From Fusobacterium varium (GTDB lineage Bacteria > Fusobacteriota > Fusobacteriia > Fusobacteriales > Fusobacteriaceae): a stretch of 64,000 bases of DNA. Location of the stretch: NCBI GenBank assembly GCA_002356455.1, contig AP017968.1, forward strand, positions 3,720,001 to 3,784,000. The letters are read 5' to 3'. The notes beneath the pieces are model-generated. The model was not told the DNA's origin. It searched no databases and was given only the letters and a program-made list of their open reading frames with translations. The translations under genes were made by a program, and so were the position numbers. Positions within the stretch are counted from its first letter, which is position 1; every line of letters starts with the position of its first letter. Of the stretch, positions 1-64,000 are shown piece by piece.

Positions 1-1
1 A

Positions 2-1054
2 GCAAAAGCTTTCAATTATTTTAATACACAAGGACTTTTAGAATTAAGAGAAACAATAGCCGAAAAACTTGAAAATAATCATATTTATACTTCTCCAAAT
101 AATATTCAAATAGTTTCTGGTTCACAACAGGCTCTTGATTTGATAAAGAAAATTATACTAAAAAGAAAAACTACTACTATGGTTGCTGCCAGCCCAACAT
201 ATTATGGGGCTATAAATACATTTTCTGAAATAGCTAAAATGATAAGCGTTCCTTTGGAAGAAGATGGAATAAATGTGGAAGAATTAGAAAAAATCCTACA
301 AAAAAATAAAGTGGACTTTTTCTATACCATGATAAATTTTGAAAGCCCTACTGGAATTTCATGGTCAATGGAAAAAAAGAAAAAAATTCTTGAATTTTCA
401 GAAAAATACAATTTTACTATTATAGAAGATGATTGTCTTTCTCCTTTATATTACTATAATAATATTACCATTCCCTTAAAAGCTATGGATAAAAAAAATA
501 AAGTGATATACATAAATTCTTTTTCTAAACTTATAATGCCTGGATTAAGACTTGGATATATGATTGTTCCCAATAATTTAATTTCTGATATAATTGCTGC
601 AAAATTTTCAGCTGACATATCATCTTCTGGTTTATTTCAAATGGCACTTCATCTTTTTCTTAAAAAAGGTTACTTAGAACCCAATATTGAAAAACTAAGA
701 AAAGCGTTTAAAGAAAAGTATGAGCTTACATTGTCCCTTTTACAAGAAATAAAAGAAATAGAACTTCCATATATTCCACAAGGTGGATTATATATATGGA
801 TAAAATTACCAAAAGGCCTCAATTCGAATGTTTTTTATAATGTGTTGAAAGAAAGGCATGTTTCTATACTTCCTGACTCTGTATTTTACACGAATGATGA
901 ACAAGAGAATAATCACATTCGATTAAGTTTTGCAGCTGTAACAAAAGAAGAAATAATAAGAGGAATAGAAATAATAAAGAAATCTTTAGAAGAATTTTCA
1001 CAAAAAAAAGATTTTCTATTTAAAGAAGACTTTTTATCCATTTTAATAAGATAA
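2..1054 (+). CDS. PLP-dependent aminotransferase, probably the C-terminal part of a MocR/GntR-type regulator (5' end outside window)
   Basis: The reading frame is open from base 2, so the gene enters the window already running; a TTG at 140 is not its start. The first visible residues (QGLLELRETIAEKL, then IVSGSQQALDLI) are the standard fold-type I aminotransferase opening found in MocR regulators. The PLP lysine lies in SFSKLIMPGLRLGY, whose PGLRLGY wording is typical of MocR proteins, and IEDDC replaces the usual IEDDY. The C-terminal HIRLSFAAV is also typical. A winged-helix domain, if present, lies upstream and cannot be seen, so a plain aminotransferase remains possible. It converges on the amidohydrolase/NhaC operon and is a candidate regulator of it. 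Confidence 0.8.
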   Translation, partial: AKAFNYFNTQGLLELRETIAEKLENNHIYTSPNNIQIVSGSQQALDLIKKIILKRKTTTMVAASPTYYGAINTFSEIAKMISVPLEEDGINVEELEKILQKNKVDFFYTMINFESPTGISWSMEKKKKILEFSEKYNFTIIEDDCLSPLYYYNNITIPLKAMDKKNKVIYINSFSKLIMPGLRLGYMIVPNNLISDIIAAKFSADISSSGLFQMALHLFLKKGYLEPNIEKLRKAFKEKYELTLSLLQEIKEIELPYIPQGGLYIWIKLPKGLNSNVFYNVLKERHVSILPDSVFYTNDEQENNHIRLSFAAVTKEEIIRGIEIIKKSLEEFSQKKDFLFKEDFLSILIR

Positions 1055-1160
1055 AAATTTATATGTTATTTTTGATGAGTTTAAATTATTAATAAATGAA
1101 TTCTATATAATTTATTTATATATTTTGAGCTATTATTTCAAATGTATTTTAGAGTAAATT

Positions 1161-1192
1161 AAAAAACTGGCTTATTACTAAGCCAGTTTTTT
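1161..1192. terminator. Bidirectional intrinsic terminator
   Basis: A perfect 14-bp stem (AAAAAACTGGCTTA paired with TAAGCCAGTTTTTT) encloses a 4-nt loop. It carries A/T tails on both sides and lies between the convergent aminotransferase/regulator gene and the amidohydrolase gene. Confidence 0.92.
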
Positions 1193-1195
1193 AAT

Positions 1196-2386
1196 TTACA
1201 TTCCCTTGTATTTATCATTCAAATAATCATAGGCTATTTTAGAAAATGCTGCTGCTCCCATTTTTATTACTTCTTCATCTACATTAAATTTAGGATTGTG
1301 AAGTGGATATTGTGTATTTTTATCCTCATTTGCACTTCCTACTATTATATATGTAGCTGGAATATTTTCACTGAAGAAACAAAAATCATCTCCACCTATT
1401 TTAAAACTTTGATTTATAACAAATCCTTTATTAAAAACATCTTTTACACTTTCTCTAACAGCCTCTATTATTTCTGGAGTATTATAGACAGGAAATGTCT
1501 TCCCTCTATATGAAAACTCATGTTCTACTCCATAGATTTCACTTATATTTTTTATTATTTTATCCATATGTTTTTTTACAAGTTCACGATTGTGTTTGTG
1601 TAAAGTTCTTACTGTTCCCGCAATTACTGCTTCATTTGGAATGATTGCATCATATGTTCCAGCATTAAATCTGCATATCTGTACCACACATGGTTCTAAA
1701 GGTGATACTTTTTTAGGTATAAGATTCAAAAGATTATATGCTTCTACTGCTGGAAGTATAGGGTCTATACTTTTAGAAGGAAAAGAACCATGTCCTCCTT
1801 TTCCAATAAATTTTATTTCAAAAAAATCTGGATATGAACTCACAGGTCCTGCTTCTATAGAGGCAGTTCCTATTTTTTCATTAGGTTCTACATGCATTCC
1901 AATTACATAATCCACTTTCGGATTTTCCAATATTCCATCTTCTACCATCAAATCTGCTCCACCAACAGTTTCTTCTGCTGGCTGAAAACAAAGCTTTACA
2001 TTTCCATTAAGTTCATTTTTTAATTGAGATAATATCTTTGCAGTTCCTAATAAGGCAGCTGTATGAACATCATGACCACATGCATGCATTTTTCCATTCA
2101 CTTGTGACCTATACTCTATATCATTCTCTTCACTCATAGGAAGAGCATCTATATCAGCTCTTATCATTATTGTCTTTCCTAAAGGATTTTTACCATATAT
2201 CATTCCTTGTATTCCAGTTTTAGCAAATCCTCTTTTTACTTCTATTCCTAATTTTTCTAATTCTGCTGCTATAAAATCTGAAGTACCTATTTCCTGTCCA
2301 CCTAGTTCTGGTTTCATGTGTATTTTTCTACGATTTTCTATCATCTCTTTTGAATATTTTTCTGCCAATTCCATTATTCTATCCAT
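1196..2386 (-). CDS. M20D family amidohydrolase (N-acyl-amino-acid or hippurate hydrolase type)
   Basis: This 396-aa protein has the full length of the M20D metallopeptidases, which remove an acyl or aminoacyl group from amino-acid conjugates in the cytoplasm. The metal-binding HACGHDVHTAALLG motif starts near residue 101, with Cys103 and His105 as expected ligands. PAEETVGGADLM supplies the catalytic Glu pair. RADIDALP near residue 76 is also characteristic. There is no signal peptide. An AGGAGG ribosome-binding site precedes the ATG. It starts 15 nt after the NhaC gene, so the two are cotranscribed and probably act on one nutrient, with import or ion exchange followed by hydrolysis. The exact substrate cannot be read from sequence. 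Confidence 0.9.
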   Translation of the reverse strand: MDRIMELAEKYSKEMIENRRKIHMKPELGGQEIGTSDFIAAELEKLGIEVKRGFAKTGIQGMIYGKNPLGKTIMIRADIDALPMSEENDIEYRSQVNGKMHACGHDVHTAALLGTAKILSQLKNELNGNVKLCFQPAEETVGGADLMVEDGILENPKVDYVIGMHVEPNEKIGTASIEAGPVSSYPDFFEIKFIGKGGHGSFPSKSIDPILPAVEAYNLLNLIPKKVSPLEPCVVQICRFNAGTYDAIIPNEAVIAGTVRTLHKHNRELVKKHMDKIIKNISEIYGVEHEFSYRGKTFPVYNTPEIIEAVRESVKDVFNKGFVINQSFKIGGDDFCFFSENIPATYIIVGSANEDKNTQYPLHNPKFNVDEEVIKMGAAAFSKIAYDYLNDKYKGM

Positions 2387-2401
2387 TTTATCCTCCTGCT
2401 C

Positions 2402-3760
2402 TTATCTTAATTGAGCTTGTTTTTCTAATAAATCTGCTTCTTTTTCCTCTTTAGTTTTCATAAGTCCAAATTGGATAGTTATTATTGTACAGATCCCTAA
2501 AAATACCTGATAAAAAGAGAAACTTATTATTTCTATTGGAGAAACTGATGCCATAGATGTTATAAGCAGCATTCCTCCAGCATGTGGAGCTAAACATAAT
2601 ATTACACAACTGAATATATCCAAGAGACTAGCAGTTCTTTTTGGAGCTATTTTAAATTTTTCTCCTACCTGTTTAGCTATTGGAGAAGCAATTATAATAG
2701 CAATAGTATTATTTACAAGACAGAAAACCAATACTGATACTAAAACAGCTATACTATATTCTGCCCCTTTACGAGTTTTTATATTTCCAGTAAGTTTTTG
2801 TACAAGCCATTCTATTCCTCCATATTCTTTTATCAAACCAATAAGACCTCTGATAAGGATAGCCATAATAGTTACATTCATCATTCCATCCATACCTTTT
2901 GCAACTGATTGAAAAAATGTTACAAAAGTCATACTGCTTGTTACAAAACCAACTGCTCCAGCAAATAATATTCCTCCAATAAGAACTGTAAATACATTTA
3001 TTCCAGCTACTGCTGCTATAAGAACAGCTAAATATGGTACTACTTTTATTAAATTATAGCTTAATTCTCCTTCAATCTGTCCAGCTCCTCCTACTATTGT
3101 AAAAGCTATGATTGTTGCAATTGCTGCTGGTATAGCAATCAGAAAGTTCATTCTGAATTTATCTTTCATTTCACAGCCTACTCCCCTAGTAGCTGCAATT
3201 GTAGTATCTGATATAACTGACAGATTATCTCCAAACATAGCTCCTCCCAGAACTGCTGCCAATGTTATGGCTGGATTTAATCCTACTTTTTCAGATATTC
3301 CCAATGCAATTGGAGCAACTGCAACAAGTGTTCCTGTTGAAGTTCCCATTGCTGTAGATATAAATGCTGATATCACAAATAATCCTGGAACTAAAAACTG
3401 TTTTGGAACAAATGTAAGTCCAAGATTTACAACAGAATCTACTCCTCCCATTCCTTTTGCTACCCCTGCAAAAGCTCCTGCTAAAAGAAAGATAAGAGCC
3501 ATTATCATTACTCCGCTCTCTCCTGAAGTAGTTGTAAATATATTGATTTTATCATCCAATTTCATTTTTCTATTCATAGCAAAAGCTATGATAACTCCTA
3601 TAAGCAGTGCTGCATGTCTTGGAAGCTGATTGAATGGACTTGCTACTCCCCTAGCGGAGAAAAACATTCCTCCTCCTAAATATATTATCAAAAATATAAT
3701 TAGCGGAATAAATGCCCAACCTCCATAATTCTTTTTTTCTCCCTCTGTTTTAGTATTCAT
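2402..3760 (-). CDS. nhaC: NhaC family Na+/H+ antiporter-like transporter
   Basis: This 452-aa polytopic membrane protein has the NhaC-family layout: about a dozen hydrophobic segments, a central GTSTGTLVAVAPIA stretch and a GGAMFGDNLSVISDTTIAATRG stretch (the latter spread over residues near 170-192). Family members exchange Na+ for H+, and some relatives exchange organic acids or amino acids such as malate/lactate or tyrosine/tyramine. Pairing with an amidohydrolase suggests a metabolite-exchange role here, which is inference. It is the first gene of the two-gene operon. The promoter and two direct repeats lie upstream. Confidence 0.88.
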   Translation of the reverse strand: MNTKTEGEKKNYGGWAFIPLIIFLIIYLGGGMFFSARGVASPFNQLPRHAALLIGVIIAFAMNRKMKLDDKINIFTTTSGESGVMIMALIFLLAGAFAGVAKGMGGVDSVVNLGLTFVPKQFLVPGLFVISAFISTAMGTSTGTLVAVAPIALGISEKVGLNPAITLAAVLGGAMFGDNLSVISDTTIAATRGVGCEMKDKFRMNFLIAIPAAIATIIAFTIVGGAGQIEGELSYNLIKVVPYLAVLIAAVAGINVFTVLIGGILFAGAVGFVTSSMTFVTFFQSVAKGMDGMMNVTIMAILIRGLIGLIKEYGGIEWLVQKLTGNIKTRKGAEYSIAVLVSVLVFCLVNNTIAIIIASPIAKQVGEKFKIAPKRTASLLDIFSCVILCLAPHAGGMLLITSMASVSPIEIISFSFYQVFLGICTIITIQFGLMKTKEEKEADLLEKQAQLR

Positions 3761-3861
3761 AAATATAACCCCCCTTATTATAAAAAAATAATTTCTTCTG
3801 CCCCCCTTTAAATATATTTTAAATAAATATCTATTTATTTTTCATCACTTATTATAATATA

Positions 3862-3890
3862 AATATAATCTTTCATTCTTTATTCGTCAA
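3862..3890 (-). promoter_or_regulatory. Promoter of the nhaC-amidohydrolase operon
   Basis: On the minus strand a TTGACG -35 box (3885-3890) is followed after 17 nt by a TATATT -10 box (3862-3867). It lies about 100 bp upstream of the nhaC ATG. Confidence 0.65.
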
Positions 3891-3905
3891 GAGATATAAC
3901 TATTT

Positions 3906-4007
3906 AAACTGATATACAACAGTTTAATTTTTATATTTTTTATCTTTTTATCGTACTTTAAGATTGCTTTTAAAATAAACGATATAAAAAACAACTGTTA
4001 TACAACA
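3906..4007. repeat. Two direct repeats upstream of the nhaC promoter, candidate activator sites
   Basis: ACTGATATACAACA (3908-3921) and ACTGTTATACAACA (3994-4007) match at 13 of 14 positions and lie 86 bp apart in the same orientation. The first lies 18 bp upstream of the -35 box and is also part of an AAACTG-N8-CAGTTT inverted repeat (3906-3925). Direct repeats upstream of a promoter fit the way some MocR regulators bind, for example GabR. Apart from this and the promoter, the 328-bp gap 3761-4088 holds only the yghZ terminator. Confidence 0.5.
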
Positions 4008-4050
4008 CTTTCTTTTTTTCTATATAAGTCAAATAATTGCAATTTTAAAA

Positions 4051-4081
4051 GAGAAAAAAGAGAACCATTTACGATTCTCTT
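4051..4081 (-). terminator. Terminator of the yqeK-rnr-yghZ operon
   Basis: On the minus strand AAGAGAA pairs with TTCTCTT around a 10-nt loop and is followed by a T-rich tract. It lies just after the yghZ stop codon. Confidence 0.75.
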
Positions 4082-4088
4082 CTTCATC

Positions 4089-5087
4089 TTATTTTAAAAT
4101 ATCTTCTATTTTTATAATTTCATCTTCTGAAAATTCTAAATTCTGAATAGTTTTTACATTATCTTCTATTTGATCTGGTCTGCTTGCCCCTATTAATACA
4201 CTTGTTACCTCTTTTTTCCTCAAAATCCATGCAAGAGCCATTTGTGCCATACTTTGCCCTCTTTCTTCTGCTATTTCATTCAATTTTTTTACTTTCAGCA
4301 GCTTTTCTTTATTAAGATAACGTTCCTCTATAGTAGTTCCTGTTCTTGCTGCTCTTGAATCATCAGGTATCTTATTATCATTAATATATCTATTGGTTAA
4401 AGCTCCTTGTGCCAAAGGACTATAGCACATGCATCCTGTTCCTGAATTTTCCAAAATCTCAAATAATTTTTCTTCAGCCCATCTTTCAAACATATTATAT
4501 CTGATTTGATTTATCAAACATGGAACTTTTAATTCATTCAGTATCTTCACTGCCTGTTCTGCTTCTTCAGCTTTGTAATTAGATATCCCTACATATAAAG
4601 CCTTTCCTTGTCTAACTATGTCTGCAAGAGCTGTCATCGATTCTTCTAGTGGAGTATCTGAATCTGGTCTGTGATGATAGAATATATCCACATATTCCAA
4701 TCCCATTCTTTTCAGACTCTGATCTAAACTTGCTATGAGATACTTTCTTGATCCTCCATTTCCATAAGGTCCCGCCCACATATCATATCCAGCTTTTGTA
4801 GATATTATCATTTCATCTCTATAGTTTTTCAAATCAAATTTTACCATTCTTCCAAAGTTTTCCTCAGCAGAACCATCTACAGGTCTTCCATAGTTGTTAG
4901 CTAAATCAAAATGAGTTATTCCAAGATCAAAAGCCTTAAATAATTTTTTCTTTTGAATATCCATGGGAGTTTCTTCTCCAAAATTTTGCCATAACCCTAA
5001 GGAAATAACAGGAAGATAAAGTCCACTATTACCACATTTTCTGTATTTCATATTATCATATCTTTTTTCATCAGCTGTATATCTCAT
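4089..5087 (-). CDS. yghZ: Aldo/keto reductase of the YghZ (Gpr, glyceraldehyde-3-phosphate reductase) type
   Basis: This 332-aa protein follows the E. coli YghZ pattern closely, including the start RYDNMKYRKCGNSGLYLP and GITHFDLANNYG. The AKR catalytic set is visible: Asp in FDLANNYG, Tyr of the same segment, Lys in STKAGYDMW and His in FYHHRPDSD. The C-terminal ASRPDQIEDN binds NADP(H). YghZ enzymes reduce L-glyceraldehyde 3-phosphate and other reactive aldehydes, so a detoxifying role is likely. The gene starts 10 nt after rnr and is last in the yqeK-rnr-yghZ operon. Substrate in this organism is inferred. Confidence 0.87.
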   Translation of the reverse strand: MRYTADEKRYDNMKYRKCGNSGLYLPVISLGLWQNFGEETPMDIQKKKLFKAFDLGITHFDLANNYGRPVDGSAEENFGRMVKFDLKNYRDEMIISTKAGYDMWAGPYGNGGSRKYLIASLDQSLKRMGLEYVDIFYHHRPDSDTPLEESMTALADIVRQGKALYVGISNYKAEEAEQAVKILNELKVPCLINQIRYNMFERWAEEKLFEILENSGTGCMCYSPLAQGALTNRYINDNKIPDDSRAARTGTTIEERYLNKEKLLKVKKLNEIAEERGQSMAQMALAWILRKKEVTSVLIGASRPDQIEDNVKTIQNLEFSEDEIIKIEDILK

Positions 5088-5097
5088 ATGTTTCTCC

Positions 5098-7215
5098 TTA
5101 TAATCCCTCTTCCATAACTATTTGAGGAACTACTTCTATTTCAAGTTCTGCAAGACTTGCCCTTACTAAAATAACCTTATATTTATCTCCGATACTGTAT
5201 ATTTTTCCGCCATCCATATCTTTCATCACATATTCTCTGTCATCAAATTCATAGTAATGTTTAGCTGCTACTACGTCCCAGAAACATTCTACATGTTCCT
5301 CTGTTTCAAAGAATATTCTTTTATTGCTGAATCCTACAATAGTTGCTTCATATTCTTCTCCAATCTTATCTATCATATATTCTACAAGCTTAATTTTTAC
5401 GCTCTCATCTTCTACTTTCATAGCTGCTCTTTCTGTTTTTGATATATGAGTACATATTTGTGGAAGTTCTTCTGCATTTTTAGCTATCACTTTTTTACTT
5501 GGATATCCATGAAGAACAGAATTCAATATTCTATGAACAGTCAAGTCTGCATATCTTCTGATTGGTGAAGTAAAATGTGTATAATATCCAGAAGCCAATC
5601 CAAAGTGTCCTAAATTATCAACTGTATATCTTGCCTGTTTTAATGCCATAAGAATAAGCTTATGTACAAGAAGATTTATTCCTCTTTCCTTTGAATCTTC
5701 TATTATCTTTTGGAATTTTTTAGGATGTATTTCATCTAAAGAATGTATTCTATATTTAAATTTACTCAATGTTTCATTCAGATTCTTTATTCTTTCAGGA
5801 TCTGGTTTTTCATGTGTTCTATATACTGATGGTATTTCCATCCAGAAAAGTTTTTCAGCTACAGTTTCATTTGCAGCTATCATAAAATCTTCTATTATTC
5901 TTTCAGATTCTCCTCTGTCTCTATTTTTAATATATTTTACTTTTCCATTTTCATCAAGAATTAATTTTATTTCAGGAAGATCAAAGTCTATGCTTCCCCT
6001 ATTATATTTTACTTGTCTGATTATCTTGGAAAGTTCAAGCATTTCCATTACCATATCTTTAATATCTGCATATTCTTTTAAGGCTTCTTCTTCTCCTGAT
6101 ATCATCCTGTTAACATTTGTATATGTCATTCTTCTTACACTTTTAATTACAGATTTATAAGTATCAGAATCTACTACTTTACCATTTTGGTCTATTTCCA
6201 TTTCACAAGTAAATGTAAGTTTATCTTCATCAGGATTTAAAGAACATATTCCATTTGATATTTCTTTAGGAAACATAGGGAGTACTCTATCTACAAGATA
6301 CACTGAATTCCCTCTTTTAAATGCTTCCTGATCCAGCATAGATCCTTCTGGTATATAATATGAAACATCAGCTATACTTACTATCAGCTTATAATTTCCA
6401 TTTGTAAGCTTTTTCACATAGACAGCATCATCCAAATCTTTTGCATCATCTCCATCTATTGTTATTATAGGAAGATTTCTCAAATCTTTTCTTTTTGCTA
6501 TCTCATCTTTTGATATAGTTGTTGGAATATTTCTCGCTTCTAATAATACAGGTTTGGAAAAAGTTTCTGACATTCCTTCTCTTACAATAAGAGCTTCAAT
6601 CATATTATTTGTATTATATGGATCTCCAATTACTTCTATAATTTCTCCTTCTGGTTTCTTTTCATTAGTTCCCCATGAAGTTATCTTTACTACTACAAGC
6701 TGTTGGTTTTTTGCATCTTTCATCATTCGATAAGGAATATAAATATCTTTTCCAAATGAATGTGTAGGAGTTACAAATCCAAAATTTTCATTTCTTTGTA
6801 ATATTCCAACTATTGTATCTCTTTCTCTGCTTATTACTTTTACTACTTCTCCTTCTTTTTTCTTATCTCCATTAAGACCTGATGTTATTTTTACTAATAC
6901 AGTATCTCCATCTAATGCTGAATTAAAATGAGGTTTAGGAATAAATATTCCCTCATCAGCAGTATCAACAAAAGCAAATCTATCCTTTATTATACTAAAA
7001 GTTCCTTTTACAAATCCAAGATTTTCAGGAATATTATACTTACCTCTGTTATTTTTCATAATATCCCCATCTTCTATCCACTTTTCAAGTATTTCCCTAT
7101 TTTCCTTTTTATTCTTAAGGGACCATCCTAAAAGTTTTGTTATTTCATCCAGCTTTAATCCCTTTCCTTTATCCATAAGTTGTTTAAGTCTTTCTAATTC
7201 TTTATCTAAATTCAT
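5098..7215 (-). CDS. rnr: Ribonuclease R, 3'-5' exoribonuclease
   Basis: This 705-aa protein has the RNase R domain order. An N-terminal winged-helix segment covers about residues 1-65, cold-shock/OB domains about 65-225, the RNB catalytic domain about 235-570, and a C-terminal S1-like domain about 620-700. The RNB active site is seen as TIDGDDAKDLDDAVYV, carrying the clustered Asp residues that bind two metal ions. HFTSPIRRYADLTVHR is the second diagnostic RNB motif. RNase R degrades structured RNA, including trans-translated mRNAs and rRNA fragments. It lies 9 nt after yqeK. The C-terminal basic tail found in enterobacterial RNase R is short here. Confidence 0.95.
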   Translation of the reverse strand: MNLDKELERLKQLMDKGKGLKLDEITKLLGWSLKNKKENREILEKWIEDGDIMKNNRGKYNIPENLGFVKGTFSIIKDRFAFVDTADEGIFIPKPHFNSALDGDTVLVKITSGLNGDKKKEGEVVKVISRERDTIVGILQRNENFGFVTPTHSFGKDIYIPYRMMKDAKNQQLVVVKITSWGTNEKKPEGEIIEVIGDPYNTNNMIEALIVREGMSETFSKPVLLEARNIPTTISKDEIAKRKDLRNLPIITIDGDDAKDLDDAVYVKKLTNGNYKLIVSIADVSYYIPEGSMLDQEAFKRGNSVYLVDRVLPMFPKEISNGICSLNPDEDKLTFTCEMEIDQNGKVVDSDTYKSVIKSVRRMTYTNVNRMISGEEEALKEYADIKDMVMEMLELSKIIRQVKYNRGSIDFDLPEIKLILDENGKVKYIKNRDRGESERIIEDFMIAANETVAEKLFWMEIPSVYRTHEKPDPERIKNLNETLSKFKYRIHSLDEIHPKKFQKIIEDSKERGINLLVHKLILMALKQARYTVDNLGHFGLASGYYTHFTSPIRRYADLTVHRILNSVLHGYPSKKVIAKNAEELPQICTHISKTERAAMKVEDESVKIKLVEYMIDKIGEEYEATIVGFSNKRIFFETEEHVECFWDVVAAKHYYEFDDREYVMKDMDGGKIYSIGDKYKVILVRASLAELEIEVVPQIVMEEGL

Positions 7216-7224
7216 TTTTCCTCC

Positions 7225-7791
7225 TTAAGCCGTTTCTTCTTTCAGCCATCTACGCATATCTTCAGTATTTTTATGTATTTTTCCCTTTCTCTCTGTCAGA
7301 TATTCTATTTTCTTGTCAATTTCCAATATTATCCCTTTGTTCAAATCCTTTTCTACTTCTTTTCTTATTTCATCAACAGCAGGATAATCCCTATTTTTTT
7401 CAATTCCATCTGCAATATATATTATTCTGCCTAAAAGACTAAGTCCTCTTTTCCCAACAGTATGATATTTTATTCCATTAAGAATATCTTCATCTGTTAT
7501 TCCAAATTCATTTCTTGCTATTACACACCCTGCAAATCCATGAAGTATTTCATTTATCTCCATATCTTCTTTTGAAAGTTCATCAGAAAAATTTTTTTGA
7601 CATATATCTTTCATTTTATTTATTTGCATCTCCTTGGCTACATCATGCAGTATCGCCGCTATTCTGCATTTTCTTTCATCAGCTCCATATTTTTCTGCCA
7701 ATTCTGCTGCTTTATCCTCCACACCTAAGGTATGTATATATCTTTTTTCTCTCATTCTTTTTCTAACTTCTTCTCTTAATTTTTCCAGCAT
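7225..7791 (-). CDS. yqeK: YqeK-type HD hydrolase (symmetrical Ap4A hydrolase)
   Basis: This 188-aa HD-domain protein has the usual YqeK length. His20 in RYIHTLGVE, the HD pair in AAILHDVAKE (His49-Asp50), and EILHGFAG and DGIEKNRDYP further on are typical of the family. YqeK proteins hydrolyse diadenosine tetraphosphate to two ADP and use an iron centre. In many Firmicutes yqeK sits beside nadD and rsfS; here it heads an operon with rnr instead. A TTGAAA-16-TACACT promoter lies upstream. Confidence 0.88.
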   Translation of the reverse strand: MLEKLREEVRKRMREKRYIHTLGVEDKAAELAEKYGADERKCRIAAILHDVAKEMQINKMKDICQKNFSDELSKEDMEINEILHGFAGCVIARNEFGITDEDILNGIKYHTVGKRGLSLLGRIIYIADGIEKNRDYPAVDEIRKEVEKDLNKGIILEIDKKIEYLTERKGKIHKNTEDMRRWLKEETA

Positions 7792-7848
7792 AATACTGCC
7801 TCCATCAAGTTAAATACATTTCACAGATTTTTATTTCCCATCAATTTA

Positions 7849-7876
7849 AGTGTATCATTTTATTCTCTCTTTTCAA
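7849..7876 (-). promoter_or_regulatory. Promoter of the yqeK operon
   Basis: On the minus strand TTGAAA (7871-7876) and TACACT (7849-7854) are separated by 16 nt, about 60 bp before the yqeK ATG. Confidence 0.5.
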
Positions 7877-7922
7877 AATTTTTTTAATAAAATCTATACA
7901 GTTATTACATTTTAACAATTCT

Positions 7923-7950
7923 TTGGTTGTTTTTAATCGAGATATATAGT
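7923..7950 (+). promoter_or_regulatory. Promoter of the GGDEF/EAL gene
   Basis: TTGGTT (7923-7928) and TATAGT (7945-7950) are separated by 16 nt. They lie about 55 bp before the ATG, which has an AGGGGGAATT ribosome-binding site. Confidence 0.45.
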
Positions 7951-8006
7951 AAAATTGTAGTGGATAAGTAAATCATCGCTTAAATTAAAGTATTTTAGGG
8001 GGAATT

Positions 8007-11000
8007 ATGTACACCAATAAATATGAAGAAATAAAAAAAATTTTTAAAGAATTTAATAAAACTTATTTTAATGAAAGAGATGTAAAAAAAACTTTATCCT
8101 TTTTAGATGACAATATTTTTGCTCTTGGAATATCTGAAACAAATATCGTTTATAATATAGAAGAAATGGAAATTATGATTACTGAAGAAATAAAAAATGA
8201 CCCTTCTTCTTATGAAATAGATTTTAAATACCTTGAAGTTTTTACTATTAGTGAAAATTTATTTTTGCTCATCTGTATAAGCACCTTAAAAAAAGAACAT
8301 TCTGTTTCCAACTCTACTCCTATAAATTTTAGAACAAGTGTAATCATAAAAGAAACTAATAATGAATATAAGTTTTCTAAAATACATGCTTCTATTCCAG
8401 TAGAAACATCAAATCTTTTTGACTTTGATAGAGAAATTGGTAATATTCATCTAAATGCAAAACATACTGCTTTTAATCTTTTAAACTCCTCTATCCCTGG
8501 AGGTATGATAGGAGGATACTATAAAGAAAATTTCCCTCTGTATTTCATAAATAAACATCTTTTAGATAAATTAGAATATAAGTCGCAAGAAGAATTTATA
8601 AAGGACATAAATGGCTATGTTATAAATGGAATTCATCCTGAAGATAGGGAATATGTCTGCAAAATTGTTGATTCTTCAGTTAAAGACAAATATGAATATG
8701 AAGTTGAATATCGTATGAAAAAAAGCAATGGTTCATATATCTGGGTATTGGATAGAGGTCGTCTTGTACAAACAGAAAATGGTCCTGTTATAGTGAGTAT
8801 ATGTCTTGACATTACAGAAAAAGTCTACTTACAGGAAAATATAAAAACTATCACTAATAATATTCCTGGAGGAGTATATAAATTAAAATTCGATGAAGAT
8901 CTCACTATTATTTATGGTAATGACGGTTTCTACAAAATTCATGGATATTCTCCAGAAGAAATGAAAGTAATCCTTGGTAATAAACTCATTGCTGTTACTC
9001 TTCCAGAAGATATTCCTAAAATAAATGCAATATTAAAAAATGCTCTTGAAAATAATCTTAAAAATTTTGAATATGAAAAAAGAATAATAACAAAAAATGG
9101 TGAAATCAGATACCTCTTAACAAAAGGAGTTTTTGTCAAAGAAGATGGTGAGTTTGTTATCAATTCCATTGTTATTGATATTAGCGATCGGAAAGTAATA
9201 GAAAATAAACTTAAATTCAATCAAGAAAAACTCAAACTTGCTATGCATTCCACTAAAAATATTATTTTTGAATATGATTTAGATTCAAAAACTCTAACAC
9301 ATTTAAAACTTCCATTTGAAAATAAAAGTCCAAGAATTATTTATAATGTCCCTGACAGCCGTATAAAAAGTGGTGAAATTTTTCCAGAACATATTGAAAA
9401 ATATCATGAAACTTATGAAGCTATTCATAATGGAAAACCAAAGAGTTGCTGTACAATCAAAACAAGATTAAAAAATCAAAATTATAAATGGACTAAAATA
9501 ACTCTTAATAATATTATTATCAATAATAATCCAAGCAGAAAAGCTATTGGAATTGTCGAAGATATAACTGAACATCAGGAGTTTCAACTTTTAAAACTTT
9601 TTCAAACAACTTTAAAAAAAGCCTTGATTGGAACTGCTATGGGATATGCTTATATCAATCTTTCACAAAATAGAGTCAATGATATATCTGGTACATGGCA
9701 GAAATATTTTGATAATGATTTAGAATATACCTACACATATTTTTTTGAAAAAATGATTGCCTTAGTTCAGCCAGAAGATAAAGAAAATGTTAAACAGTTT
9801 TTTTCAAGAGAAAATATAATAGAAAATATGAAAAAAGGAAAAAATGAATATTCCCTTGAATTTAGAATTATTAAATCAAAAGATGAAATAACTCTGACTC
9901 TTCTTAGTATAAAAATTATTAATAATCCTGTAACTTGTTGTAATGAAGCTATTATTTATAGTAAAGATATTGAAATTTATAAAGATTCAAAGAATTTTTA
10001 TAATTCTCCTTCAATTTCTCTTCTAAAATCAAAAAATAAAGAAACAGATGATATCCTTACTATGAGAAGAGAAGCAAAAATAAACAATCTTGAAAATATT
10101 TTGGTTGACTTTAAAAGAACAACAGAAAGTTCTGCTATTGATGATACTTTGTTTCAATATATAATTAATATTCTTGGAAAATATTATGATGCTGACCATG
10201 TTTCTATTATAAAATATGATGAAGTTCTTCATCAATATATCTGTACTTTTGAATACTGTCACTCTGGAAAAACATCTAACAAAAAACATTGGAATGATCT
10301 AAAAATAAGAAAGGGTTCTGATTGGGAAATTCTTCATGAAAATAAAAAAATTGTAAAAATAAAAGATATTGAGTCACTTAAAAATAATGATATCATCAAT
10401 TATTTAAATTTTACTAAACTTAATATTTCATCATATTTTTCAGTGGCCATAGAAACCTGTCATCAGCATTCTTTATATTTGGTTCTTGATAATATCAATG
10501 ATTCATTCATAAATATGGGATTTTTTGAGCTTGTAAGCTATGTTATTGAAAGTAAAATAAAGGATGAGATATTAAAAAATAAATTTTCTTTTTTAGACTA
10601 CCATGATATGCTTACAGGATTAGCTAATCATAAAAGTTTTGTAGAGTACAAATGGAATAAAAACTTTCATAATTATGTTTCTCTTGGAATAATAACTTCT
10701 GATATTAATGGATTAAAACAACTCAATGAAAAATATGGTCCCCATTATGGAGATGAAATAATTATAAAAACTGCCAATGTATTTAAAAAATATTTTTCAA
10801 ATGAAAAACTATTTAGACTTAGTGGTGATGAATTTCTTATTGTTTGTGAAAATATGGATAATGAAGTTTTTCAAAGAAATATAGAGAATATTAAACTTGA
10901 ATTTTCAGCTTTTGAAAACGATGGCCTATCTATAGGTTATTCTTGGGCTGATGATGAAATAGATTTTGATATTATTCATAAAAACGCTGAAGAATTAATG

Positions 11001-11813
11001 TATATTAATAAACAAAGATATTATCAAAATACCAATTTTTTAAATAAACATTATCGTCCTGTATTACTTCAAAAATTATTAGCTGAAATAAAAAACAATG
11101 AATATCATGTATTTTTACAACCTAAAATAGATCTTAAAACAAAAAAACTATCTGGAATGGAAGCTCTCATTAGACATATTGACTCTGCTGGGAATATTAT
11201 ACCTCCTATTAAATTTATTCCTTTACTTGAAAAAGAACGTCTTATTCGATATATAGATTTTTTTGTTTTTGAAGAAGTTTGTAAACTCCTGCAAAAGTGG
11301 AAATATGAAAGAAAAGAACTAGTCCCAATATCTTTAAATTTCTCAAGAAATACACTTCTTGAATCTGAATTTGTAAAGACATTAAAAATAATAATGTCAA
11401 AATATGATATTACAAGTAATCTGATAGAAATAGAGATAACTGAAACAATTGGTGAAATAGATACAAAAATAATTTCGAACATAAGCAAAGATATAAAAAA
11501 TGCTGGTTTTCTAATTTCACTTGATGATTTTGGTAGTAAATACAGTAATATCAGTTTATTTACTACATTAGAATTTGATACTTTGAAGTTAGATAAAAGT
11601 CTTGTTGAAAAACTTCAAATAAGTCCAGAAAAACAAATAATTGTTAAAAGTGTCATTAATATGTGTAAGGAAATGAATGTAAAAACTGTTGGTGAAGGAA
11701 TAGAAACAGAGGAACTTAATTCTCTCCTTACAACTTTAAAATGCGATTATGCTCAGGGGTATTTATACAGCAGACCTATTTCTATAAAAGAATTTGAAAA
11801 AAAATATTTTTAA
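8007..11813 (+). CDS. Multi-PAS/GAF GGDEF-EAL cyclic-di-GMP signalling protein
   Basis: This 1,268-aa protein has no clear membrane segment and appears cytoplasmic. Residues about 1-135 look like an NTF2/SnoaL-type ligand domain. PAS domains follow at about 150-270, 275-395 and 405-520, with a weaker PAS-like unit at about 530-660. A GAF-like domain spans about 705-850, GGDEF about 860-1005 and EAL about 1015-1265. The GGDEF signature is SGDEF (residues 939-943), and the inhibitory RxxD site upstream is replaced by FSNE. The EAL domain keeps its key residues: EAL at 1052-1054, IEITE, LDDFG, KLDKS, GEGIE and AQGYLYSRP. It is therefore probably an active phosphodiesterase whose cyclase half may be weak or regulatory. 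It is a single-gene unit. Confidence 0.9.
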   Translation: MYTNKYEEIKKIFKEFNKTYFNERDVKKTLSFLDDNIFALGISETNIVYNIEEMEIMITEEIKNDPSSYEIDFKYLEVFTISENLFLLICISTLKKEHSVSNSTPINFRTSVIIKETNNEYKFSKIHASIPVETSNLFDFDREIGNIHLNAKHTAFNLLNSSIPGGMIGGYYKENFPLYFINKHLLDKLEYKSQEEFIKDINGYVINGIHPEDREYVCKIVDSSVKDKYEYEVEYRMKKSNGSYIWVLDRGRLVQTENGPVIVSICLDITEKVYLQENIKTITNNIPGGVYKLKFDEDLTIIYGNDGFYKIHGYSPEEMKVILGNKLIAVTLPEDIPKINAILKNALENNLKNFEYEKRIITKNGEIRYLLTKGVFVKEDGEFVINSIVIDISDRKVIENKLKFNQEKLKLAMHSTKNIIFEYDLDSKTLTHLKLPFENKSPRIIYNVPDSRIKSGEIFPEHIEKYHETYEAIHNGKPKSCCTIKTRLKNQNYKWTKITLNNIIINNNPSRKAIGIVEDITEHQEFQLLKLFQTTLKKALIGTAMGYAYINLSQNRVNDISGTWQKYFDNDLEYTYTYFFEKMIALVQPEDKENVKQFFSRENIIENMKKGKNEYSLEFRIIKSKDEITLTLLSIKIINNPVTCCNEAIIYSKDIEIYKDSKNFYNSPSISLLKSKNKETDDILTMRREAKINNLENILVDFKRTTESSAIDDTLFQYIINILGKYYDADHVSIIKYDEVLHQYICTFEYCHSGKTSNKKHWNDLKIRKGSDWEILHENKKIVKIKDIESLKNNDIINYLNFTKLNISSYFSVAIETCHQHSLYLVLDNINDSFINMGFFELVSYVIESKIKDEILKNKFSFLDYHDMLTGLANHKSFVEYKWNKNFHNYVSLGIITSDINGLKQLNEKYGPHYGDEIIIKTANVFKKYFSNEKLFRLSGDEFLIVCENMDNEVFQRNIENIKLEFSAFENDGLSIGYSWADDEIDFDIIHKNAEELMYINKQRYYQNTNFLNKHYRPVLLQKLLAEIKNNEYHVFLQPKIDLKTKKLSGMEALIRHIDSAGNIIPPIKFIPLLEKERLIRYIDFFVFEEVCKLLQKWKYERKELVPISLNFSRNTLLESEFVKTLKIIMSKYDITSNLIEIEITETIGEIDTKIISNISKDIKNAGFLISLDDFGSKYSNISLFTTLEFDTLKLDKSLVEKLQISPEKQIIVKSVINMCKEMNVKTVGEGIETEELNSLLTTLKCDYAQGYLYSRPISIKEFEKKYF

Positions 11814-11837
11814 TAAAATTTCTGCTTTATAAAAAAG

Positions 11838-11878
11838 GGTAATCGAAAGTTAGATTAAATTCCAGCTTTTCGATTACC
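11838..11878. terminator. Bidirectional terminator between the c-di-GMP gene and the sugar cluster
   Basis: GGTAATCGAAA pairs perfectly with TTTCGATTACC. A-rich sequence lies on the left and T-rich on the right, between two convergent genes. Confidence 0.85.
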
Positions 11879-11898
11879 TTATTTCTATAATTTTTATT

Positions 11899-12843
11899 TT
11901 AATTATTTGGTGCTTTTTCAATTTTTATATTATTTAATACAGTATCCAGAATTTCTAAATCAATACTCCCTGTTGTATCAAGCATTGCATTTGTAGTTCC
12001 ACAGGCTACTCCCAGTTTAAAACTTTCTTCTAAACTTTTTCCTTCAGCAATTCCATAGGCAAATCCTCCAATTGTGGAGTCTCCTGAACCTACTGTATTT
12101 TTTATTTCAACTTTTGGAAAAGTTGCTCTGTATACTTCATTTTCAGTTACCAAAATAGCTCCATTTTCTCCAAGAGTTACCATTACATTTTCTACTCCTT
12201 TCTTTACTATTATCCTTGCTGCATTTACTATTTCATCTATGGTATTAAGTTTTTTCTTAAATATCTCTTCTAATTCATTTTGATTAGGTTTTATAAGAAA
12301 AGGAGCAGCTTTAATCCCTTCAGCAAGAGTTTCTCCACTTGTATCCAGAATAAATTTTATCTCTCTTTTAGAAGCTTCATTTATAAGAATATTGTAGGAG
12401 TCTTTTTTTATTCCTTTTAGAAGACTTCCTGAACCACATACTAACTTTATTCCATTTTCTAAAATAGAGATATATTTTTCTAAAAATTTCTCAAAATCTT
12501 TTTCCTTTCCCTCAGCCGATTCAAGAAATTCAGTTATTTTTCCTGTACTCTTATCAATTGCAGCTATACAGGTTCTTGTTTCAAAATCAGTTTCCAAAAA
12601 ACTATTCTCTATGCTGTCTTTATCCAATTTTGATAAAAATAGTTTCCCTGTGTATCCTCCTATAATTCCTGTAGAAAGAATAGCTCCTCCCAGTTGCCTT
12701 ATTACTCGGCTTACATTTATTCCCTTTCCTCCAGCATTTTTTTCAATAGTTGAAGTTCTATTTACATTTCCCATCTCAATTTTTTCAATATTGTACCTTA
12801 CATCTATTGCAGGATTAAGTGTAACTGTTAAAATTTTATTCAT
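11899..12843 (-). CDS. PfkB-family sugar-phosphate kinase (tagatose-6-phosphate kinase / 1-phosphofructokinase type)
   Basis: This 314-aa protein belongs to the LacC/FruK branch of PfkB kinases. TLNPAIDVRY at the N-terminus, NAGGKGINVSRVIRQLGG near residue 36 and the catalytic NTVGSGDSTIGGFAYG near residue 250 are diagnostic, with the aspartate of GSGD as catalytic base. The start lies 2 nt after the GatY-type aldolase gene, and AgaS lies next upstream. That context makes phosphorylation of tagatose 6-phosphate to tagatose 1,6-bisphosphate the most likely reaction. 1-Phosphofructokinase activity cannot be excluded from sequence alone. It is last in the four-gene operon. Confidence 0.85.
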   Translation of the reverse strand: MNKILTVTLNPAIDVRYNIEKIEMGNVNRTSTIEKNAGGKGINVSRVIRQLGGAILSTGIIGGYTGKLFLSKLDKDSIENSFLETDFETRTCIAAIDKSTGKITEFLESAEGKEKDFEKFLEKYISILENGIKLVCGSGSLLKGIKKDSYNILINEASKREIKFILDTSGETLAEGIKAAPFLIKPNQNELEEIFKKKLNTIDEIVNAARIIVKKGVENVMVTLGENGAILVTENEVYRATFPKVEIKNTVGSGDSTIGGFAYGIAEGKSLEESFKLGVACGTTNAMLDTTGSIDLEILDTVLNNIKIEKAPNN

Positions 12844-12845
12844 AA

Positions 12846-13709
<864 letters not shown>

Positions 13710-13717
13710 CTAGAATT

Positions 13718-14860
13718 TTATTTCTCATAGTTATGAATAATTACACCTTTAACCACTCTATTTACTTCCCCTGTAGGACAAGGATTATCTGGATTTATTC
13801 CAAGCTTTGATGATTTTAAAAGAGAAATCAATTGTCCATATACAAGATATCCAAGCCCTGCAACTACTTCTTCCATCTCTCCTATTTTTTCATCTCCAAA
13901 AGAAAAATAGAAATCAGAGTTTTCTTTTACCTCTTTATCAAAAATAGTATCCAGTACCACTATTTTCTTTTCTCCATTTTCAGCTTTAAATTCTTTTAGC
14001 AAGTCAAGTTCATAAACTCTTGTATGTTTATTATTTGACATCATACATACAATAGTTGTCTTATCATTTACTATTGATTTAGGTCCATGTCTAAATCCTA
14101 AAAAAGTATTATAGAAAGAAGCTATTTTCCCACCAGTAAGCTCTAAAACCTTTAAGGATACTTCCTCTGCCAGTCCTTTTAAAGCCCCATCCCCTAAATA
14201 TACTATTCTTTCTATATCCAAATCTGAAATAATTTCTACATCTGCTAAAATATTTTTTAAATTTTTCTCTATAATTTTTGATATATAAACTACTTTTTCT
14301 GCATAATGTTCAAATTTTTCTCTCAATAGAATAAGTACTCCCGCAACTACCATAGATGAAAAACTTCCTGTCATGGCAAATCCTTTATCATTTGTTTTCT
14401 CAGGCATTAACAGTAAAAATTTGTTGTCTTGATTTTCTGATATTTTTGCCAGCTTTCCTTCTGGATTGCAAGTCACAAATATATGGTATATATTCTTTAC
14501 TAATTTATCTGCTAACTCCACTGTTGCTACACTCTCAGGAGAATTTCCTGATCTTGCGCAAGATATCAGTATTGTTGCTATATCTCTGTCTAAATATTGT
14601 TCTGGCATAGATACTATATCTGTAGTAGGAATAGAAACTACTTCTATATCCAATCTACTGTTTATATATGAACTTATTGTATTTCCTACAAATTCTGATG
14701 ACCCTGCCCCTGTAAATATTACTTTGATTTTATTTTCTTTTAGTCCATCTAAAAATCTGCTTATTTCTGGAAGTCTTTCCTTTATTATTTCCACTTCTTC
14801 TCTCCAAATATATGGCTGCTGAATTATTTCTTTCCACGTCACACAATTTTTAAATTCCAT
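13718..14860 (-). CDS. agaS: AgaS-type amino-sugar phosphate deaminase/isomerase (double SIS domain)
   Basis: This 380-aa protein carries two SIS sugar-isomerase domains. The first covers about residues 35-190, with FTGAGSSEFVGN and ISCARSGNSPES as phosphate-binding loops. The second covers about 215-365, with FLGFRHGPKSIV, a motif typical of AgaS and of the GlmS isomerase domain. The final GVNRV-like region PCPTGEVNRVVKGVIIH also matches AgaS. AgaS deaminates and isomerises galactosamine 6-phosphate to tagatose 6-phosphate in the cytoplasm. Here it lies between a ROK kinase and a GatY aldolase, which fits that step. Glucosamine-type substrates are possible. Confidence 0.88.
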   Translation of the reverse strand: MEFKNCVTWKEIIQQPYIWREEVEIIKERLPEISRFLDGLKENKIKVIFTGAGSSEFVGNTISSYINSRLDIEVVSIPTTDIVSMPEQYLDRDIATILISCARSGNSPESVATVELADKLVKNIYHIFVTCNPEGKLAKISENQDNKFLLLMPEKTNDKGFAMTGSFSSMVVAGVLILLREKFEHYAEKVVYISKIIEKNLKNILADVEIISDLDIERIVYLGDGALKGLAEEVSLKVLELTGGKIASFYNTFLGFRHGPKSIVNDKTTIVCMMSNNKHTRVYELDLLKEFKAENGEKKIVVLDTIFDKEVKENSDFYFSFGDEKIGEMEEVVAGLGYLVYGQLISLLKSSKLGINPDNPCPTGEVNRVVKGVIIHNYEK

Positions 14861-14880
14861 TTTTCTCTCCTTTATATAAT

Positions 14881-15834
14881 TTATTTTTTTATTACTAGTG
14901 CTGCTGCCCCTTTTATTCCAGCTTCTTCATTTAATTCCCCAAAGGAAATTTTAAGATTTTCCATAGTCATTCCAAGAGCATATTTTGATAAATATTTCTT
15001 TATTCCATCTAATAAAACATCTCCTGCTCTTGCAACTCCCCCAGTGAAAATAATTATTTCAGGGTTTACTATATTCAGAAGCATCCCAAGACCTTCTGCC
15101 ATATATTCACAAAAAAAATCTACTATCCCTATTGAAAACTTATCTCCAGATCTAGCCAAGTCAAATATATCCTTTGCTTCTAATCTGCTCAAATCTCCAT
15201 TTATTTTTTTATACAGTTCATTATTTTTATCTTTCTCTAATCTTTTTATTCCTTCTCTTACGATTCCAGTGGCAGAGCAATATGTTTCAAGGCATCCTGT
15301 AAGACCGCACCCACATTTATATCCATTTTTATTTACCACTATATGTCCCAGCTCTCCAGCTGCTCCTCCAGAACCCTCTACTATCTGTCCATTTATTATT
15401 ATTCCTGCTGCAATCCCAGTTCCAATAGGAATCGTTATACTATTTTTATATTCTTTTGCCGCTCCAAAAAGTGCTTCCCCTAAAGCAATAACCTTTACAT
15501 CATTTCCTACTTTCACAGATTTTCCTGAAATTTTTTCCATAAGTTCCTTTGCAGGAAAATCATTTCCCCAAGAAAAATTCGCTGCTATTTTTACAACTGA
15601 ATTATTTACTACTGGTCCAGGAATTCCCATCCCAACAGCTTCAATTTCATCCTGTGAAATCTTCAATTCTTCTGTTAATTGCTTCACTGTATTCCATATT
15701 CTTATAAAGGTTTCTTCACTGCCATTTTGAGAATTTGTCTTTATACTTGTCTTCTTTAATATTTCAGCTTTTTCATCTAAAATTCCAATTTCAACATTTG
15801 TCCCGCCTATATCTATTCCAACAAAATAAGCCAT
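14881..15834 (-). CDS. ROK-family sugar kinase
   Basis: This 317-aa protein has the ROK layout: VGIDIGGTNVEIGIL for ATP binding at the N-terminus, GIPGPVVN, and GNDVKVIALGE with the catalytic Asp. IPIGTGIAAG comes next, followed by the zinc motif CGCGLTGCLETYC and ITGG-like IIFTGGVA. It lacks the HTH of ROK repressors, so it is a kinase. As first gene of the AgaS operon, and with a symporter rather than a PTS supplying the substrate, it should make the hexosamine 6-phosphate that AgaS uses. The exact sugar is inferred. A GGGG ribosome-binding site precedes the ATG. Confidence 0.87.
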   Translation of the reverse strand: MAYFVGIDIGGTNVEIGILDEKAEILKKTSIKTNSQNGSEETFIRIWNTVKQLTEELKISQDEIEAVGMGIPGPVVNNSVVKIAANFSWGNDFPAKELMEKISGKSVKVGNDVKVIALGEALFGAAKEYKNSITIPIGTGIAAGIIINGQIVEGSGGAAGELGHIVVNKNGYKCGCGLTGCLETYCSATGIVREGIKRLEKDKNNELYKKINGDLSRLEAKDIFDLARSGDKFSIGIVDFFCEYMAEGLGMLLNIVNPEIIIFTGGVARAGDVLLDGIKKYLSKYALGMTMENLKISFGELNEEAGIKGAAALVIKK

Positions 15835-15875
15835 TTTATCCCCTTTCTTTCATTCTATTGCTCTGAAATATTTAT

Positions 15876-15903
15876 TTATTATTTGTTATGTTGTCCGTAC
15901 CAA
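15876..15903 (-). promoter_or_regulatory. Candidate promoter and operator of the ROK-agaS-gatY operon
   Basis: On the minus strand TTGGTA and TAATAA are 16 nt apart, which is a weak promoter. Overlapping it is GGACAACATAA, which resembles TGACAACACATAA in the promoter of the other GntR gene and GGACAGATGAT in the first GntR promoter, so it may be the shared operator. Confidence 0.4.
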
Positions 15904-15915
15904 TTTTTAGCTTTT

Positions 15916-15945
15916 AAAAATCAGACTCATATGAGCCTGATTTTT
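15916..15945 (-). terminator. Terminator after the downstream GntR gene
   Basis: AAAAATCAG pairs with CTGATTTTT, and the inner CTCATATGAG is itself a palindrome. It overlaps the stop codon of the GntR gene and separates it from the ROK operon. Confidence 0.8.
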
Positions 15946-16681
15946 AATTATCTTCTAAATCTACTTCAAATTCAAATTTATCTCCACGAAGAAAACTTAC
16001 TGTATATTCTATTTTTTCTATTCCAGTATATGTCCATCTCTGAAGTTTTATAATAGGACTCTTCTCATCTATTTCCAAAACTTCAGAAATTTTCTTATCT
16101 GCACTGAGAACTGAAAATCTTTCAGTTGCTTTGCTGAAAATTATATTATATTTCTTCTGTAAAACATCATACAAAGGTGTATTTAAAATATCCTTTTTAG
16201 AAAAATTTAAAAGTTTTTTAACTGGAAGGTAAGTTTTTTCATACATATATATATCTTTATCAGCCAGTCTTAATCTTACAAGCTCAAATATCTTTTCCTC
16301 TTTATCCAGATTTAATTCCTGAGCTATTTTTTCTCCAGCTATTTTTTCTTTAAATGAAAGTATTTTTGATTCTGGAGTTTTTCCCTGCTTTTTCATTTCC
16401 TCTGTAAAGCTATAGAATTTCAAAAGTTTCTGCTTTAATACTCTTGATGAAACAAAAGTTCCACACCCTTGAATTTTATATAGATATCCTTTTTTTTCTA
16501 AATAGGCTATTCCCTGTCTCACTGTAGCTCTGCTTAAATTATATTTTTCACAATATTCTCTTTCAGTAAGAATTTTATCATCTTCTTTTAAATTTTTAGT
16601 TTTTATTTCTTCTATGATAATCTCTGCTAATTGGTAGTAAAGTGGACTTTTAGATTTATTTAATAGCATCCTGTCCTCCAT
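15944..16681 (-). CDS. GntR/HutC-family (UTRA) transcriptional regulator, downstream copy
   Basis: This 245-aa protein has an N-terminal GntR winged helix (about residues 8-75), with PLYYQLAEIIIEEI and LSRATVRQGIAYLEKKGYLYK. A UTRA effector-binding domain covers about residues 90-240. UTRA regulators usually bind sugar or amino-sugar phosphates and repress catabolic genes. It lies between the sulfatase and ROK genes and ends in its own terminator. Its own promoter (TTGTAA-17-TATTAT) contains GGACAGAT in the spacer, so autoregulation is plausible. It shares family and layout with the second GntR gene at 19996 but differs widely in sequence. Confidence 0.9.
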   Translation of the reverse strand: MEDRMLLNKSKSPLYYQLAEIIIEEIKTKNLKEDDKILTEREYCEKYNLSRATVRQGIAYLEKKGYLYKIQGCGTFVSSRVLKQKLLKFYSFTEEMKKQGKTPESKILSFKEKIAGEKIAQELNLDKEEKIFELVRLRLADKDIYMYEKTYLPVKKLLNFSKKDILNTPLYDVLQKKYNIIFSKATERFSVLSADKKISEVLEIDEKSPIIKLQRWTYTGIEKIEYTVSFLRGDKFEFEVDLEDN

Positions 16682-16702
16682 AAATATTTTATTATTGATT
16701 AA

Positions 16703-16731
16703 ATAATATCATCTGTCCAATTATTTTACAA
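16703..16731 (-). promoter_or_regulatory. Promoter of the downstream GntR gene
   Basis: On the minus strand TTGTAA (16726-16731) and TATTAT (16703-16708) are separated by 17 nt, and the spacer holds TTGGACAGAT, a possible operator. Confidence 0.5.
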
Positions 16732-16764
16732 GAGATTTACTATTTTCGACTTTACAATCATTCT

Positions 16765-18219
16765 TTAGATTTCATATATTATTCTGTAAAGCCATCCTGC
16801 CAATGGATCTTTTAACTTTACCATTTCACTGTAAAGTTCATCCAGCATCTCTTTTTTTACATTTTTATATTTTTCATCATAGAATAGATTATTCATTTCC
16901 TCTTTATCATTTTTCATATTATAAAGCTCTCCAACATCTGAAGCATTAAAAATTATCTTATAGTCTTTTCTTCTCCACATTCTCTGTTCAAAATATACAA
17001 AGTGTCCAGCCAGCTGTCCAAGAACTCCTTTTCTTCCATTACTTTTTCCCTCTCTTAAAATAGGAAGAAGAGATTCTCCATCAAAGAAATCGGAAATCTT
17101 TTTTCCTGCAACATCATTACAAGTTGGTGTTAAATCATGAAGATATACAAAATTATTGTCTTCTTCATTTTTTCTATTTGACCCAGGATCTTTGATTATC
17201 ATAGGAATTCTATATGTTGTATCAAACATAAATTCCCCTTTTTCTATAAGTCTGTGAGCTCCCATTGCATCTCCATGATCAGCTGTTATCGCCATAAATA
17301 AACTTTCATAAAGACCTTCTTCTTTTAAAAACTTTACAAATTCTCCTATTGCATCATCTATTAAAGTTATATAGCCCCAGAATTTAGCAATAACTTCTTT
17401 CCATCTCTCTTCAGAAGCATCCCATACTCCCCACATTTTAGCTATATCTCTATAGTGATTTGGTTTTCCTGCCATTGGGTTATAGAAGCTTTCATCTAAG
17501 ATTACATCTTCAGATTTATACATTGAATAATAAGGCTCTGGAATCACACAAGGAGTATGCGGCCCCCAGAAATTCATCCATATAAAGAATGGCTTATTTT
17601 CTTTTTTAGCTTCAAGTACAGCTTTTTTTGCTTCATCTATTACAAAGAAAGGAAGAGTAGCTTCTCTTGTTCCGCTTAAAAGTCCACAAAGCTCCTGAAC
17701 TCTAAGATGAGCATTTTCTCCAAAGTAGCTTTTAGAAACTTCTGGTATTTCAAAACCTTTTTCCTCCAGCCAGTCTTTATATCTAGTTTCCTGCTCTGGC
17801 CCTTGTGTAAATACAAGATTTTTATATACTCCGCTTCCTGGATATCCATATCCATCAAAGTTATGACCTTTAAATCCAAAATCTCTAGGAAGAACTGTTT
17901 TCCCAACATGCCATTTCCCAATTAAATAATTCATATAATCCTGCATCTCTGTTATTATATTAGGATTTGATAGAGAAGGATCTCCTAATCCACCCTTTTC
18001 GCTATTTCTCATAAGTCCATGATTGCTTGGCATCTGTCCTGTAAATAGTGAAGTTCTTGCTGGACTGCATACAGAAGCTGGAGTAAATGCATTATTAAAT
18101 TTGACTCCATCTGCTGCTATTGCATCCATATTTGGTGTTTTTACTATTTTATGTCCATATGTTCCCAACATATCAACTCTTACTTGATCTAATAATATAA
18201 AAGCTATATTATTATTCAT
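16765..18219 (-). CDS. Cytosolic sulfatase (type I, formylglycine-dependent)
   Basis: This 484-aa protein is an alkaline-phosphatase-fold sulfatase. The modification motif VCSPARTSLFTG near residue 53 supplies the Cys converted to formylglycine. LLDQVRVDMLG at the start carries the first metal ligands, with DQ in place of DD as in choline-sulfatase and phosphonate monoester hydrolase relatives. IGKWHVGK and TADHGDAMGAH carry the remaining Lys, His and Asp residues. There is no signal peptide, so it acts in the cytoplasm on an imported substrate. It lies 46 nt after the symporter. No anaerobic sulfatase-maturating enzyme is present in the window, so that must be elsewhere. Ester or N-sulfate specificity is unknown. 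Confidence 0.88.
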   Translation of the reverse strand: MNNNIAFILLDQVRVDMLGTYGHKIVKTPNMDAIAADGVKFNNAFTPASVCSPARTSLFTGQMPSNHGLMRNSEKGGLGDPSLSNPNIITEMQDYMNYLIGKWHVGKTVLPRDFGFKGHNFDGYGYPGSGVYKNLVFTQGPEQETRYKDWLEEKGFEIPEVSKSYFGENAHLRVQELCGLLSGTREATLPFFVIDEAKKAVLEAKKENKPFFIWMNFWGPHTPCVIPEPYYSMYKSEDVILDESFYNPMAGKPNHYRDIAKMWGVWDASEERWKEVIAKFWGYITLIDDAIGEFVKFLKEEGLYESLFMAITADHGDAMGAHRLIEKGEFMFDTTYRIPMIIKDPGSNRKNEEDNNFVYLHDLTPTCNDVAGKKISDFFDGESLLPILREGKSNGRKGVLGQLAGHFVYFEQRMWRRKDYKIIFNASDVGELYNMKNDKEEMNNLFYDEKYKNVKKEMLDELYSEMVKLKDPLAGWLYRIIYEI

Positions 18220-18265
18220 TTATTTTTCCTCCTTAAATTTCCAGCTGCCTTGTTTCCGATTTTCT

Positions 18266-19963
18266 TTAATATTCTTCACATACTGCTTTAGTTACTTTTT
18301 TCTTTTTTATATTTAAAGCTCCCATTAATACCAGAGCAATTACTACAAATACCATTGTTATCTTTGTCAGACTATTTCCTCCTGCCAGCCCTATTGGAGA
18401 AAGAATACAATATAGATAGCACAGCCCCAATACAAGCAGAGTTGATGCTTCCTTTGCATATTTCCAATTTGTTAAATCTACATCTGATTTGTTTTTAACT
18501 GATGGAACATATGGTTTTTCTCTTTTGAAAACACTTCCTAGAATAAACATTGCTATTATGTCAAATACAAACAGCCCTCCCATTACATGAACAAAGTTTA
18601 GTTTTACTTTAAATATCCATACTAATGAAAAATATAGTATTACATGAAGGAGTACTGTTATTCTTGCTGCTTTTCCAGATACTGTCTTATTCAAAAATCC
18701 TACTGCTACAAGAGCAACTATAGGTATGTTGAAGAATCCTGCAAATCTTTTTAGAAGCAGGAATAATCCACCTGTTCCATACTGAAGTAATGGTGCTATT
18801 ATCATAGATACTATTGCTATTATAGTTCCAGCTATCTTAGCTACTTTTATTAAATCTTCATCAGATATATTTTTATTAAATATTGGTTTGTAAATATCAT
18901 AGCAGAATAATGTTGCAGCACTATTTATAAATGAATTAAATGTGCTCAATATTGCTCCAAACAAACATGCTGTAAAAAATCCCAACAAAGGTTTTGGTAA
19001 AACTTTTGATACAAGTGTTGGATAGGCTAAATCTATATTTCCCAGTGAATCTCCAAAAATATGAAAAGAAATAAGTCCAGGAACATTTAATAATACAGGA
19101 AGGAATAATAGAAATATTCCTGCATATAAGATTCCTTTTTGTCCTTCTGCCAGACTTTTAGCTGCAAGAGATCTTTGGATTATTGCCTGATTTGTTGTCC
19201 AGTAAAAAAAGTTTACTATTAATATTCCAGTAAATATTGTTGTCCAAGGTACTGGATCTCCTGCTGCTCCCCAAGCTGTCAATTTTTCTATATGTGATGA
19301 TGTAACTATGTCTACTCCCTTTGATAAGCTTCCGTCTCCTAAAAATTTTAAAGCAAAGAAAGGTATCATTGTTCCACCTATTATCAAAGCAAATCCATTT
19401 AGTGTATCTGATACTGCAACTGCTTTCAGTCCACCAAATATTGCATAGATTCCTCCAATAATTCCAATCAGCCATACTACTCCCCAAAGAGCTGTATTAA
19501 AACTTACTCCAAACATTCCTGTTACATCAAATATTTGTGTAAAAGCAATAGCTCCTGAATAAAGTGCACCTGGTATCATTACAAAAGTATATGCAACAAG
19601 GAAAAGCAGTGACATTATCTGCCTTGTCTGTTTGTCATATCTTTCCTCGAAAAATTCAGGTATAGTTGTAAATCCACCCTTTAAATATCTTGGTAAAAGA
19701 AATAATGCAAGTACACATAAAGGAACTACAGATTGTACAGTCCATGCTATTATCGAAAAGTTGCTTATATATGAAGAGGCATTTACTCCAACTAATTGTT
19801 CTGTTGAAAGACTAGTCAACACCATTGAAAATCCAATAACAGTGGCACTTAAACCTCTCCCTGCCAGAAAATATCCCTGTGCACTGTTGTCTTCACCTTT
19901 AGTTTTTAACCATGAAACAAAAGCAATTAATGCTGTTATTAAAACAAATGTAAAAAAAGTCAT
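18266..19963 (-). CDS. Sodium:solute symporter (SSS family), sugar type
   Basis: This 565-aa protein has about 14 hydrophobic segments and the SSS/SGLT pattern: an [20 protein letters not shown] segment near residue 34, [15 protein letters not shown] near residue 180, and [16 protein letters not shown], which is typical of sugar symporters. It would bring a sugar into the cell with Na+. The gene lies between the GntR regulator 32 nt upstream and the sulfatase 46 nt downstream, so the likely cargo is a sulfated sugar. Delivering unphosphorylated substrate explains why the cluster carries its own kinase. Confidence 0.9.
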
Positions 19964-19995
19964 TTTTCCCTCCTAATTTATTTCAATGGAGATTT

Positions 19996-20718
19996 CTAAA
20001 AATTTGTTGTATAAACAAACCTATCTCCCCTCACTGTAGATTTTGTATATTCTAAAACCTTACTTCCTTGGAAAACTGTTCTCTCTACTTTCATTCCTAA
20101 ATCTTCCTCATTCAATCCTAGAAATTTAGCCTCAGAAGTATCCAATTTACATGGATAAAACAACTCTTTTCCATGAGTTATTTTTATTCCAAATTCATTT
20201 GTTAAAACATCATATAATTTTTTTGATTTGAGATCAATATTTTCAATTCCTTCTACTAAAGAGTAGTTCAGATAAATAGTTTCATAGATTAAAGCTTCAT
20301 CATTTCCATATCTTATCCATACAAGTTTACATATAAGTTCATCATCAAAAAGATTCATTCTCTCTTTAACAAGAGTATTTGGCTTTTTAATTTTTAATGA
20401 TAATATTTTAGAAACAGGAATTTTTCCTAGGCTCATCATATCATCATAAAATTTACTAAAACCTGAACGATCTTGATAAATTTTAGGAGATGATACATAA
20501 CTTCCCTTTCCTTGAAGCTTATAAATATATCCTTCTTTCTCTAAAGCTCTCAATGCCTGTCTTACAGTTGTTCTGCTAAGATCATATACAGTACAAAATT
20601 CTGATTCAGCAGGTATTTTGTCATTTTCTTTTAATATACCTTCTTCAATATGCTTTTTTATGCTATGTACTAACTGTTGATATAAAGGAACTTCACTTTT
20701 TTTATCAATCTCAAACAT
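19996..20718 (-). CDS. GntR/HutC-family (UTRA) transcriptional regulator, upstream copy
   Basis: This 240-aa protein has a GntR winged helix (VPLYQQLVHSIKKHI, LSRTTVRQALRALEKEGYIYK) and a C-terminal UTRA domain. It is first in an operon with the symporter and sulfatase. Its promoter has a TTGACA -35 box sitting inside the palindrome GTGTTG-T-CAACAC, so a repressor bound there would block RNA polymerase. Autoregulation is therefore likely. Its ligand is probably an intermediate of the pathway, which is inference. Confidence 0.9.
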   Translation of the reverse strand: MFEIDKKSEVPLYQQLVHSIKKHIEEGILKENDKIPAESEFCTVYDLSRTTVRQALRALEKEGYIYKLQGKGSYVSSPKIYQDRSGFSKFYDDMMSLGKIPVSKILSLKIKKPNTLVKERMNLFDDELICKLVWIRYGNDEALIYETIYLNYSLVEGIENIDLKSKKLYDVLTNEFGIKITHGKELFYPCKLDTSEAKFLGLNEEDLGMKVERTVFQGSKVLEYTKSTVRGDRFVYTTNF

Positions 20719-20767
20719 AATTTTCTCCCATGGGTTTTTTAATAATATTATTTTTTCTATTATGATA

Positions 20768-20799
20768 AGTATAATTCAATCATTATGTGTTGTCAACAC
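20768..20799 (-). promoter_or_regulatory. Promoter and palindromic operator of the GntR-symporter-sulfatase operon
   Basis: On the minus strand TTGACA (20791-20796) and TATACT (20768-20773) are 17 nt apart. The -35 box is embedded in the 13-bp palindrome GTGTTGTCAACAC (20787-20799), a strong candidate repressor site. The rest of the 303-bp gap 20719-21021 holds only the next terminator and AT-rich sequence. Confidence 0.75.
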
Positions 20800-20972
20800 T
20801 GATTTTTACTAGGTTTTAACTTGTATCATACACTCAAACTCCTATATTAATCACTTCATATCAACTTGTATCTAAAAAAAAAATTATTTTTTTTCTACAC
20901 ATTATTAAAACAATATGTCTTTTATTTTTTCATATCAATCTTTTTTAGTCTTATTTTGCCAATAAATAAAAA

Positions 20973-21007
20973 AAGAGAGTACCTTATTTTTTTCAAGGTA
21001 CTCTCTT
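20973..21007 (-). terminator. Terminator after the GerMN gene
   Basis: A perfect 13-bp stem (AAGAGAGTACCTT with AAGGTACTCTCTT) with a 9-nt loop is followed on the minus strand by a T run. Confidence 0.9.
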
Positions 21008-21021
21008 AATTTTTTATTCAA

Positions 21022-21546
21022 TTATATATTTGTATTTCTATTATAAAATTTACCCAAATTTTTACTTCCATCTTTTCCATTTACTAATATTTTTACTCGG
21101 CTAACATTTCCAAGTTCTGTCAAACTATTCACTATTGAATAAATATTCAAAAGATTTTTACGGCTATTATCATCTAATTCTTTTGCTGAAGAACTTAAAT
21201 CAATATATGCAGTATCATTGCTAAAATATAAATTTAAAATAGTAATGTCCTTATTCTCAAGAAAGCCTTCATTCTGAAGAATTTCTATAGTTTTTGATGC
21301 TACTTTAACAGATTTATCTCTTCTGCTTTGACTTTCTTCTATATTTTCATCTCTTTTAATAAGCTCTTTTCCATCTGCTGAAGGAATATATATTACTATT
21401 TTTTCTTTGGCTTTTTCTTCTATGTTTATTCCATTAATATCAATTGTTTTTATGCTTTTATCTTTTATAATATTAAAATATGTTATTCCACATAATGCAG
21501 TAATTATCCATGCTCCTATTAATACTCCTAACCATTTTTTGCTCAC
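21022..21546 (-). CDS. GerMN-domain membrane-anchored protein
   Basis: This 174-aa protein has one N-terminal membrane anchor (about residues 4-26) and a C-terminal GerMN-type domain, with LYFSNDTAYIDLSS and SRVKILVNGKDG as recognisable pieces. GerMN domains occur in sporulation proteins and, in non-sporulating bacteria, in envelope proteins beside cell-wall amidases. Here it directly follows an N-acetylmuramoyl-L-alanine amidase by 16 nt, so an envelope or division role is plausible. The start is GTG, chosen because GAGGTG lies 5 nt before it. Confidence 0.8.
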   Translation of the reverse strand: MSKKWLGVLIGAWIITALCGITYFNIIKDKSIKTIDINGINIEEKAKEKIVIYIPSADGKELIKRDENIEESQSRRDKSVKVASKTIEILQNEGFLENKDITILNLYFSNDTAYIDLSSSAKELDDNSRKNLLNIYSIVNSLTELGNVSRVKILVNGKDGSKNLGKFYNRNTNI

Positions 21547-21562
21547 TGCTTCACCTCATTAA

Positions 21563-22582
21563 TCAATAAAAATATCCTCTCACCATTTCCGCTATCTCTC
21601 TTGCCATCTTTTTTTGATATACTGGATTTGTTATTTTTTGAAGATCACTCTTATTACTTATGAATCCTACCTCTACCAAAACACTTGGTCCATTAAATCC
21701 TCTCAGTACAGCAAAGTTAGCTCCATGTATTCCTCTATTGTTTAATCCTATTGCTTCTGCTAAAGCATTATTTGTTTTTCTTGCAAACCCAATAGAACTT
21801 TCCTGATTTTTCTTATATGCAAGTTCACCCATTATTTGGGCTATATCGCTACTATTTTCTCCATACTTATCTCCAAAGCTATTTTCAAATGAAGCTATTC
21901 TCTCAGCATAAGGTGAAGACTTTTTAGAAAAATAAAAGACTTCTACTCCATTCATTTTGCTTGATACTGCTGCATTTGCATGTATGCTGATAAACATATT
22001 TGCTTTTGCTTTATTAGCTATTTTTGGACGTTGTGATAAACTTACAAAAACATCTGTATCTCTAGTCATAACAACATTAAAATCTTTTTTCAATTCATCT
22101 CTTAAATACTTGCTTACTGCTAAAGTTATAGTTTTTTCATAGTACTTTTTAAATCCTATTGCCCCTGGGTCTTTCCCACCATGTCCAGCATCTATAGCTA
22201 TAGTAAATTGTTTTTTTTGTGATTTATCATTGAAAGTAAGAACAAAATTATTTCCCTTTGAAGCAATACCCCCACTGTAAGTGATATTTTTTCTCAATTT
22301 AATAAAAAATCCAACTGACCCACTGTAATCTACAACTTCAAGACTTTCTACATATTTTCCTGTAAAACTTTTCCTATCTACTTTTCCAGTAAGAGTACTA
22401 TCTGGAAATTCTAAAAAAATCAATTTATTATATTCATCATAATTCATTGTATATTTTGGTTTTTGTGATCCTGAAAAATCCATGGTAAGAACAGCTCCAT
22501 TCAACTTTACCGATCTAATAGTTCCAGCAAATGAAAGTACTGTTAAAAATAAAAATAAAAAAATTGTAAGTATCCTCTTCAT
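21563..22582 (-). CDS. N-acetylmuramoyl-L-alanine amidase with AMIN domain
   Basis: From the ATG at 22582 the product is 339 aa and begins with a signal peptide (MKRILTIFLFLFLTVLSFAG). An AMIN-type targeting domain follows at about 20-120, then an Amidase_3 catalytic domain. IAIDAGHGGKDPGA, SIHANAA and VLVEVGFISN carry the zinc ligands and catalytic Glu. It cleaves the amide bond between MurNAc and the stem peptide in the periplasm. A longer frame from an ATG at 22624 is rejected because that codon sits inside the yajC terminator hairpin, while GGGG precedes the chosen start by 7 nt. Confidence 0.92.
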   Translation of the reverse strand: MKRILTIFLFLFLTVLSFAGTIRSVKLNGAVLTMDFSGSQKPKYTMNYDEYNKLIFLEFPDSTLTGKVDRKSFTGKYVESLEVVDYSGSVGFFIKLRKNITYSGGIASKGNNFVLTFNDKSQKKQFTIAIDAGHGGKDPGAIGFKKYYEKTITLAVSKYLRDELKKDFNVVMTRDTDVFVSLSQRPKIANKAKANMFISIHANAAVSSKMNGVEVFYFSKKSSPYAERIASFENSFGDKYGENSSDIAQIMGELAYKKNQESSIGFARKTNNALAEAIGLNNRGIHGANFAVLRGFNGPSVLVEVGFISNKSDLQKITNPVYQKKMAREIAEMVRGYFY

Positions 22583-22607
22583 CTTATGTCCCCGCTTTAT
22601 TAAAGAA

Positions 22608-22633
22608 AAAACGACAATGTTCATTGTCGTTTT
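22608..22633 (-). terminator. Terminator after yajC
   Basis: AAAACGACAATG and CATTGTCGTTTT form a 12-bp inverted repeat with a 2-nt centre, followed on the minus strand by T-rich sequence. It lies just past the yajC stop. Confidence 0.8.
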
Positions 22634-22643
22634 ATTTCAATTA

Positions 22644-22913
22644 TTATAATACTCTAGAAATAGCTCCTTTAGTGAAAGTTATTTTTACACCTTTATCAAC
22701 TCTTACTTCTACATAATCTTCACTTACAGAAACTATAGTACCTTTTACTCCACCAACAGTAACTACTTCTGCTCCTTCTTTTAATGAATCCATCATTTCT
22801 TTTTGTTTCTTTTGTTTTTTCTTGTTTGGTAATATCAATAAGAAGTAGAATACAGCTATCCACACTACAAAAGTTAGTCCCATTCCACCATATTTACCTA
22901 ATAATTGTTCCAT
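22644..22913 (-). CDS. yajC: YajC, auxiliary subunit of the Sec translocon
   Basis: This 89-aa protein has the YajC form: one membrane span (about residues 12-28), then LPNKKKQKKQKEMMDSL and GAEVVTVGGVKGTIVSV. YajC associates with SecDF-YidC at the inner membrane. It has its own promoter (TTGAAA-17-TATACT) and a terminator, so it is probably monocistronic despite lying between dnaJ and the amidase. A GGGGG ribosome-binding site lies upstream. Confidence 0.95.
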   Translation of the reverse strand: MEQLLGKYGGMGLTFVVWIAVFYFLLILPNKKKQKKQKEMMDSLKEGAEVVTVGGVKGTIVSVSEDYVEVRVDKGVKITFTKGAISRVL

Positions 22914-22947
22914 TGTTAATCCCCCTCATCAGAAAAGCTTTGTTAAA

Positions 22948-22976
22948 AGTATAACATATCATAAGCTTTTTTTCAA
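22948..22976 (-). promoter_or_regulatory. Promoter of yajC
   Basis: On the minus strand TTGAAA (22971-22976) and TATACT (22948-22953) are separated by 17 nt. Confidence 0.7.
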
Positions 22977-23011
22977 TTTTTTCTATGATTTATATAGCTT
23001 TTTTCAATATT

Positions 23012-24184
23012 TTACTTAAAAAAAGCTTTTATTTTATCTTTTAAAGTTTTATGTTTTTTATAGTTTTTATCTTTTAAACTGTCATCAAAGGCTTTCAGCA
23101 GTTCTTTTTGTTTATCATTAAGATCAGTAGGTGTTTCCACTACTACTTGTACTAGCTGATCTCCAATCATAGAACTTCTTAAAGATTTAATCCCTTCTCC
23201 TCTTAGTTTAAAAAGTTTTCCAGTTTGTGTTCCTGCTGGTATTTTTATATTTTTCTTACCATTTAGAGTAGGTATTTCTACTTCTCCTCCAAGAGCAGCT
23301 GTTGTGAAAGTAATAGGTACTTCACAAAGTATATCATCTCCTCTTCTTTGAAACAAGTCATGTTCTTTTACTCTTATTATTACATAAAGATCTCCATTAG
23401 GTCCACCAGTTTCACTAGCTTCACCCATTCCATCCAATCTTAATTTTTGACCATCATCTATTCCTGCTGGTATTTTTATTTTCTTTTCTACAGTTTCTTT
23501 TACAATACCTGTTCCATGACAAGTTTTACATTTCTTTTCAGGTATTTCTCCCTTACCATGACACTCATCACATTCCACATAACTTTCAAAATTTCCAAGT
23601 ATAGTTCTCTGAACTGTTTTTACTCTTCCAGAACCTCCGCACTTAGTACATTTTTTCATTGTACTTCCTGGTTCAGCTCCACTTCCATTACAAGTTCCAC
23701 ACTTTCCATTTCTCTTGTATTTTATTGTTTTTTCAACACCTTTTGCAGCTTCTTCAAGAGTAATCTCTACTTGATATCTTAAATCAGCTCCTGGTTCCAC
23801 ATAATTTCTTCTGGAACTTCCGCCACCAAAGCCACTGAATCCTCCAAATCCACCAGATCCTCCTCCGAAGAATGAACTAAATATATCTTCAAATCCTTCA
23901 CTGCTGAATCCTCCTCCAAATCCTCCAGCTCCTGGTCCACCTTGTTCAAAGGCTGCATGACCAAATCTATCATATTGAGCTCTTTTTTCTTTGTCCGATA
24001 TCACCTGATATGCTTCATTTACCTCTTTGAATTTTTCTTCAGCATCTTTTTTTTCCTTTTCGCTGGCGTTACTGAATTTATCAGGATGATATTTCATGGC
24101 AGCTTTTCTATATGCTTTCTTAATATCAGCTTCAGAAGCATCTTTTGCTACTCCTAACACTTCATAATAATCTCTTTTTGCCAT
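23012..24184 (-). CDS. dnaJ: Chaperone DnaJ
   Basis: This 390-aa protein is full-length class I DnaJ. The J domain covers residues 1-70 with HPD at 33-35, and a G/F-rich linker covers about 75-130. Four zinc-binding repeats follow ([32 protein letters not shown]), then the C-terminal substrate-binding domains. It stimulates DnaK ATPase and delivers clients. It is separated from dnaK by ogt and an aldose epimerase gene but stays on the same strand, so it may share the heat-shock transcript. No CIRCE element lies directly before it. Confidence 0.97.
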
Positions 24185-24262
24185 TTAATATTTTCCTCCG
24201 TTTCTAATATCTAAAGTATTATATCACAATTTTCAATATAACATGATACATTTTTATATAAA

Positions 24263-25135
24263 CTATAAAATAGTTATATCTAATGCCCTATGATATACTT
24301 CAGCTCTTCCAATTCTTTCTATTCCTGTTTTTTCTTTAAGGTTTCCTGAAGCATTATCAAAATCTGATATTCCATTCCAAGGCTCCAAACATACATACTC
24401 TGCTCCTGGTTTATTCCAGAATGCTATATATTTGAATCCTTTATACATAAATTTTATTCCTTTACTATTTTTGCTGTTTTTTAAATAAACAACATTAGAA
24501 TTTGGGTTTTCTATAATAAGGGCATCATTTGCAAAAGTATTTTTATCCAAATTAAGTATTTTTCCTTCAAAAGCTTTTATTTTTTTTTGAGAGGATATCA
24601 ATGTCCCATTAAAAGTTTTTACTTCACCAGTTTCTTCTTTTTCAAACTCTAAATAATAATCTGAAAATTCTATTCCATTTCCTACAGGGGTATTAAATGC
24701 TGGATGTGCTCCTAATGAGAAATACATTTCCTTTTCTCCTGTATTTTCTATTTTATATTCTATTCTTAAATTTTTATCTTTTATTATATATTTTACATAG
24801 AGTTTAAAATTAAAAGGATAGATTTTTTTTGTTTCATCATTTGAAACAAAAAGAAATTCCAGATAGTCATCCCCTTGATCACTCATCTGAAATTCATAAT
24901 CTCTCGCAAAGCCATGTTTTAAACCAAGGTTATACTCTTTTCCTTCATAAAAATATCTGCCATTCTTTAAAGCCCCAACAAAGGGAAACAATATTGGAGA
25001 ACTCTTTGCCCAGTATTCAGGATTTTTTTGCCATATATATTCTATACCTGTTGTTAAATCCTTCATCCCTATGAGCTCTGCACCTAAGCTTTCTATTCTT
25101 ATTTCCATTAAACTATTTCTTAAACTATATTCCAT
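24263..25135 (-). CDS. Aldose 1-epimerase family protein (LacX-like)
   Basis: This 290-aa protein matches the galactose-mutarotase-like family: SLGAELIGMKDLTTG near the start, LFPFVGALKNGRY, LKHGFARDYEF with one candidate catalytic His, and SLGAHPAFNTP with the second. The LacX/YihR branch interconverts sugar anomers, although substrates of this branch are poorly known. It starts 2 nt after ogt, so the pair is cotranscribed. Its position between dnaK and dnaJ is unusual and gives no hint of a sugar pathway. Confidence 0.85.
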   Translation of the reverse strand: MEYSLRNSLMEIRIESLGAELIGMKDLTTGIEYIWQKNPEYWAKSSPILFPFVGALKNGRYFYEGKEYNLGLKHGFARDYEFQMSDQGDDYLEFLFVSNDETKKIYPFNFKLYVKYIIKDKNLRIEYKIENTGEKEMYFSLGAHPAFNTPVGNGIEFSDYYLEFEKEETGEVKTFNGTLISSQKKIKAFEGKILNLDKNTFANDALIIENPNSNVVYLKNSKNSKGIKFMYKGFKYIAFWNKPGAEYVCLEPWNGISDFDNASGNLKEKTGIERIGRAEVYHRALDITIL

Positions 25136-25137
25136 TT

Positions 25138-25605
25138 TTATCTCCTATATTCAGCTTCTTCTAGGTCCAGCAGATATTCTTTTCTGAAAAGACCTCCTCC
25201 ATATCCTGTTAATTTTCCATTTTTACCTATAACTCTATGACAAGGAATTATGATTGAAATAGGATTATTGTGATTGGCTCCACCAATAGCTCTGACAGCT
25301 TTTGGATTTTTTACAGCTGCTGCCTGTTCCTGATAACTTCTTGTTTCTCCATAGGGAATATCTAATAAAGCTTTCCAAGCTTCCTGTTGAAATTCAGTTC
25401 CTTGGCTTATATCAAGTTTTACATCAAATACTTTCCTTTTTTTATCAAAGTATTCTTTCAGCTGCTCTATACATTTTTCTACTTCTTTTGAGTATATCTC
25501 CTCTAATCTGATATCTCTGAAATTAATACTGCTAATACCATCTTTTTCTTCACATACTTCAATTAAGCCTAAATCTTTTATTTCCAAGTATCCTCTTCCT
25601 CTCAT
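25138..25605 (-). CDS. ogt: Methylated-DNA--protein-cysteine methyltransferase
   Basis: This 155-aa protein is a complete O6-alkylguanine-DNA alkyltransferase. The acceptor motif IIPCHRVIGKNG places the reactive Cys at residue 122. GTEFQQEAWKALLDIPYG and YQEQAAAVKNPKAVRAIGGA form the DNA-binding helix region. It repairs O6-methylguanine by irreversible self-alkylation. It lies 113 bp after dnaK and may be reached by heat-shock read-through. Confidence 0.95.
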   Translation of the reverse strand: MRGRGYLEIKDLGLIEVCEEKDGISSINFRDIRLEEIYSKEVEKCIEQLKEYFDKKRKVFDVKLDISQGTEFQQEAWKALLDIPYGETRSYQEQAAAVKNPKAVRAIGGANHNNPISIIIPCHRVIGKNGKLTGYGGGLFRKEYLLDLEEAEYRR

Positions 25606-25651
25606 TTCCCCTCCTTATTTCATTGAAAATAATTAACTCCTATTACCAGAA

Positions 25652-25680
25652 AGGGAATAGAGTAAAGTACCCTATTCCCT
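25652..25680 (-). terminator. Hairpin between dnaK and ogt, weak terminator or attenuating stem
   Basis: AGGGAATAG pairs with CTATTCCCT around an 11-nt loop. The following T run on the minus strand is short, so partial read-through into ogt is likely. Confidence 0.5.
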
Positions 25681-25718
25681 CTATTGGCTTTCCTTCTCAG
25701 GAATTATTTAATTAGTTC

Positions 25719-27548
<1,830 letters not shown>

Positions 27549-27613
27549 TTACCTCCTAAAATATCTTCTATATTTAAAATTGTTTTTTACTATAATTATA
27601 TTAAAGTTTTTTA

Positions 27614-28246
27614 TTAACCTCTTTTACATACTTTTACCATTGCAGGTCTTATTACTTTTCCTTTCATTGTGTAACCTTTTTGAAGTTCAAGAATAATAGT
27701 ATCATCTTCAAATTCAGGATTATCTTCTACCATTACAGCATGGTGATACATTGGATCATACTTTCCTTCTGCTTTTATTGGTTCTACACCTTCAGTTTCC
27801 ATGATACCCTTCAACTGTCCAAGTATCATATCCACACCTTTTACAAGTCCATCAAAATCTTTTGTTGCTTCTGATGCTGATATAGCTCTTTCTAGATTAT
27901 CCAATCCATCTAATAACTTTGTAATTATTTTTTCAGAAGCAAATTTTCTTAACTCTTCCAATTCTTTTTCTTTTCTTTTTGTGAAGTTTTGGAAATCTGC
28001 TTGTTTTCTAAGATAAGATTGCTTCCAGTCTTCTACTTCTGCTTTTAGCTTTCCAATTTCTTCTTCTGTATTTTTTTCTTCTTTGTCGCAGCAGCAAGAT
28101 CCTTTTTCTTCATCATGACCTTTACAACCACATCCACATTCTTCTTTTTCTTCCTCTTTTATTATATCTTCTTCGAAAGTTTCAACTTCCTTTTTCATTT
28201 CTTTATCTAACTCTTTTTCTAATTCTTTTTCTTTATCATTTATCAT
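27614..28246 (-). CDS. grpE: Nucleotide exchange factor GrpE with a cysteine-rich N-terminal tail
   Basis: This 210-aa protein has the GrpE coiled coil (about 60-125) and beta domain, with KQADFQNFTKRKEKE, LDNLERAI and GYTMKGKVIRPAMVKV. It releases ADP from DnaK. The N-terminal acidic tail contains two cysteine clusters: Cys37, Cys39 and Cys41 in ECGCGCKGH, and Cys51-53 in SCCCDKE. Family tails are normally acidic and cysteine-free. The start overlaps the hrcA end by 11 nt, so translation is probably coupled. Confidence 0.96.
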   Translation of the reverse strand: MINDKEKELEKELDKEMKKEVETFEEDIIKEEEKEECGCGCKGHDEEKGSCCCDKEEKNTEEEIGKLKAEVEDWKQSYLRKQADFQNFTKRKEKELEELRKFASEKIITKLLDGLDNLERAISASEATKDFDGLVKGVDMILGQLKGIMETEGVEPIKAEGKYDPMYHHAVMVEDNPEFEDDTIILELQKGYTMKGKVIRPAMVKVCKRG

Positions 28247-29255
28247 TTGTTTCGTCCTTTCTCTCTATTTTATTTAACATTTTATTTACTTCTTGAGTTA
28301 CATATTTTATCAGTCCCATAGTTTTTGAATAAGCCATTCTTTTAGGACCTATTACTCCAAGTATTCCTTGAGATGCTCCAGCCTTATATAATGAATATAC
28401 GAAGCTATAGTCTTCTAATCCTTTTATTCCTAATTCTTCTCCAAATATTACATTCACTTTTCCATAAGAGCTGTCTCTATTTTTTACAAGCTGCTCAAAT
28501 AAAAGTTTTATATCTTTTCTATGATGGAAAAGTTCTAAGACTTCTGATACCTCATTAACATTTTTATCTTTAAAGATACTCGGAACATTATTTATAAACA
28601 GTTTACTGTCATCTTCATATTGTTCGATATCATCTGTTAACAATTTTTTTCCTAAAATAAACTTTTCAATATTTCCCAAATTTATTTCATGTTTTGCTAC
28701 TCTTTTATTTAACTCTTTTGATATTACTTCAAGTTCTTCTTTAGAAATAGACTGGTTAAGAATTATCTTTTTGGTTTTTACAGCTCTATTTTCCATAACT
28801 ATTACAGCTAAAACCAAAAATTCATCTATGTGTACCAATTCAACTTTTTTTATTCTTTCTACCATAGTGCTTGGTTCTATTGCTATTCCTGCATAAGTAG
28901 TCATTTTTGAAAGAAGAGAAGAAGTTTTCTGCAAGAGCAGGTCAAGTTCATTAACTCTATGTTCATACTCGAGCTCTATATTATTCTTTTCTTCCTTTGT
29001 AAGTTTTTCAACCTTCAGCAGTTCATCAAGATAATACTTATATCCTTTGTCTGTAGGAATTCTTCCTGAAGATGTATGAGTTTTTGATATATATCCCATA
29101 TCCTCCAAATCAGCCATTACATTTCTAATAGTTGCTGATGAAAGATCAATCCCATATTTTTTTACCAAAGTTCTTGAACCGATAGTATCTCCAAAAGTCA
29201 AATAATAATTTACTATTGCGTTTAATACTAGCTTCTCTCTTTCTGAAATAGACAT
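28236..29255 (-). CDS. hrcA: Heat-inducible transcription repressor HrcA
   Basis: This 339-aa protein has the HrcA N-terminal winged helix (SISEREKLVLNAIVNYYL, SSATIRNVMADLEDMGYI, HTSSGRIPTDKGY) and the GAF-like effector region. The C-terminal LGVIGPKRMAYSKTMGLIKYV is standard. HrcA represses heat-shock operons by binding CIRCE and depends on GroEL for folding. A CIRCE element precedes the gene, so it represses its own operon. Confidence 0.97.
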   Translation of the reverse strand: MSISEREKLVLNAIVNYYLTFGDTIGSRTLVKKYGIDLSSATIRNVMADLEDMGYISKTHTSSGRIPTDKGYKYYLDELLKVEKLTKEEKNNIELEYEHRVNELDLLLQKTSSLLSKMTTYAGIAIEPSTMVERIKKVELVHIDEFLVLAVIVMENRAVKTKKIILNQSISKEELEVISKELNKRVAKHEINLGNIEKFILGKKLLTDDIEQYEDDSKLFINNVPSIFKDKNVNEVSEVLELFHHRKDIKLLFEQLVKNRDSSYGKVNVIFGEELGIKGLEDYSFVYSLYKAGASQGILGVIGPKRMAYSKTMGLIKYVTQEVNKMLNKIERKDETNDK

Positions 29256-29272
29256 CTTTCATCACCTTTTTG

Positions 29273-29299
29273 TTAGCACTCATCAAAGTCGAGTGCTAA
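29273..29299. promoter_or_regulatory. CIRCE operator
   Basis: TTAGCACTC and GAGTGCTAA are separated by exactly 9 nt, which is the canonical HrcA operator. It lies between the promoter and the hrcA start. Confidence 0.97.
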
Positions 29300-29311
29300 T
29301 TCTTAATTAAG

Positions 29312-29340
29312 AAGATACATCAATTTCATATATTTGTCAA
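29312..29340 (-). promoter_or_regulatory. Promoter of the hrcA-grpE-dnaK operon
   Basis: On the minus strand TTGACA (29335-29340) and TATCTT (29312-29317) are 17 nt apart, just upstream of CIRCE. Confidence 0.88.
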
Positions 29341-29417
29341 TACTTTTTTGAAATTTTTTTTATAAATTATTTAATATTTTTTCTATTTTTTCCATTATTT
29401 CTTTCTTTAAAATTAAT

Positions 29418-29496
29418 ACACTTTTCTAAAAATTAGTCATACATATATCTTCAAATAATTTTAATATTTGAAAAGTGTAAAATTAAATAGTATAAT
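29418..29496 (+). promoter_or_regulatory. Promoter of the small membrane protein gene, with a spaced inverted repeat
   Basis: TTGAAA (29468-29473) and TATAAT (29491-29496) are 17 nt apart. ACACTTTTC (29418-29426) and GAAAAGTGT (29470-29478) form a 9-bp inverted repeat whose right half overlaps the -35 box. Confidence 0.65.
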
Positions 29497-29532
29497 TTTT
29501 ATTACAAAAGACTTGCATCTAGGGGAGGTAAA

Positions 29533-29961
29533 ATGTTAGTATTAAAAATTTTAGGAATTATTGCAATTATTATTGGAATAATAACTGCAGTCAGTATTTT
29601 AAATCAAAAATGTATAGAAAAATTTCAAGTACCATTATTTTCAAAAGGTACTGCTGGAGGTATTTTTATTGCTGCAATCTGTTTATTCATTGGAATGATA
29701 TGGTATCAGGAAGCTGCAAAAACTAATGGAGATACATTGAATGGAATTGTGTTGTTGGTGCTGGGAGGAATAATAACTCTTGGAATCCTCATTTCATCTT
29801 ATAGAAAAACTGATGTTATCTTTGGAACTCTAGCAGCTGTAATTCATATTTTCCTATTGATTTTAATGACATATTTAGGAGTTCCTTTATTTATTTTCTA
29901 TATTATAGGAAGCCTAATATTGATATTCAGTTCAAAACCTGTCTATGTAGTTAATAAATAA
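29533..29961 (+). CDS. Small four-helix membrane protein, unknown function
   Basis: This 142-aa protein shows four hydrophobic segments at about residues 4-22, 43-60, 70-90 and 98-132. I do not recognise a family. It has a strong promoter and a good AGGGGAGGT ribosome-binding site. It is monocistronic between the divergent hrcA operon and a convergent ctlX-like gene, and ends in a terminator. The single cysteine pair of residues at the first loop (KCIEK) gives no clear motif. Confidence 0.8.
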   Translation: MLVLKILGIIAIIIGIITAVSILNQKCIEKFQVPLFSKGTAGGIFIAAICLFIGMIWYQEAAKTNGDTLNGIVLLVLGGIITLGILISSYRKTDVIFGTLAAVIHIFLLILMTYLGVPLFIFYIIGSLILIFSSKPVYVVNK

Positions 29962-29977
29962 TCAATTTAAACAACAT

Positions 29978-30013
29978 AAAAAAGCTGACCTATATTTTTA
30001 GATCAGCTTTTTT
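29978..30013. terminator. Bidirectional terminator
   Basis: AAAAAAGCTGA pairs with TCAGCTTTTTT between convergent genes. Confidence 0.85.
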
Positions 30014-30024
30014 ATTTATATATT

Positions 30025-30945
30025 TTACAAGAAAAATTCTGCCAACATACATCTCACTGATCCCCCACCATATTTTTCAATTGTAGGAATATCAGAATAT
30101 ACTATTTCTGCTGATTTTTCTATTATCTTTCTTTGATCATCTCTTAAAATATCATTAGCTGATTTAGACATCACCAATATTTTTTTCCCATCTTTTTTTC
30201 TAAGTTCAAGAGCATTCCCTAAGAAATGATTTGTTTGTTCGGCTGTTATTTCTATAAGTTCTTTTCCAGAATTCAATATTGATTTTTTTACTCTTTCTTT
30301 TTCTTCTTTATCTATTATGGAATCTAAAAATATAAGAACATATTCTTCTCCCACAGTCATCAAAACATTAGTATGGTATATAGGAACCTGTCTTCCATCT
30401 ATAGTCTGTTTTCCAGAAAAACTTACAGGTTTATAGTTCATCAACCTGCAAAATTCCTCAAAAAGTTCTTTGTTTGTTCTCTTAGATAAGCTTGCATATG
30501 CAATTTTATTTTTTCTGTCCAGACACATACTTCCAGTTCCTTCCAATATCCTACCTTTTTTTTCATTTTCAGTAAGGTCTATTATTTTCAATGCTTCTTT
30601 ATTTTTTACAAAATCTAAAATTTTAGGGGTTCTTTCCAATCTTCTGTTTTCTGCATACATAGGATATAATACTAATGTTCCATTCTTATGTGTACTAAAC
30701 CAGTTATTTGGAAAAACACTGTCAGGTGTATGAGGTTCTTTAGTATCCTGTACAATTAATACTTCTATAGTTTTCTCTTTTAATTTTTCTACTAAAACAT
30801 CAAATTCAACTACTGCTTTTTTCTGCAGTTCCTTCTCATCCTTATTATCATTTTTTTGATAAAGATTATCTTTGGCTGTTTCAGTATTATAAGCAAAAGC
30901 TATTGGTCTTACCATTAAAACTCTATTAGTTAAAAAATCTTTCAA
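30025..30945 (-). CDS. ctlX: CtlX-type guanidino/ureido-group hydrolase (arginine deiminase superfamily)
   Basis: This 306-aa protein belongs to the DDAH/amidinotransferase fold. PDSVFPNNWFSTH, ILEGTGSMCLDR, IYHTNVLM and the C-terminal GGGSVRCMLAEFF with the catalytic Cys at residue 299 match the CtlX family, reported in citrulline utilisation. It would attack a ureido or guanidino carbon in the cytoplasm. No other arginine or citrulline gene lies nearby, so the substrate is uncertain. It is monocistronic with an AGGAGG ribosome-binding site. Confidence 0.85.
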   Translation of the reverse strand: MKDFLTNRVLMVRPIAFAYNTETAKDNLYQKNDNKDEKELQKKAVVEFDVLVEKLKEKTIEVLIVQDTKEPHTPDSVFPNNWFSTHKNGTLVLYPMYAENRRLERTPKILDFVKNKEALKIIDLTENEKKGRILEGTGSMCLDRKNKIAYASLSKRTNKELFEEFCRLMNYKPVSFSGKQTIDGRQVPIYHTNVLMTVGEEYVLIFLDSIIDKEEKERVKKSILNSGKELIEITAEQTNHFLGNALELRKKDGKKILVMSKSANDILRDDQRKIIEKSAEIVYSDIPTIEKYGGGSVRCMLAEFFL

Positions 30946-31046
30946 TTTTTTCTCCTCCTTATATAATATAATAAATTTTTATACCTGTACAGATACATTT
31001 TAACACTGTTTATATAATTATTTCCACTTTATTATTTCAATAAAAA

Positions 31047-31125
31047 AAGAAAGATGTTTATAAACTAAAATAAAGTTCTAAAATTTTTAATATTTTAAAA
31101 TTTTATTAGTTTTTACATCTTTCTT
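31047..31125 (-). terminator. Long-stem terminator after the VWA gene
   Basis: AAAGAAAGATGT and ACATCTTTCTTT pair at the base, with further AAACTA/TAGTTT pairing inside and an A/T-rich loop. A T run follows on the minus strand. Confidence 0.7.
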
Positions 31126-31135
31126 TATCTTTACA

Positions 31136-32266
31136 CTATTTTATTTGTTTTTTAAGAACCTCTGATACAGCAGAATCAAATTCACTCTTACCTGCTGTTC
31201 CTTTTCTTTCTTGTTCTAATATATATTCTTCTCTTTCTTTTGATACTTTTATTATTTCTTCTCTTATTTCTTTACGAGTATCTATAATGCTTTGAACATA
31301 TCCTTCTCTTGCTTTTAAAGACATTTTCTGCATATTTTCGGGAAGTTCATTATCTTTAATATCTTTTAAAGAAACTTCATTATTTTCTACTGCCTGTACT
31401 AAATCCTCTTTAGAATAACTGTATTTATTTATTGCTTTATTTATTGCCCTTGATGCTTTTGCTTCTACTGGTGCAGCATCTACAGAATGTTTTTCTGAAT
31501 CAAATTTTTTCACAGCTTCAGTTCTTACTTCTGAACTACCATATGTTATATATGTTTTATCAATTCTTTTATTCAATTCATAAAGTTTATCATCATAAGG
31601 AGTTGTTACAACTTTTACTCCTCCATCTCCAGATATATGGAAATACTCTCCTCCACCAAATTGTGCTATTGCTTTCCAGTAACGGTCTGTATCTGGCATA
31701 TTTCCACATTGAATAGTATTTATAATAATTCCCTTGCTTTTAGCTTTTTTAGCAGTAACCCCAGTATCAGGGGAATCATTGTAATCATCATGAGGAGGTG
31801 CATCTCCTACTAAAAATATTATCTGTGATAAATTTTCTCTAGGTGCTGACCATTGAATTACTTCTAAACTTTCATGAAGAGCTTTTCTTACATCTTCAGG
31901 ATCATCTCCACCACCTTGAGCTTTATATTCCATCAATACACTATATATCTCATCTAAGTTCTCATTAAGTTGTGTAACTTTAGTTACATAAACATCTCCA
32001 CGATCTCGATAGGCTACTAACCCAATTTTTACTTTTGAATCTTTATGAGTCTGCATTACCTCATTCACTATACTCCATATTTTAGTTTTAGCCCCTTGAA
32101 TAAGTCCCCCCATAGATCCAGTAGTATCCAATACAAATACAATTTCAACATCTTTTTCTTTAGCTTTTGTTTGTTCAACTGCTGTAGTTTCAGGTTTTGG
32201 TTCTGTTGCAAAAACTGCTGCAGCAGAAAAAATAAAAACCATTAGTAATGATAAAGCTTTTTTCAT
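31136..32266 (-). CDS. Secreted von Willebrand factor A domain protein
   Basis: This 376-aa protein starts with a signal peptide (MKKALSLLMVFIFSAAAVFA). A VWA domain covers about residues 38-240, with its metal site DTTGSMG starting at Asp47 and a GDAPPHDD segment. The C-terminal half is charged and helical. VWA domains bind protein ligands through a divalent metal. It lies 37 nt after a DUF2628 gene, so both are likely cotranscribed. A periplasmic or envelope role is inferred from the signal peptide. No MoxR ATPase is nearby, unlike many VWA loci. Confidence 0.87.
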   Translation of the reverse strand: MKKALSLLMVFIFSAAAVFATEPKPETTAVEQTKAKEKDVEIVFVLDTTGSMGGLIQGAKTKIWSIVNEVMQTHKDSKVKIGLVAYRDRGDVYVTKVTQLNENLDEIYSVLMEYKAQGGGDDPEDVRKALHESLEVIQWSAPRENLSQIIFLVGDAPPHDDYNDSPDTGVTAKKAKSKGIIINTIQCGNMPDTDRYWKAIAQFGGGEYFHISGDGGVKVVTTPYDDKLYELNKRIDKTYITYGSSEVRTEAVKKFDSEKHSVDAAPVEAKASRAINKAINKYSYSKEDLVQAVENNEVSLKDIKDNELPENMQKMSLKAREGYVQSIIDTRKEIREEIIKVSKEREEYILEQERKGTAGKSEFDSAVSEVLKKQIK

Positions 32267-32303
32267 AAACTCCTCCTAGTAAATATATTTTAGTATAAAA
32301 AGT

Positions 32304-32774
32304 TTAATAATAATATCCATAAAGCATATAATAAAAAAATGTATCAACAACATAAACTGAAAAAACTACATATCCTGCAAGCATCAGCAGAGATATGAGT
32401 ATTCCTATTCCTCCATCTAAACACTTTTCTTTTCCTGCCAGTATATCTTTTTTTACCTGTAGAAAGTACCAATAATTTCCAAAAATTCCCAAAATTACAC
32501 CAGCCACTATTCCAGATATTCTTGTTAAATCTATACCTAAAAAAATCATAAGTATATCTGTAAGAATAAAAGCTACAATAAGGTACATTATAATTCTATA
32601 CATTCCTCTGTACCCCAGCCATATCATTCCTAAAAAAAGAGCTGCAGGATTAAATTTCTTTCCTTCTTTCCATATACTTATATAATTATCAGCTTTCTTT
32701 CCCACATATACCTTTATCTGTTCCTCATTTTCATCTATAAATTCAAGTTCCTCATCTTTTAACTTCCATGACAT
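32304..32774 (-). CDS. DUF2628 family membrane protein
   Basis: From the ATG at 32774 the product is 156 aa. The segment around residues 30-60, with YISIWKEGKKFNPAALFLGMIWLGYR, matches the DUF2628 pattern of a short cytosolic region followed by hydrophobic segments (written over about residues 31-56). Three or four membrane segments follow. A GTG at 32783 could start a slightly longer form, but it overlaps the AGGAG ribosome-binding site that lies 8 nt before the ATG. An extended -10 box (TGC-TACAAT, 32803-32808) lies upstream. Function unknown. Confidence 0.8.
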   Translation of the reverse strand: MSWKLKDEELEFIDENEEQIKVYVGKKADNYISIWKEGKKFNPAALFLGMIWLGYRGMYRIIMYLIVAFILTDILMIFLGIDLTRISGIVAGVILGIFGNYWYFLQVKKDILAGKEKCLDGGIGILISLLMLAGYVVFSVYVVDTFFYYMLYGYYY

Positions 32775-32783
32775 ATATCCCAC

Positions 32784-33585
32784 TCCTGTTCTTTTTAATT
32801 AAATTGTAGCATAGACAGAAAAATATCTCTACATATTAATAGTTGCTTTTTTATTGAAAATCGCTAATTACAGTTGCTTATTCGTTTTATTATACTCATC
32901 AATATAAATTTTTTTAATGTTTTTTATAAAAATACTAAAATTCTTTTTTTATAAAAAATAATTAAAATATTCAATTTAATAAAAATGAATATGATCAATT
33001 TATTTATATACTTTCAAAATAAAGTGTACATATTTTTTTGTAATTATATAAATGAGTTTTTTCAAAATAAAAATACAAACTAATATATTATAGATATTCA
33101 TTAAAAAATCATCAAAATAAAAGTATTTTTTATTTATATATATAATATACAAAATGAATAATAATTATAAAAATTTGAATTATAGATAATAAAAAATCAA
33201 ACTAAAAATATATAAAGATATATTTTAGAACTAAAATTTTAAAAAAAATATGTATAAAATAAAAAAATTAGAAACTATTTTTATCTATAAACTTATTTTT
33301 TTAAAAAAATAAAATTCTTCTGTAATCATATTTTCATTTTAAATAAAGATGTATATTAAAAATGCTTATCTTAATTTATATTATATATTATGATTTTTTA
33401 GGTCAAAGTTTATGTTTTTATAGGATATTTTTAAAAAATAAAGAAAATTTCTAATTATAAAAATATTTTTTATCATTAAAAATAGAATTTCAGTAAAGTA
33501 GTTTACCTAACAAAATATACTAGTTAAATCAAATAAAGATTATTGAAATTTAAAATAAAAAATATAGATTAAAGGGGGAAGATGT
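32784..33585. other. About 800 bp of extremely AT-rich DNA upstream of the autotransporter
   Basis: No gene is supported here. The stretch is dominated by A and T runs, with only scattered G and C. It has no good ORF with a ribosome-binding site and no clear tandem repeat. The left end carries the DUF2628 promoter. The autotransporter promoter must lie within it, but so many TATAAT-like words exist that I cannot choose one. Confidence 0.6.
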
Positions 33586-36500
33586 ATGAATAAAAATAAT
33601 ATTGAAAAAATTTTAAAAAGATTTATAAAAAAAAGAATTGGCTATTCTTTATCATTATTAATACTTTTTTTAATAACAGGTGGAATATCTTTAAGTACAG
33701 AAACAATAACTAATTTAGAACTTGAAAAAGAAAAGATAAAGAAAGAAATTTCTGAAAATGAAAAAATTATAAAAAAATATGATATTGAACTAGCTGATTT
33801 AATAAAAAAGGGAGATTTCTATTCAAAGCCTTTATTCAACAGTACTCAATTTTTTTTCAGCTATCAGAATTTAAGTACTGGCAAAATGAAGGACAATACA
33901 GATAAAGAATTTGCTGAAACTATAGATGCTGTCAATAAACATTATGGAGAAGATATTTTAAATTCTGGAAAAGATTTGGGTAAAGATAAAGTTATTGCTG
34001 GAAATGGAGTTGTAGTTGATACTACTACATTCAAGGAAGAAATAGAAATAGGAGCAAATATTAAGCCTGTTGAACCTCAATTTTCTCCAATTAATTCAAA
34101 TATTTCTGTAAATGTATCTGCACCAGTTATAAACCTTGGAGCATTACCAAAGTCACTTACTCCAGCAATACCAGTAATCTCTGCAACTACTGCACCTGTA
34201 ATCAACATTCCATTGCTTTCAGGCGGAATAAATATTTCAATTGTTCCTACTGAAGCAATAGATAAAATAGATATTACAGCACCAGCAATAACAATACCTA
34301 AAGTCCCTGCTGAGAAAAATGTTGTTGTCAATCCGCCTGCAACTCCAAATGGATTTGAACCAACTATAATAGCAATACCTGTTCCGCCTACAGTACCAGT
34401 ATTAAATATTCCTACAGTTACAATCCCAAATATTTCAACAGCCTCATCAGGTAATGGAGATGGTTCTTGGTATTGGAATCTTGCAGGCTCAAATGGAACC
34501 ATATCTCAAGTAATAATGACTTCTGGAAAATGGGATATCTCTGTGGCTGGAAATTCATATACTGACGGATTCAGCAGTGAAATTACGGACTATTCTGCTC
34601 ATTTTGCAGCTCCATATGGAGAAACATCAATAGTTAATCAAACTTATTCTGGATTTTCTAATAGTGGACAGATGGGAATGTATAGAATAGTTGGATCGCC
34701 ATATACTCTATTTGGTGAAAATACTGAAATTAATATAGATGCCAGTGCAAGAAGCAAGTCTGGAAGTGTCAGACAGTTTATACATTTTGACCCTCATGGA
34801 GATAAATCAATGGATTCGATTGATGAAATTATTGATGCAACTGATGCTGAAAGACAGGAAGTTAAAGATATCCAGACTAAATATAAAACTTCCTATCTCG
34901 CTCCAAAGCATATGATGTTATCTATGAAAGGGATTATAAATGTAACTGGTAATACTATAAATGTTGTTGGACTACAAGGACATTATGGTCCTCCATATGC
35001 CAATCCATATATAATACATAGTGGTAAAGTAAATATCACTGGGAATAACAATGTTGTTTTTGCTTATACTCCAGAACATCAAAATGAAAGCAGAGATAGT
35101 ATAATTTCTAATTATGATTCTGGAGAAATAATTATAAATGGCGATGAAAATTTTGTCATGGTTTATGATAAACAGACAATTACTCAAAGTCATTCTTTTA
35201 AAAATGATGGAAAAATAGAGATTGAAAATGGAAATAAAAATGTAGGTGTATATATAAAGAGATCAGCTAGAGGAGGAACATTAGATCTTATAAAACCTAT
35301 AATTATAACTAATGGAAATGAAAATATTGGAATTGTTCATAAAAATGAAACATACAATCAACTTAGTCCTCAATCAGTCATAAAAGTAGATATAAAAAAT
35401 GGAAATAAAAATATTGGAATGCTTGAAGAAATGACTCAAAAATATACTTCTCACGAATTTAATATTTCTGGTGGAACTGATGGAATGGCAGTAATTTCAG
35501 CCAATGGTGTATTATCCATTGGAAATGGAAATATTTCCATAACTGGTGGAAATAAAAATATTGGACTTATTACTATTGGAGGCAATATAATTTCTGATGG
35601 AAATATTTTTATGATTAATGGGAGCGAAAATATAGCAGCTCTTGCTAAAGATGGAAATTCTATCTCTGTTGCAGGAAATGTTTCTATTGGCAGCAGCAGC
35701 CCTGTAACAAACTCGATTCCTTTTTATGTTACAGATACAAATTCAAAAATAGCATTATCTGATGATAAATTATCAATAAATTTATCTGGAGATAGTATAG
35801 GTGTCTATTCATCAGATAGTGGAAGTTTTACAGCTAATAGAACATCATTGATTCATTCTGGAACTGGATTTGGAAATGGTATCTTGGAACCAACAGCCCC
35901 TGTGAATATTTATGTTGAAGGAACTACTATATCTGAAGTTGATAAAGGTATTGGACTTTTTGCTAATGCAGGTGGAAAAATAAATACTAAAAACACATAT
36001 GTTAAAGTTAAAAATGGTTCTGTTGGGATAGCCTCAATGGGAACAAATTCAAAAATAGATATCACCAATGGAATAGTTGACTATGAAGGAAATGGATATG
36101 CTGTATATTCTGATGGAAATGGTCACATAGACTTAACAGATGGAGAAATAATTTTAAGAGGAAAAGCAACAGCCATTGAATTAGACTTAAGCAAGCCTAA
36201 TCCAATAACTTTAACTGGTGCAAAAATTGTAGTAATGTCTAATGAGGCTATAGGTGTAAATTTAAAAAATGCTGGCACTTTAAATATTGGCTCTCTTGAA
36301 AGTAATATAGAAACAGCCCTAGGTGGAGTAAAGATAACTTCAGGTACTGATGGAACACAAGTATTTGACAAATACAAAGTTACAGTTGTTGATGGTGGGA
36401 CTTTAAATATTGATGCCAATATGGATAAGTCAGACACTAATACAGCTTCTCCAGGATTTTTTTACTACAGAAGATTTCTAGGACAAAGACTTAACTTAAA

Positions 36501-39500
36501 TGTTCTCAACAATATAGAAGTAAAATCAGAAATTGATAGTATTAATGCAGCTTCATATTTTAAAGGACAGGTAGTTGGGCTTGAAATGAACTCAAGTAAG
36601 TCAGCAGGAAGTCTAGCAGATACTCAAATAAATCTTGGAACTGGTTCTAAAATAACAGCTGATAGGACAGATACTGGTGATGGTGCTATTGGTTTATATA
36701 TAAACTTTGGAAAAATTAATTTGGCAGCCAATTCTAAAGTTGAAGTGGAAACAGGTAATAATATAGTCAATGATAAAGGAATTGGAGTTTATGCAGTAAA
36801 TGGAAGCATGGTTTCTAATGCTGGAAATATAAAAGTGCAGGGGAATCAAGCTATTGGTATTTTAGGAATGGCATATAGAGAAGATGCTTTGAATAATGCA
36901 GTTATAAATGAATTCGGAACTGGAGGTATTTTTGCAAATCAGGGAAAATTAGATATCATCAATAATGGAGATATAATTCTTGATGGTACAGGTACAATTG
37001 GAATATATGCATACAACAATAATATTAATGGAACAAATACTGATGCTAAAGTAGTTAATATGCCTACTGGAAATATAAAAGTTGGAAATTCAAACAACTT
37101 AAATGCTGCTGTAGGAATATATGGCGAAAAAGCAACTATCTCAAACCAAGGTAAAGTAACAGTGGGAGATGGAGGAATAGCAATTTATGCTAAAAATGAC
37201 AGTAATATAATTGATCTTGGGAGTTTAAATATTGGTTCTGATGGAATAGGAGTTATGCTTGATGGAAAATCTGATATTTCTGCTGCTTCTCTTACTTTAA
37301 CAGGTACTGGTATAGATATTAATGGAAAAACAGGTATTTTCTACAGAGGAACAGGAAATGAAAGCAAAAATGTAAGTATTGATATAAATGCTTCAAATTT
37401 TGAAAAAGGAACAGCTATATATGCCGAAAATATGAATATTCTATCTTCTGGAACTTTAAATATTGGAAAAGATGGAGTAGGACTTCTTCTAAAGGGAACT
37501 TTAGCTAACATTGGAACAAATACTGGTATTATTGATTTAACAGCAGATAAAACTGGTGCTGTTGGTATGTATACAAAAACTGCCAATCTTCTTAACTCAG
37601 GTACAATCAATGTAAACAGCTTTTCTCAAATAGGAGTATATACAGAAGGTATTGGAAATAAAGCTGTAAATGAAGGAGCAATACACTTAAATACAGATGG
37701 AGTCACTGGAATTTTTGTAAAAGATAACGCTGTTGGAGAATTAAATACAGGTAATATTATAAGCTTCTCAGGAAAATCAAGTGTAGGAATTTTTTCAGAA
37801 AAAGCAGCTGTAAAATTAAAAACTAATTTAAATTTTATAAATAAAAATGAAAATAAAAATATCTATGTATATGGTAAAGATACAGTTGTAGAGATAGATA
37901 ATGGAAAAAATGTAATAGTAGATGGGGTAACTGCTCCAATGACAGCAGGAAATAAAACTGTTGGAATATACTTAGAAAATACTGGGACAGGAAGTATTTT
38001 TAATGGCAATGGAAATTTAGAAGTTAAAAATGAAGCTATTGGTGTTTATTCAAAAGGGAATAACTCCTTAAATATAAATATTACAGCTGATGGCGAAAAA
38101 ACTACTGGAGTATTTATTGATGGAGTCTCTTCTGTTTCTGGAACTGTAACTGTTAAAGGAACAGGAACTGCAGGAGCAATAGGAATATATGGGGATAATG
38201 GCAAAATTACTATTAATTCTTCTGGACTTACCCTTAATACAGATACTAACAAAGGAACAGGAATATATCTTACAAATGGAGCTTATATTGAAGGTAATGA
38301 TATAACTATAAATAATACAGCAGGTATTAAAAATATTGGTGTATATTACAATAAGGGAATATCTGAAAAAACTTTGACTAATAAAGCTGCCATTAAACTT
38401 ATTGGAAGTGACAGTATAGGTATATATGCAGCAGGCGGAGTAAAACTTATCAATACTAAAAATATTGAATCTACAGCAGCAGGAACATCAAATAATATAG
38501 CTTCATATATACAAGGAAATTCATCTCTAATTTCAAATGGAAATATAACTATGAATAGTTTAAATAATATAGGAATGTATGTTGAAGAAGGAGAGGGAAT
38601 AAACAATGGAGTTCTTGATGTAAGTGGAGCAACTGGAACATCATCAGCTGGAATGGCAGCTAAAAATAATACTCTGGGAAATAAATCTTTTATTAAAAAT
38701 ACTGGAACTATAAAATCTGGAAATAACTTAGGAATGTACATAGCAGGAACTGGAATAAATTCAGGGATAAACACTGGAAATATTACTGCAACAACAGGAA
38801 CTGGAGTTTATGTTGATGGTTTAGAAAATAGTTTTAATGGTACAGAAGGAACTATAACATCAAATGCAATTGGAATTTATTTAAAAAATACAGGTTCTAA
38901 CAAAATAACTGCTGGAACTTTAAATATAGCTTCAGGAGGAGTTGGAGTATTCGCAGATAATGCTAAAATTGATTTTTCAGTAAATGCAGCAGATTCAGCA
39001 GGTATTGTTGGTGTTGCTGCTAAGAATAATTCAGTTATTTCAGGAAATATAAAAACTGGACAGGATTCTGTTGGAGTTTATCTTTTAGATGACACAGTAA
39101 CATTCAATAATGCAAATATAACAACAGGAACAAATAACTTGGGTACATCAGTTGGAATATTATTTGATTCTGGAATAACTGGTAATTATACTATGAACAA
39201 TGCAACTGTAAATGCTAAAAATGGAATAGGAATATATTTAAACGGAACTGGAATGAGTCTTTCTCACAATGGAACTATAAATATTGAAGATGGAATAGGA
39301 ATGTATGTAAAAAATGGAACTACCCTCACAACAGAAACATCAATTTTAAATATAAATAAAGGAACTGGAATATATGTTGATGGTGGAATTGTTAACTTCG
39401 GAACAACTGGAAATCTAACAATTAATTTTCTTGATGGTGGAGGAATAGGAGTATTTAATAATGGCGGAAATCTAACTCTTGGAAATAATATTACTGTAAC

Positions 39501-42500
39501 AGGTTCAGGAGCCCTTGTAGCTACAGCAACAACAAATGGAAGTTTAAACTCAACAGGAAATTTAAATATAGGAACTGGTGCAATAGGTCTTCTTGGACAA
39601 TATGATAATGGAGTTAATGGAAATAAAAATATAAGCAACAGTGGAAATCTTACTGCTAAAGATGGTGGAATAGGGCTTGCAGCAGTTATTGGTGATTCAC
39701 TTCCTTTACATACTATTACTTTAAATAATACAGGAATAATAACAGCAAATGGAGAATCTCCAGCACATAATCCATCTATAGCAATGTATACAGATGTAGC
39801 TGATATAGTAAATACTGGAAATATCAAGGTAGGAAATAACAGTATAGGTATATATTCTAACTATAATGGTATACTTACATCTATACAAAATGATAATATG
39901 ACTCTGACTGGAACAGATGGAATAGGAGTATATATCAAAGGAGGTACAAATGGTCTTATATCAAATAATATAATTTCTACTGAAGCAAGGAATACAGGTA
40001 TAGTTCTTGAAGGAATATCATCAAATATAAATGCTGGTAATATTGCTTTAGGTAATGAAAGTATTGGAATATTTGCAATGAATGGAGCAATATCTACAAT
40101 AGACAGCAGCATATCAGTGGGTGATTCAAGTTCATCAAAAAATGCTATAGGGATAGTTGCAAATGGTGGTTCAAATATAAATTTAACAGGAACAAGTACA
40201 GTTGCTGCTGGAGATAAAGGAATAGGTGTATATGCTGAAGGCATAGGAACAATTGCTGTTGTGACTAATACAGACAATATTTCAGTGGGTACAGATGGAA
40301 TATATATTTATTCTAAAGGAGCTGCATTAACATTTACAGGAAATATCACAGCAGATAATCAGATTGGAGTAGTTGCTGATGGAGGAACTTTAAACAGCAG
40401 TACTTTCACCATTACAGCAAAAAACGGTGGAATAGGTGTGTTCTTAAAAAATACTGTTCCTACATTTGGAAGTTCTGCAATAGCAGTACAGGCAGGAAAT
40501 TCATCTAAGTACTCAATAGGTATTTATTATGATAATATTCCAGTTATAGGAACTGCTCCTGTTATAACACAAACAGGAAGTTATACTATTGGTATGGTGT
40601 TAAATAATTCAACAGGAACTACAGCTGGTGGAATTTTTATAGGAAATAGTGGAAACAATCAGATTGGAACTATAGTAAGAGAAAATTCCAATTTTACAGC
40701 AGTAGGAGATGTCAAGGTAGCAGGAGATAAAAATATTGGAATATACAGTGAAAAAAGTCAGATTTTAGTAAATGGAGATTTAACAGTATTAGATTCTTCT
40801 AGTTCTGCAGATAAATCAATATCTTCCCTAGGAATTTCTTTAAATAGTGGTTCATATAGAAGTATTGGAAATATTTCAATAGGAAATAACAGTATTGGAA
40901 TATTTGCTAAAAGTATGATAACTGGAAATTTAATTTCCCAAGGAACAGGAATTGAGAATATGAATGTTGGTAATAATGGACTCGGAATATATGGAGAAGG
41001 CTCTGGAGATGTCATTGCTAATATGTCAAATATTACAATAGGTTCAAGTAATGCAACTGGTGTATATACTAAAGGAATGAATTCAACAGTTAAAGGCAAT
41101 ATGAGTATTGGGACAAATACAAGTATTGGTATAGTAAGTGAAGGTTCTGGAAATGTTTCGTATACAGGCTCTATAGCTATTGAGGATAAAATAGCTTCTG
41201 GATCAGTTGGTATTTATAAATTAATCGGAGCAGGAACTATATCTACATCAACAGGCAGTTGGAGTGTTGGAAATAATGGTTATGGAATATATATTCAGCA
41301 GGCCAAAACTGAAAATATCAATGAAAAAGAAATTATTACTATAACTTCCAACTCAGCAACAGTAAATAATAATGCTGATATGATACTTGGAACTTCAGCT
41401 GTAGGTATATTCTCTAATGGAAATAATATAATAAATAACGCTGGAAATATAGCTGTAGGAGCTACAGATATAAAAAATAATAATCATACTGATAGTGACC
41501 AGCACCTTAATTCAATTGGAATATATGCAGCTAATGGTACAAAAATTAATAATACCGGAAATATAACTGTAAATCATGATCATTCAATAGGAGTATATGC
41601 TCAGGGAGAAAAAACTAACTTTATAAATACTGGAGTTATTAATGTTGATAATGGTGGTATTGGAGTTCTTGTAAGAAATGGTGCAACAGCTGTAAATGCT
41701 GCTGCTGGTAACATTATTTTAGGGAATAATATTGCTTCATGCAAAACAACTACAGTAGGAATGGCAGCATATGGAGGAGCAAGAATAGAAAATGCTGGAA
41801 CAATAACTGTTAATGAAGGTGTTGGAATGCTTTTAGGAGTTGGAGCAACTTTCTCAAATACAGGAAATATTTTTGTTAAAAATGGTATTGGAATAGAAGG
41901 ACCAGGGACACTTACTAATTCTGGAAATATTACTATTTTACCTGGCGGAACAGGATCAACAACTGCTTTGACAGGTTTAGCTACTGCACAAGTTGGAAGT
42001 GTCATAATAAAGCCAGATGGAACTATATTAATCAACGATAAATATACATCTATAGGGGGAACTCTTTCTACTGCAGGAAATATAGTAGTAAATGGAGCAT
42101 ATGTAGATGTAACAACTGGAACACCATTGTTCAATGCAAACAGTGTGAGTGGTGAGGTAAAACTGCTTCCAAACTTTGCAGCAACAGGAAATGGAATTTC
42201 TTATGAAATAGAAGGATTTGTAAATACAGCAACAGGAACAATTACAGGAAGTAAACTTACTCCTGTAACATCTCCTCTATTTGTTGCTAAAGTTACAGAT
42301 AAAGGAAATCTTGTTATTGCCAAAAGACCATATGCAGATTTAACAATAGGTGATCAGTTTGATGCCTTAGATAAAGGATTGGACAACATACTTAAAAATA
42401 GTGGTGGAAATGGTAAAGATGCTGAAATTCTAAAAGGATTGAATCAGTATCTTGAAGGACTTCCAGCAGACCAGTTTGAGAGAGAAGCTTCTAGAAAACT

Positions 42501-43470
42501 TGCAGAAACAAGAGGAGATATCTATGCAACTATCCAAGAAAGAATGCAGAATATCAACAGAGCATTTGACAACTCTTTTTATGAACTTGAATCTTCATAT
42601 AATTTAACTAAGGACAGCAGTAAATACAGTGTAATCTATACTGATGGAAACTATAAAGATTCCACTGTGGGAATAGATGACTATGATTACAAAGTAATGG
42701 GGCTTCTGTATATGAAAGAAAAAGAAGGAACAGAGTATGGAAGTAAATATGGGTATACATTAGGATTTACTGGATCGAAGTTTGATTTTGATGATGGAGG
42801 TTCAAAAGAGGATGTATACTCATTGAGAGCAGGAGCTCACAGAGTTAAAAATCTAAGTGATGAACATAAAGTATCATGGCTTACAAGATTGGAACTTGGA
42901 TACAACAGACACATTGCTAAGAGAAAGCTCAATCTTCAAAATACATATGAAAATAAAGGGGAGTACAATACTTATTCTGTAGCATTTGATAACAGGCTTA
43001 CAAAAGTTATCTATACAGACATTTCCAGACAATTGGATGTATATGCTGATTTAAATTTAGAATATGGAAAAGTAGATGACTTTAAAGAAAGTGCTGGAAG
43101 TAAAGGTGGACTGGAAGTACAAATCAAAGATAATGACTACTTCAGTGCGCAGGCAGGAGCAGGAGTAAAAGCACAACAGAGAATTTATACTAAAAATGAT
43201 ATATCTGTAAAAGTAACAGCAGATGTAAAATATGCATATGAATTTGGAGATAACTATGATGGAAACAAAGCAAAACTTAAAAATGGAGAAGAAGGATATT
43301 ATAGTTTAATCACTCCAGAAAAGAGAGAGGGAAAACTTACAGGAAAAATTGGACTTACAGTAGAAAAAGCTAATCACATGGGAGTAACCTTTGAAGTAGA
43401 GGCAGCGGATGAAGGAAATAGAAAAGATTCATCAATCAAGTATGGAGTAAGATTCAATTACAAATTTTAA
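33586..43470 (+). CDS. Giant type V autotransporter adhesin
   Basis: This 3,294-aa protein has a long basic N-region and hydrophobic core (about residues 1-38), acting as an extended signal peptide. A short coiled coil follows at about 42-75, then a FFFSYQNLSTGKM segment near residue 88 characteristic of fusobacterial autotransporters. A Pro/Ile/Val-rich linker covers about 155-285 and a repetitive passenger about 300-2900. The passenger is built of imperfect units around GIGIY, IGIF and NAGNI, as in right-handed beta-helices. A helical linker at about 2910-2990 leads to a 12-strand-type beta-barrel at about 3000-3294 ending in FNYKF. It is expected on the cell surface and likely mediates adhesion. 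Only one cysteine was noticed. A GGGGG ribosome-binding site precedes the ATG. Confidence 0.95.
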   Translation: MNKNNIEKILKRFIKKRIGYSLSLLILFLITGGISLSTETITNLELEKEKIKKEISENEKIIKKYDIELADLIKKGDFYSKPLFNSTQFFFSYQNLSTGKMKDNTDKEFAETIDAVNKHYGEDILNSGKDLGKDKVIAGNGVVVDTTTFKEEIEIGANIKPVEPQFSPINSNISVNVSAPVINLGALPKSLTPAIPVISATTAPVINIPLLSGGINISIVPTEAIDKIDITAPAITIPKVPAEKNVVVNPPATPNGFEPTIIAIPVPPTVPVLNIPTVTIPNISTASSGNGDGSWYWNLAGSNGTISQVIMTSGKWDISVAGNSYTDGFSSEITDYSAHFAAPYGETSIVNQTYSGFSNSGQMGMYRIVGSPYTLFGENTEINIDASARSKSGSVRQFIHFDPHGDKSMDSIDEIIDATDAERQEVKDIQTKYKTSYLAPKHMMLSMKGIINVTGNTINVVGLQGHYGPPYANPYIIHSGKVNITGNNNVVFAYTPEHQNESRDSIISNYDSGEIIINGDENFVMVYDKQTITQSHSFKNDGKIEIENGNKNVGVYIKRSARGGTLDLIKPIIITNGNENIGIVHKNETYNQLSPQSVIKVDIKNGNKNIGMLEEMTQKYTSHEFNISGGTDGMAVISANGVLSIGNGNISITGGNKNIGLITIGGNIISDGNIFMINGSENIAALAKDGNSISVAGNVSIGSSSPVTNSIPFYVTDTNSKIALSDDKLSINLSGDSIGVYSSDSGSFTANRTSLIHSGTGFGNGILEPTAPVNIYVEGTTISEVDKGIGLFANAGGKINTKNTYVKVKNGSVGIASMGTNSKIDITNGIVDYEGNGYAVYSDGNGHIDLTDGEIILRGKATAIELDLSKPNPITLTGAKIVVMSNEAIGVNLKNAGTLNIGSLESNIETALGGVKITSGTDGTQVFDKYKVTVVDGGTLNIDANMDKSDTNTASPGFFYYRRFLGQRLNLNVLNNIEVKSEIDSINAASYFKGQVVGLEMNSSKSAGSLADTQINLGTGSKITADRTDTGDGAIGLYINFGKINLAANSKVEVETGNNIVNDKGIGVYAVNGSMVSNAGNIKVQGNQAIGILGMAYREDALNNAVINEFGTGGIFANQGKLDIINNGDIILDGTGTIGIYAYNNNINGTNTDAKVVNMPTGNIKVGNSNNLNAAVGIYGEKATISNQGKVTVGDGGIAIYAKNDSNIIDLGSLNIGSDGIGVMLDGKSDISAASLTLTGTGIDINGKTGIFYRGTGNESKNVSIDINASNFEKGTAIYAENMNILSSGTLNIGKDGVGLLLKGTLANIGTNTGIIDLTADKTGAVGMYTKTANLLNSGTINVNSFSQIGVYTEGIGNKAVNEGAIHLNTDGVTGIFVKDNAVGELNTGNIISFSGKSSVGIFSEKAAVKLKTNLNFINKNENKNIYVYGKDTVVEIDNGKNVIVDGVTAPMTAGNKTVGIYLENTGTGSIFNGNGNLEVKNEAIGVYSKGNNSLNINITADGEKTTGVFIDGVSSVSGTVTVKGTGTAGAIGIYGDNGKITINSSGLTLNTDTNKGTGIYLTNGAYIEGNDITINNTAGIKNIGVYYNKGISEKTLTNKAAIKLIGSDSIGIYAAGGVKLINTKNIESTAAGTSNNIASYIQGNSSLISNGNITMNSLNNIGMYVEEGEGINNGVLDVSGATGTSSAGMAAKNNTLGNKSFIKNTGTIKSGNNLGMYIAGTGINSGINTGNITATTGTGVYVDGLENSFNGTEGTITSNAIGIYLKNTGSNKITAGTLNIASGGVGVFADNAKIDFSVNAADSAGIVGVAAKNNSVISGNIKTGQDSVGVYLLDDTVTFNNANITTGTNNLGTSVGILFDSGITGNYTMNNATVNAKNGIGIYLNGTGMSLSHNGTINIEDGIGMYVKNGTTLTTETSILNINKGTGIYVDGGIVNFGTTGNLTINFLDGGGIGVFNNGGNLTLGNNITVTGSGALVATATTNGSLNSTGNLNIGTGAIGLLGQYDNGVNGNKNISNSGNLTAKDGGIGLAAVIGDSLPLHTITLNNTGIITANGESPAHNPSIAMYTDVADIVNTGNIKVGNNSIGIYSNYNGILTSIQNDNMTLTGTDGIGVYIKGGTNGLISNNIISTEARNTGIVLEGISSNINAGNIALGNESIGIFAMNGAISTIDSSISVGDSSSSKNAIGIVANGGSNINLTGTSTVAAGDKGIGVYAEGIGTIAVVTNTDNISVGTDGIYIYSKGAALTFTGNITADNQIGVVADGGTLNSSTFTITAKNGGIGVFLKNTVPTFGSSAIAVQAGNSSKYSIGIYYDNIPVIGTAPVITQTGSYTIGMVLNNSTGTTAGGIFIGNSGNNQIGTIVRENSNFTAVGDVKVAGDKNIGIYSEKSQILVNGDLTVLDSSSSADKSISSLGISLNSGSYRSIGNISIGNNSIGIFAKSMITGNLISQGTGIENMNVGNNGLGIYGEGSGDVIANMSNITIGSSNATGVYTKGMNSTVKGNMSIGTNTSIGIVSEGSGNVSYTGSIAIEDKIASGSVGIYKLIGAGTISTSTGSWSVGNNGYGIYIQQAKTENINEKEIITITSNSATVNNNADMILGTSAVGIFSNGNNIINNAGNIAVGATDIKNNNHTDSDQHLNSIGIYAANGTKINNTGNITVNHDHSIGVYAQGEKTNFINTGVINVDNGGIGVLVRNGATAVNAAAGNIILGNNIASCKTTTVGMAAYGGARIENAGTITVNEGVGMLLGVGATFSNTGNIFVKNGIGIEGPGTLTNSGNITILPGGTGSTTALTGLATAQVGSVIIKPDGTILINDKYTSIGGTLSTAGNIVVNGAYVDVTTGTPLFNANSVSGEVKLLPNFAATGNGISYEIEGFVNTATGTITGSKLTPVTSPLFVAKVTDKGNLVIAKRPYADLTIGDQFDALDKGLDNILKNSGGNGKDAEILKGLNQYLEGLPADQFEREASRKLAETRGDIYATIQERMQNINRAFDNSFYELESSYNLTKDSSKYSVIYTDGNYKDSTVGIDDYDYKVMGLLYMKEKEGTEYGSKYGYTLGFTGSKFDFDDGGSKEDVYSLRAGAHRVKNLSDEHKVSWLTRLELGYNRHIAKRKLNLQNTYENKGEYNTYSVAFDNRLTKVIYTDISRQLDVYADLNLEYGKVDDFKESAGSKGGLEVQIKDNDYFSAQAGAGVKAQQRIYTKNDISVKVTADVKYAYEFGDNYDGNKAKLKNGEEGYYSLITPEKREGKLTGKIGLTVEKANHMGVTFEVEAADEGNRKDSSIKYGVRFNYKF

Positions 43471-43478
43471 CCCAAAAA

Positions 43479-43501
43479 AAGGCAGAGATAATCTCTGCCT
43501 T
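43479..43501. terminator. Terminator between the autotransporter and glutathione peroxidase genes
   Basis: AAGGCAGAGAT and ATCTCTGCCTT form a perfect 11-bp stem with a minimal centre. The T run is better on the minus strand, so it chiefly serves the peroxidase gene. Confidence 0.85.
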
Positions 43502-43507
43502 AATTAT

Positions 43508-44047
43508 TTATTTCAATATTGCTCTCGCTACCTCTGCATCTAGCTCATCAGGTGACACAGTAGGAGAAAATCTTCCAATTATTTCCCCATCTTTTCCTAT
43601 AAGGAATTTAGTAAAGTTCCATTTTATCTCTTTACCTAATAATGTTTGTCCTAATTTTTCAAGTTTATCTTTAAATGAATCAGTTTCTCTATTTTTTACC
43701 TCTTCACTTGCTCTATCTTTTAAATATATGTATAAAGGATCAGCATCTTTTCCATTTACATCTATTTTCGCAAATGTTTTGAATTCAGTTCCATATCTTA
43801 ATTGACAAAATTCAGCTATCTCTTTACTGCTTTCTGGTGCTTGCTTTAAGAATTGATTACTTGGAAAATCCAATATTTCAAATCCTTTATCACGATATTT
43901 TTCATAAAGTTTTTCAAGTCCTTCATATTGAGATGTAAGCCCACATCTTGTAGCTGTATTTACTATAAGCAATACTTTTCCTCTATATTTTTCTAGTGTT
44001 TCTTCTGTTCCATCTACATTTTTAACTTTAAAATCATAAATAGTCAT
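43508..44047 (-). CDS. Glutathione peroxidase family thiol peroxidase
   Basis: This 179-aa protein has the GPx fold: NTATRCGLTSQY with the peroxidatic residue as Cys35 (not selenocysteine), FPSNQF with Gln65, and KWNFTKFLIGKDG with the catalytic Trp and Asn. The usual FPCNQF cysteine is Ser63, but Cys81 in EFCQ is placed to act as resolving cysteine. Such enzymes reduce hydroperoxides, usually with thioredoxin. In an anaerobe this serves oxygen tolerance. It appears monocistronic. Confidence 0.92.
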   Translation of the reverse strand: MTIYDFKVKNVDGTEETLEKYRGKVLLIVNTATRCGLTSQYEGLEKLYEKYRDKGFEILDFPSNQFLKQAPESSKEIAEFCQLRYGTEFKTFAKIDVNGKDADPLYIYLKDRASEEVKNRETDSFKDKLEKLGQTLLGKEIKWNFTKFLIGKDGEIIGRFSPTVSPDELDAEVARAILK

Positions 44048-44129
44048 TTTAGTACCACCTCTCAGAATTTTTTATGTTTCATTTATATTATTCGGGGTGT
44101 TTTTAAAATTCTTTTTTTCTTTAATTTTT

Positions 44130-45062
44130 TTAATTTGTATTATTTTTTTGTATCACCTTATTTATGATTTTTCCATCTTTATAATGCTCATATATAAATT
44201 CATCATTAATTGTATTCCAAGTAACTTTCAACTCCAGATTCCCCTTTAAATCATAGTTATATTCCTCACCATTTTTAGAGTCATTATCTTTATAAGTTAT
44301 CTTATTTATAGGATTTCCATTTGAATAATATGTTGTCCATATCCCTTCTTTTTTCCCATAAATATATCTGCCTTTTTCTAATATATTCCCATTTGAATGA
44401 TAACTTATAACATCTCCCTGTTCAATACCATTTTCATAATTGAGTTCTTTTGCTATTTTTCCATCTGAATAATATTCTCTGGAATATCCTTCTGCTTTTC
44501 CATGAATATAATAGGTTTCTCCTAAAAGGGTTCCATTTTCATAATATTCCTGTGCTATTCCCTCAGCTTCTCCATTTCTAAAATTCCCTTTTACTTTCAA
44601 CTGTCCATTCATATAGTATTGTTCAAATATTCCCGAAAGTTTATCAGCTTCCCATTCTGTTATTTCTAAAAGACTTCCATCTGGATAATAAGTGATTCTT
44701 TTCCCTGTAAGTTTTCCAGCTTTAAATACAGAATCTTGATGAAGCTTTCCTTCATCTCCACAATAACACTTTACTGTTCCATGTTTTTCTCCATCTTTAA
44801 ATTCTATTTCTTTAGCTGGTTTTCCATCCTCAAAATATTCCTTATATTTTCCATGAAGTTTTCCATTTTTATAAGAATATTCCACTTTTAATTTCCCATT
44901 TGAATAGTAATTTTTTATTACCCCACTAAAAGGCTTTTTTTCTCCTATCCTATAAACTATCCTATCTCTTTTTTCAAGCTGTAATGACTCTACATTCTCT
45001 TGAAAACATCCTGTAAACAGCAAGAATAATATTATTATATATAAGCACAATAGATTTTTCAT
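44130..45062 (-). CDS. Lipoprotein with MORN-like (YwqK-type) repeats
   Basis: This 310-aa protein has a lipoprotein signal peptide with the lipobox LFTGC (Cys19). The rest is a series of about a dozen units near 22-24 residues long, built around YYSNGKLK, YYENGTLL, YYSDGKIA and similar. These are the MORN-variant repeats of the YwqK family, which are abundant in fusobacteria. Such repeats form a beta-meander. Some relatives are annotated as antitoxin components, but no toxin partner is seen here. A membrane-anchored binding role is inferred. Confidence 0.85.
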   Translation of the reverse strand: MKNLLCLYIIILFLLFTGCFQENVESLQLEKRDRIVYRIGEKKPFSGVIKNYYSNGKLKVEYSYKNGKLHGKYKEYFEDGKPAKEIEFKDGEKHGTVKCYCGDEGKLHQDSVFKAGKLTGKRITYYPDGSLLEITEWEADKLSGIFEQYYMNGQLKVKGNFRNGEAEGIAQEYYENGTLLGETYYIHGKAEGYSREYYSDGKIAKELNYENGIEQGDVISYHSNGNILEKGRYIYGKKEGIWTTYYSNGNPINKITYKDNDSKNGEEYNYDLKGNLELKVTWNTINDEFIYEHYKDGKIINKVIQKNNTN

Positions 45063-45113
45063 TTTTCTTTCCCCTTTTTATACAAGTATCCCTCAGCTGT
45101 AAAATTTACAAAA

Positions 45114-45806
45114 TTATTTCTCTATTGATTTCAATGCTGCCCTTTCTGCATGTATTGCTGCAGTATCAAATAATGGAATATCTGTATCTTTCTGCTGTAC
45201 CAAAAGACCAATCTCTGTACATCCCAATATAACTCCCTGTGCTCCCTCTTTCACCAATTTCTTCATTACATCAAGAAATCTCTTTTTAGAAAGCGGTACT
45301 ATATTTCCAAGACATAGTTCCTCATAAATCACTCTATTTACTTCTGCCCTATCTTCCTCATCTGGAACTATAACTTCTATTCCCCTGTCCACAAGTCTAT
45401 TTTTGTAAAAATCCTGTTCCATAGTATATTTTGTTCCTAATAAAGCAACTTTTTTTATATTTTTCTTATCTAGCTCATCTGCTGTTGCTTCTGCTATATG
45501 AAGAATAGGAATATTGATATTTTTTTGAATATCTGGAGCTATTTTATGCATTGTATTTGTGCATATAACTATAAAGTCTGCTCCTGCTTTTTCCAAACTT
45601 TGTGCTGCTTCTGTCAAAATTTCAGCACTTTTATTCCACTCCCCTTTTGCCTGACACTCCTCTATTTCCTGAAAATCCACACTGAAAAGAACTAGTTTTC
45701 CTGAATGAAGTCCTCCTAATTTCTCTTTTATTGTTCTGTTGATTATCTCATAATAAGTTACAGTACTTTCCCAGCTCATTCCACCAATAAGACCTATTGT
45801 TTTCAT
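45114..45806 (-). CDS. Aspartate/glutamate racemase family protein
   Basis: This 230-aa protein has both catalytic cysteines of the family: Cys82 in ICTNTMHK and Cys196 in LGCTEIGLL. LIGGMSWESTVTYYE at the start is typical of the YgeA/RacD branch. These cofactor-free enzymes invert amino acids such as aspartate or a broader set. A role in supplying D-amino acids or in using them is plausible. A GGAGG-type ribosome-binding site precedes the ATG. Confidence 0.88.
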   Translation of the reverse strand: MKTIGLIGGMSWESTVTYYEIINRTIKEKLGGLHSGKLVLFSVDFQEIEECQAKGEWNKSAEILTEAAQSLEKAGADFIVICTNTMHKIAPDIQKNINIPILHIAEATADELDKKNIKKVALLGTKYTMEQDFYKNRLVDRGIEVIVPDEEDRAEVNRVIYEELCLGNIVPLSKKRFLDVMKKLVKEGAQGVILGCTEIGLLVQQKDTDIPLFDTAAIHAERAALKSIEK

Positions 45807-46330
45807 TTCATTCCTCCTTATTTATCAATACCATCTTTATACATTATATAATTATAAAAAAGATTTGTATATAAAAAAGAGAGAGCTAACTAAACAGATA
45901 TCTCCTCATTTAAAACTAAGGAAAATAAAGACTCTATTACCTTCCGTAATATACAGTTTTTCTTTTAAATATTTTTTACTTTATTTATAAAATAGCTTTT
46001 TACTACTTCAAAAGATTCTTTAAATATATGAATTTTGCTTCTATTTCTTTTTTGCTTTCTTTACTGCCTTCATAACTTTCTCTAGCCCCCCTTCTTCTCT
46101 TCAATTTTTTAAAATCCACTTCAATATATGTTTAAAATCAATTTAAAAAATGTTCATATTTATATAACAAAGCGAACTTTTAGAAATATCAGACTTCTTT
46201 TAAGACAGATATTTTATTTCCATAATACTTTAATTTTTTATCTTTCTATATATATCTATGATATAATATAGATAATATAAAAATATTACTTATTTCGATA
46301 CTTATTGTTCTATTCAACCAAGGAGATAAT
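45807..46330. other. 524-bp intergenic region with a possible gene remnant
   Basis: No intact gene is supported. On the minus strand 46003-46131 is an open frame of about 42 codons with no start codon. It has a charged, coding-like composition (containing GARESYEGSKESKKE) and could be the tail of a decayed gene. Near the right end TATAAT-like words precede the radical SAM gene, whose ribosome-binding site is AAGGAGA. Confidence 0.3.
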
Positions 46331-47200
46331 ATGCACTATGTAAAAGTAAAGGGAATTTTATCAGCTAAAAATGGAATGAATCTCTATCGTGGATGCTCTC
46401 ATGGATGTATCTATTGTGATTCAAGGAGCAGTTGTTATAGAATATTACATGATTTTGAAGATATTGAAGTCAAAGAAAATGCTATTGAACTATTAGAGGA
46501 AGCTCTCAAACGCAAACGAAAAAAATGTATGATAGGTACTGGTTCTATGACAGACCCTTATATCCCTCTTGAATTAAAAATTGAAAATGTCAAAAAAACA
46601 CTAGATTTAGTATATAAATATAGTTTTGGTTTTACTCTTATAACAAAATCAGATATGATATTGAGAGATTTAGATTTATTGAAAAAAATAAATGAAAAAA
46701 CAAAATGTGTAGTACAGGTTACTTTAACAACTTATGATGAAGATTTATGTAAAAAAATCGAACCCAATGTGAGTACTACAAAAAAACGTTTTGAAGTATT
46801 AAAAAAATTACGAGATGCTGGAATACCAACAGTTGTGTGGCTTTGTCCTATTCTCCCTTTTATTAATGATACAGTTGAAAACATTAGTGGACTTTTAGAT
46901 TACTGTATTGAAGCTAAAGTCTATGGAATTATATGTTTTGGTATTGGGTTAACTCTTCGAGATGGAAACAGAGAATATTTTTATCATCAATTAGACAGAT
47001 TATTTCCTCATATGAAAGAAAAATATATCCATTCTTTTGGAAATAAGTATGAATTAATTAGTCCAAACAACAGAAAATTAATGGAATTATTTCATAAAAA
47101 GTGCTCAGAACATGGAATTTTACATGATAATAAAAAGATATTCGAATATCTCAGCACACTTGATGAAAAACATCCTTTTTCTCAGCTAAATTTGTTTTAA
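46331..47200 (+). CDS. Radical SAM protein of the SplB/Rv2578c-like group
   Basis: This 289-aa protein carries the iron-sulfur motif GCSHGCIYCD (Cys22, Cys26, Cys29; CX3CX2C) directly after NLYRG. MIGTGSMTDPYIPLE and VTLTTYDEDLCKKIEPN are the typical strands of this SPL-like family. Members are often annotated as DNA repair photolyase-like, but most lack a proven function. It lacks the SPASM cysteine cluster of sulfatase-maturating enzymes. It appears monocistronic, and the insertion sequence begins 14 nt after its stop. Confidence 0.85.
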   Translation: MHYVKVKGILSAKNGMNLYRGCSHGCIYCDSRSSCYRILHDFEDIEVKENAIELLEEALKRKRKKCMIGTGSMTDPYIPLELKIENVKKTLDLVYKYSFGFTLITKSDMILRDLDLLKKINEKTKCVVQVTLTTYDEDLCKKIEPNVSTTKKRFEVLKKLRDAGIPTVVWLCPILPFINDTVENISGLLDYCIEAKVYGIICFGIGLTLRDGNREYFYHQLDRLFPHMKEKYIHSFGNKYELISPNNRKLMELFHKKCSEHGILHDNKKIFEYLSTLDEKHPFSQLNLF

Positions 47201-47214
47201 AGTATATATAATAA

Positions 47215-47235
47215 AAAATGAGGCTGTTGCAAATT
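47215..47235 (+). repeat. Left terminal inverted repeat of the IS1182-family element
   Basis: The repeat carries GGCTGTTGCAAATT as inner part and matches the right end at 20 of 21 positions; the one mismatch is A versus G. Confidence 0.88.
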
Positions 47236-47356
47236 CAAAATAGCCCAATTACCCAAAAAGCTGACTTGAAGTTTTCTTCCTGTCAGCTTTTTCTTTTAAA
47301 ATAAAAAAAGGTATAAAATACTAAAAATTTTTTCAAATTTCTAATATAATATACCT

Positions 47357-48835
47357 ATGCAAAAACCAACTAATAATAACATTTTTTTTCAATTAAATCA
47401 ACCTAAACTTTTTAACTTTTTACAATATGAAATTTCTGATAATTATCCTGTAAGAAAACTTAGCTCAATATTGGAGGGATTAGATTTTAGTAGTTTAATG
47501 CAAGTATTTTCTTACAAAACAAAGGTACATCCTATCAGAATGTTTTCTATCATTGTTTATGCCTATTCGCGCAATTTAACTTCTACTAGAGATATAGAAA
47601 TGGCTTGCCGTGAAAATATTAAATTCAGGTTTCTTTTACAAAATTCTAAAATTCCTGATCACTCTACTATTTCTAGATTCTTAGTAAAAACTGAAGATAT
47701 TCTTCCAGATCTATTTGAACAATTCGTTGAAAAAATTTTTGAAATGGAAAATATTTCCACTGAAACAATATATATTGATGGCACTAAAATTGAAGCATAT
47801 GCTAATAAATATTCATTTGTTTGGAAAAAATCTATTGAGAAATATAGAACTAGATTAGATGAAAAAATTCTTGAATTAATTTCAAATTTTAATGATGATT
47901 TCAACTTACAATATGACAACTTCCTTGAAATATATTCATATCTTTCTAATTTGAATTTTCAAATAGTCAAAGGTAGAGGAAAGAGAAAATCTAAAGAACA
48001 AAAATATTTAGAATTATGCGCAGAATACTTAGAAAAGTATCAAAAATATTCTAATTATTTTAAAAATCTTAATGGTAGAAATAGCTATTCAAAAACTGAT
48101 ATAGATGCTACTTTTATGAGAATGAAAGATGACCATATGAGAAATGGTCAATTAAAACCTGGATATAATCTACAAATAGGAGTGATTAGTGAATATATTT
48201 CTTCATATGAAATTTTTTCTAACCCTTCTGATTCTAAAACTTTGATTCCATTTTTAGAGAAAATTTCATCTCAAAATTTAGAAATTAAAAATATTGTAGC
48301 TGATGCAGGATATGAAAGCATTTCAAATTATGAATATTTGGAAAAAATGGACTATACTTCATATATAAAACCAATATATTTTGAAAAATCTAAAATCAGA
48401 AAGTTTAAAAATGATTTAAACAGAGTAGAAAATTTAATATATAATCATTCTGAAAATAAGCTATTTAGAAAAGATGGATTAGAATTAGAATTTCTATACT
48501 CTAACAAAAATAATACAGTTCAATATTTTTGGAATCCTGAAACTAACAAAAAAATTAAGTACAATGCGAGATTTAGAATTTTATCAAATAAATCAAAAGA
48601 GAATGTATCAAGCAATTATGGAAAATAATTAAGAATGAACAGAAGTATTCAAGTAGAAGGTGCTTTTGCAGTTTTGAAAGAAGATATGAAATTGCGAAAA
48701 TTAAAAGTTCGAAGTAAAAAAAGTGTTTTAAGAGAAATATGTTTGTTTTGTATCGCTTACAACTTCAACAGATATCTAAGCAGAAATATAAATAATCGCT
48801 TAGGAACAACACTTCACTCATTAAAAGTAGCTTAG
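47357..48835 (+). pseudogene. IS1182-family transposase interrupted by an in-frame stop
   Basis: The frame encodes 423 residues, then TAA at 48626-48628, then continues in the same frame for the remaining C-terminus to 48835. DDE residues are visible: Asp141 in YIDGTKIEA and Asp316 in VADAGYES before the stop, and the catalytic Glu in RSIQVEGAFAVLK only after it. The shorter product therefore lacks the third catalytic residue and should be inactive. A single base change would explain the stop, for example AAA, GAA or CAA to TAA. Readthrough or a sequencing error are alternatives. Confidence 0.88.
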
Positions 48836-48974
48836 ATAAATAAAAAATCATCTACTTCTTTTTTTGATGCTTAAAAATAAATATAAAAATATAAATTAGC
48901 AGAAATCTATAAAATAGATTTCTATTTTTTTATAAAAAATAAGAGAAGCTGCACAAATTAGTTTATCAATCACT

Positions 48975-48995
48975 AATTTGCAACAGCCCCATTTT
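48975..48995 (-). repeat. Right terminal inverted repeat of the IS1182-family element
   Basis: The inverse complement matches the left end. A subterminal inverted repeat CAAATTAGT/ACTAATTTG overlaps it. Confidence 0.88.
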
Positions 48996-49030
48996 GATAT
49001 TTTCTAATCTTTAAGTACCTATTTTTAGTT

Positions 49031-49777
49031 TTAGACTTTTATTCCATCCAAAAAATATTTTCCATATTCACTGTTTGGATTTTTAAAAAAATCAACAGTT
49101 TCTCTTATTTCCTGAACCTCCCCTTTATATAAAAGAAGAACTCTATGAGATATATTATATACAACTCCTAAATCATGTGATATGAAAACAAAAGTTGTAT
49201 TATATTCTTTATTAAACTTTTTAATAAGATTTAAAATCTGATTTTGTATTGAAAGATCTAAAGAAGCTACTGGTTCATCACACACTACAAGTTTTGGTTT
49301 TAATATCATGGCAGCTCCAATAACCACTCTCTGTCTTTGTCCGCCACTCAATTCAGATGGATATTTTCTTCCACATGTTTCTTCCAGCCCTATTTCCTTC
49401 AACATAGATTTAACTCTTTCTTCTCTCTCTTTTTTATCTTTAACTCCATTTACTTTCAGAGGTTCTTCCAATATTTTTCCTATTTTCATAGCTGGGTTTA
49501 AAGAACTATATGGATCTTGAAATACCATCTGTACTTCTTTTTTTACCATTTCTTCAAGAGGACGCTCCATAAGCATTATATCACCACTGCTTTTCTTTTC
49601 AATTCCTAAAAGTATCTTTCCAATGGTAGATTTTCCTGCTCCTGATTGTCCAATAATTGAAAATATCTCTCCCTCTTTTACATCAAAGGTAACATCTTTC
49701 AATATCTGCTTTTTTTCTTTAGAAAAAAGATTTCTTGAATTATAGTATTTATTTAGATTTTTCACTTCTAAAAACAT
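49031..49777 (-). CDS. ABC transporter ATP-binding protein (DppF/NikE type)
   Basis: This 248-aa ATPase has Walker A GQSGAGKST near residue 43, signature ELSGGQRQRVVIG, Walker B KLVVCDEPVASLD and a final His switch FISHDLGVV. It powers uptake through the two permeases encoded upstream. At 248 aa it lacks the C-terminal extension of classical Dpp/Opp ATPases (about 320 residues) and is closer in size to NikE. It is last in the operon and lies 1 nt from the other ATPase gene. Substrate (peptide or nickel complex) is unresolved. Confidence 0.93.
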   Translation of the reverse strand: MFLEVKNLNKYYNSRNLFSKEKKQILKDVTFDVKEGEIFSIIGQSGAGKSTIGKILLGIEKKSSGDIMLMERPLEEMVKKEVQMVFQDPYSSLNPAMKIGKILEEPLKVNGVKDKKEREERVKSMLKEIGLEETCGRKYPSELSGGQRQRVVIGAAMILKPKLVVCDEPVASLDLSIQNQILNLIKKFNKEYNTTFVFISHDLGVVYNISHRVLLLYKGEVQEIRETVDFFKNPNSEYGKYFLDGIKV

Positions 49778-49778
49778 A

Positions 49779-50507
49779 TTATTCTCCTCTTGTCCACAGA
49801 GTTTTAGAAAAACCTATAAGTTTCTTTACATAAGGGTGCTCCTGATGCTCAAATATTTCTTCACAGCTGTTTTCTTCTACAATATTTCCTTTGTACATAA
49901 CACAAGCTCTATCTGCAAAGTTTTTTATAGAATCTAAATCATGTGAAATAAAAAGTATAGATATTCCAAGTTCTTTTCTTATATTCTTAAATAGAGTTAT
50001 TACCTCTCTTTTTGTTCTCATATCTAGTGCTGTAGTTACTTCATCAGCTATCAATACTTCTGGTTTTCCTATTAATGCTCCTGCTATAACTACTCTTTGT
50101 CTTTCTCCCCCACTTGTTTCATGAGGATACTTCTTTAAAAATTTATCAGTCTCTTTTATTCCGACTTTTTCCAACAAAGCTGTTACTTCCTCTTTCCACT
50201 TTCCATCATCTCCATAATGAGATTCATAAAGTCTTTTCAATTGACTTCCTATTTTTATTGTTGGATTTAAAGATATAAAAGCATTTTGAAAAACTGCTCC
50301 TATTTTACAGTTTTTTTCAAATTTTTCATAATGAATTATACTTCTTTCAGGAAGTATTCCCAATATAAATTTAGTAGTCAAAGTTTTTCCGCTTCCAGAT
50401 TCTCCTACCAGAGCAACTATCTCTCCTTTTTCCATATGAAAGCTCATATCTTTTAAAAGTACCTGTCCATCAATTTCTAAATTTAATTTCTCTATATTTA
50501 TTATCAT
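49779..50507 (-). CDS. ABC transporter ATP-binding protein (DppD/NikD type)
   Basis: This 242-aa ATPase has Walker A GESGSGKTLTT, signature TSGGERQRVVIAG, Walker B VLIADEVTTALD and FISHDLDSI. It pairs with the next ATPase as the heterodimeric motor of the importer. Its short length again resembles NikD. The start codon overlaps the stop of the permease gene by 1 nt, so the genes are translationally coupled. Confidence 0.93.
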   Translation of the reverse strand: MIINIEKLNLEIDGQVLLKDMSFHMEKGEIVALVGESGSGKTLTTKFILGILPERSIIHYEKFEKNCKIGAVFQNAFISLNPTIKIGSQLKRLYESHYGDDGKWKEEVTALLEKVGIKETDKFLKKYPHETSGGERQRVVIAGALIGKPEVLIADEVTTALDMRTKREVITLFKNIRKELGISILFISHDLDSIKNFADRACVMYKGNIVEENSCEEIFEHQEHPYVKKLIGFSKTLWTRGE

Positions 50508-51265
50508 TAGAATCTTTTTCCTCTCTTTTCAAGTTTATTCATTTGATAAACTGTGAATATTATGGCAAGTCCTGGAGCTATAGTAAACCATGGAGCTGAT
50601 AAAAAATATGATTGTGACTGATTTAAAATATTTCCCCATGTAGGATATGGTGGCTGAATTCCAAGTCCTAAATATCCCAATCCAGCTTCAGTAAGTATTG
50701 CACCAGCAAATCCAGTGGTAAAACTGATAAGTACTGGTTTCATTATATTTGGAAGTATGTGATAAAAAATTATTCTCAAATCTGATACTCCATATGTTTT
50801 AGCTGCCACTACATATTCCATATTTCTTTCTTTTTTTACAAGTCCTCTTACCATATTTACACATCTTGGAAGATAGATAAGAAAAATTGCCACTATCATA
50901 GAGATAAATCCAGTCTTCAAAATTATTATTACTCCAAGAGCTATCAATATTGAAGGTATAGCTATTATTACTTCTATAAAGGAGGTAATAATAGAATCTA
51001 AAGCTTTTCCATAATAACCTGCTATACTTCCTATCATTGTTCCTGCTATGACAGAAAGTGCTACTGAAACAGATGCTATAAGAAGAGTATAAAAAGAACC
51101 TAGTACAAGCCTGCTGAAAATATCTCTTCCTAAATTGTCACATCCCAATAGATTTTTTAAACTTGGCCTTGCGAGTATCATATTATCATTCATAGCATAG
51201 GGATTCTGATAAAAATAAGCTATCACTATTAAAAGGAGTATAAGTCCAACATATCTTTTTTTCAT
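50507..51265 (-). CDS. ABC transporter permease (DppC/NikC type)
   Basis: This 252-aa membrane protein has about six spans and the inner-membrane coupling motif EYVVAAKTYGVSDLRIIFYHILPN, split over residues near 140-163. GLGYLGLGIQPPYPTWGNIL near the C-terminus is typical of DppC/OppC/NikC. It forms the pore with the DppB-like subunit encoded 1 nt upstream. Confidence 0.92.
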   Translation of the reverse strand: MKKRYVGLILLLIVIAYFYQNPYAMNDNMILARPSLKNLLGCDNLGRDIFSRLVLGSFYTLLIASVSVALSVIAGTMIGSIAGYYGKALDSIITSFIEVIIAIPSILIALGVIIILKTGFISMIVAIFLIYLPRCVNMVRGLVKKERNMEYVVAAKTYGVSDLRIIFYHILPNIMKPVLISFTTGFAGAILTEAGLGYLGLGIQPPYPTWGNILNQSQSYFLSAPWFTIAPGLAIIFTVYQMNKLEKRGKRF

Positions 51266-51266
51266 G

Positions 51267-52181
51267 TTACTCCCCTCCTCTTATTCTGGGATCAATGACT
51301 GAATAGAGGATATCTATAATAAAATTAATAAGAACAAGCACCACTGATGTATAGAAAATTAAGCCCTGTATTAAGGGGATGTCTCTTGTTACTACTGAAG
51401 TTATAAGAAGTCTTCCTATTCCCGGAATAGAAAATATCTGCTCTATTATTACTATTCCTGTGATAAGGTCTATTATCATAATCCCTATCAGTGGAACCAC
51501 TGGAAGAATAGAATTTTTTAATATATACAGATTAAGCCATTTCATTTTAAGTCCATTTACATAAAGATATTTTATATATTCTTCTCTCATCTCATATTCA
51601 AGATTACTTCTGATATAGCTTGTAATTATTCCTATATTTGGAATAGCTATAACCACACATGGCAGCAGCAAAGAAGCAAAAGTATTATTATATCCAACTG
51701 AAAACCATCTTAATATTACTCCAAAAACAAACATAAAAATTATTCCCAGCCAGAATGACGGAACTGAGATAAAGACTCCTATCATAAAGTCTCCAAATTT
51801 TTTCACATGTTTATTTTTTATTTTATATAGCAAAAAAGATAGGGGTATAGATACTAAAAATACTATCCCTATCGAAATCATAGCTATTTCTAATGTAAGA
51901 GGAAGTCTTTTAAGAATAAGATCAACAACAGGTTCAGAGTACTTGAAGGAATTTCCAAAATCTCCTGCAAGTACCCCTTTCCCCCAAGTCAGATATCTGA
52001 CTATCAGACTCTTATTCAATCCAAGTGCTTCTCTCAATAATTCAATGTCCTCTGGAGTACTTTCAACACCAAGTATTGCTGATGCCGGATCTCCAGGAAT
52101 CATTTCTAAGAGCAAAAATGAAAGTGTTCCTATAAGAAATATGGAAAAAATCATTTTTGTTAGTTTTTTTATATAGAACAT
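51267..52181 (-). CDS. ABC transporter permease (DppB/NikB type)
   Basis: From the ATG at 52181 the product is 304 aa and begins MFYIKKLTKMIFSIFLIGT. An earlier ATG at 52244 would overlap the binding-protein gene and is not preferred, since GGAGA lies 5 nt before the chosen start. EMIPGDPASAILG, the LPLTLEIAMISI segment and FSIPGIGRLLITSVVTRD are typical of DppB. It forms the pore with DppC in the inner membrane. Confidence 0.92.
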   Translation of the reverse strand: MFYIKKLTKMIFSIFLIGTLSFLLLEMIPGDPASAILGVESTPEDIELLREALGLNKSLIVRYLTWGKGVLAGDFGNSFKYSEPVVDLILKRLPLTLEIAMISIGIVFLVSIPLSFLLYKIKNKHVKKFGDFMIGVFISVPSFWLGIIFMFVFGVILRWFSVGYNNTFASLLLPCVVIAIPNIGIITSYIRSNLEYEMREEYIKYLYVNGLKMKWLNLYILKNSILPVVPLIGIMIIDLITGIVIIEQIFSIPGIGRLLITSVVTRDIPLIQGLIFYTSVVLVLINFIIDILYSVIDPRIRGGE

Positions 52182-52182
52182 C

Positions 52183-53676
52183 TTAATCTCCAATACTAAT
52201 TTTTGCGAAGTTCGTAAATGAGAGTGGATAGAATACATATCCATTTATGTTTTTATTCACAGCTGTGATAAGTTCCGGATCCATTATGAAAACTGCTACA
52301 TTTTCATCTCTTAATATTTTTTGAGCTTCTTTATAATATTCAATCCTTTTATTTTCATCAGATGTTATCTTTGCATCCGCAATAAGTTTGTCATATTTAG
52401 GATTTTCATAGTTGAAGAAATTTCTTGGATAATCTGATGCATATCTCTTTAATATAGAATCTGGATCAAGTTTTCCTGTAAGTCCTACTATAGTTGCTTC
52501 ATATTTTCTTCCACTGTAAACCTCTGACAGCCAAGTTGCCCATTCTACAGTTTCTATATTCATAGTAATACCAACTTCTTTGAGTTGTTCAGCTATCACC
52601 TGAGCTGTTGATACATGCATTGCATAATTGCTTGGAACTCTTACTGTAAATTTAAGATTCTCATACCCTGCATTTTTTAAAAGTTCTTTTGCTTTTTCAA
52701 TATCTCTTTTTTCATCAATATTATCTATACAGAATTTTTTCATTACTGGGCTCATATTTGTTTCAAGTTTTATTCCATATCCACCCATTACATTTTTAAT
52801 TATTCCATCTTTATCTACTGCTAAGTTGATAGCTTCTCTTACTTCTTTGTGACTGAATGGTTCAAATTTATTATTAAGAGCAAACAATTGAACTGTATTT
52901 TGTGCTCCTGATATAGTTTTAAAATTCTTAAGTTCATTCAATCTCTTTGAATCCACACGTGGAAGAATATCTATTTCTCCTGATAAAAGCTTTAAAAATG
53001 CTGTTTCAGCATTTGGAGTTACAAAGATTTCAACTCCATCTATTTTAGCTTTTTCTCCCCAGTAATCATTATTTTTTTCTAATGTTATTTTCTGTTCTCT
53101 CTCATATCCAGATACTTTAAATGGTCCTGTTCCTATTGGTTCCTTGTCTAAAGAATCTCTATTTTCATCAGGAACTATTCCTTCTGTCATATAATATATA
53201 AAAGCTGAATCTGGAACTTTAAGAGTAATTGTTACCTCATCCTCACCAGTTATTTTTATGTCATCTATATTTGAAAACATAGCCTGAGCAGGAGTATCTC
53301 CTTCTCTTCCAGACATTTTTCTCAAAGAAAATTCCACATCTTTCACATCTAAGGGATTTCCATTATGAAATTTAATCCCATCTCTTATTTTAAATGTATA
53401 TTTTAGTCCATCTTCTGATATATTATATTCCTTAGCTACTGCTGGATATAATCCCCCATCAACTGTAGGCATTACAAGTCCTTCAAAAACATTCATCATT
53501 ATCTCTTCTGAGCCGCTTGATACAAGTTTATAAGGGTTTAGACTATCTATATCCATACTAGTGATAGTTCTTACTACTTTTTTCTCAGGAGCTTTTTCCT
53601 CTTTTCCACATCCTAAAAGAGACAGTCCTAATAGTGATAATACTATCAGTTTTTTATTTCTACCTTTTAAATGCAT
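52183..53676 (-). CDS. ABC transporter substrate-binding lipoprotein, family 5 (peptide/nickel type)
   Basis: This 497-aa lipoprotein has lipobox LSLLGC (Cys near residue 23) and the SBP_bac_5 domain, with DGLKYTFKIRDGIKFHNGNPL, written here over residues near 89-109, and EPIGTGPFKVSGY. It captures oligopeptides or metal chelates in the periplasm for the four downstream proteins. It is first in the operon. A TTGAAA-17-TACGAT promoter lies upstream. The lack of a peptidase gene nearby leaves the cargo open. Confidence 0.92.
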   Translation of the reverse strand: MHLKGRNKKLIVLSLLGLSLLGCGKEEKAPEKKVVRTITSMDIDSLNPYKLVSSGSEEIMMNVFEGLVMPTVDGGLYPAVAKEYNISEDGLKYTFKIRDGIKFHNGNPLDVKDVEFSLRKMSGREGDTPAQAMFSNIDDIKITGEDEVTITLKVPDSAFIYYMTEGIVPDENRDSLDKEPIGTGPFKVSGYEREQKITLEKNNDYWGEKAKIDGVEIFVTPNAETAFLKLLSGEIDILPRVDSKRLNELKNFKTISGAQNTVQLFALNNKFEPFSHKEVREAINLAVDKDGIIKNVMGGYGIKLETNMSPVMKKFCIDNIDEKRDIEKAKELLKNAGYENLKFTVRVPSNYAMHVSTAQVIAEQLKEVGITMNIETVEWATWLSEVYSGRKYEATIVGLTGKLDPDSILKRYASDYPRNFFNYENPKYDKLIADAKITSDENKRIEYYKEAQKILRDENVAVFIMDPELITAVNKNINGYVFYPLSFTNFAKISIGD

Positions 53677-53741
53677 TTTTCCTCCCTAGTCCATTAAAAA
53701 TGTGTTTCAGAATACATCATTAATAATATTAAAGCTGATTT

Positions 53742-53770
53742 ATCGTATCACATTTTCTCATTTATTTCAA
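53742..53770 (-). promoter_or_regulatory. Promoter of the peptide/nickel-type ABC operon
   Basis: On the minus strand TTGAAA (53765-53770) and TACGAT (53742-53747) are separated by 17 nt, about 65 bp before the ATG. The rest of 53771-53988 is AT-rich and holds nothing I can support. Confidence 0.55.
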
Positions 53771-53988
53771 TGAATATATTAATTTAAAGTTTCTTTCTAT
53801 TGTATCTTTGTTTGATATAACTATACTACGTGATTTTTTATTTTTTTACAAGAACTTTATATCTTCTATTGAATTTAAGAATAAAAATAAGACATAATTG
53901 AGCATTAAAATTTCATTATGGTAATATTCTTCTTATCAAAAAAAATTATTTATTTAATTTTTTATAAAAATTTTTTTTCAAAAAAATA

Positions 53989-54017
53989 TTGACAATCTCT
54001 TTTCCAAGTTATATAAT
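53989..54017 (+). promoter_or_regulatory. Consensus promoter of the amino-acid operon leader
   Basis: TTGACA (53989-53994) and TATAAT (54012-54017) are exactly 17 nt apart, a perfect match to the housekeeping consensus. Transcription would start near 54024. Confidence 0.92.
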
Positions 54018-54053
54018 CACTTCAATAAAATAAATTATTAGAAGGAGAAAAAA

Positions 54054-54128
54054 ATGTTATTTAAGAATCTAAGGAGTATGCCACAATTAAATATTTCAAA
54101 CATATTCCTGTATAAAAGGATTCTTTAA
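54054..54128 (+). CDS. 24-aa leader peptide candidate
   Basis: An ATG 7-8 nt after a strong AGAAGGAG ribosome-binding site opens a 24-codon frame ending in TAA. The peptide has five Leu and three Ile but no long run of a single amino acid. Its coding sequence overlaps the first arms of both alternative stems. Translation is supported by the ribosome-binding site; a control role is inferred. Confidence 0.55.
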   Translation: MLFKNLRSMPQLNISNIFLYKRIL

Positions 54129-54209
54129 TATGGCATTATTCATGATATAATATATTTTTCAAAGATGGGGTTAATGTCCCCTGAGTATATTTTATGAATT
54201 TGTTTGTTG

Positions 54210-54245
54210 AAGTACTGATTCTTTTTAGGAATCAGTACTTTTTTT
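54210..54245 (+). terminator. Strong terminator between the leader and the binding-protein gene
   Basis: A perfect 12-bp stem (AAGTACTGATTC with GAATCAGTACTT) with a 7-nt loop is followed by seven T. No promoter is visible between it and the ATG at 54282, so downstream genes depend on read-through. Confidence 0.92.
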
Positions 54246-54281
54246 AATTTTAATTATTAATAAAACATGGAGGGAAAACTT

Positions 54282-55022
54282 ATGAAAAAACTTTTTAAAT
54301 TATTTATGTTATCTGCACTATTATTACTAGCTGCTGCCTGCGGAACTTCTAAAACTGGACAGCCAAAAGAGGATAAAGTCTATGTAATAGGAACTAACGC
54401 TGAATATCCACCTTTTGAATATTTAGAAAATGATCAGGTATGTGGTTTAGATGCTGACATCATTTCTGCAATAGCTCAAAAATTAAATATACAGTATAAG
54501 TGGTCTAATACAAATTTTGATGGACTTATTCCTGCACTTCAGACAAAAAAAATGGATGCTGTAATAGCTGGAATGAGTATCACTCCTGAAAGAGCAAAAG
54601 CTGTTAATTTCTCTATCCCTTATCTTTCATCTAATGTAGCTTTTATAGCAAATAAAAATAAACCTATTAATGGAATAGAAGATTTGGAAAATAAAAACTA
54701 TGGTGCTGAACTTGGAACTACAAAAGAAGCTGCTGCAAGAAAAGTAAAAGGTGCAACTGTAACTCCTTTTTCTTCTAATACTGGTGCTCTTGTTGCTTTA
54801 AAAAGTGGAAAAATAGATGGAATTGTCCTTGATGAAAGTGTAGCTGTAAAATTTGTAGAGAATAATCCTGAACTTATGCTTGTAGGAACTCTTGAAGGGG
54901 AGCCTAAAGCTATTGCTTTCAATAAAGATGATACAGAACTTATGGAAAAATTCAATAAAGCTCTTCAAGAACTTATTGATGATGGAACTATTCAAAAATT
55001 AAGAGAAAAATATGGTGTATAA
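54282..55022 (+). CDS. Amino-acid-binding lipoprotein (SBP family 3), orphan
   Basis: From the ATG at 54282 the product is 246 aa; an ATG at 54267 is not preferred because GGAGGG lies just before the chosen one. The signal peptide ends in a lipobox (LLAAAC). The domain has GTNAEYPPFEYLE, FDGLIPALQTKKMDAV, GMSITPERAKAVNFS and a final LREKYG, typical of polar amino-acid binding proteins. No permease or ATPase gene lies in the operon, so it must borrow a transporter encoded elsewhere. It is first of three genes after the attenuator-like leader. Confidence 0.92.
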   Translation: MKKLFKLFMLSALLLLAAACGTSKTGQPKEDKVYVIGTNAEYPPFEYLENDQVCGLDADIISAIAQKLNIQYKWSNTNFDGLIPALQTKKMDAVIAGMSITPERAKAVNFSIPYLSSNVAFIANKNKPINGIEDLENKNYGAELGTTKEAAARKVKGATVTPFSSNTGALVALKSGKIDGIVLDESVAVKFVENNPELMLVGTLEGEPKAIAFNKDDTELMEKFNKALQELIDDGTIQKLREKYGV

Positions 55023-55034
55023 TGGGGGCAATTT

Positions 55035-56096
55035 ATGTTTGAAAATTTTTCATTCACTTCTTATTTCATAGATAAAAGTATATGGAAATATCTAAAAAAT
55101 GAAATTATATTATATAATAACATTCTCATAATAACTGGAGAAAATTCTTTTAACAGTATAGAAGAAAAGATTTTTCCCTTACTTGATGGGAAAAAATATT
55201 CAATTGAAAAATATAATGGTGAATGTTCCTATGAACATGTTGATAAAATATTGGAAAATTCACTAAATAAAAAATTTGATCTTATTTTAGGAATAGGTGG
55301 AGGAAAAGCTATAGATACAGCAAAGATAGCAGCATTCAAATTAGGGATAGATATATTTACTATCCCTACTATTGCTTCTACCTGTTCAGCTACATCTGCT
55401 TTATCTGTTGTATATAATAATAATGGAAGTTTTAAGGAATTTTTTGATTTTCCTTATCCTCCTAAAAAAACTTTTATAGATTTAGAAACTATAAAAACAG
55501 CTCCTGAAAAATATATCTGGGCTGGTATGGGAGATACACTTGCCAAATTTTATGAGGTTAGAATGAAATATGAATATGTTTTCAAGAAAAATAATGGCAA
55601 GATGAGTTATCCAAATACTTTAGGAAAAGAAATAAGTCATCTCTGCGGCTCTGTGATACTTGAAAATGGTATCTCGGCTTACCTTAATGAAAATATCAAC
55701 GAAGAGTTTAAAAAAGTGGTTCTTGCCATAATAGTAAATACTGGAATGGTTTCTAATTTGGTAGAAGAATTTCTCAATGGAGCTATTGCTCATTCTGTTT
55801 TTTATGGTCTTACTTTACTTCCTTCACTGGAAAATGAACATCTTCATGGAGAAGTGGTGGCATTTGGTATACTTGTTCAACTCCTGCTTGAAGGAAAAAA
55901 AGAAGAATTTGGACAGCTTCTCCCTTTTTACAAGAAATTATCTTTTCCAACAACATTATTAGAAATAGTAAAAAAAGAGGAATTTGAAGAGATGGAAGAT
56001 AAAGTCCTCTGGGCTATTTTGACAGGACCTGATATAATAGATATGGAATTTAATATAAATAAAGAAAATTTAAGAAAAACACTTTTTTCATTGTAG
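55035..56096 (+). CDS. Iron-containing alcohol dehydrogenase, HcxA/GldA-like
   Basis: This 353-aa protein has the GldA-type fold: LGIGGGKAIDTAKIAA for NAD(P), TIASTCSATSALSV, and metal ligands Asp in GMGDTLAK, His in GAIAHSVFYG and His in NEHLHGEVVAFG. In E. coli HcxA (YbdH) is of this group and reduces 2-oxo acids, and its gene neighbours the aminotransferase gene ybdL. Here an aminotransferase gene follows after 9 nt. A 2-oxo-acid reductase is therefore more likely than glycerol dehydrogenase. The start lies 12 nt after the binding-protein stop. Confidence 0.85.
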   Translation: MFENFSFTSYFIDKSIWKYLKNEIILYNNILIITGENSFNSIEEKIFPLLDGKKYSIEKYNGECSYEHVDKILENSLNKKFDLILGIGGGKAIDTAKIAAFKLGIDIFTIPTIASTCSATSALSVVYNNNGSFKEFFDFPYPPKKTFIDLETIKTAPEKYIWAGMGDTLAKFYEVRMKYEYVFKKNNGKMSYPNTLGKEISHLCGSVILENGISAYLNENINEEFKKVVLAIIVNTGMVSNLVEEFLNGAIAHSVFYGLTLLPSLENEHLHGEVVAFGILVQLLLEGKKEEFGQLLPFYKKLSFPTTLLEIVKKEEFEEMEDKVLWAILTGPDIIDMEFNINKENLRKTLFSL

Positions 56097-56105
56097 GGGG
56101 CAAAA

Positions 56106-57257
56106 ATGAAAAGTTTTATTGCAGATAAATTTAAGGAAAGAAATTATTCTATGGGAAATAAAAAAGGGTCTGAAAGCTGTTCTCTTCCTCTTATTAATCT
56201 TGGAATAGGAGATTTGGATATACATACTGATGAACATTTAATTGAACTGGCTATGATTGATGCTAAAAAAGGGCATACCCATTATACTGATTCATATGGA
56301 TATCTTGAATTAAGAGAAGAGATATGCAAATATCACAAAGAAAATTTTAAAAATTATGAATTTTCTCCTAAAGATATCATGATAACTACTGGAGCTTGTC
56401 ATGCTCTTTATCTTACATTTAAAAGTATTTTAAATAAAGATGAAGAGGTTATTCTTCTTGCACCATTTTTTCCAGTGTATGCTGATCAGATAAAGTTATC
56501 TGATGGAGTTCCCATAATTGTAGAAACAAAAATTGAAAATAATTTTCAAATTGTAAAAGAAGACTTGGAAAAAGCTATAACTCCAAAAACGAAATGTATA
56601 GTTGTAAACTCTCCATCTAATCCTACTGGTGTTTGCTACAGTATGGAAAGTATGAGTATTATCAAAGAAATTTCTGAAAAATATGACCTTTTAGTTATTG
56701 CTGATGATGTTTATGATTTTTATTCATATGAAAAAACTTTTATTCCAATCATCACTTTAGAAGGAATGAAAAAAAGAACTGTATCTGTGTGTAGTTTTTC
56801 TAAGAATTTTGCTATGACAGGTTGGAGAATTGGTTATGTTATATCTCAAGTTCCTGAGCTTATAAGCTGTATCAATTATATAAATGAATCTATTATCTAT
56901 AGTGCACCTTCTATATCACAGAGATGTGCTATTCATGCTCTTAAAGATTTTAAGAAGCAAAAAAAGGCTCTTGTTCCTGTGTTTAAAGAAAGAGTTGATT
57001 ACTGCTATGACAGAGTAAAAAAAATACCTTTCCTTGATTGTTTTAAAGCACAGGGAGGGATATATTTATTTCTTAATATAGAAAAAACTGGAATGACTTC
57101 TGAAGAATTTACAGATTTTCTTTTAGAAAAATGCAATATAATAGTTGTAAATGGTACTCCTTTTGGAGTAAAGGGATTTGTAAGAATAGCTTGTACTCTT
57201 GAAATATCAAAACTTGCAGAAGCTTTTGACAGAATAGAAAATATGATATCTTTATAA
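56106..57257 (+). CDS. Class I/II PLP-dependent aminotransferase (YbdL/aspartate-aminotransferase-like)
   Basis: This 383-aa enzyme has LINLGIGDLDIHTDE, TTGACHALYLTFKSIL, NSPSNPTGVCYSM, ADDVYDFYSYE and the PLP lysine in SFSKNFAMTGWRIGYV. It swaps an amino group between an amino acid and a 2-oxo acid. It follows the dehydrogenase by 9 nt, and together they could turn an imported amino acid into a 2-hydroxy acid while reoxidising NADH. The preferred amino acid is not clear; the ybdH/ybdL analogy points to methionine, which is inference. Confidence 0.9.
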   Translation: MKSFIADKFKERNYSMGNKKGSESCSLPLINLGIGDLDIHTDEHLIELAMIDAKKGHTHYTDSYGYLELREEICKYHKENFKNYEFSPKDIMITTGACHALYLTFKSILNKDEEVILLAPFFPVYADQIKLSDGVPIIVETKIENNFQIVKEDLEKAITPKTKCIVVNSPSNPTGVCYSMESMSIIKEISEKYDLLVIADDVYDFYSYEKTFIPIITLEGMKKRTVSVCSFSKNFAMTGWRIGYVISQVPELISCINYINESIIYSAPSISQRCAIHALKDFKKQKKALVPVFKERVDYCYDRVKKIPFLDCFKAQGGIYLFLNIEKTGMTSEEFTDFLLEKCNIIVVNGTPFGVKGFVRIACTLEISKLAEAFDRIENMISL

Positions 57258-57263
57258 AAAAAC

Positions 57264-57302
57264 AAAGAAGCTGGCTAAATTTATATTTAAGTCAGCTTCT
57301 TT
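57264..57302. terminator. Bidirectional terminator
   Basis: AAAGAAGCTGGCT pairs with AGTCAGCTTCTTT with one G-T pair, between two convergent genes. T runs flank both sides. Confidence 0.85.
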
Positions 57303-57317
57303 TATTCTTGATAAATT

Positions 57318-58043
57318 TTAATTTTTATATAAATTTATCCTAAAATCCTTTTCCATTTTTTCAGTACTGAGGTTTTCTCCTTTAAGGTATTTTAATTTTA
57401 AATCCTTTTCTAATATTTCAGAATTACTATTTCTCCATTTAATCAGATTTTCTTTGATTAGGGCATTAATTGATTTTATTATCAATTCTTTTTCAGGGAA
57501 GGTATGGATTATATAAAATGAATCTTGAAATTTTTTACTGATATTTTCCAATGTATTGTATACCTCTTCTTTTTCAAAAAACATTAAGATTCCTTCAAAT
57601 ATGAATATTGCCCTTCCTTTAGGAAACTTCTCCCAAAAATCAGCTTCTAAAATATTTCCTGAGATATTATATTCATTTGGATATGAAGAAATCATTTCAT
57701 TTCTATAGTCTATTACTTCTGAAAGATCCAAATTATACCACACTTTATCTTTTATTTCTAATCTCCTATTGCGAAAATCCAATCCACAGCCTATATTAAA
57801 AATAAAATCTATATTTTCTTTATTTAAAATTTCTATTAAAAATTTGTCAATAATGAGGCTTCTTTTAATTATTCTTTCAAAAGATTCCTTATCAACTTCT
57901 ATGTCTTTAAGCTCATTTTTTATAATATCTGGATTATTCTTAAAAAAATTTACTGCTTCCTCATCATATATCCTCTTATCATTAATTGATTCCTTGTATT
58001 TAAAATATAATGGTATAAAAAAAGTTTTTGATAAATTTTTCAT
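57318..58043 (-). CDS. Class I SAM-dependent methyltransferase, leucine carboxyl methyltransferase family
   Basis: From the ATG at 58043, which has GGAGG 8 nt before it, the product is 241 aa. FIFNIGCGLDFRNRR is the SAM-binding GxGxG-like loop, followed by WYNLDLSEVIDYR and IFIFEGILMFFEKEEV. This matches the Ppm1/LCM-type bacterial methyltransferases, whose members methylate small molecules such as polyketide precursors or unknown acids. It stands alone between convergent and divergent neighbours. Substrate unknown. Confidence 0.82.
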   Translation of the reverse strand: MKNLSKTFFIPLYFKYKESINDKRIYDEEAVNFFKNNPDIIKNELKDIEVDKESFERIIKRSLIIDKFLIEILNKENIDFIFNIGCGLDFRNRRLEIKDKVWYNLDLSEVIDYRNEMISSYPNEYNISGNILEADFWEKFPKGRAIFIFEGILMFFEKEEVYNTLENISKKFQDSFYIIHTFPEKELIIKSINALIKENLIKWRNSNSEILEKDLKLKYLKGENLSTEKMEKDFRINLYKN

Positions 58044-58154
58044 TATTTTATCCTCCTTTTTATTCAACACTTATACCATATGATATCATATTTTACTTTG
58101 ATTAAAAAATATTTTTACAATAGAAACATTTTCCAAATTATCAAGAATAAAAAA

Positions 58155-58192
58155 AGAACAGCTTATAGGTAGAAATACTCTTCAGCTGTTCT
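58155..58192 (-). terminator. Terminator after the Fic gene
   Basis: AGAACAGCT pairs with AGCTGTTCT and is followed by a T run on the minus strand. It overlaps the last codons of the Fic gene. Confidence 0.7.
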
Positions 58193-58778
58193 CATTATTT
58201 TTATTTATTTGTGTCATTCCCTTTTCAAATTTCACTGCAAGTATATCAGGATCACGAGTTAAATCAGACAATTCAACTATTCCCCTTTGGGTTATATGGT
58301 CAAATATCAATTCATATCCTCTTTCTTCTGCCAGCTGTCTTATAAACTCCCTCTGAGTTCTTCCATTTCCATCTCTAAAAGGATGAAGAGCATTTATATC
58401 CAGCATTGTTTCAGCAAGTTTTAAAGCAAGTTCTGATTTATTATTTATATTTTTAAAATAATCAGCATCTTTTATTTTTTTGAAAATTGTTTCACCATAA
58501 GATTCTATATGTTCTACAAGACAAAATATAGATTTCCCTTTAGCTATATTGACATCTCTTACAGTTCCAGCCCATGGATATATATCCTGAAAAATATGTC
58601 TGTGAAGTTTTTTAAGATAATTAAAATCAAAAGTTTTCTTCATATCATTTTTAATTCTCAGCTCAAGAAGTCTGGCTCCAGATAAATTTTTTTCCTTTTT
58701 TTCAAGAAGTTTTTTATCTCTTATTCCTAATTTATTCACTAAAATCTTTGTTCCTGGATAAACATATTTATCGCCCAT
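58182..58778 (-). CDS. Fic-domain protein, probable AMPylating toxin
   Basis: This 198-aa protein has the complete Fic active-site motif HPFRDGNGRTQR (His132 to Arg140 plus flank) and the flap region around WAGTVRDVNIAKG. YVYPGTKILVNKLGI at the start is typical of FicT/VbhT-like proteins. Such enzymes transfer AMP to a target; in bacterial FicTA pairs the target is DNA gyrase and topoisomerase IV. It carries no obvious internal inhibitory helix. The preceding small gene supplies one in trans, 12 nt upstream. Confidence 0.92.
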   Translation of the reverse strand: MGDKYVYPGTKILVNKLGIRDKKLLEKKEKNLSGARLLELRIKNDMKKTFDFNYLKKLHRHIFQDIYPWAGTVRDVNIAKGKSIFCLVEHIESYGETIFKKIKDADYFKNINNKSELALKLAETMLDINALHPFRDGNGRTQREFIRQLAEERGYELIFDHITQRGIVELSDLTRDPDILAVKFEKGMTQINKNNENS

Positions 58779-58790
58779 AGAAACACCTCT

Positions 58791-58949
58791 TTAGTTATTT
58801 ATGATTTTTTCTATAAGTTCCTCCACTGAAATTCTTCCCTCTGCTGCTGCCATAAAATCAGCTTTCTCTTCCTCTGTATAAACTGCTCCCTCTAATTCAT
58901 TCGTTTTCACTATATAATCAACAGCTTTTACAGCTTCATCTCTAGTCAT
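58791..58949 (-). CDS. VbhA/FicA-type antitoxin, 52 aa
   Basis: This short frame encodes 52 residues with a strong AGGAGG ribosome-binding site. Its TNELEG (from Thr16) matches the class I inhibitory Fic motif (S/T)xxxE(G/N), which blocks ATP binding in the partner toxin. The order antitoxin then toxin, with 12 nt between, is standard for such pairs. A second helix (VEELIEKIINN) follows. The motif match and context make the assignment strong despite the small size. Confidence 0.85.
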   Translation of the reverse strand: MTRDEAVKAVDYIVKTNELEGAVYTEEEKADFMAAAEGRISVEELIEKIINN

Positions 58950-58975
58950 GGATCCTCCTGAATATAATTTATCTC

Positions 58976-58992
58976 ATGATATATTATATCAT
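58976..58992. promoter_or_regulatory. Palindromic operator over the -10 box of the Fic module
   Basis: ATGATATA-T-TATATCAT is a perfect 17-bp palindrome (8+1+8). On the minus strand it contains a TATAAT -10 box (58983-58988) and lies 27 bp before the antitoxin ATG. It fits autoregulation by the antitoxin-toxin complex. Confidence 0.65.
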
Positions 58993-59064
58993 ATTTCTTT
59001 GCTTATTACTATCTAAAAGAACTTATCTAACTCCCTGTAAATAAAGGTTTTATAAAGATTTTTC

Positions 59065-59742
59065 TTAAAAAAAAGACCTTATAAAAAACCATATTGCTGG
59101 TATAAGAAGTGATGGAAGCATATTCATAGTTTTACAATCTTTTATTCCTAATATGGAAATCCCAGAACTTGCTATAAGTATTCCCCCAATAATAGATATT
59201 TCAGTAAGCAATGCTGGTGATAAAAAAGCTGAAAGAAATCCAGCAAATAAATATATTGCTCCCTGCCAGCAGAAAAGCACTGCTGCTGCAATAGCTATTC
59301 CTATTCCATAAGTAGAAGCCAGTACCATAGAAGTTACAAAATCAAGAGTAGCATTTGTAAAAAGATAAGTATAATTTTTGTTTAAGGCTGCTTCTATAGG
59401 CCCTAATATCGAAAGTGTTCCTATACAGAAAAAAAGAATAGCAGTGGACAGCCCCTGTCCTAAGCCTGATTTTGAATATTTTCCCATAAGATTTTGAAAT
59501 CTCTTGTCAATATTTATGACCGTTCCAATAAGACTTCCACCAGCAAGGCTGACAATAAATAATACTGGAAAAGTGCTTTTTGGCATATTACTCACAACAG
59601 CATTAGCTCCAAGTGCTGTTGCTGCCAATCCCATAGCTGTGAGCATAGCTCCCTGATATTCCTGCTTGATTCCTTTTTTAAATAAACTACCCAACAAAGT
59701 TCCAAGTATAATAGTAATTGTATTGACTATTGTTCCTATCAT
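59065..59742 (-). CDS. DUF554 family membrane protein (YqgA-like)
   Basis: This 225-aa polytopic protein has about six spans. MIGTIVNTITIILGTLLGSL at the N-terminus and the ILFFCIGTLSILGPIEAAL segment are diagnostic of DUF554. A C-terminal LPSLLIPAIW is also typical. The family is of unknown function and may be a transporter. It has a GGGGG ribosome-binding site and lies downstream of the MerR gene after that gene's terminator. Confidence 0.88.
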   Translation of the reverse strand: MIGTIVNTITIILGTLLGSLFKKGIKQEYQGAMLTAMGLAATALGANAVVSNMPKSTFPVLFIVSLAGGSLIGTVINIDKRFQNLMGKYSKSGLGQGLSTAILFFCIGTLSILGPIEAALNKNYTYLFTNATLDFVTSMVLASTYGIGIAIAAAVLFCWQGAIYLFAGFLSAFLSPALLTEISIIGGILIASSGISILGIKDCKTMNMLPSLLIPAIWFFIRSFF

Positions 59743-59781
59743 AACAATTTCCCCCTTTATTTTTTCATATAAAAAAGAATA

Positions 59782-59804
59782 GACCCTACAGTAACTGTAG
59801 AGTC
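59782..59804 (-). terminator. Terminator after the MerR gene
   Basis: GACTCTACAG pairs with CTGTAGGGTC (one G-T pair) around a 3-nt loop, with a T run on the minus strand. It overlaps the MerR stop codon. Confidence 0.82.
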
Positions 59805-60621
59805 AAGATTTTTTAACTGGTATTTGAAGTTCAGTAACAAATTTTGAGCTGTCATTTGTAATTCCCAAATCTATAAGAGTTATTTCCACAGAATCTCCAT
59901 TAATTGTATAATTCTTATTTTCTATATAATTTAAAAGTTCAAGATAGTAATTATCTGCTTTTATATGAGTTCCAGAAAACCTTATAGTTACATAATCACT
60001 CTCTTTTAATTTTACATCTTCTCTCTCTAAATTATCTCCGTCTTCTATAAAAAGAAAGATACTGGAAAAATTTTTGAAACTCTTACATATTAAGTCTTCC
60101 TGTGATACTGATACTCCAACTTTTCCCAAAAACATAAGAGGTTCAAGACTATTAAATCTCTCCAGTTCTCTGATAGGATATTCCAAGTCATCTCCAATTG
60201 GTATGTCCTTTCTTAAAAGAACTATCTTTCTTTCTAAGATATATTTTTCTTCTATCTTATTAAATACTGTATTTAAAGCATCTGATAATTGAATTAATCT
60301 GTTTTCTATTTTTTTATCTATATATTGTAATTCCTTTATTTTTTTCTGAGTGTATTTCTGCTGATCTTCAAGAAGTTTTTTAAGATTTTCTACATCTTTT
60401 CCATCAAAAAAAGACTCTATTTTTTCAAGAGACATTCCCAAGGCTCTGAGATATTTTATAGTGTTCAGTCTTTCGAACTGCTTAGTTGAATAATATCTAT
60501 ATCCTGTTTCATCATCTATTTTTTCAGGTTTTAAAATATTTATTTCATCATAATATCTCAATGTGCCAACCCTCATATTAAAGAGTTTTGCCATCTCTCC
60601 TATAGAAAACAGCTCCTTCAT
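59803..60621 (-). CDS. MerR-family regulator with C-terminal effector domain (BmrR-like)
   Basis: From the ATG at 60621, which follows GGAGAG, the product is 272 aa. The MerR helix-turn-helix covers residues 1-70 (FSIGEMAKLFNMRVGTLRYYDEI, seen near residues 5-27, and GYRYYSTKQFERL). A coiled coil covers about 75-125, and a GyrI-like ligand domain about 130-270. BmrR-type regulators bind hydrophobic cations and activate transport genes. It lies 63 nt after ykoC with no terminator between, so it may be cotranscribed. Its target is unknown. Confidence 0.88.
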   Translation of the reverse strand: MKELFSIGEMAKLFNMRVGTLRYYDEINILKPEKIDDETGYRYYSTKQFERLNTIKYLRALGMSLEKIESFFDGKDVENLKKLLEDQQKYTQKKIKELQYIDKKIENRLIQLSDALNTVFNKIEEKYILERKIVLLRKDIPIGDDLEYPIRELERFNSLEPLMFLGKVGVSVSQEDLICKSFKNFSSIFLFIEDGDNLEREDVKLKESDYVTIRFSGTHIKADNYYLELLNYIENKNYTINGDSVEITLIDLGITNDSSKFVTELQIPVKKS

Positions 60622-60684
60622 ATTCTTCTCTCCCTGATTTAAAATATTTTCCATATTATACATCAGCAGAGAAAAAATGAAAAG

Positions 60685-61380
60685 TTAAAATAGATACATT
60701 GCAGAAAGTACTATTCCTAAACTTCCTATCAAAATTATATAATCCCATTTTGTAACTTTTAATTTTATATATTCTGTTCTCTTGCTTTTTGCATTAAACC
60801 CTTTTGATTCCATAGCCATTGCAATGCTCTCAGAAGAACGTACAGCTGTCACAAGCATTGGAAGCATAAATATATTACGTTTAACCCCTCTTGCTCTATA
60901 AGCATATCTCATATTCTCATACTCCTGTTTTATCACAGGTATAAAACCATATGCTGCAAGTATTCCATAGGCAAAATTTCCTGGAAGATGAAACTGCTGC
61001 ATAAGGCTGATTATAAAAAGTCTGGGATCAGTTGTAAATACAAAAAGAAGCCCCAATCCAGCATAAGCCAGTATTCTTATTGAAAGCTGCAGTCCATTTT
61101 CTATATTTCCTATAACTACAACAGTTTTAGTAAGACTTGTAATATCCTCAGCTGTTCCACTGCTGCTGTATAACATTCCTGTAAAAAATATTCCTACTGC
61201 TAAAAACAGGACAGGAAGAAAAGATAGTATTATTTTTTTCAGTGAAATTTTATTAATGATCATAAGCATGATACAAATACAAAATACTGAAAAATTTAAA
61301 TAATAGTTATATTCAAAAGAAAGGAGCAGAGATATTAGAAATATAGTAAGTCCTTTATATCCTGGATTGAGTTTTATCAT
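60685..61380 (-). CDS. ykoC: YkoC, ECF transporter T component
   Basis: This 231-aa membrane protein has the EcfT/CbiQ pattern with about five spans and two coupling Ala-Arg-Gly-type motifs, RARGVKRN and ESKGFNAK, that contact the ATPases. It couples ATP hydrolysis to movement of the S component. It overlaps the ykoD gene by 4 nt. Confidence 0.9.
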   Translation of the reverse strand: MIKLNPGYKGLTIFLISLLLSFEYNYYLNFSVFCICIMLMIINKISLKKIILSFLPVLFLAVGIFFTGMLYSSSGTAEDITSLTKTVVVIGNIENGLQLSIRILAYAGLGLLFVFTTDPRLFIISLMQQFHLPGNFAYGILAAYGFIPVIKQEYENMRYAYRARGVKRNIFMLPMLVTAVRSSESIAMAMESKGFNAKSKRTEYIKLKVTKWDYIILIGSLGIVLSAMYLF

Positions 61381-62819
61381 ATTTCTATTCTCCTTATATT
61401 TTTATCAATAGTTGTTTCATAGATAAAATCTGAATATCTGAATACAAGATTTTTGTCATGGGATACCATCACAACAGTAATATTTTCTTCTGTCGCTTTT
61501 CTTTTAAGAAACTCCATTATCTCTATACTGGTTTTATTGTCCTGTCCATAAGTAGGCTCATCACAAAGAATTATCTTCTGCCCAGCCCCCAACATAGAAA
61601 GAACTGCAAGTTTTCTTTGTTGCCCCTGACTAAGAGAAAAAGGCGAAAAATTTCTATATTTATAAAGTTCAAATTCTTTCAGCAAGTTTTCTGATTTTTC
61701 TAAAAGCAGCTTTTCATCTTCTTTAGGATATCTATTTCTCATAGTAAACATTATTTCATCTATAACTTTATATGTTATAAACTGGTTTTGAGGATTTTGA
61801 AAAACTATTCCTACATTATTTATGAATTCTTTATATTCAATTTTTTTTATATCTCTTCCAAATATTTTTATATTTCCATGTGATATCTTATATATCCCTG
61901 CTATAGCTTTTAAAAGAGAAGTTTTCCCAGCTCCACTTTTTCCTATTATAGAAGTTATACTTCCCTCTTTTATCTTAATATTAATATCTTCCAACAAAGG
62001 TTCCTTTTCATAAACTATTTTTAATCCTTCTATCTCTATTAAATCTGTTCGCTCTTTAAACTTCTCACGTTTTTCCAGATAATTCTTTTTATATTCCTCT
62101 TCATCTATTATATCAACAAGATATTTATCAATATTTTTATCAACAAAACTACACCCTTTTCCTAAATGGAGAAGAGTGTAATCTATATCTTTCCAAAGAG
62201 ATACTCTGTGATCTACAGCTATTACAGTCACTTCTTTCTCTTTATTCATATTTTTCAGTATATTTACAATTTCCTGACTGCTTTCATAATCCACATTGGC
62301 AAAAGGTTCATCAAGTACTATAACTTTTGGTTTTACTGCTAGTATACATGCCAAAGAAAGTTTTTGTTTTTCTCCTCCTGAAAGTGAAGAAATTTTTCTG
62401 TATTTTAGATATTCTATTCCAGTTTCTTTTAATACTGCTTCTACAATTTCATCCATTTTTTCTACAGGAAAAGCAATATTCTCCAGACAGAATATTATTT
62501 CATCTTTTACTATATCCATACAAAACTGAGTGTCAGCATTTTGAAACATCATCATAATATATTCAGCTCTTTTCTCAAGAGAGTATTCAAATATTTCTTT
62601 TCCAAAAAGTTTTACTTCTCCTTTGGAAAGTATTCCTTTACTGCTTGGATAAAGTCCCGCAATAACATTAGCTAGAGTACTTTTTCCACAGCCTGAAAAA
62701 CCTGTTATCAAATATATTTCCCCTTTATTAAAAGAGTATGTGAAGCCATTTATTATATTTTCTTTTGATGTTTCTCTATATTTAAAAACAATATCCTTAC
62801 ATCTTAAAACTTCTTCCAT
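61377..62819 (-). CDS. ykoD: YkoD, duplicated ECF transporter ATPase
   Basis: This 480-aa protein contains two complete ABC ATPase domains. The first has GFSGCGKST, SLSGGEKQKLSLA and VIVLDEPFANVD. The second has GKSGAGKTS, SLSQGQQRKLAVL and IILCDEPTYGQD, with SQGQ in place of SGGQ. It is the motor of the transporter. It starts 4 nt after ykoE. Confidence 0.93.
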   Translation of the reverse strand: MEEVLRCKDIVFKYRETSKENIINGFTYSFNKGEIYLITGFSGCGKSTLANVIAGLYPSSKGILSKGEVKLFGKEIFEYSLEKRAEYIMMMFQNADTQFCMDIVKDEIIFCLENIAFPVEKMDEIVEAVLKETGIEYLKYRKISSLSGGEKQKLSLACILAVKPKVIVLDEPFANVDYESSQEIVNILKNMNKEKEVTVIAVDHRVSLWKDIDYTLLHLGKGCSFVDKNIDKYLVDIIDEEEYKKNYLEKREKFKERTDLIEIEGLKIVYEKEPLLEDINIKIKEGSITSIIGKSGAGKTSLLKAIAGIYKISHGNIKIFGRDIKKIEYKEFINNVGIVFQNPQNQFITYKVIDEIMFTMRNRYPKEDEKLLLEKSENLLKEFELYKYRNFSPFSLSQGQQRKLAVLSMLGAGQKIILCDEPTYGQDNKTSIEIMEFLKRKATEENITVVMVSHDKNLVFRYSDFIYETTIDKNIRRIEI

Positions 62820-62822
62820 AGA

Positions 62823-63416
62823 TTAATCTTCCATTTCAGGATCATTCTGCTGCCCAAGAGTATATCCGCTCAATGCTCCTGTTCCTGCCAGTTTATCAGC
62901 AGCTATTTTACAGATTATCCCTGAAAATACCACTGAGCTGATAAGTCTTACTACAAACATACATACTAACATCAACGGAGAATACTTTACAAATCCTCCT
63001 CTTATAAATCCCCATATAAAACTTGCTATACAAGCTGCTGCCGCTGCAATACACATATTCATCATAGTAAAGTTCTTATATTTATTCTTTGCAAATACAA
63101 GTTCTGGCCCCATTCCCTGAATTATTCCAGAAAGAATAACTATTGGTCCAAACATATTTCCCATGATAACCTCTATAAGAGCAGAAAGCACTTCTGATAC
63201 AACTGCTACTCCTGATCTCTGTACAATATATGGCACAAAAGTAGAAGCCATAAACCATACACCAAAAAATATCTCATAAGCAAAAGGAGCTAATCCAAAA
63301 GGAGCAAGTATTGTTGCAAGAAAATTAGCAAAATATACAGCTCCTAAATATATAAATGAAAATATTACAGAAAAAATTGATACCATTATTACATCTTTTA
63401 GTTTCCAGTTAAACAT
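62823..63416 (-). CDS. ykoE: YkoE, ECF transporter substrate-specific (S) component
   Basis: This 197-aa membrane protein has about six spans. WKLKDVIMVSIFSVIFSFIY at the start and the following ILAPFGLAPFAYEIFFGVWF region match YkoE. YkoE binds thiamine-related compounds, HMP in particular. It lies 17 nt after the YkoF gene. The four genes ykoF-E-D-C are in the Bacillus subtilis order. Confidence 0.9.
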   Translation of the reverse strand: MFNWKLKDVIMVSIFSVIFSFIYLGAVYFANFLATILAPFGLAPFAYEIFFGVWFMASTFVPYIVQRSGVAVVSEVLSALIEVIMGNMFGPIVILSGIIQGMGPELVFAKNKYKNFTMMNMCIAAAAACIASFIWGFIRGGFVKYSPLMLVCMFVVRLISSVVFSGIICKIAADKLAGTGALSGYTLGQQNDPEMED

Positions 63417-63433
63417 TTTTTCCTCCTGATATC

Positions 63434-64000
63434 TTAATCCTTTGTTGGGCTATTTACTGAAATAGTAACCTGTAAAATATAATGTGACAGATTTGCCTCT
63501 CCATATTGAAATATTTCTTCCAATACATCAAATACACTATGCACATCGCCCTCTAAAATAGATACATAATGAGAACTCTTAGTAAAAACTCCTCTATCTT
63601 TTGCTGTCATTACTGCTTTGGCTATATGCTCCATATAGTCTTCTTCTCCCATAGGGTAAAAAGAAATCTTACTCATTACATTAAATTTTTTATCTTTGAT
63701 ATTTTTTTCATTTACCTTTTCATCGTCTACTTCCATAAATGAGTCTGCATCTGTATCACCAGGACATCCTTTGGAAAAAGTAGCCTCAAGAGCCATATGT
63801 ACATCTTCTTTATAGGCATTAACAAATAAACCTTTTACTACATCAAATACATGAGTACTTTTTCCTCTGATACATGTACTTAATTTATCTGTTTGTTTCC
63901 AAACTTTTGAAGTATCTGTTTTTTCAAGTCCTCCAAGAATTATATCTACAAACTTGTCTGTCATTGGATAAAGGGAGAATCTACATCCAGACACTCCTTT
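63434..64000 (-). CDS. ykoF: YkoF, thiamine/HMP-binding protein (5' end outside window)
   Basis: The visible part has two copies of the YkoF domain: RFSLYPMTDKFVDIIL and SFYPMGEEDYMEHI, with LEKTDTSKVWKQTDKLSTCIRG between and FSKGCPGDTDADSF. These match B. subtilis YkoF, a dimeric protein that binds thiamine-pathway pyrimidine. The frame remains open to the window edge, and the family has residues before RFSLYPM, so the true start probably lies past 64000. A GTG at 63994 is possible but unlikely. A TPP riboswitch, if present, would lie outside. Confidence 0.92.
   Translation of the reverse strand, partial: KGVSGCRFSLYPMTDKFVDIILGGLEKTDTSKVWKQTDKLSTCIRGKSTHVFDVVKGLFVNAYKEDVHMALEATFSKGCPGDTDADSFMEVDDEKVNEKNIKDKKFNVMSKISFYPMGEEDYMEHIAKAVMTAKDRGVFTKSSHYVSILEGDVHSVFDVLEEIFQYGEANLSHYILQVTISVNSPTKD

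Follow-up and report, generated by a model that had tools for sequence, protein, structure and literature searches.

A candidate ribosome-mediated attenuator with conserved Leu-Arg codons ahead of a binding-protein operon in Fusobacterium varium

The leader and the operon it precedes

The window analyzed here, a stretch of 64,000 nucleotides from Fusobacterium varium, carries on its plus strand a three-gene operon preceded by a leader with its own promoter. The first gene (54282..55022) encodes a family 3 amino-acid substrate-binding protein (PF00497, 1.9e-42) and is followed by the genes for an iron-containing alcohol dehydrogenase (Fe-ADH) of the glycerol-dehydrogenase-like kind (55035..56096, PF00465) and for a PRK06348-like class I/II aminotransferase (56106..57257; PF00155; NF004975 at 5.8e-135, which is below the cut-off). 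The binding protein is an orphan, in that the operon contains neither a permease nor an ATPase. Its best NCBIfam model is that of Lys/Arg/Orn-binding proteins, with a score under that model's cut-off, and its nearest described relatives are of the Lys/Arg/Orn and Gln/Arg types, none of them over the curated cut-off. Distant relatives of the Fe-ADH in Firmicutes showed no shared gene context. In genome G001, the translated match of the Fe-ADH gene (L080 / L068, G001:C1:2914514-2915359) contains three stops, an interruption that may be a frameshift or an assembly error.

The original prediction had claimed for 53989-54282 a perfect promoter, a strong terminator and, between them, an ORF of 24 codons with its ribosome-binding site, and direct reading found all of them in place. 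The promoter (53989..54017) has the −35 element TTGACA at 53989-53994 and the −10 element TATAAT at 54012-54017, separated by a spacer of 17 nt. The Shine-Dalgarno sequence AGAAGGAG (54040..54047) precedes the leader ORF MLFKNLRSMPQLNISNIFLYKRIL, which comprises 24 codons and a TAA (54054..54128); its codons 6 and 7, CTA AGG (Leu-Arg, 54069..54074), are the candidate stall codons. The intrinsic terminator (54209..54245, −17.8 kcal/mol) is built of a 5′ arm at 54209-54223, a loop at 54224-54226, a 3′ arm at 54227-54241 and a T-tract that ends at 54245, as predicted 37 nt short of the ATG at 54282. Inspection by eye of these 37 nt revealed no second promoter, in agreement with the same prediction. 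The two copies of GATTCTTT on which its pairing scheme was based were verified by direct reading at 54119-54126 and 54217-54224, as was the AAGAATC site at 54063-54069; ATGCCA lies at 54078-54083 and TGGCAT at 54131-54136.

The leader ORF also contains a Shine-Dalgarno-like UAAGGAG (54070-54076), which is strongly conserved, in the relatives too, and is masked in the hairpin described below by an anti-Shine-Dalgarno-like AUUCCU; it might slow ribosomes on the codons just after it. A second translation start at this site was considered and rejected because no start codon follows at a suitable spacing.

Conservation and early codons of the leader peptide

A profile of the leader peptide matched 11 of the 96 genomes of the order (E ≤ 3.7e-8, the next best match being at 0.003). 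These genomes belong to three genera and are exactly those found to have the linked operon; the leader is present in each as a single copy, always ahead of the linked binding-protein and Fe-ADH genes. The ORF is open, in frame and preceded by a Shine-Dalgarno-like site in all 11, and the arrangement of promoter, ORF and terminator is retained in them although the upstream neighbors differ. The conservation among relatives on which the original prediction turned is thus borne out for the ORF. Three congeners have leaders 89-91% identical to that of the window. In two others, G010 and G011, the operon lies elsewhere on the chromosome, after a gene for a MATE-type transporter, and the leader keeps its promoter, ORF and terminator with a diverged sequence. 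Five genomes in two other genera (G076, G030, G072 and G073; G023) also have both leader and operon. In the genomes of genus g4, the genes for Fe-ADH and binding protein stand in separate contexts, and the peptide profile search of the 96 genomes found no such leader there. The orthologous binding protein of that genus (L113-L118) is encoded directly 3′ of a MetQ-like binding protein, away from Fe-ADH. A search with a DNA pattern for further TAAGGAR...AATT copies returned matches at background level.

The leader peptides begin MLFKNLRSMPQLN, MFMMVLRNIKKLN, MLLRGLRNILKLN, MLRYLRRSNLQLN, MLRHLRRSNLQLN, MKLRSLRSILKFN and MKLRNLRSILNFN. They share an Arg-containing core, LR[SNR]..[KQN][LF]N, and diverge between lineages in their C-terminal half. 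Relatives carry a tandem Leu-Arg motif (KLRSLRS, KLRNLRS, LRYLRR, LRHLRR, LLRGLRN), of which the FKNLRS of the window leader is a decayed form, its first Leu-Arg-x unit having become TTT AAG AAT (54060-54068). The macrolide-type +X+ stall motif was looked for and set aside, the leader sequences having [KR]xLR instead.

Codons 2-12 are enriched in only two residues, with 11 Arg against 1.9 expected (p × 20 = 4.6e-5) and 20 Leu against 5.6 expected (p × 20 = 7.4e-6), an excess not seen in the remainder of the ORF. Arg is mostly encoded by the rare AGG, which accounts for 9% of the Arg codons in the window and for 2 of the 94 counted in the g8 loci, and the Arg codon shared by all relatives, that of the candidate Leu-Arg stall pair, is always AGG. 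The choice of AGG alone proves nothing because this codon also forms part of the apical helix of the hairpin P1 described below. The first Leu-Arg unit, on the other hand, is retained with differing codons (CTA AGG, TTA AGA), which argues that selection is on the amino acid.

These counts raise the question of which amino acid would be sensed. The same attenuator might respond to leucine, or to leucine and arginine jointly, and this is the strongest of the alternatives, although we consider it unlikely. It draws on the large number of Leu codons, on the rarity of CTA (6% of Leu codons) and on the lack of a leuC match in a search of six g1 genomes, which may therefore have to import leucine. 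However, the larger fold enrichment belongs to Arg, the Leu-Arg motif also heads an operon of the arginine synthesis gene argG, and a third leader (MLRRLRNRL), before a paralog of the binding protein, has four Arg in codons 3-8. Since argG was over the cut-off in 10 of 11 genomes (g1 and others) and leuC is missing from the six, auxotrophy does not decide between arginine and leucine. Three points count against arginine: Leu matches Arg in enrichment, the leader of the window genome itself has a single Arg among its early codons, and there is no evident reason for arginine control of an aminotransferase and a dehydrogenase.

Folding of the leader RNA and a modeled switch

Compared with dinucleotide shuffles, the predicted fold of the leader (about 220 nt) is more stable by 3.8 sd (z −3.8). 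Much of the ORF is predicted to fold into a hairpin, P1 (54053..54137, z about −3.5), whose helices pair 54053-54060 with 54130-54137, 54063-54070 with 54118-54125 and 54072-54080 with 54101-54109. P1 alone gave z scores of −3.4 to −4.4 in six congeneric leaders. All 25 of its pairs are unchanged in four close species, the loop being variable, and P1 shows no covariation among them because it does not vary there. By sequence inspection, its apical helix (of the AGGAGUAU:AUAUUCCU type) is kept in other lineages, and two double changes are present in it in G030 and G072 (GGAGCAA:UUGUUCC). A P1 consensus over lineages computed with MAFFT and RNAalifold was uninformative, with the 3′ arms misaligned. 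Between ORF and terminator lies a second hairpin, P2 (54138..54199). P2 and the terminator vary among the four close species with pairing mostly preserved, including double changes from G-C to A-U at the P2 pair 54170/54178 and from T-A to C-G at the terminator pair 54213/54237 (in G002). Across lineages, the terminator hairpin persists while the sequence of its outer stem is lineage specific.

The antiterminator drawn in the original prediction, in which AAGAATC pairs with the terminator copy of GATTCTTT, did not hold up, as its duplex energies are near the shuffle median, no better than those of shuffled arms, and the pairing is not conserved beyond the four close species. Similarly, the ATGCCA/TGGCAT pairing is present in the window leader and absent outside these species. 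The broader claim of attenuation by leader ORF and terminator is well supported by conservation; the drawn antiterminator is at chance level. Modeling suggests that the antiterminator is probably formed instead by the last codons of the ORF, region 2 (AAAAGGATTCTTT, 54114..54126), whose alternative partners are region 1, within P1, and the 5′ arm of the terminator at 54209-54212 and 54217-54225.

In this model, the RNA 3′ of a ribosome with AGG in its A site was folded up to the terminator loop. Under such occlusion, pairing between region 2 and the 5′ arm of the terminator (2:3) is predicted in five of six lineages, namely in the window genome, G001, G002, G010, G076, G030, G072 and G073, with Fisher p values over the six lineages of 6e-4 against region-2 shuffles and 0.016 against arm shuffles. 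In the window leader and those of G010, G030, G072 and G073, 2:3 pairing is strong while an early codon occupies the A site and falls to little or nothing without a ribosome or with a late one; it remains substantial as far as about codon 11 in the window leader, codon 9 in G010, codon 10 in G030 and codon 5 in G073. G076 forms 2:3 even without a ribosome, and in G023 it is weak and unclear. The switch score compared with ORF shuffles gave a combined p of 6e-5, and the switch was broadly similar with three ribosome footprints. All these p values are optimistic, because the models are equilibrium models and the choice of region 2 and of the test codons came after the folds had been seen. An earlier scan, which used partial masks for the ribosome and counted all pairing of the arm together, found no switch; one appeared only once pairing partners were resolved individually. 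Being rich in A/U and much weaker than the terminator, the 2:3 helix would have to win kinetically.

The analysis shows the elements of the leader, the extent to which they are conserved, the excess of Arg and Leu codons and a switch in the thermodynamic model; stalling, the amino acid sensed and read-through are inferred. We suggest with a probability of about 0.7 that the leader attenuates transcription in the trp/his manner, through a ribosome that responds to charged tRNA-Arg, possibly tRNA-Leu. RNA polymerase would initiate at about 54024, and a ribosome would enter the leader ORF. With charged tRNA-Arg (possibly tRNA-Leu) plentiful, the ribosome would clear the Leu-Arg codons, the ORF would refold as P1 (1:2), the terminator (3:4) would form and transcription would stop at about 54245. 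With charged tRNA scarce, the ribosome would stall at CTA AGG and cover region 1, region 2 would pair with region 3 (the terminator 5′ arm) with P2 as a bridge, and transcription would proceed into the genes for binding protein, dehydrogenase and aminotransferase.

Parallel leaders and known systems

Similar leaders precede other operons. In nine genomes, a binding-protein/argG operon has its own promoter, leader ORF and terminator (L177, G000:C1:1020300-1022300, minus strand; also L159, L160, L151, L172-L175 and L178), with the peptide consensus ML..L.LRNRKY (more broadly ML..L.LR[NS]R[KR]); codons 8 and 10 are AGG in most. When the model places a ribosome on these AGG codons, nucleotides 61-75 of the ORF pair with the terminator arm in all lineages, a pairing that most of them lose without a ribosome or past codon 12 (p = 9e-5 and 0.0035); in G072, it is gone by codon 7 of the ribosome scan. 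The argG leader is thus, on modeling, a candidate arginine attenuator. Another leader with a terminator, MLRRLRNRLKVNSNYMFLKESLWIN (in the window genome, G000:C1:2153591-2153665, L180, minus strand), with four Arg in codons 3-8, precedes a paralog of the binding protein (55% identical) followed by an alanine racemase-like gene, with orthologs in G002 and G007. A further one, MKVITVLKNTLHHHHHR (G000:C1:1705337-1705387, L191-L196, minus strand), reads MKV...HHHHHR, is likewise followed by a terminator and precedes a binding-protein operon with permease-like and ATPase-like ORFs; its His run is conserved in six congeneric genomes, and by its sequence it is a textbook histidine attenuator. The simple model gave no clean 2:3 pairing for the binding-protein/racemase and His-operon leaders. 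These examples indicate that the genus uses leaders of the kind known from ribosome-mediated attenuation, and where gene function is known, Leu-Arg leaders accompany arginine genes.

These leaders bear on the possibility that the leader under study forms a gene of its own, for a small RNA or a peptide, with the operon living on unregulated leak-through. The strong terminator and weak antiterminator would fit such an arrangement. However, the leader is single copy and always immediately 5′ of the same operon, analogous leaders stand ahead of argG and the His transporter, and the predicted switch exceeds shuffles, so that we regard this as improbable.

It is slightly less probable still that the nascent leader peptide together with a metabolite, such as arginine or ornithine, arrests the ribosome in the manner of SpeFL or TnaC. 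The conserved ORF with its Arg-containing core speaks for an arrest peptide, but region 2 is freed in the model by stalling at codons up to about 11, where the peptide is too short for the usual arrest motif, and the C-terminal half varies between lineages. In the Salmonella speF leader orf34 (SpeFL), ribosome pausing at rare Arg codons (AGG CGG) reports arginine (PMC6386406). The present leader likewise has an ORF with rare Arg codons, but speF acts via Rho termination, RNase G and speF translation, whereas the present leader would act via an intrinsic terminator, and a Pfam search of seven leader peptides found no match to the SpeFL family (DUF2618).

A riboswitch with an uncharacterized aptamer and an incidental ORF is very improbable: the leader fold is significant, and P1 and P2 are conserved in four species, but no Rfam family matched the leader at gathering score, as the original prediction had it, comparison of the 11 leaders found no aptamer-like sequence outside the ORF conserved between genera, and the ORF is intact throughout with recurring Leu-Arg codons.

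Between a ligand-sensing RNA and ribosome position, both left open by that prediction, the sequence comparison supports ribosome position, because relatives have tandem Leu-Arg and no aptamer-like sequence outside the ORF.

Classical ribosome-mediated attenuators are those of trp, his, leu, thr and phe in enterobacteria and of trp and leuS in Actinobacteria (PMC1262725). The present leader resembles them in its promoter, short ORF with candidate regulatory codons near the 5′ end, predicted alternative 1:2, 2:3 and 3:4 helices and intrinsic terminator before the first gene. It differs in its Arg (or Leu) codons without a long run, in its A/U-rich, weak proposed antiterminator, in its occurrence in Fusobacteriota and in its operon of orphan binding protein, Fe-ADH and aminotransferase. 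As an attenuator, it is a further case of this established type and not a new kind. The arginine and leucine T-boxes of Firmicutes also sense tRNA charging before amino-acid operons, but the leader, in line with the original prediction, has no T-box at gathering score and none among Rfam matches to E 10. A 2008 survey lists no T-boxes in its Fusobacteria/Thermotogae genomes (PMC2494555). A search of the open-access literature turned up neither a case of attenuation by a leader peptide in Fusobacteria nor an attenuator for arginine that works through an intrinsic terminator, the nearest being Salmonella speF orf34; these negatives are weak evidence because most subscription papers were outside the search scope.

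We give about even odds to an arginine regulon in Fusobacteriaceae made up of paralogous ribosome-mediated attenuators with intrinsic terminators, ahead of argG, the binding-protein/racemase-like genes and the present operon. Such a regulon would mean arginine-specific attenuators in a phylum in which T-boxes appear scarce. The paralogous leaders and the His leader make the attenuator idea directly testable. If it is true, trp/his-type attenuation would be placed in Fusobacteriota, gut and oral anaerobes would have a simple, readable arginine sensor, and an arginine-linked role would be indicated for the operon of binding protein, Fe-ADH and aminotransferase.
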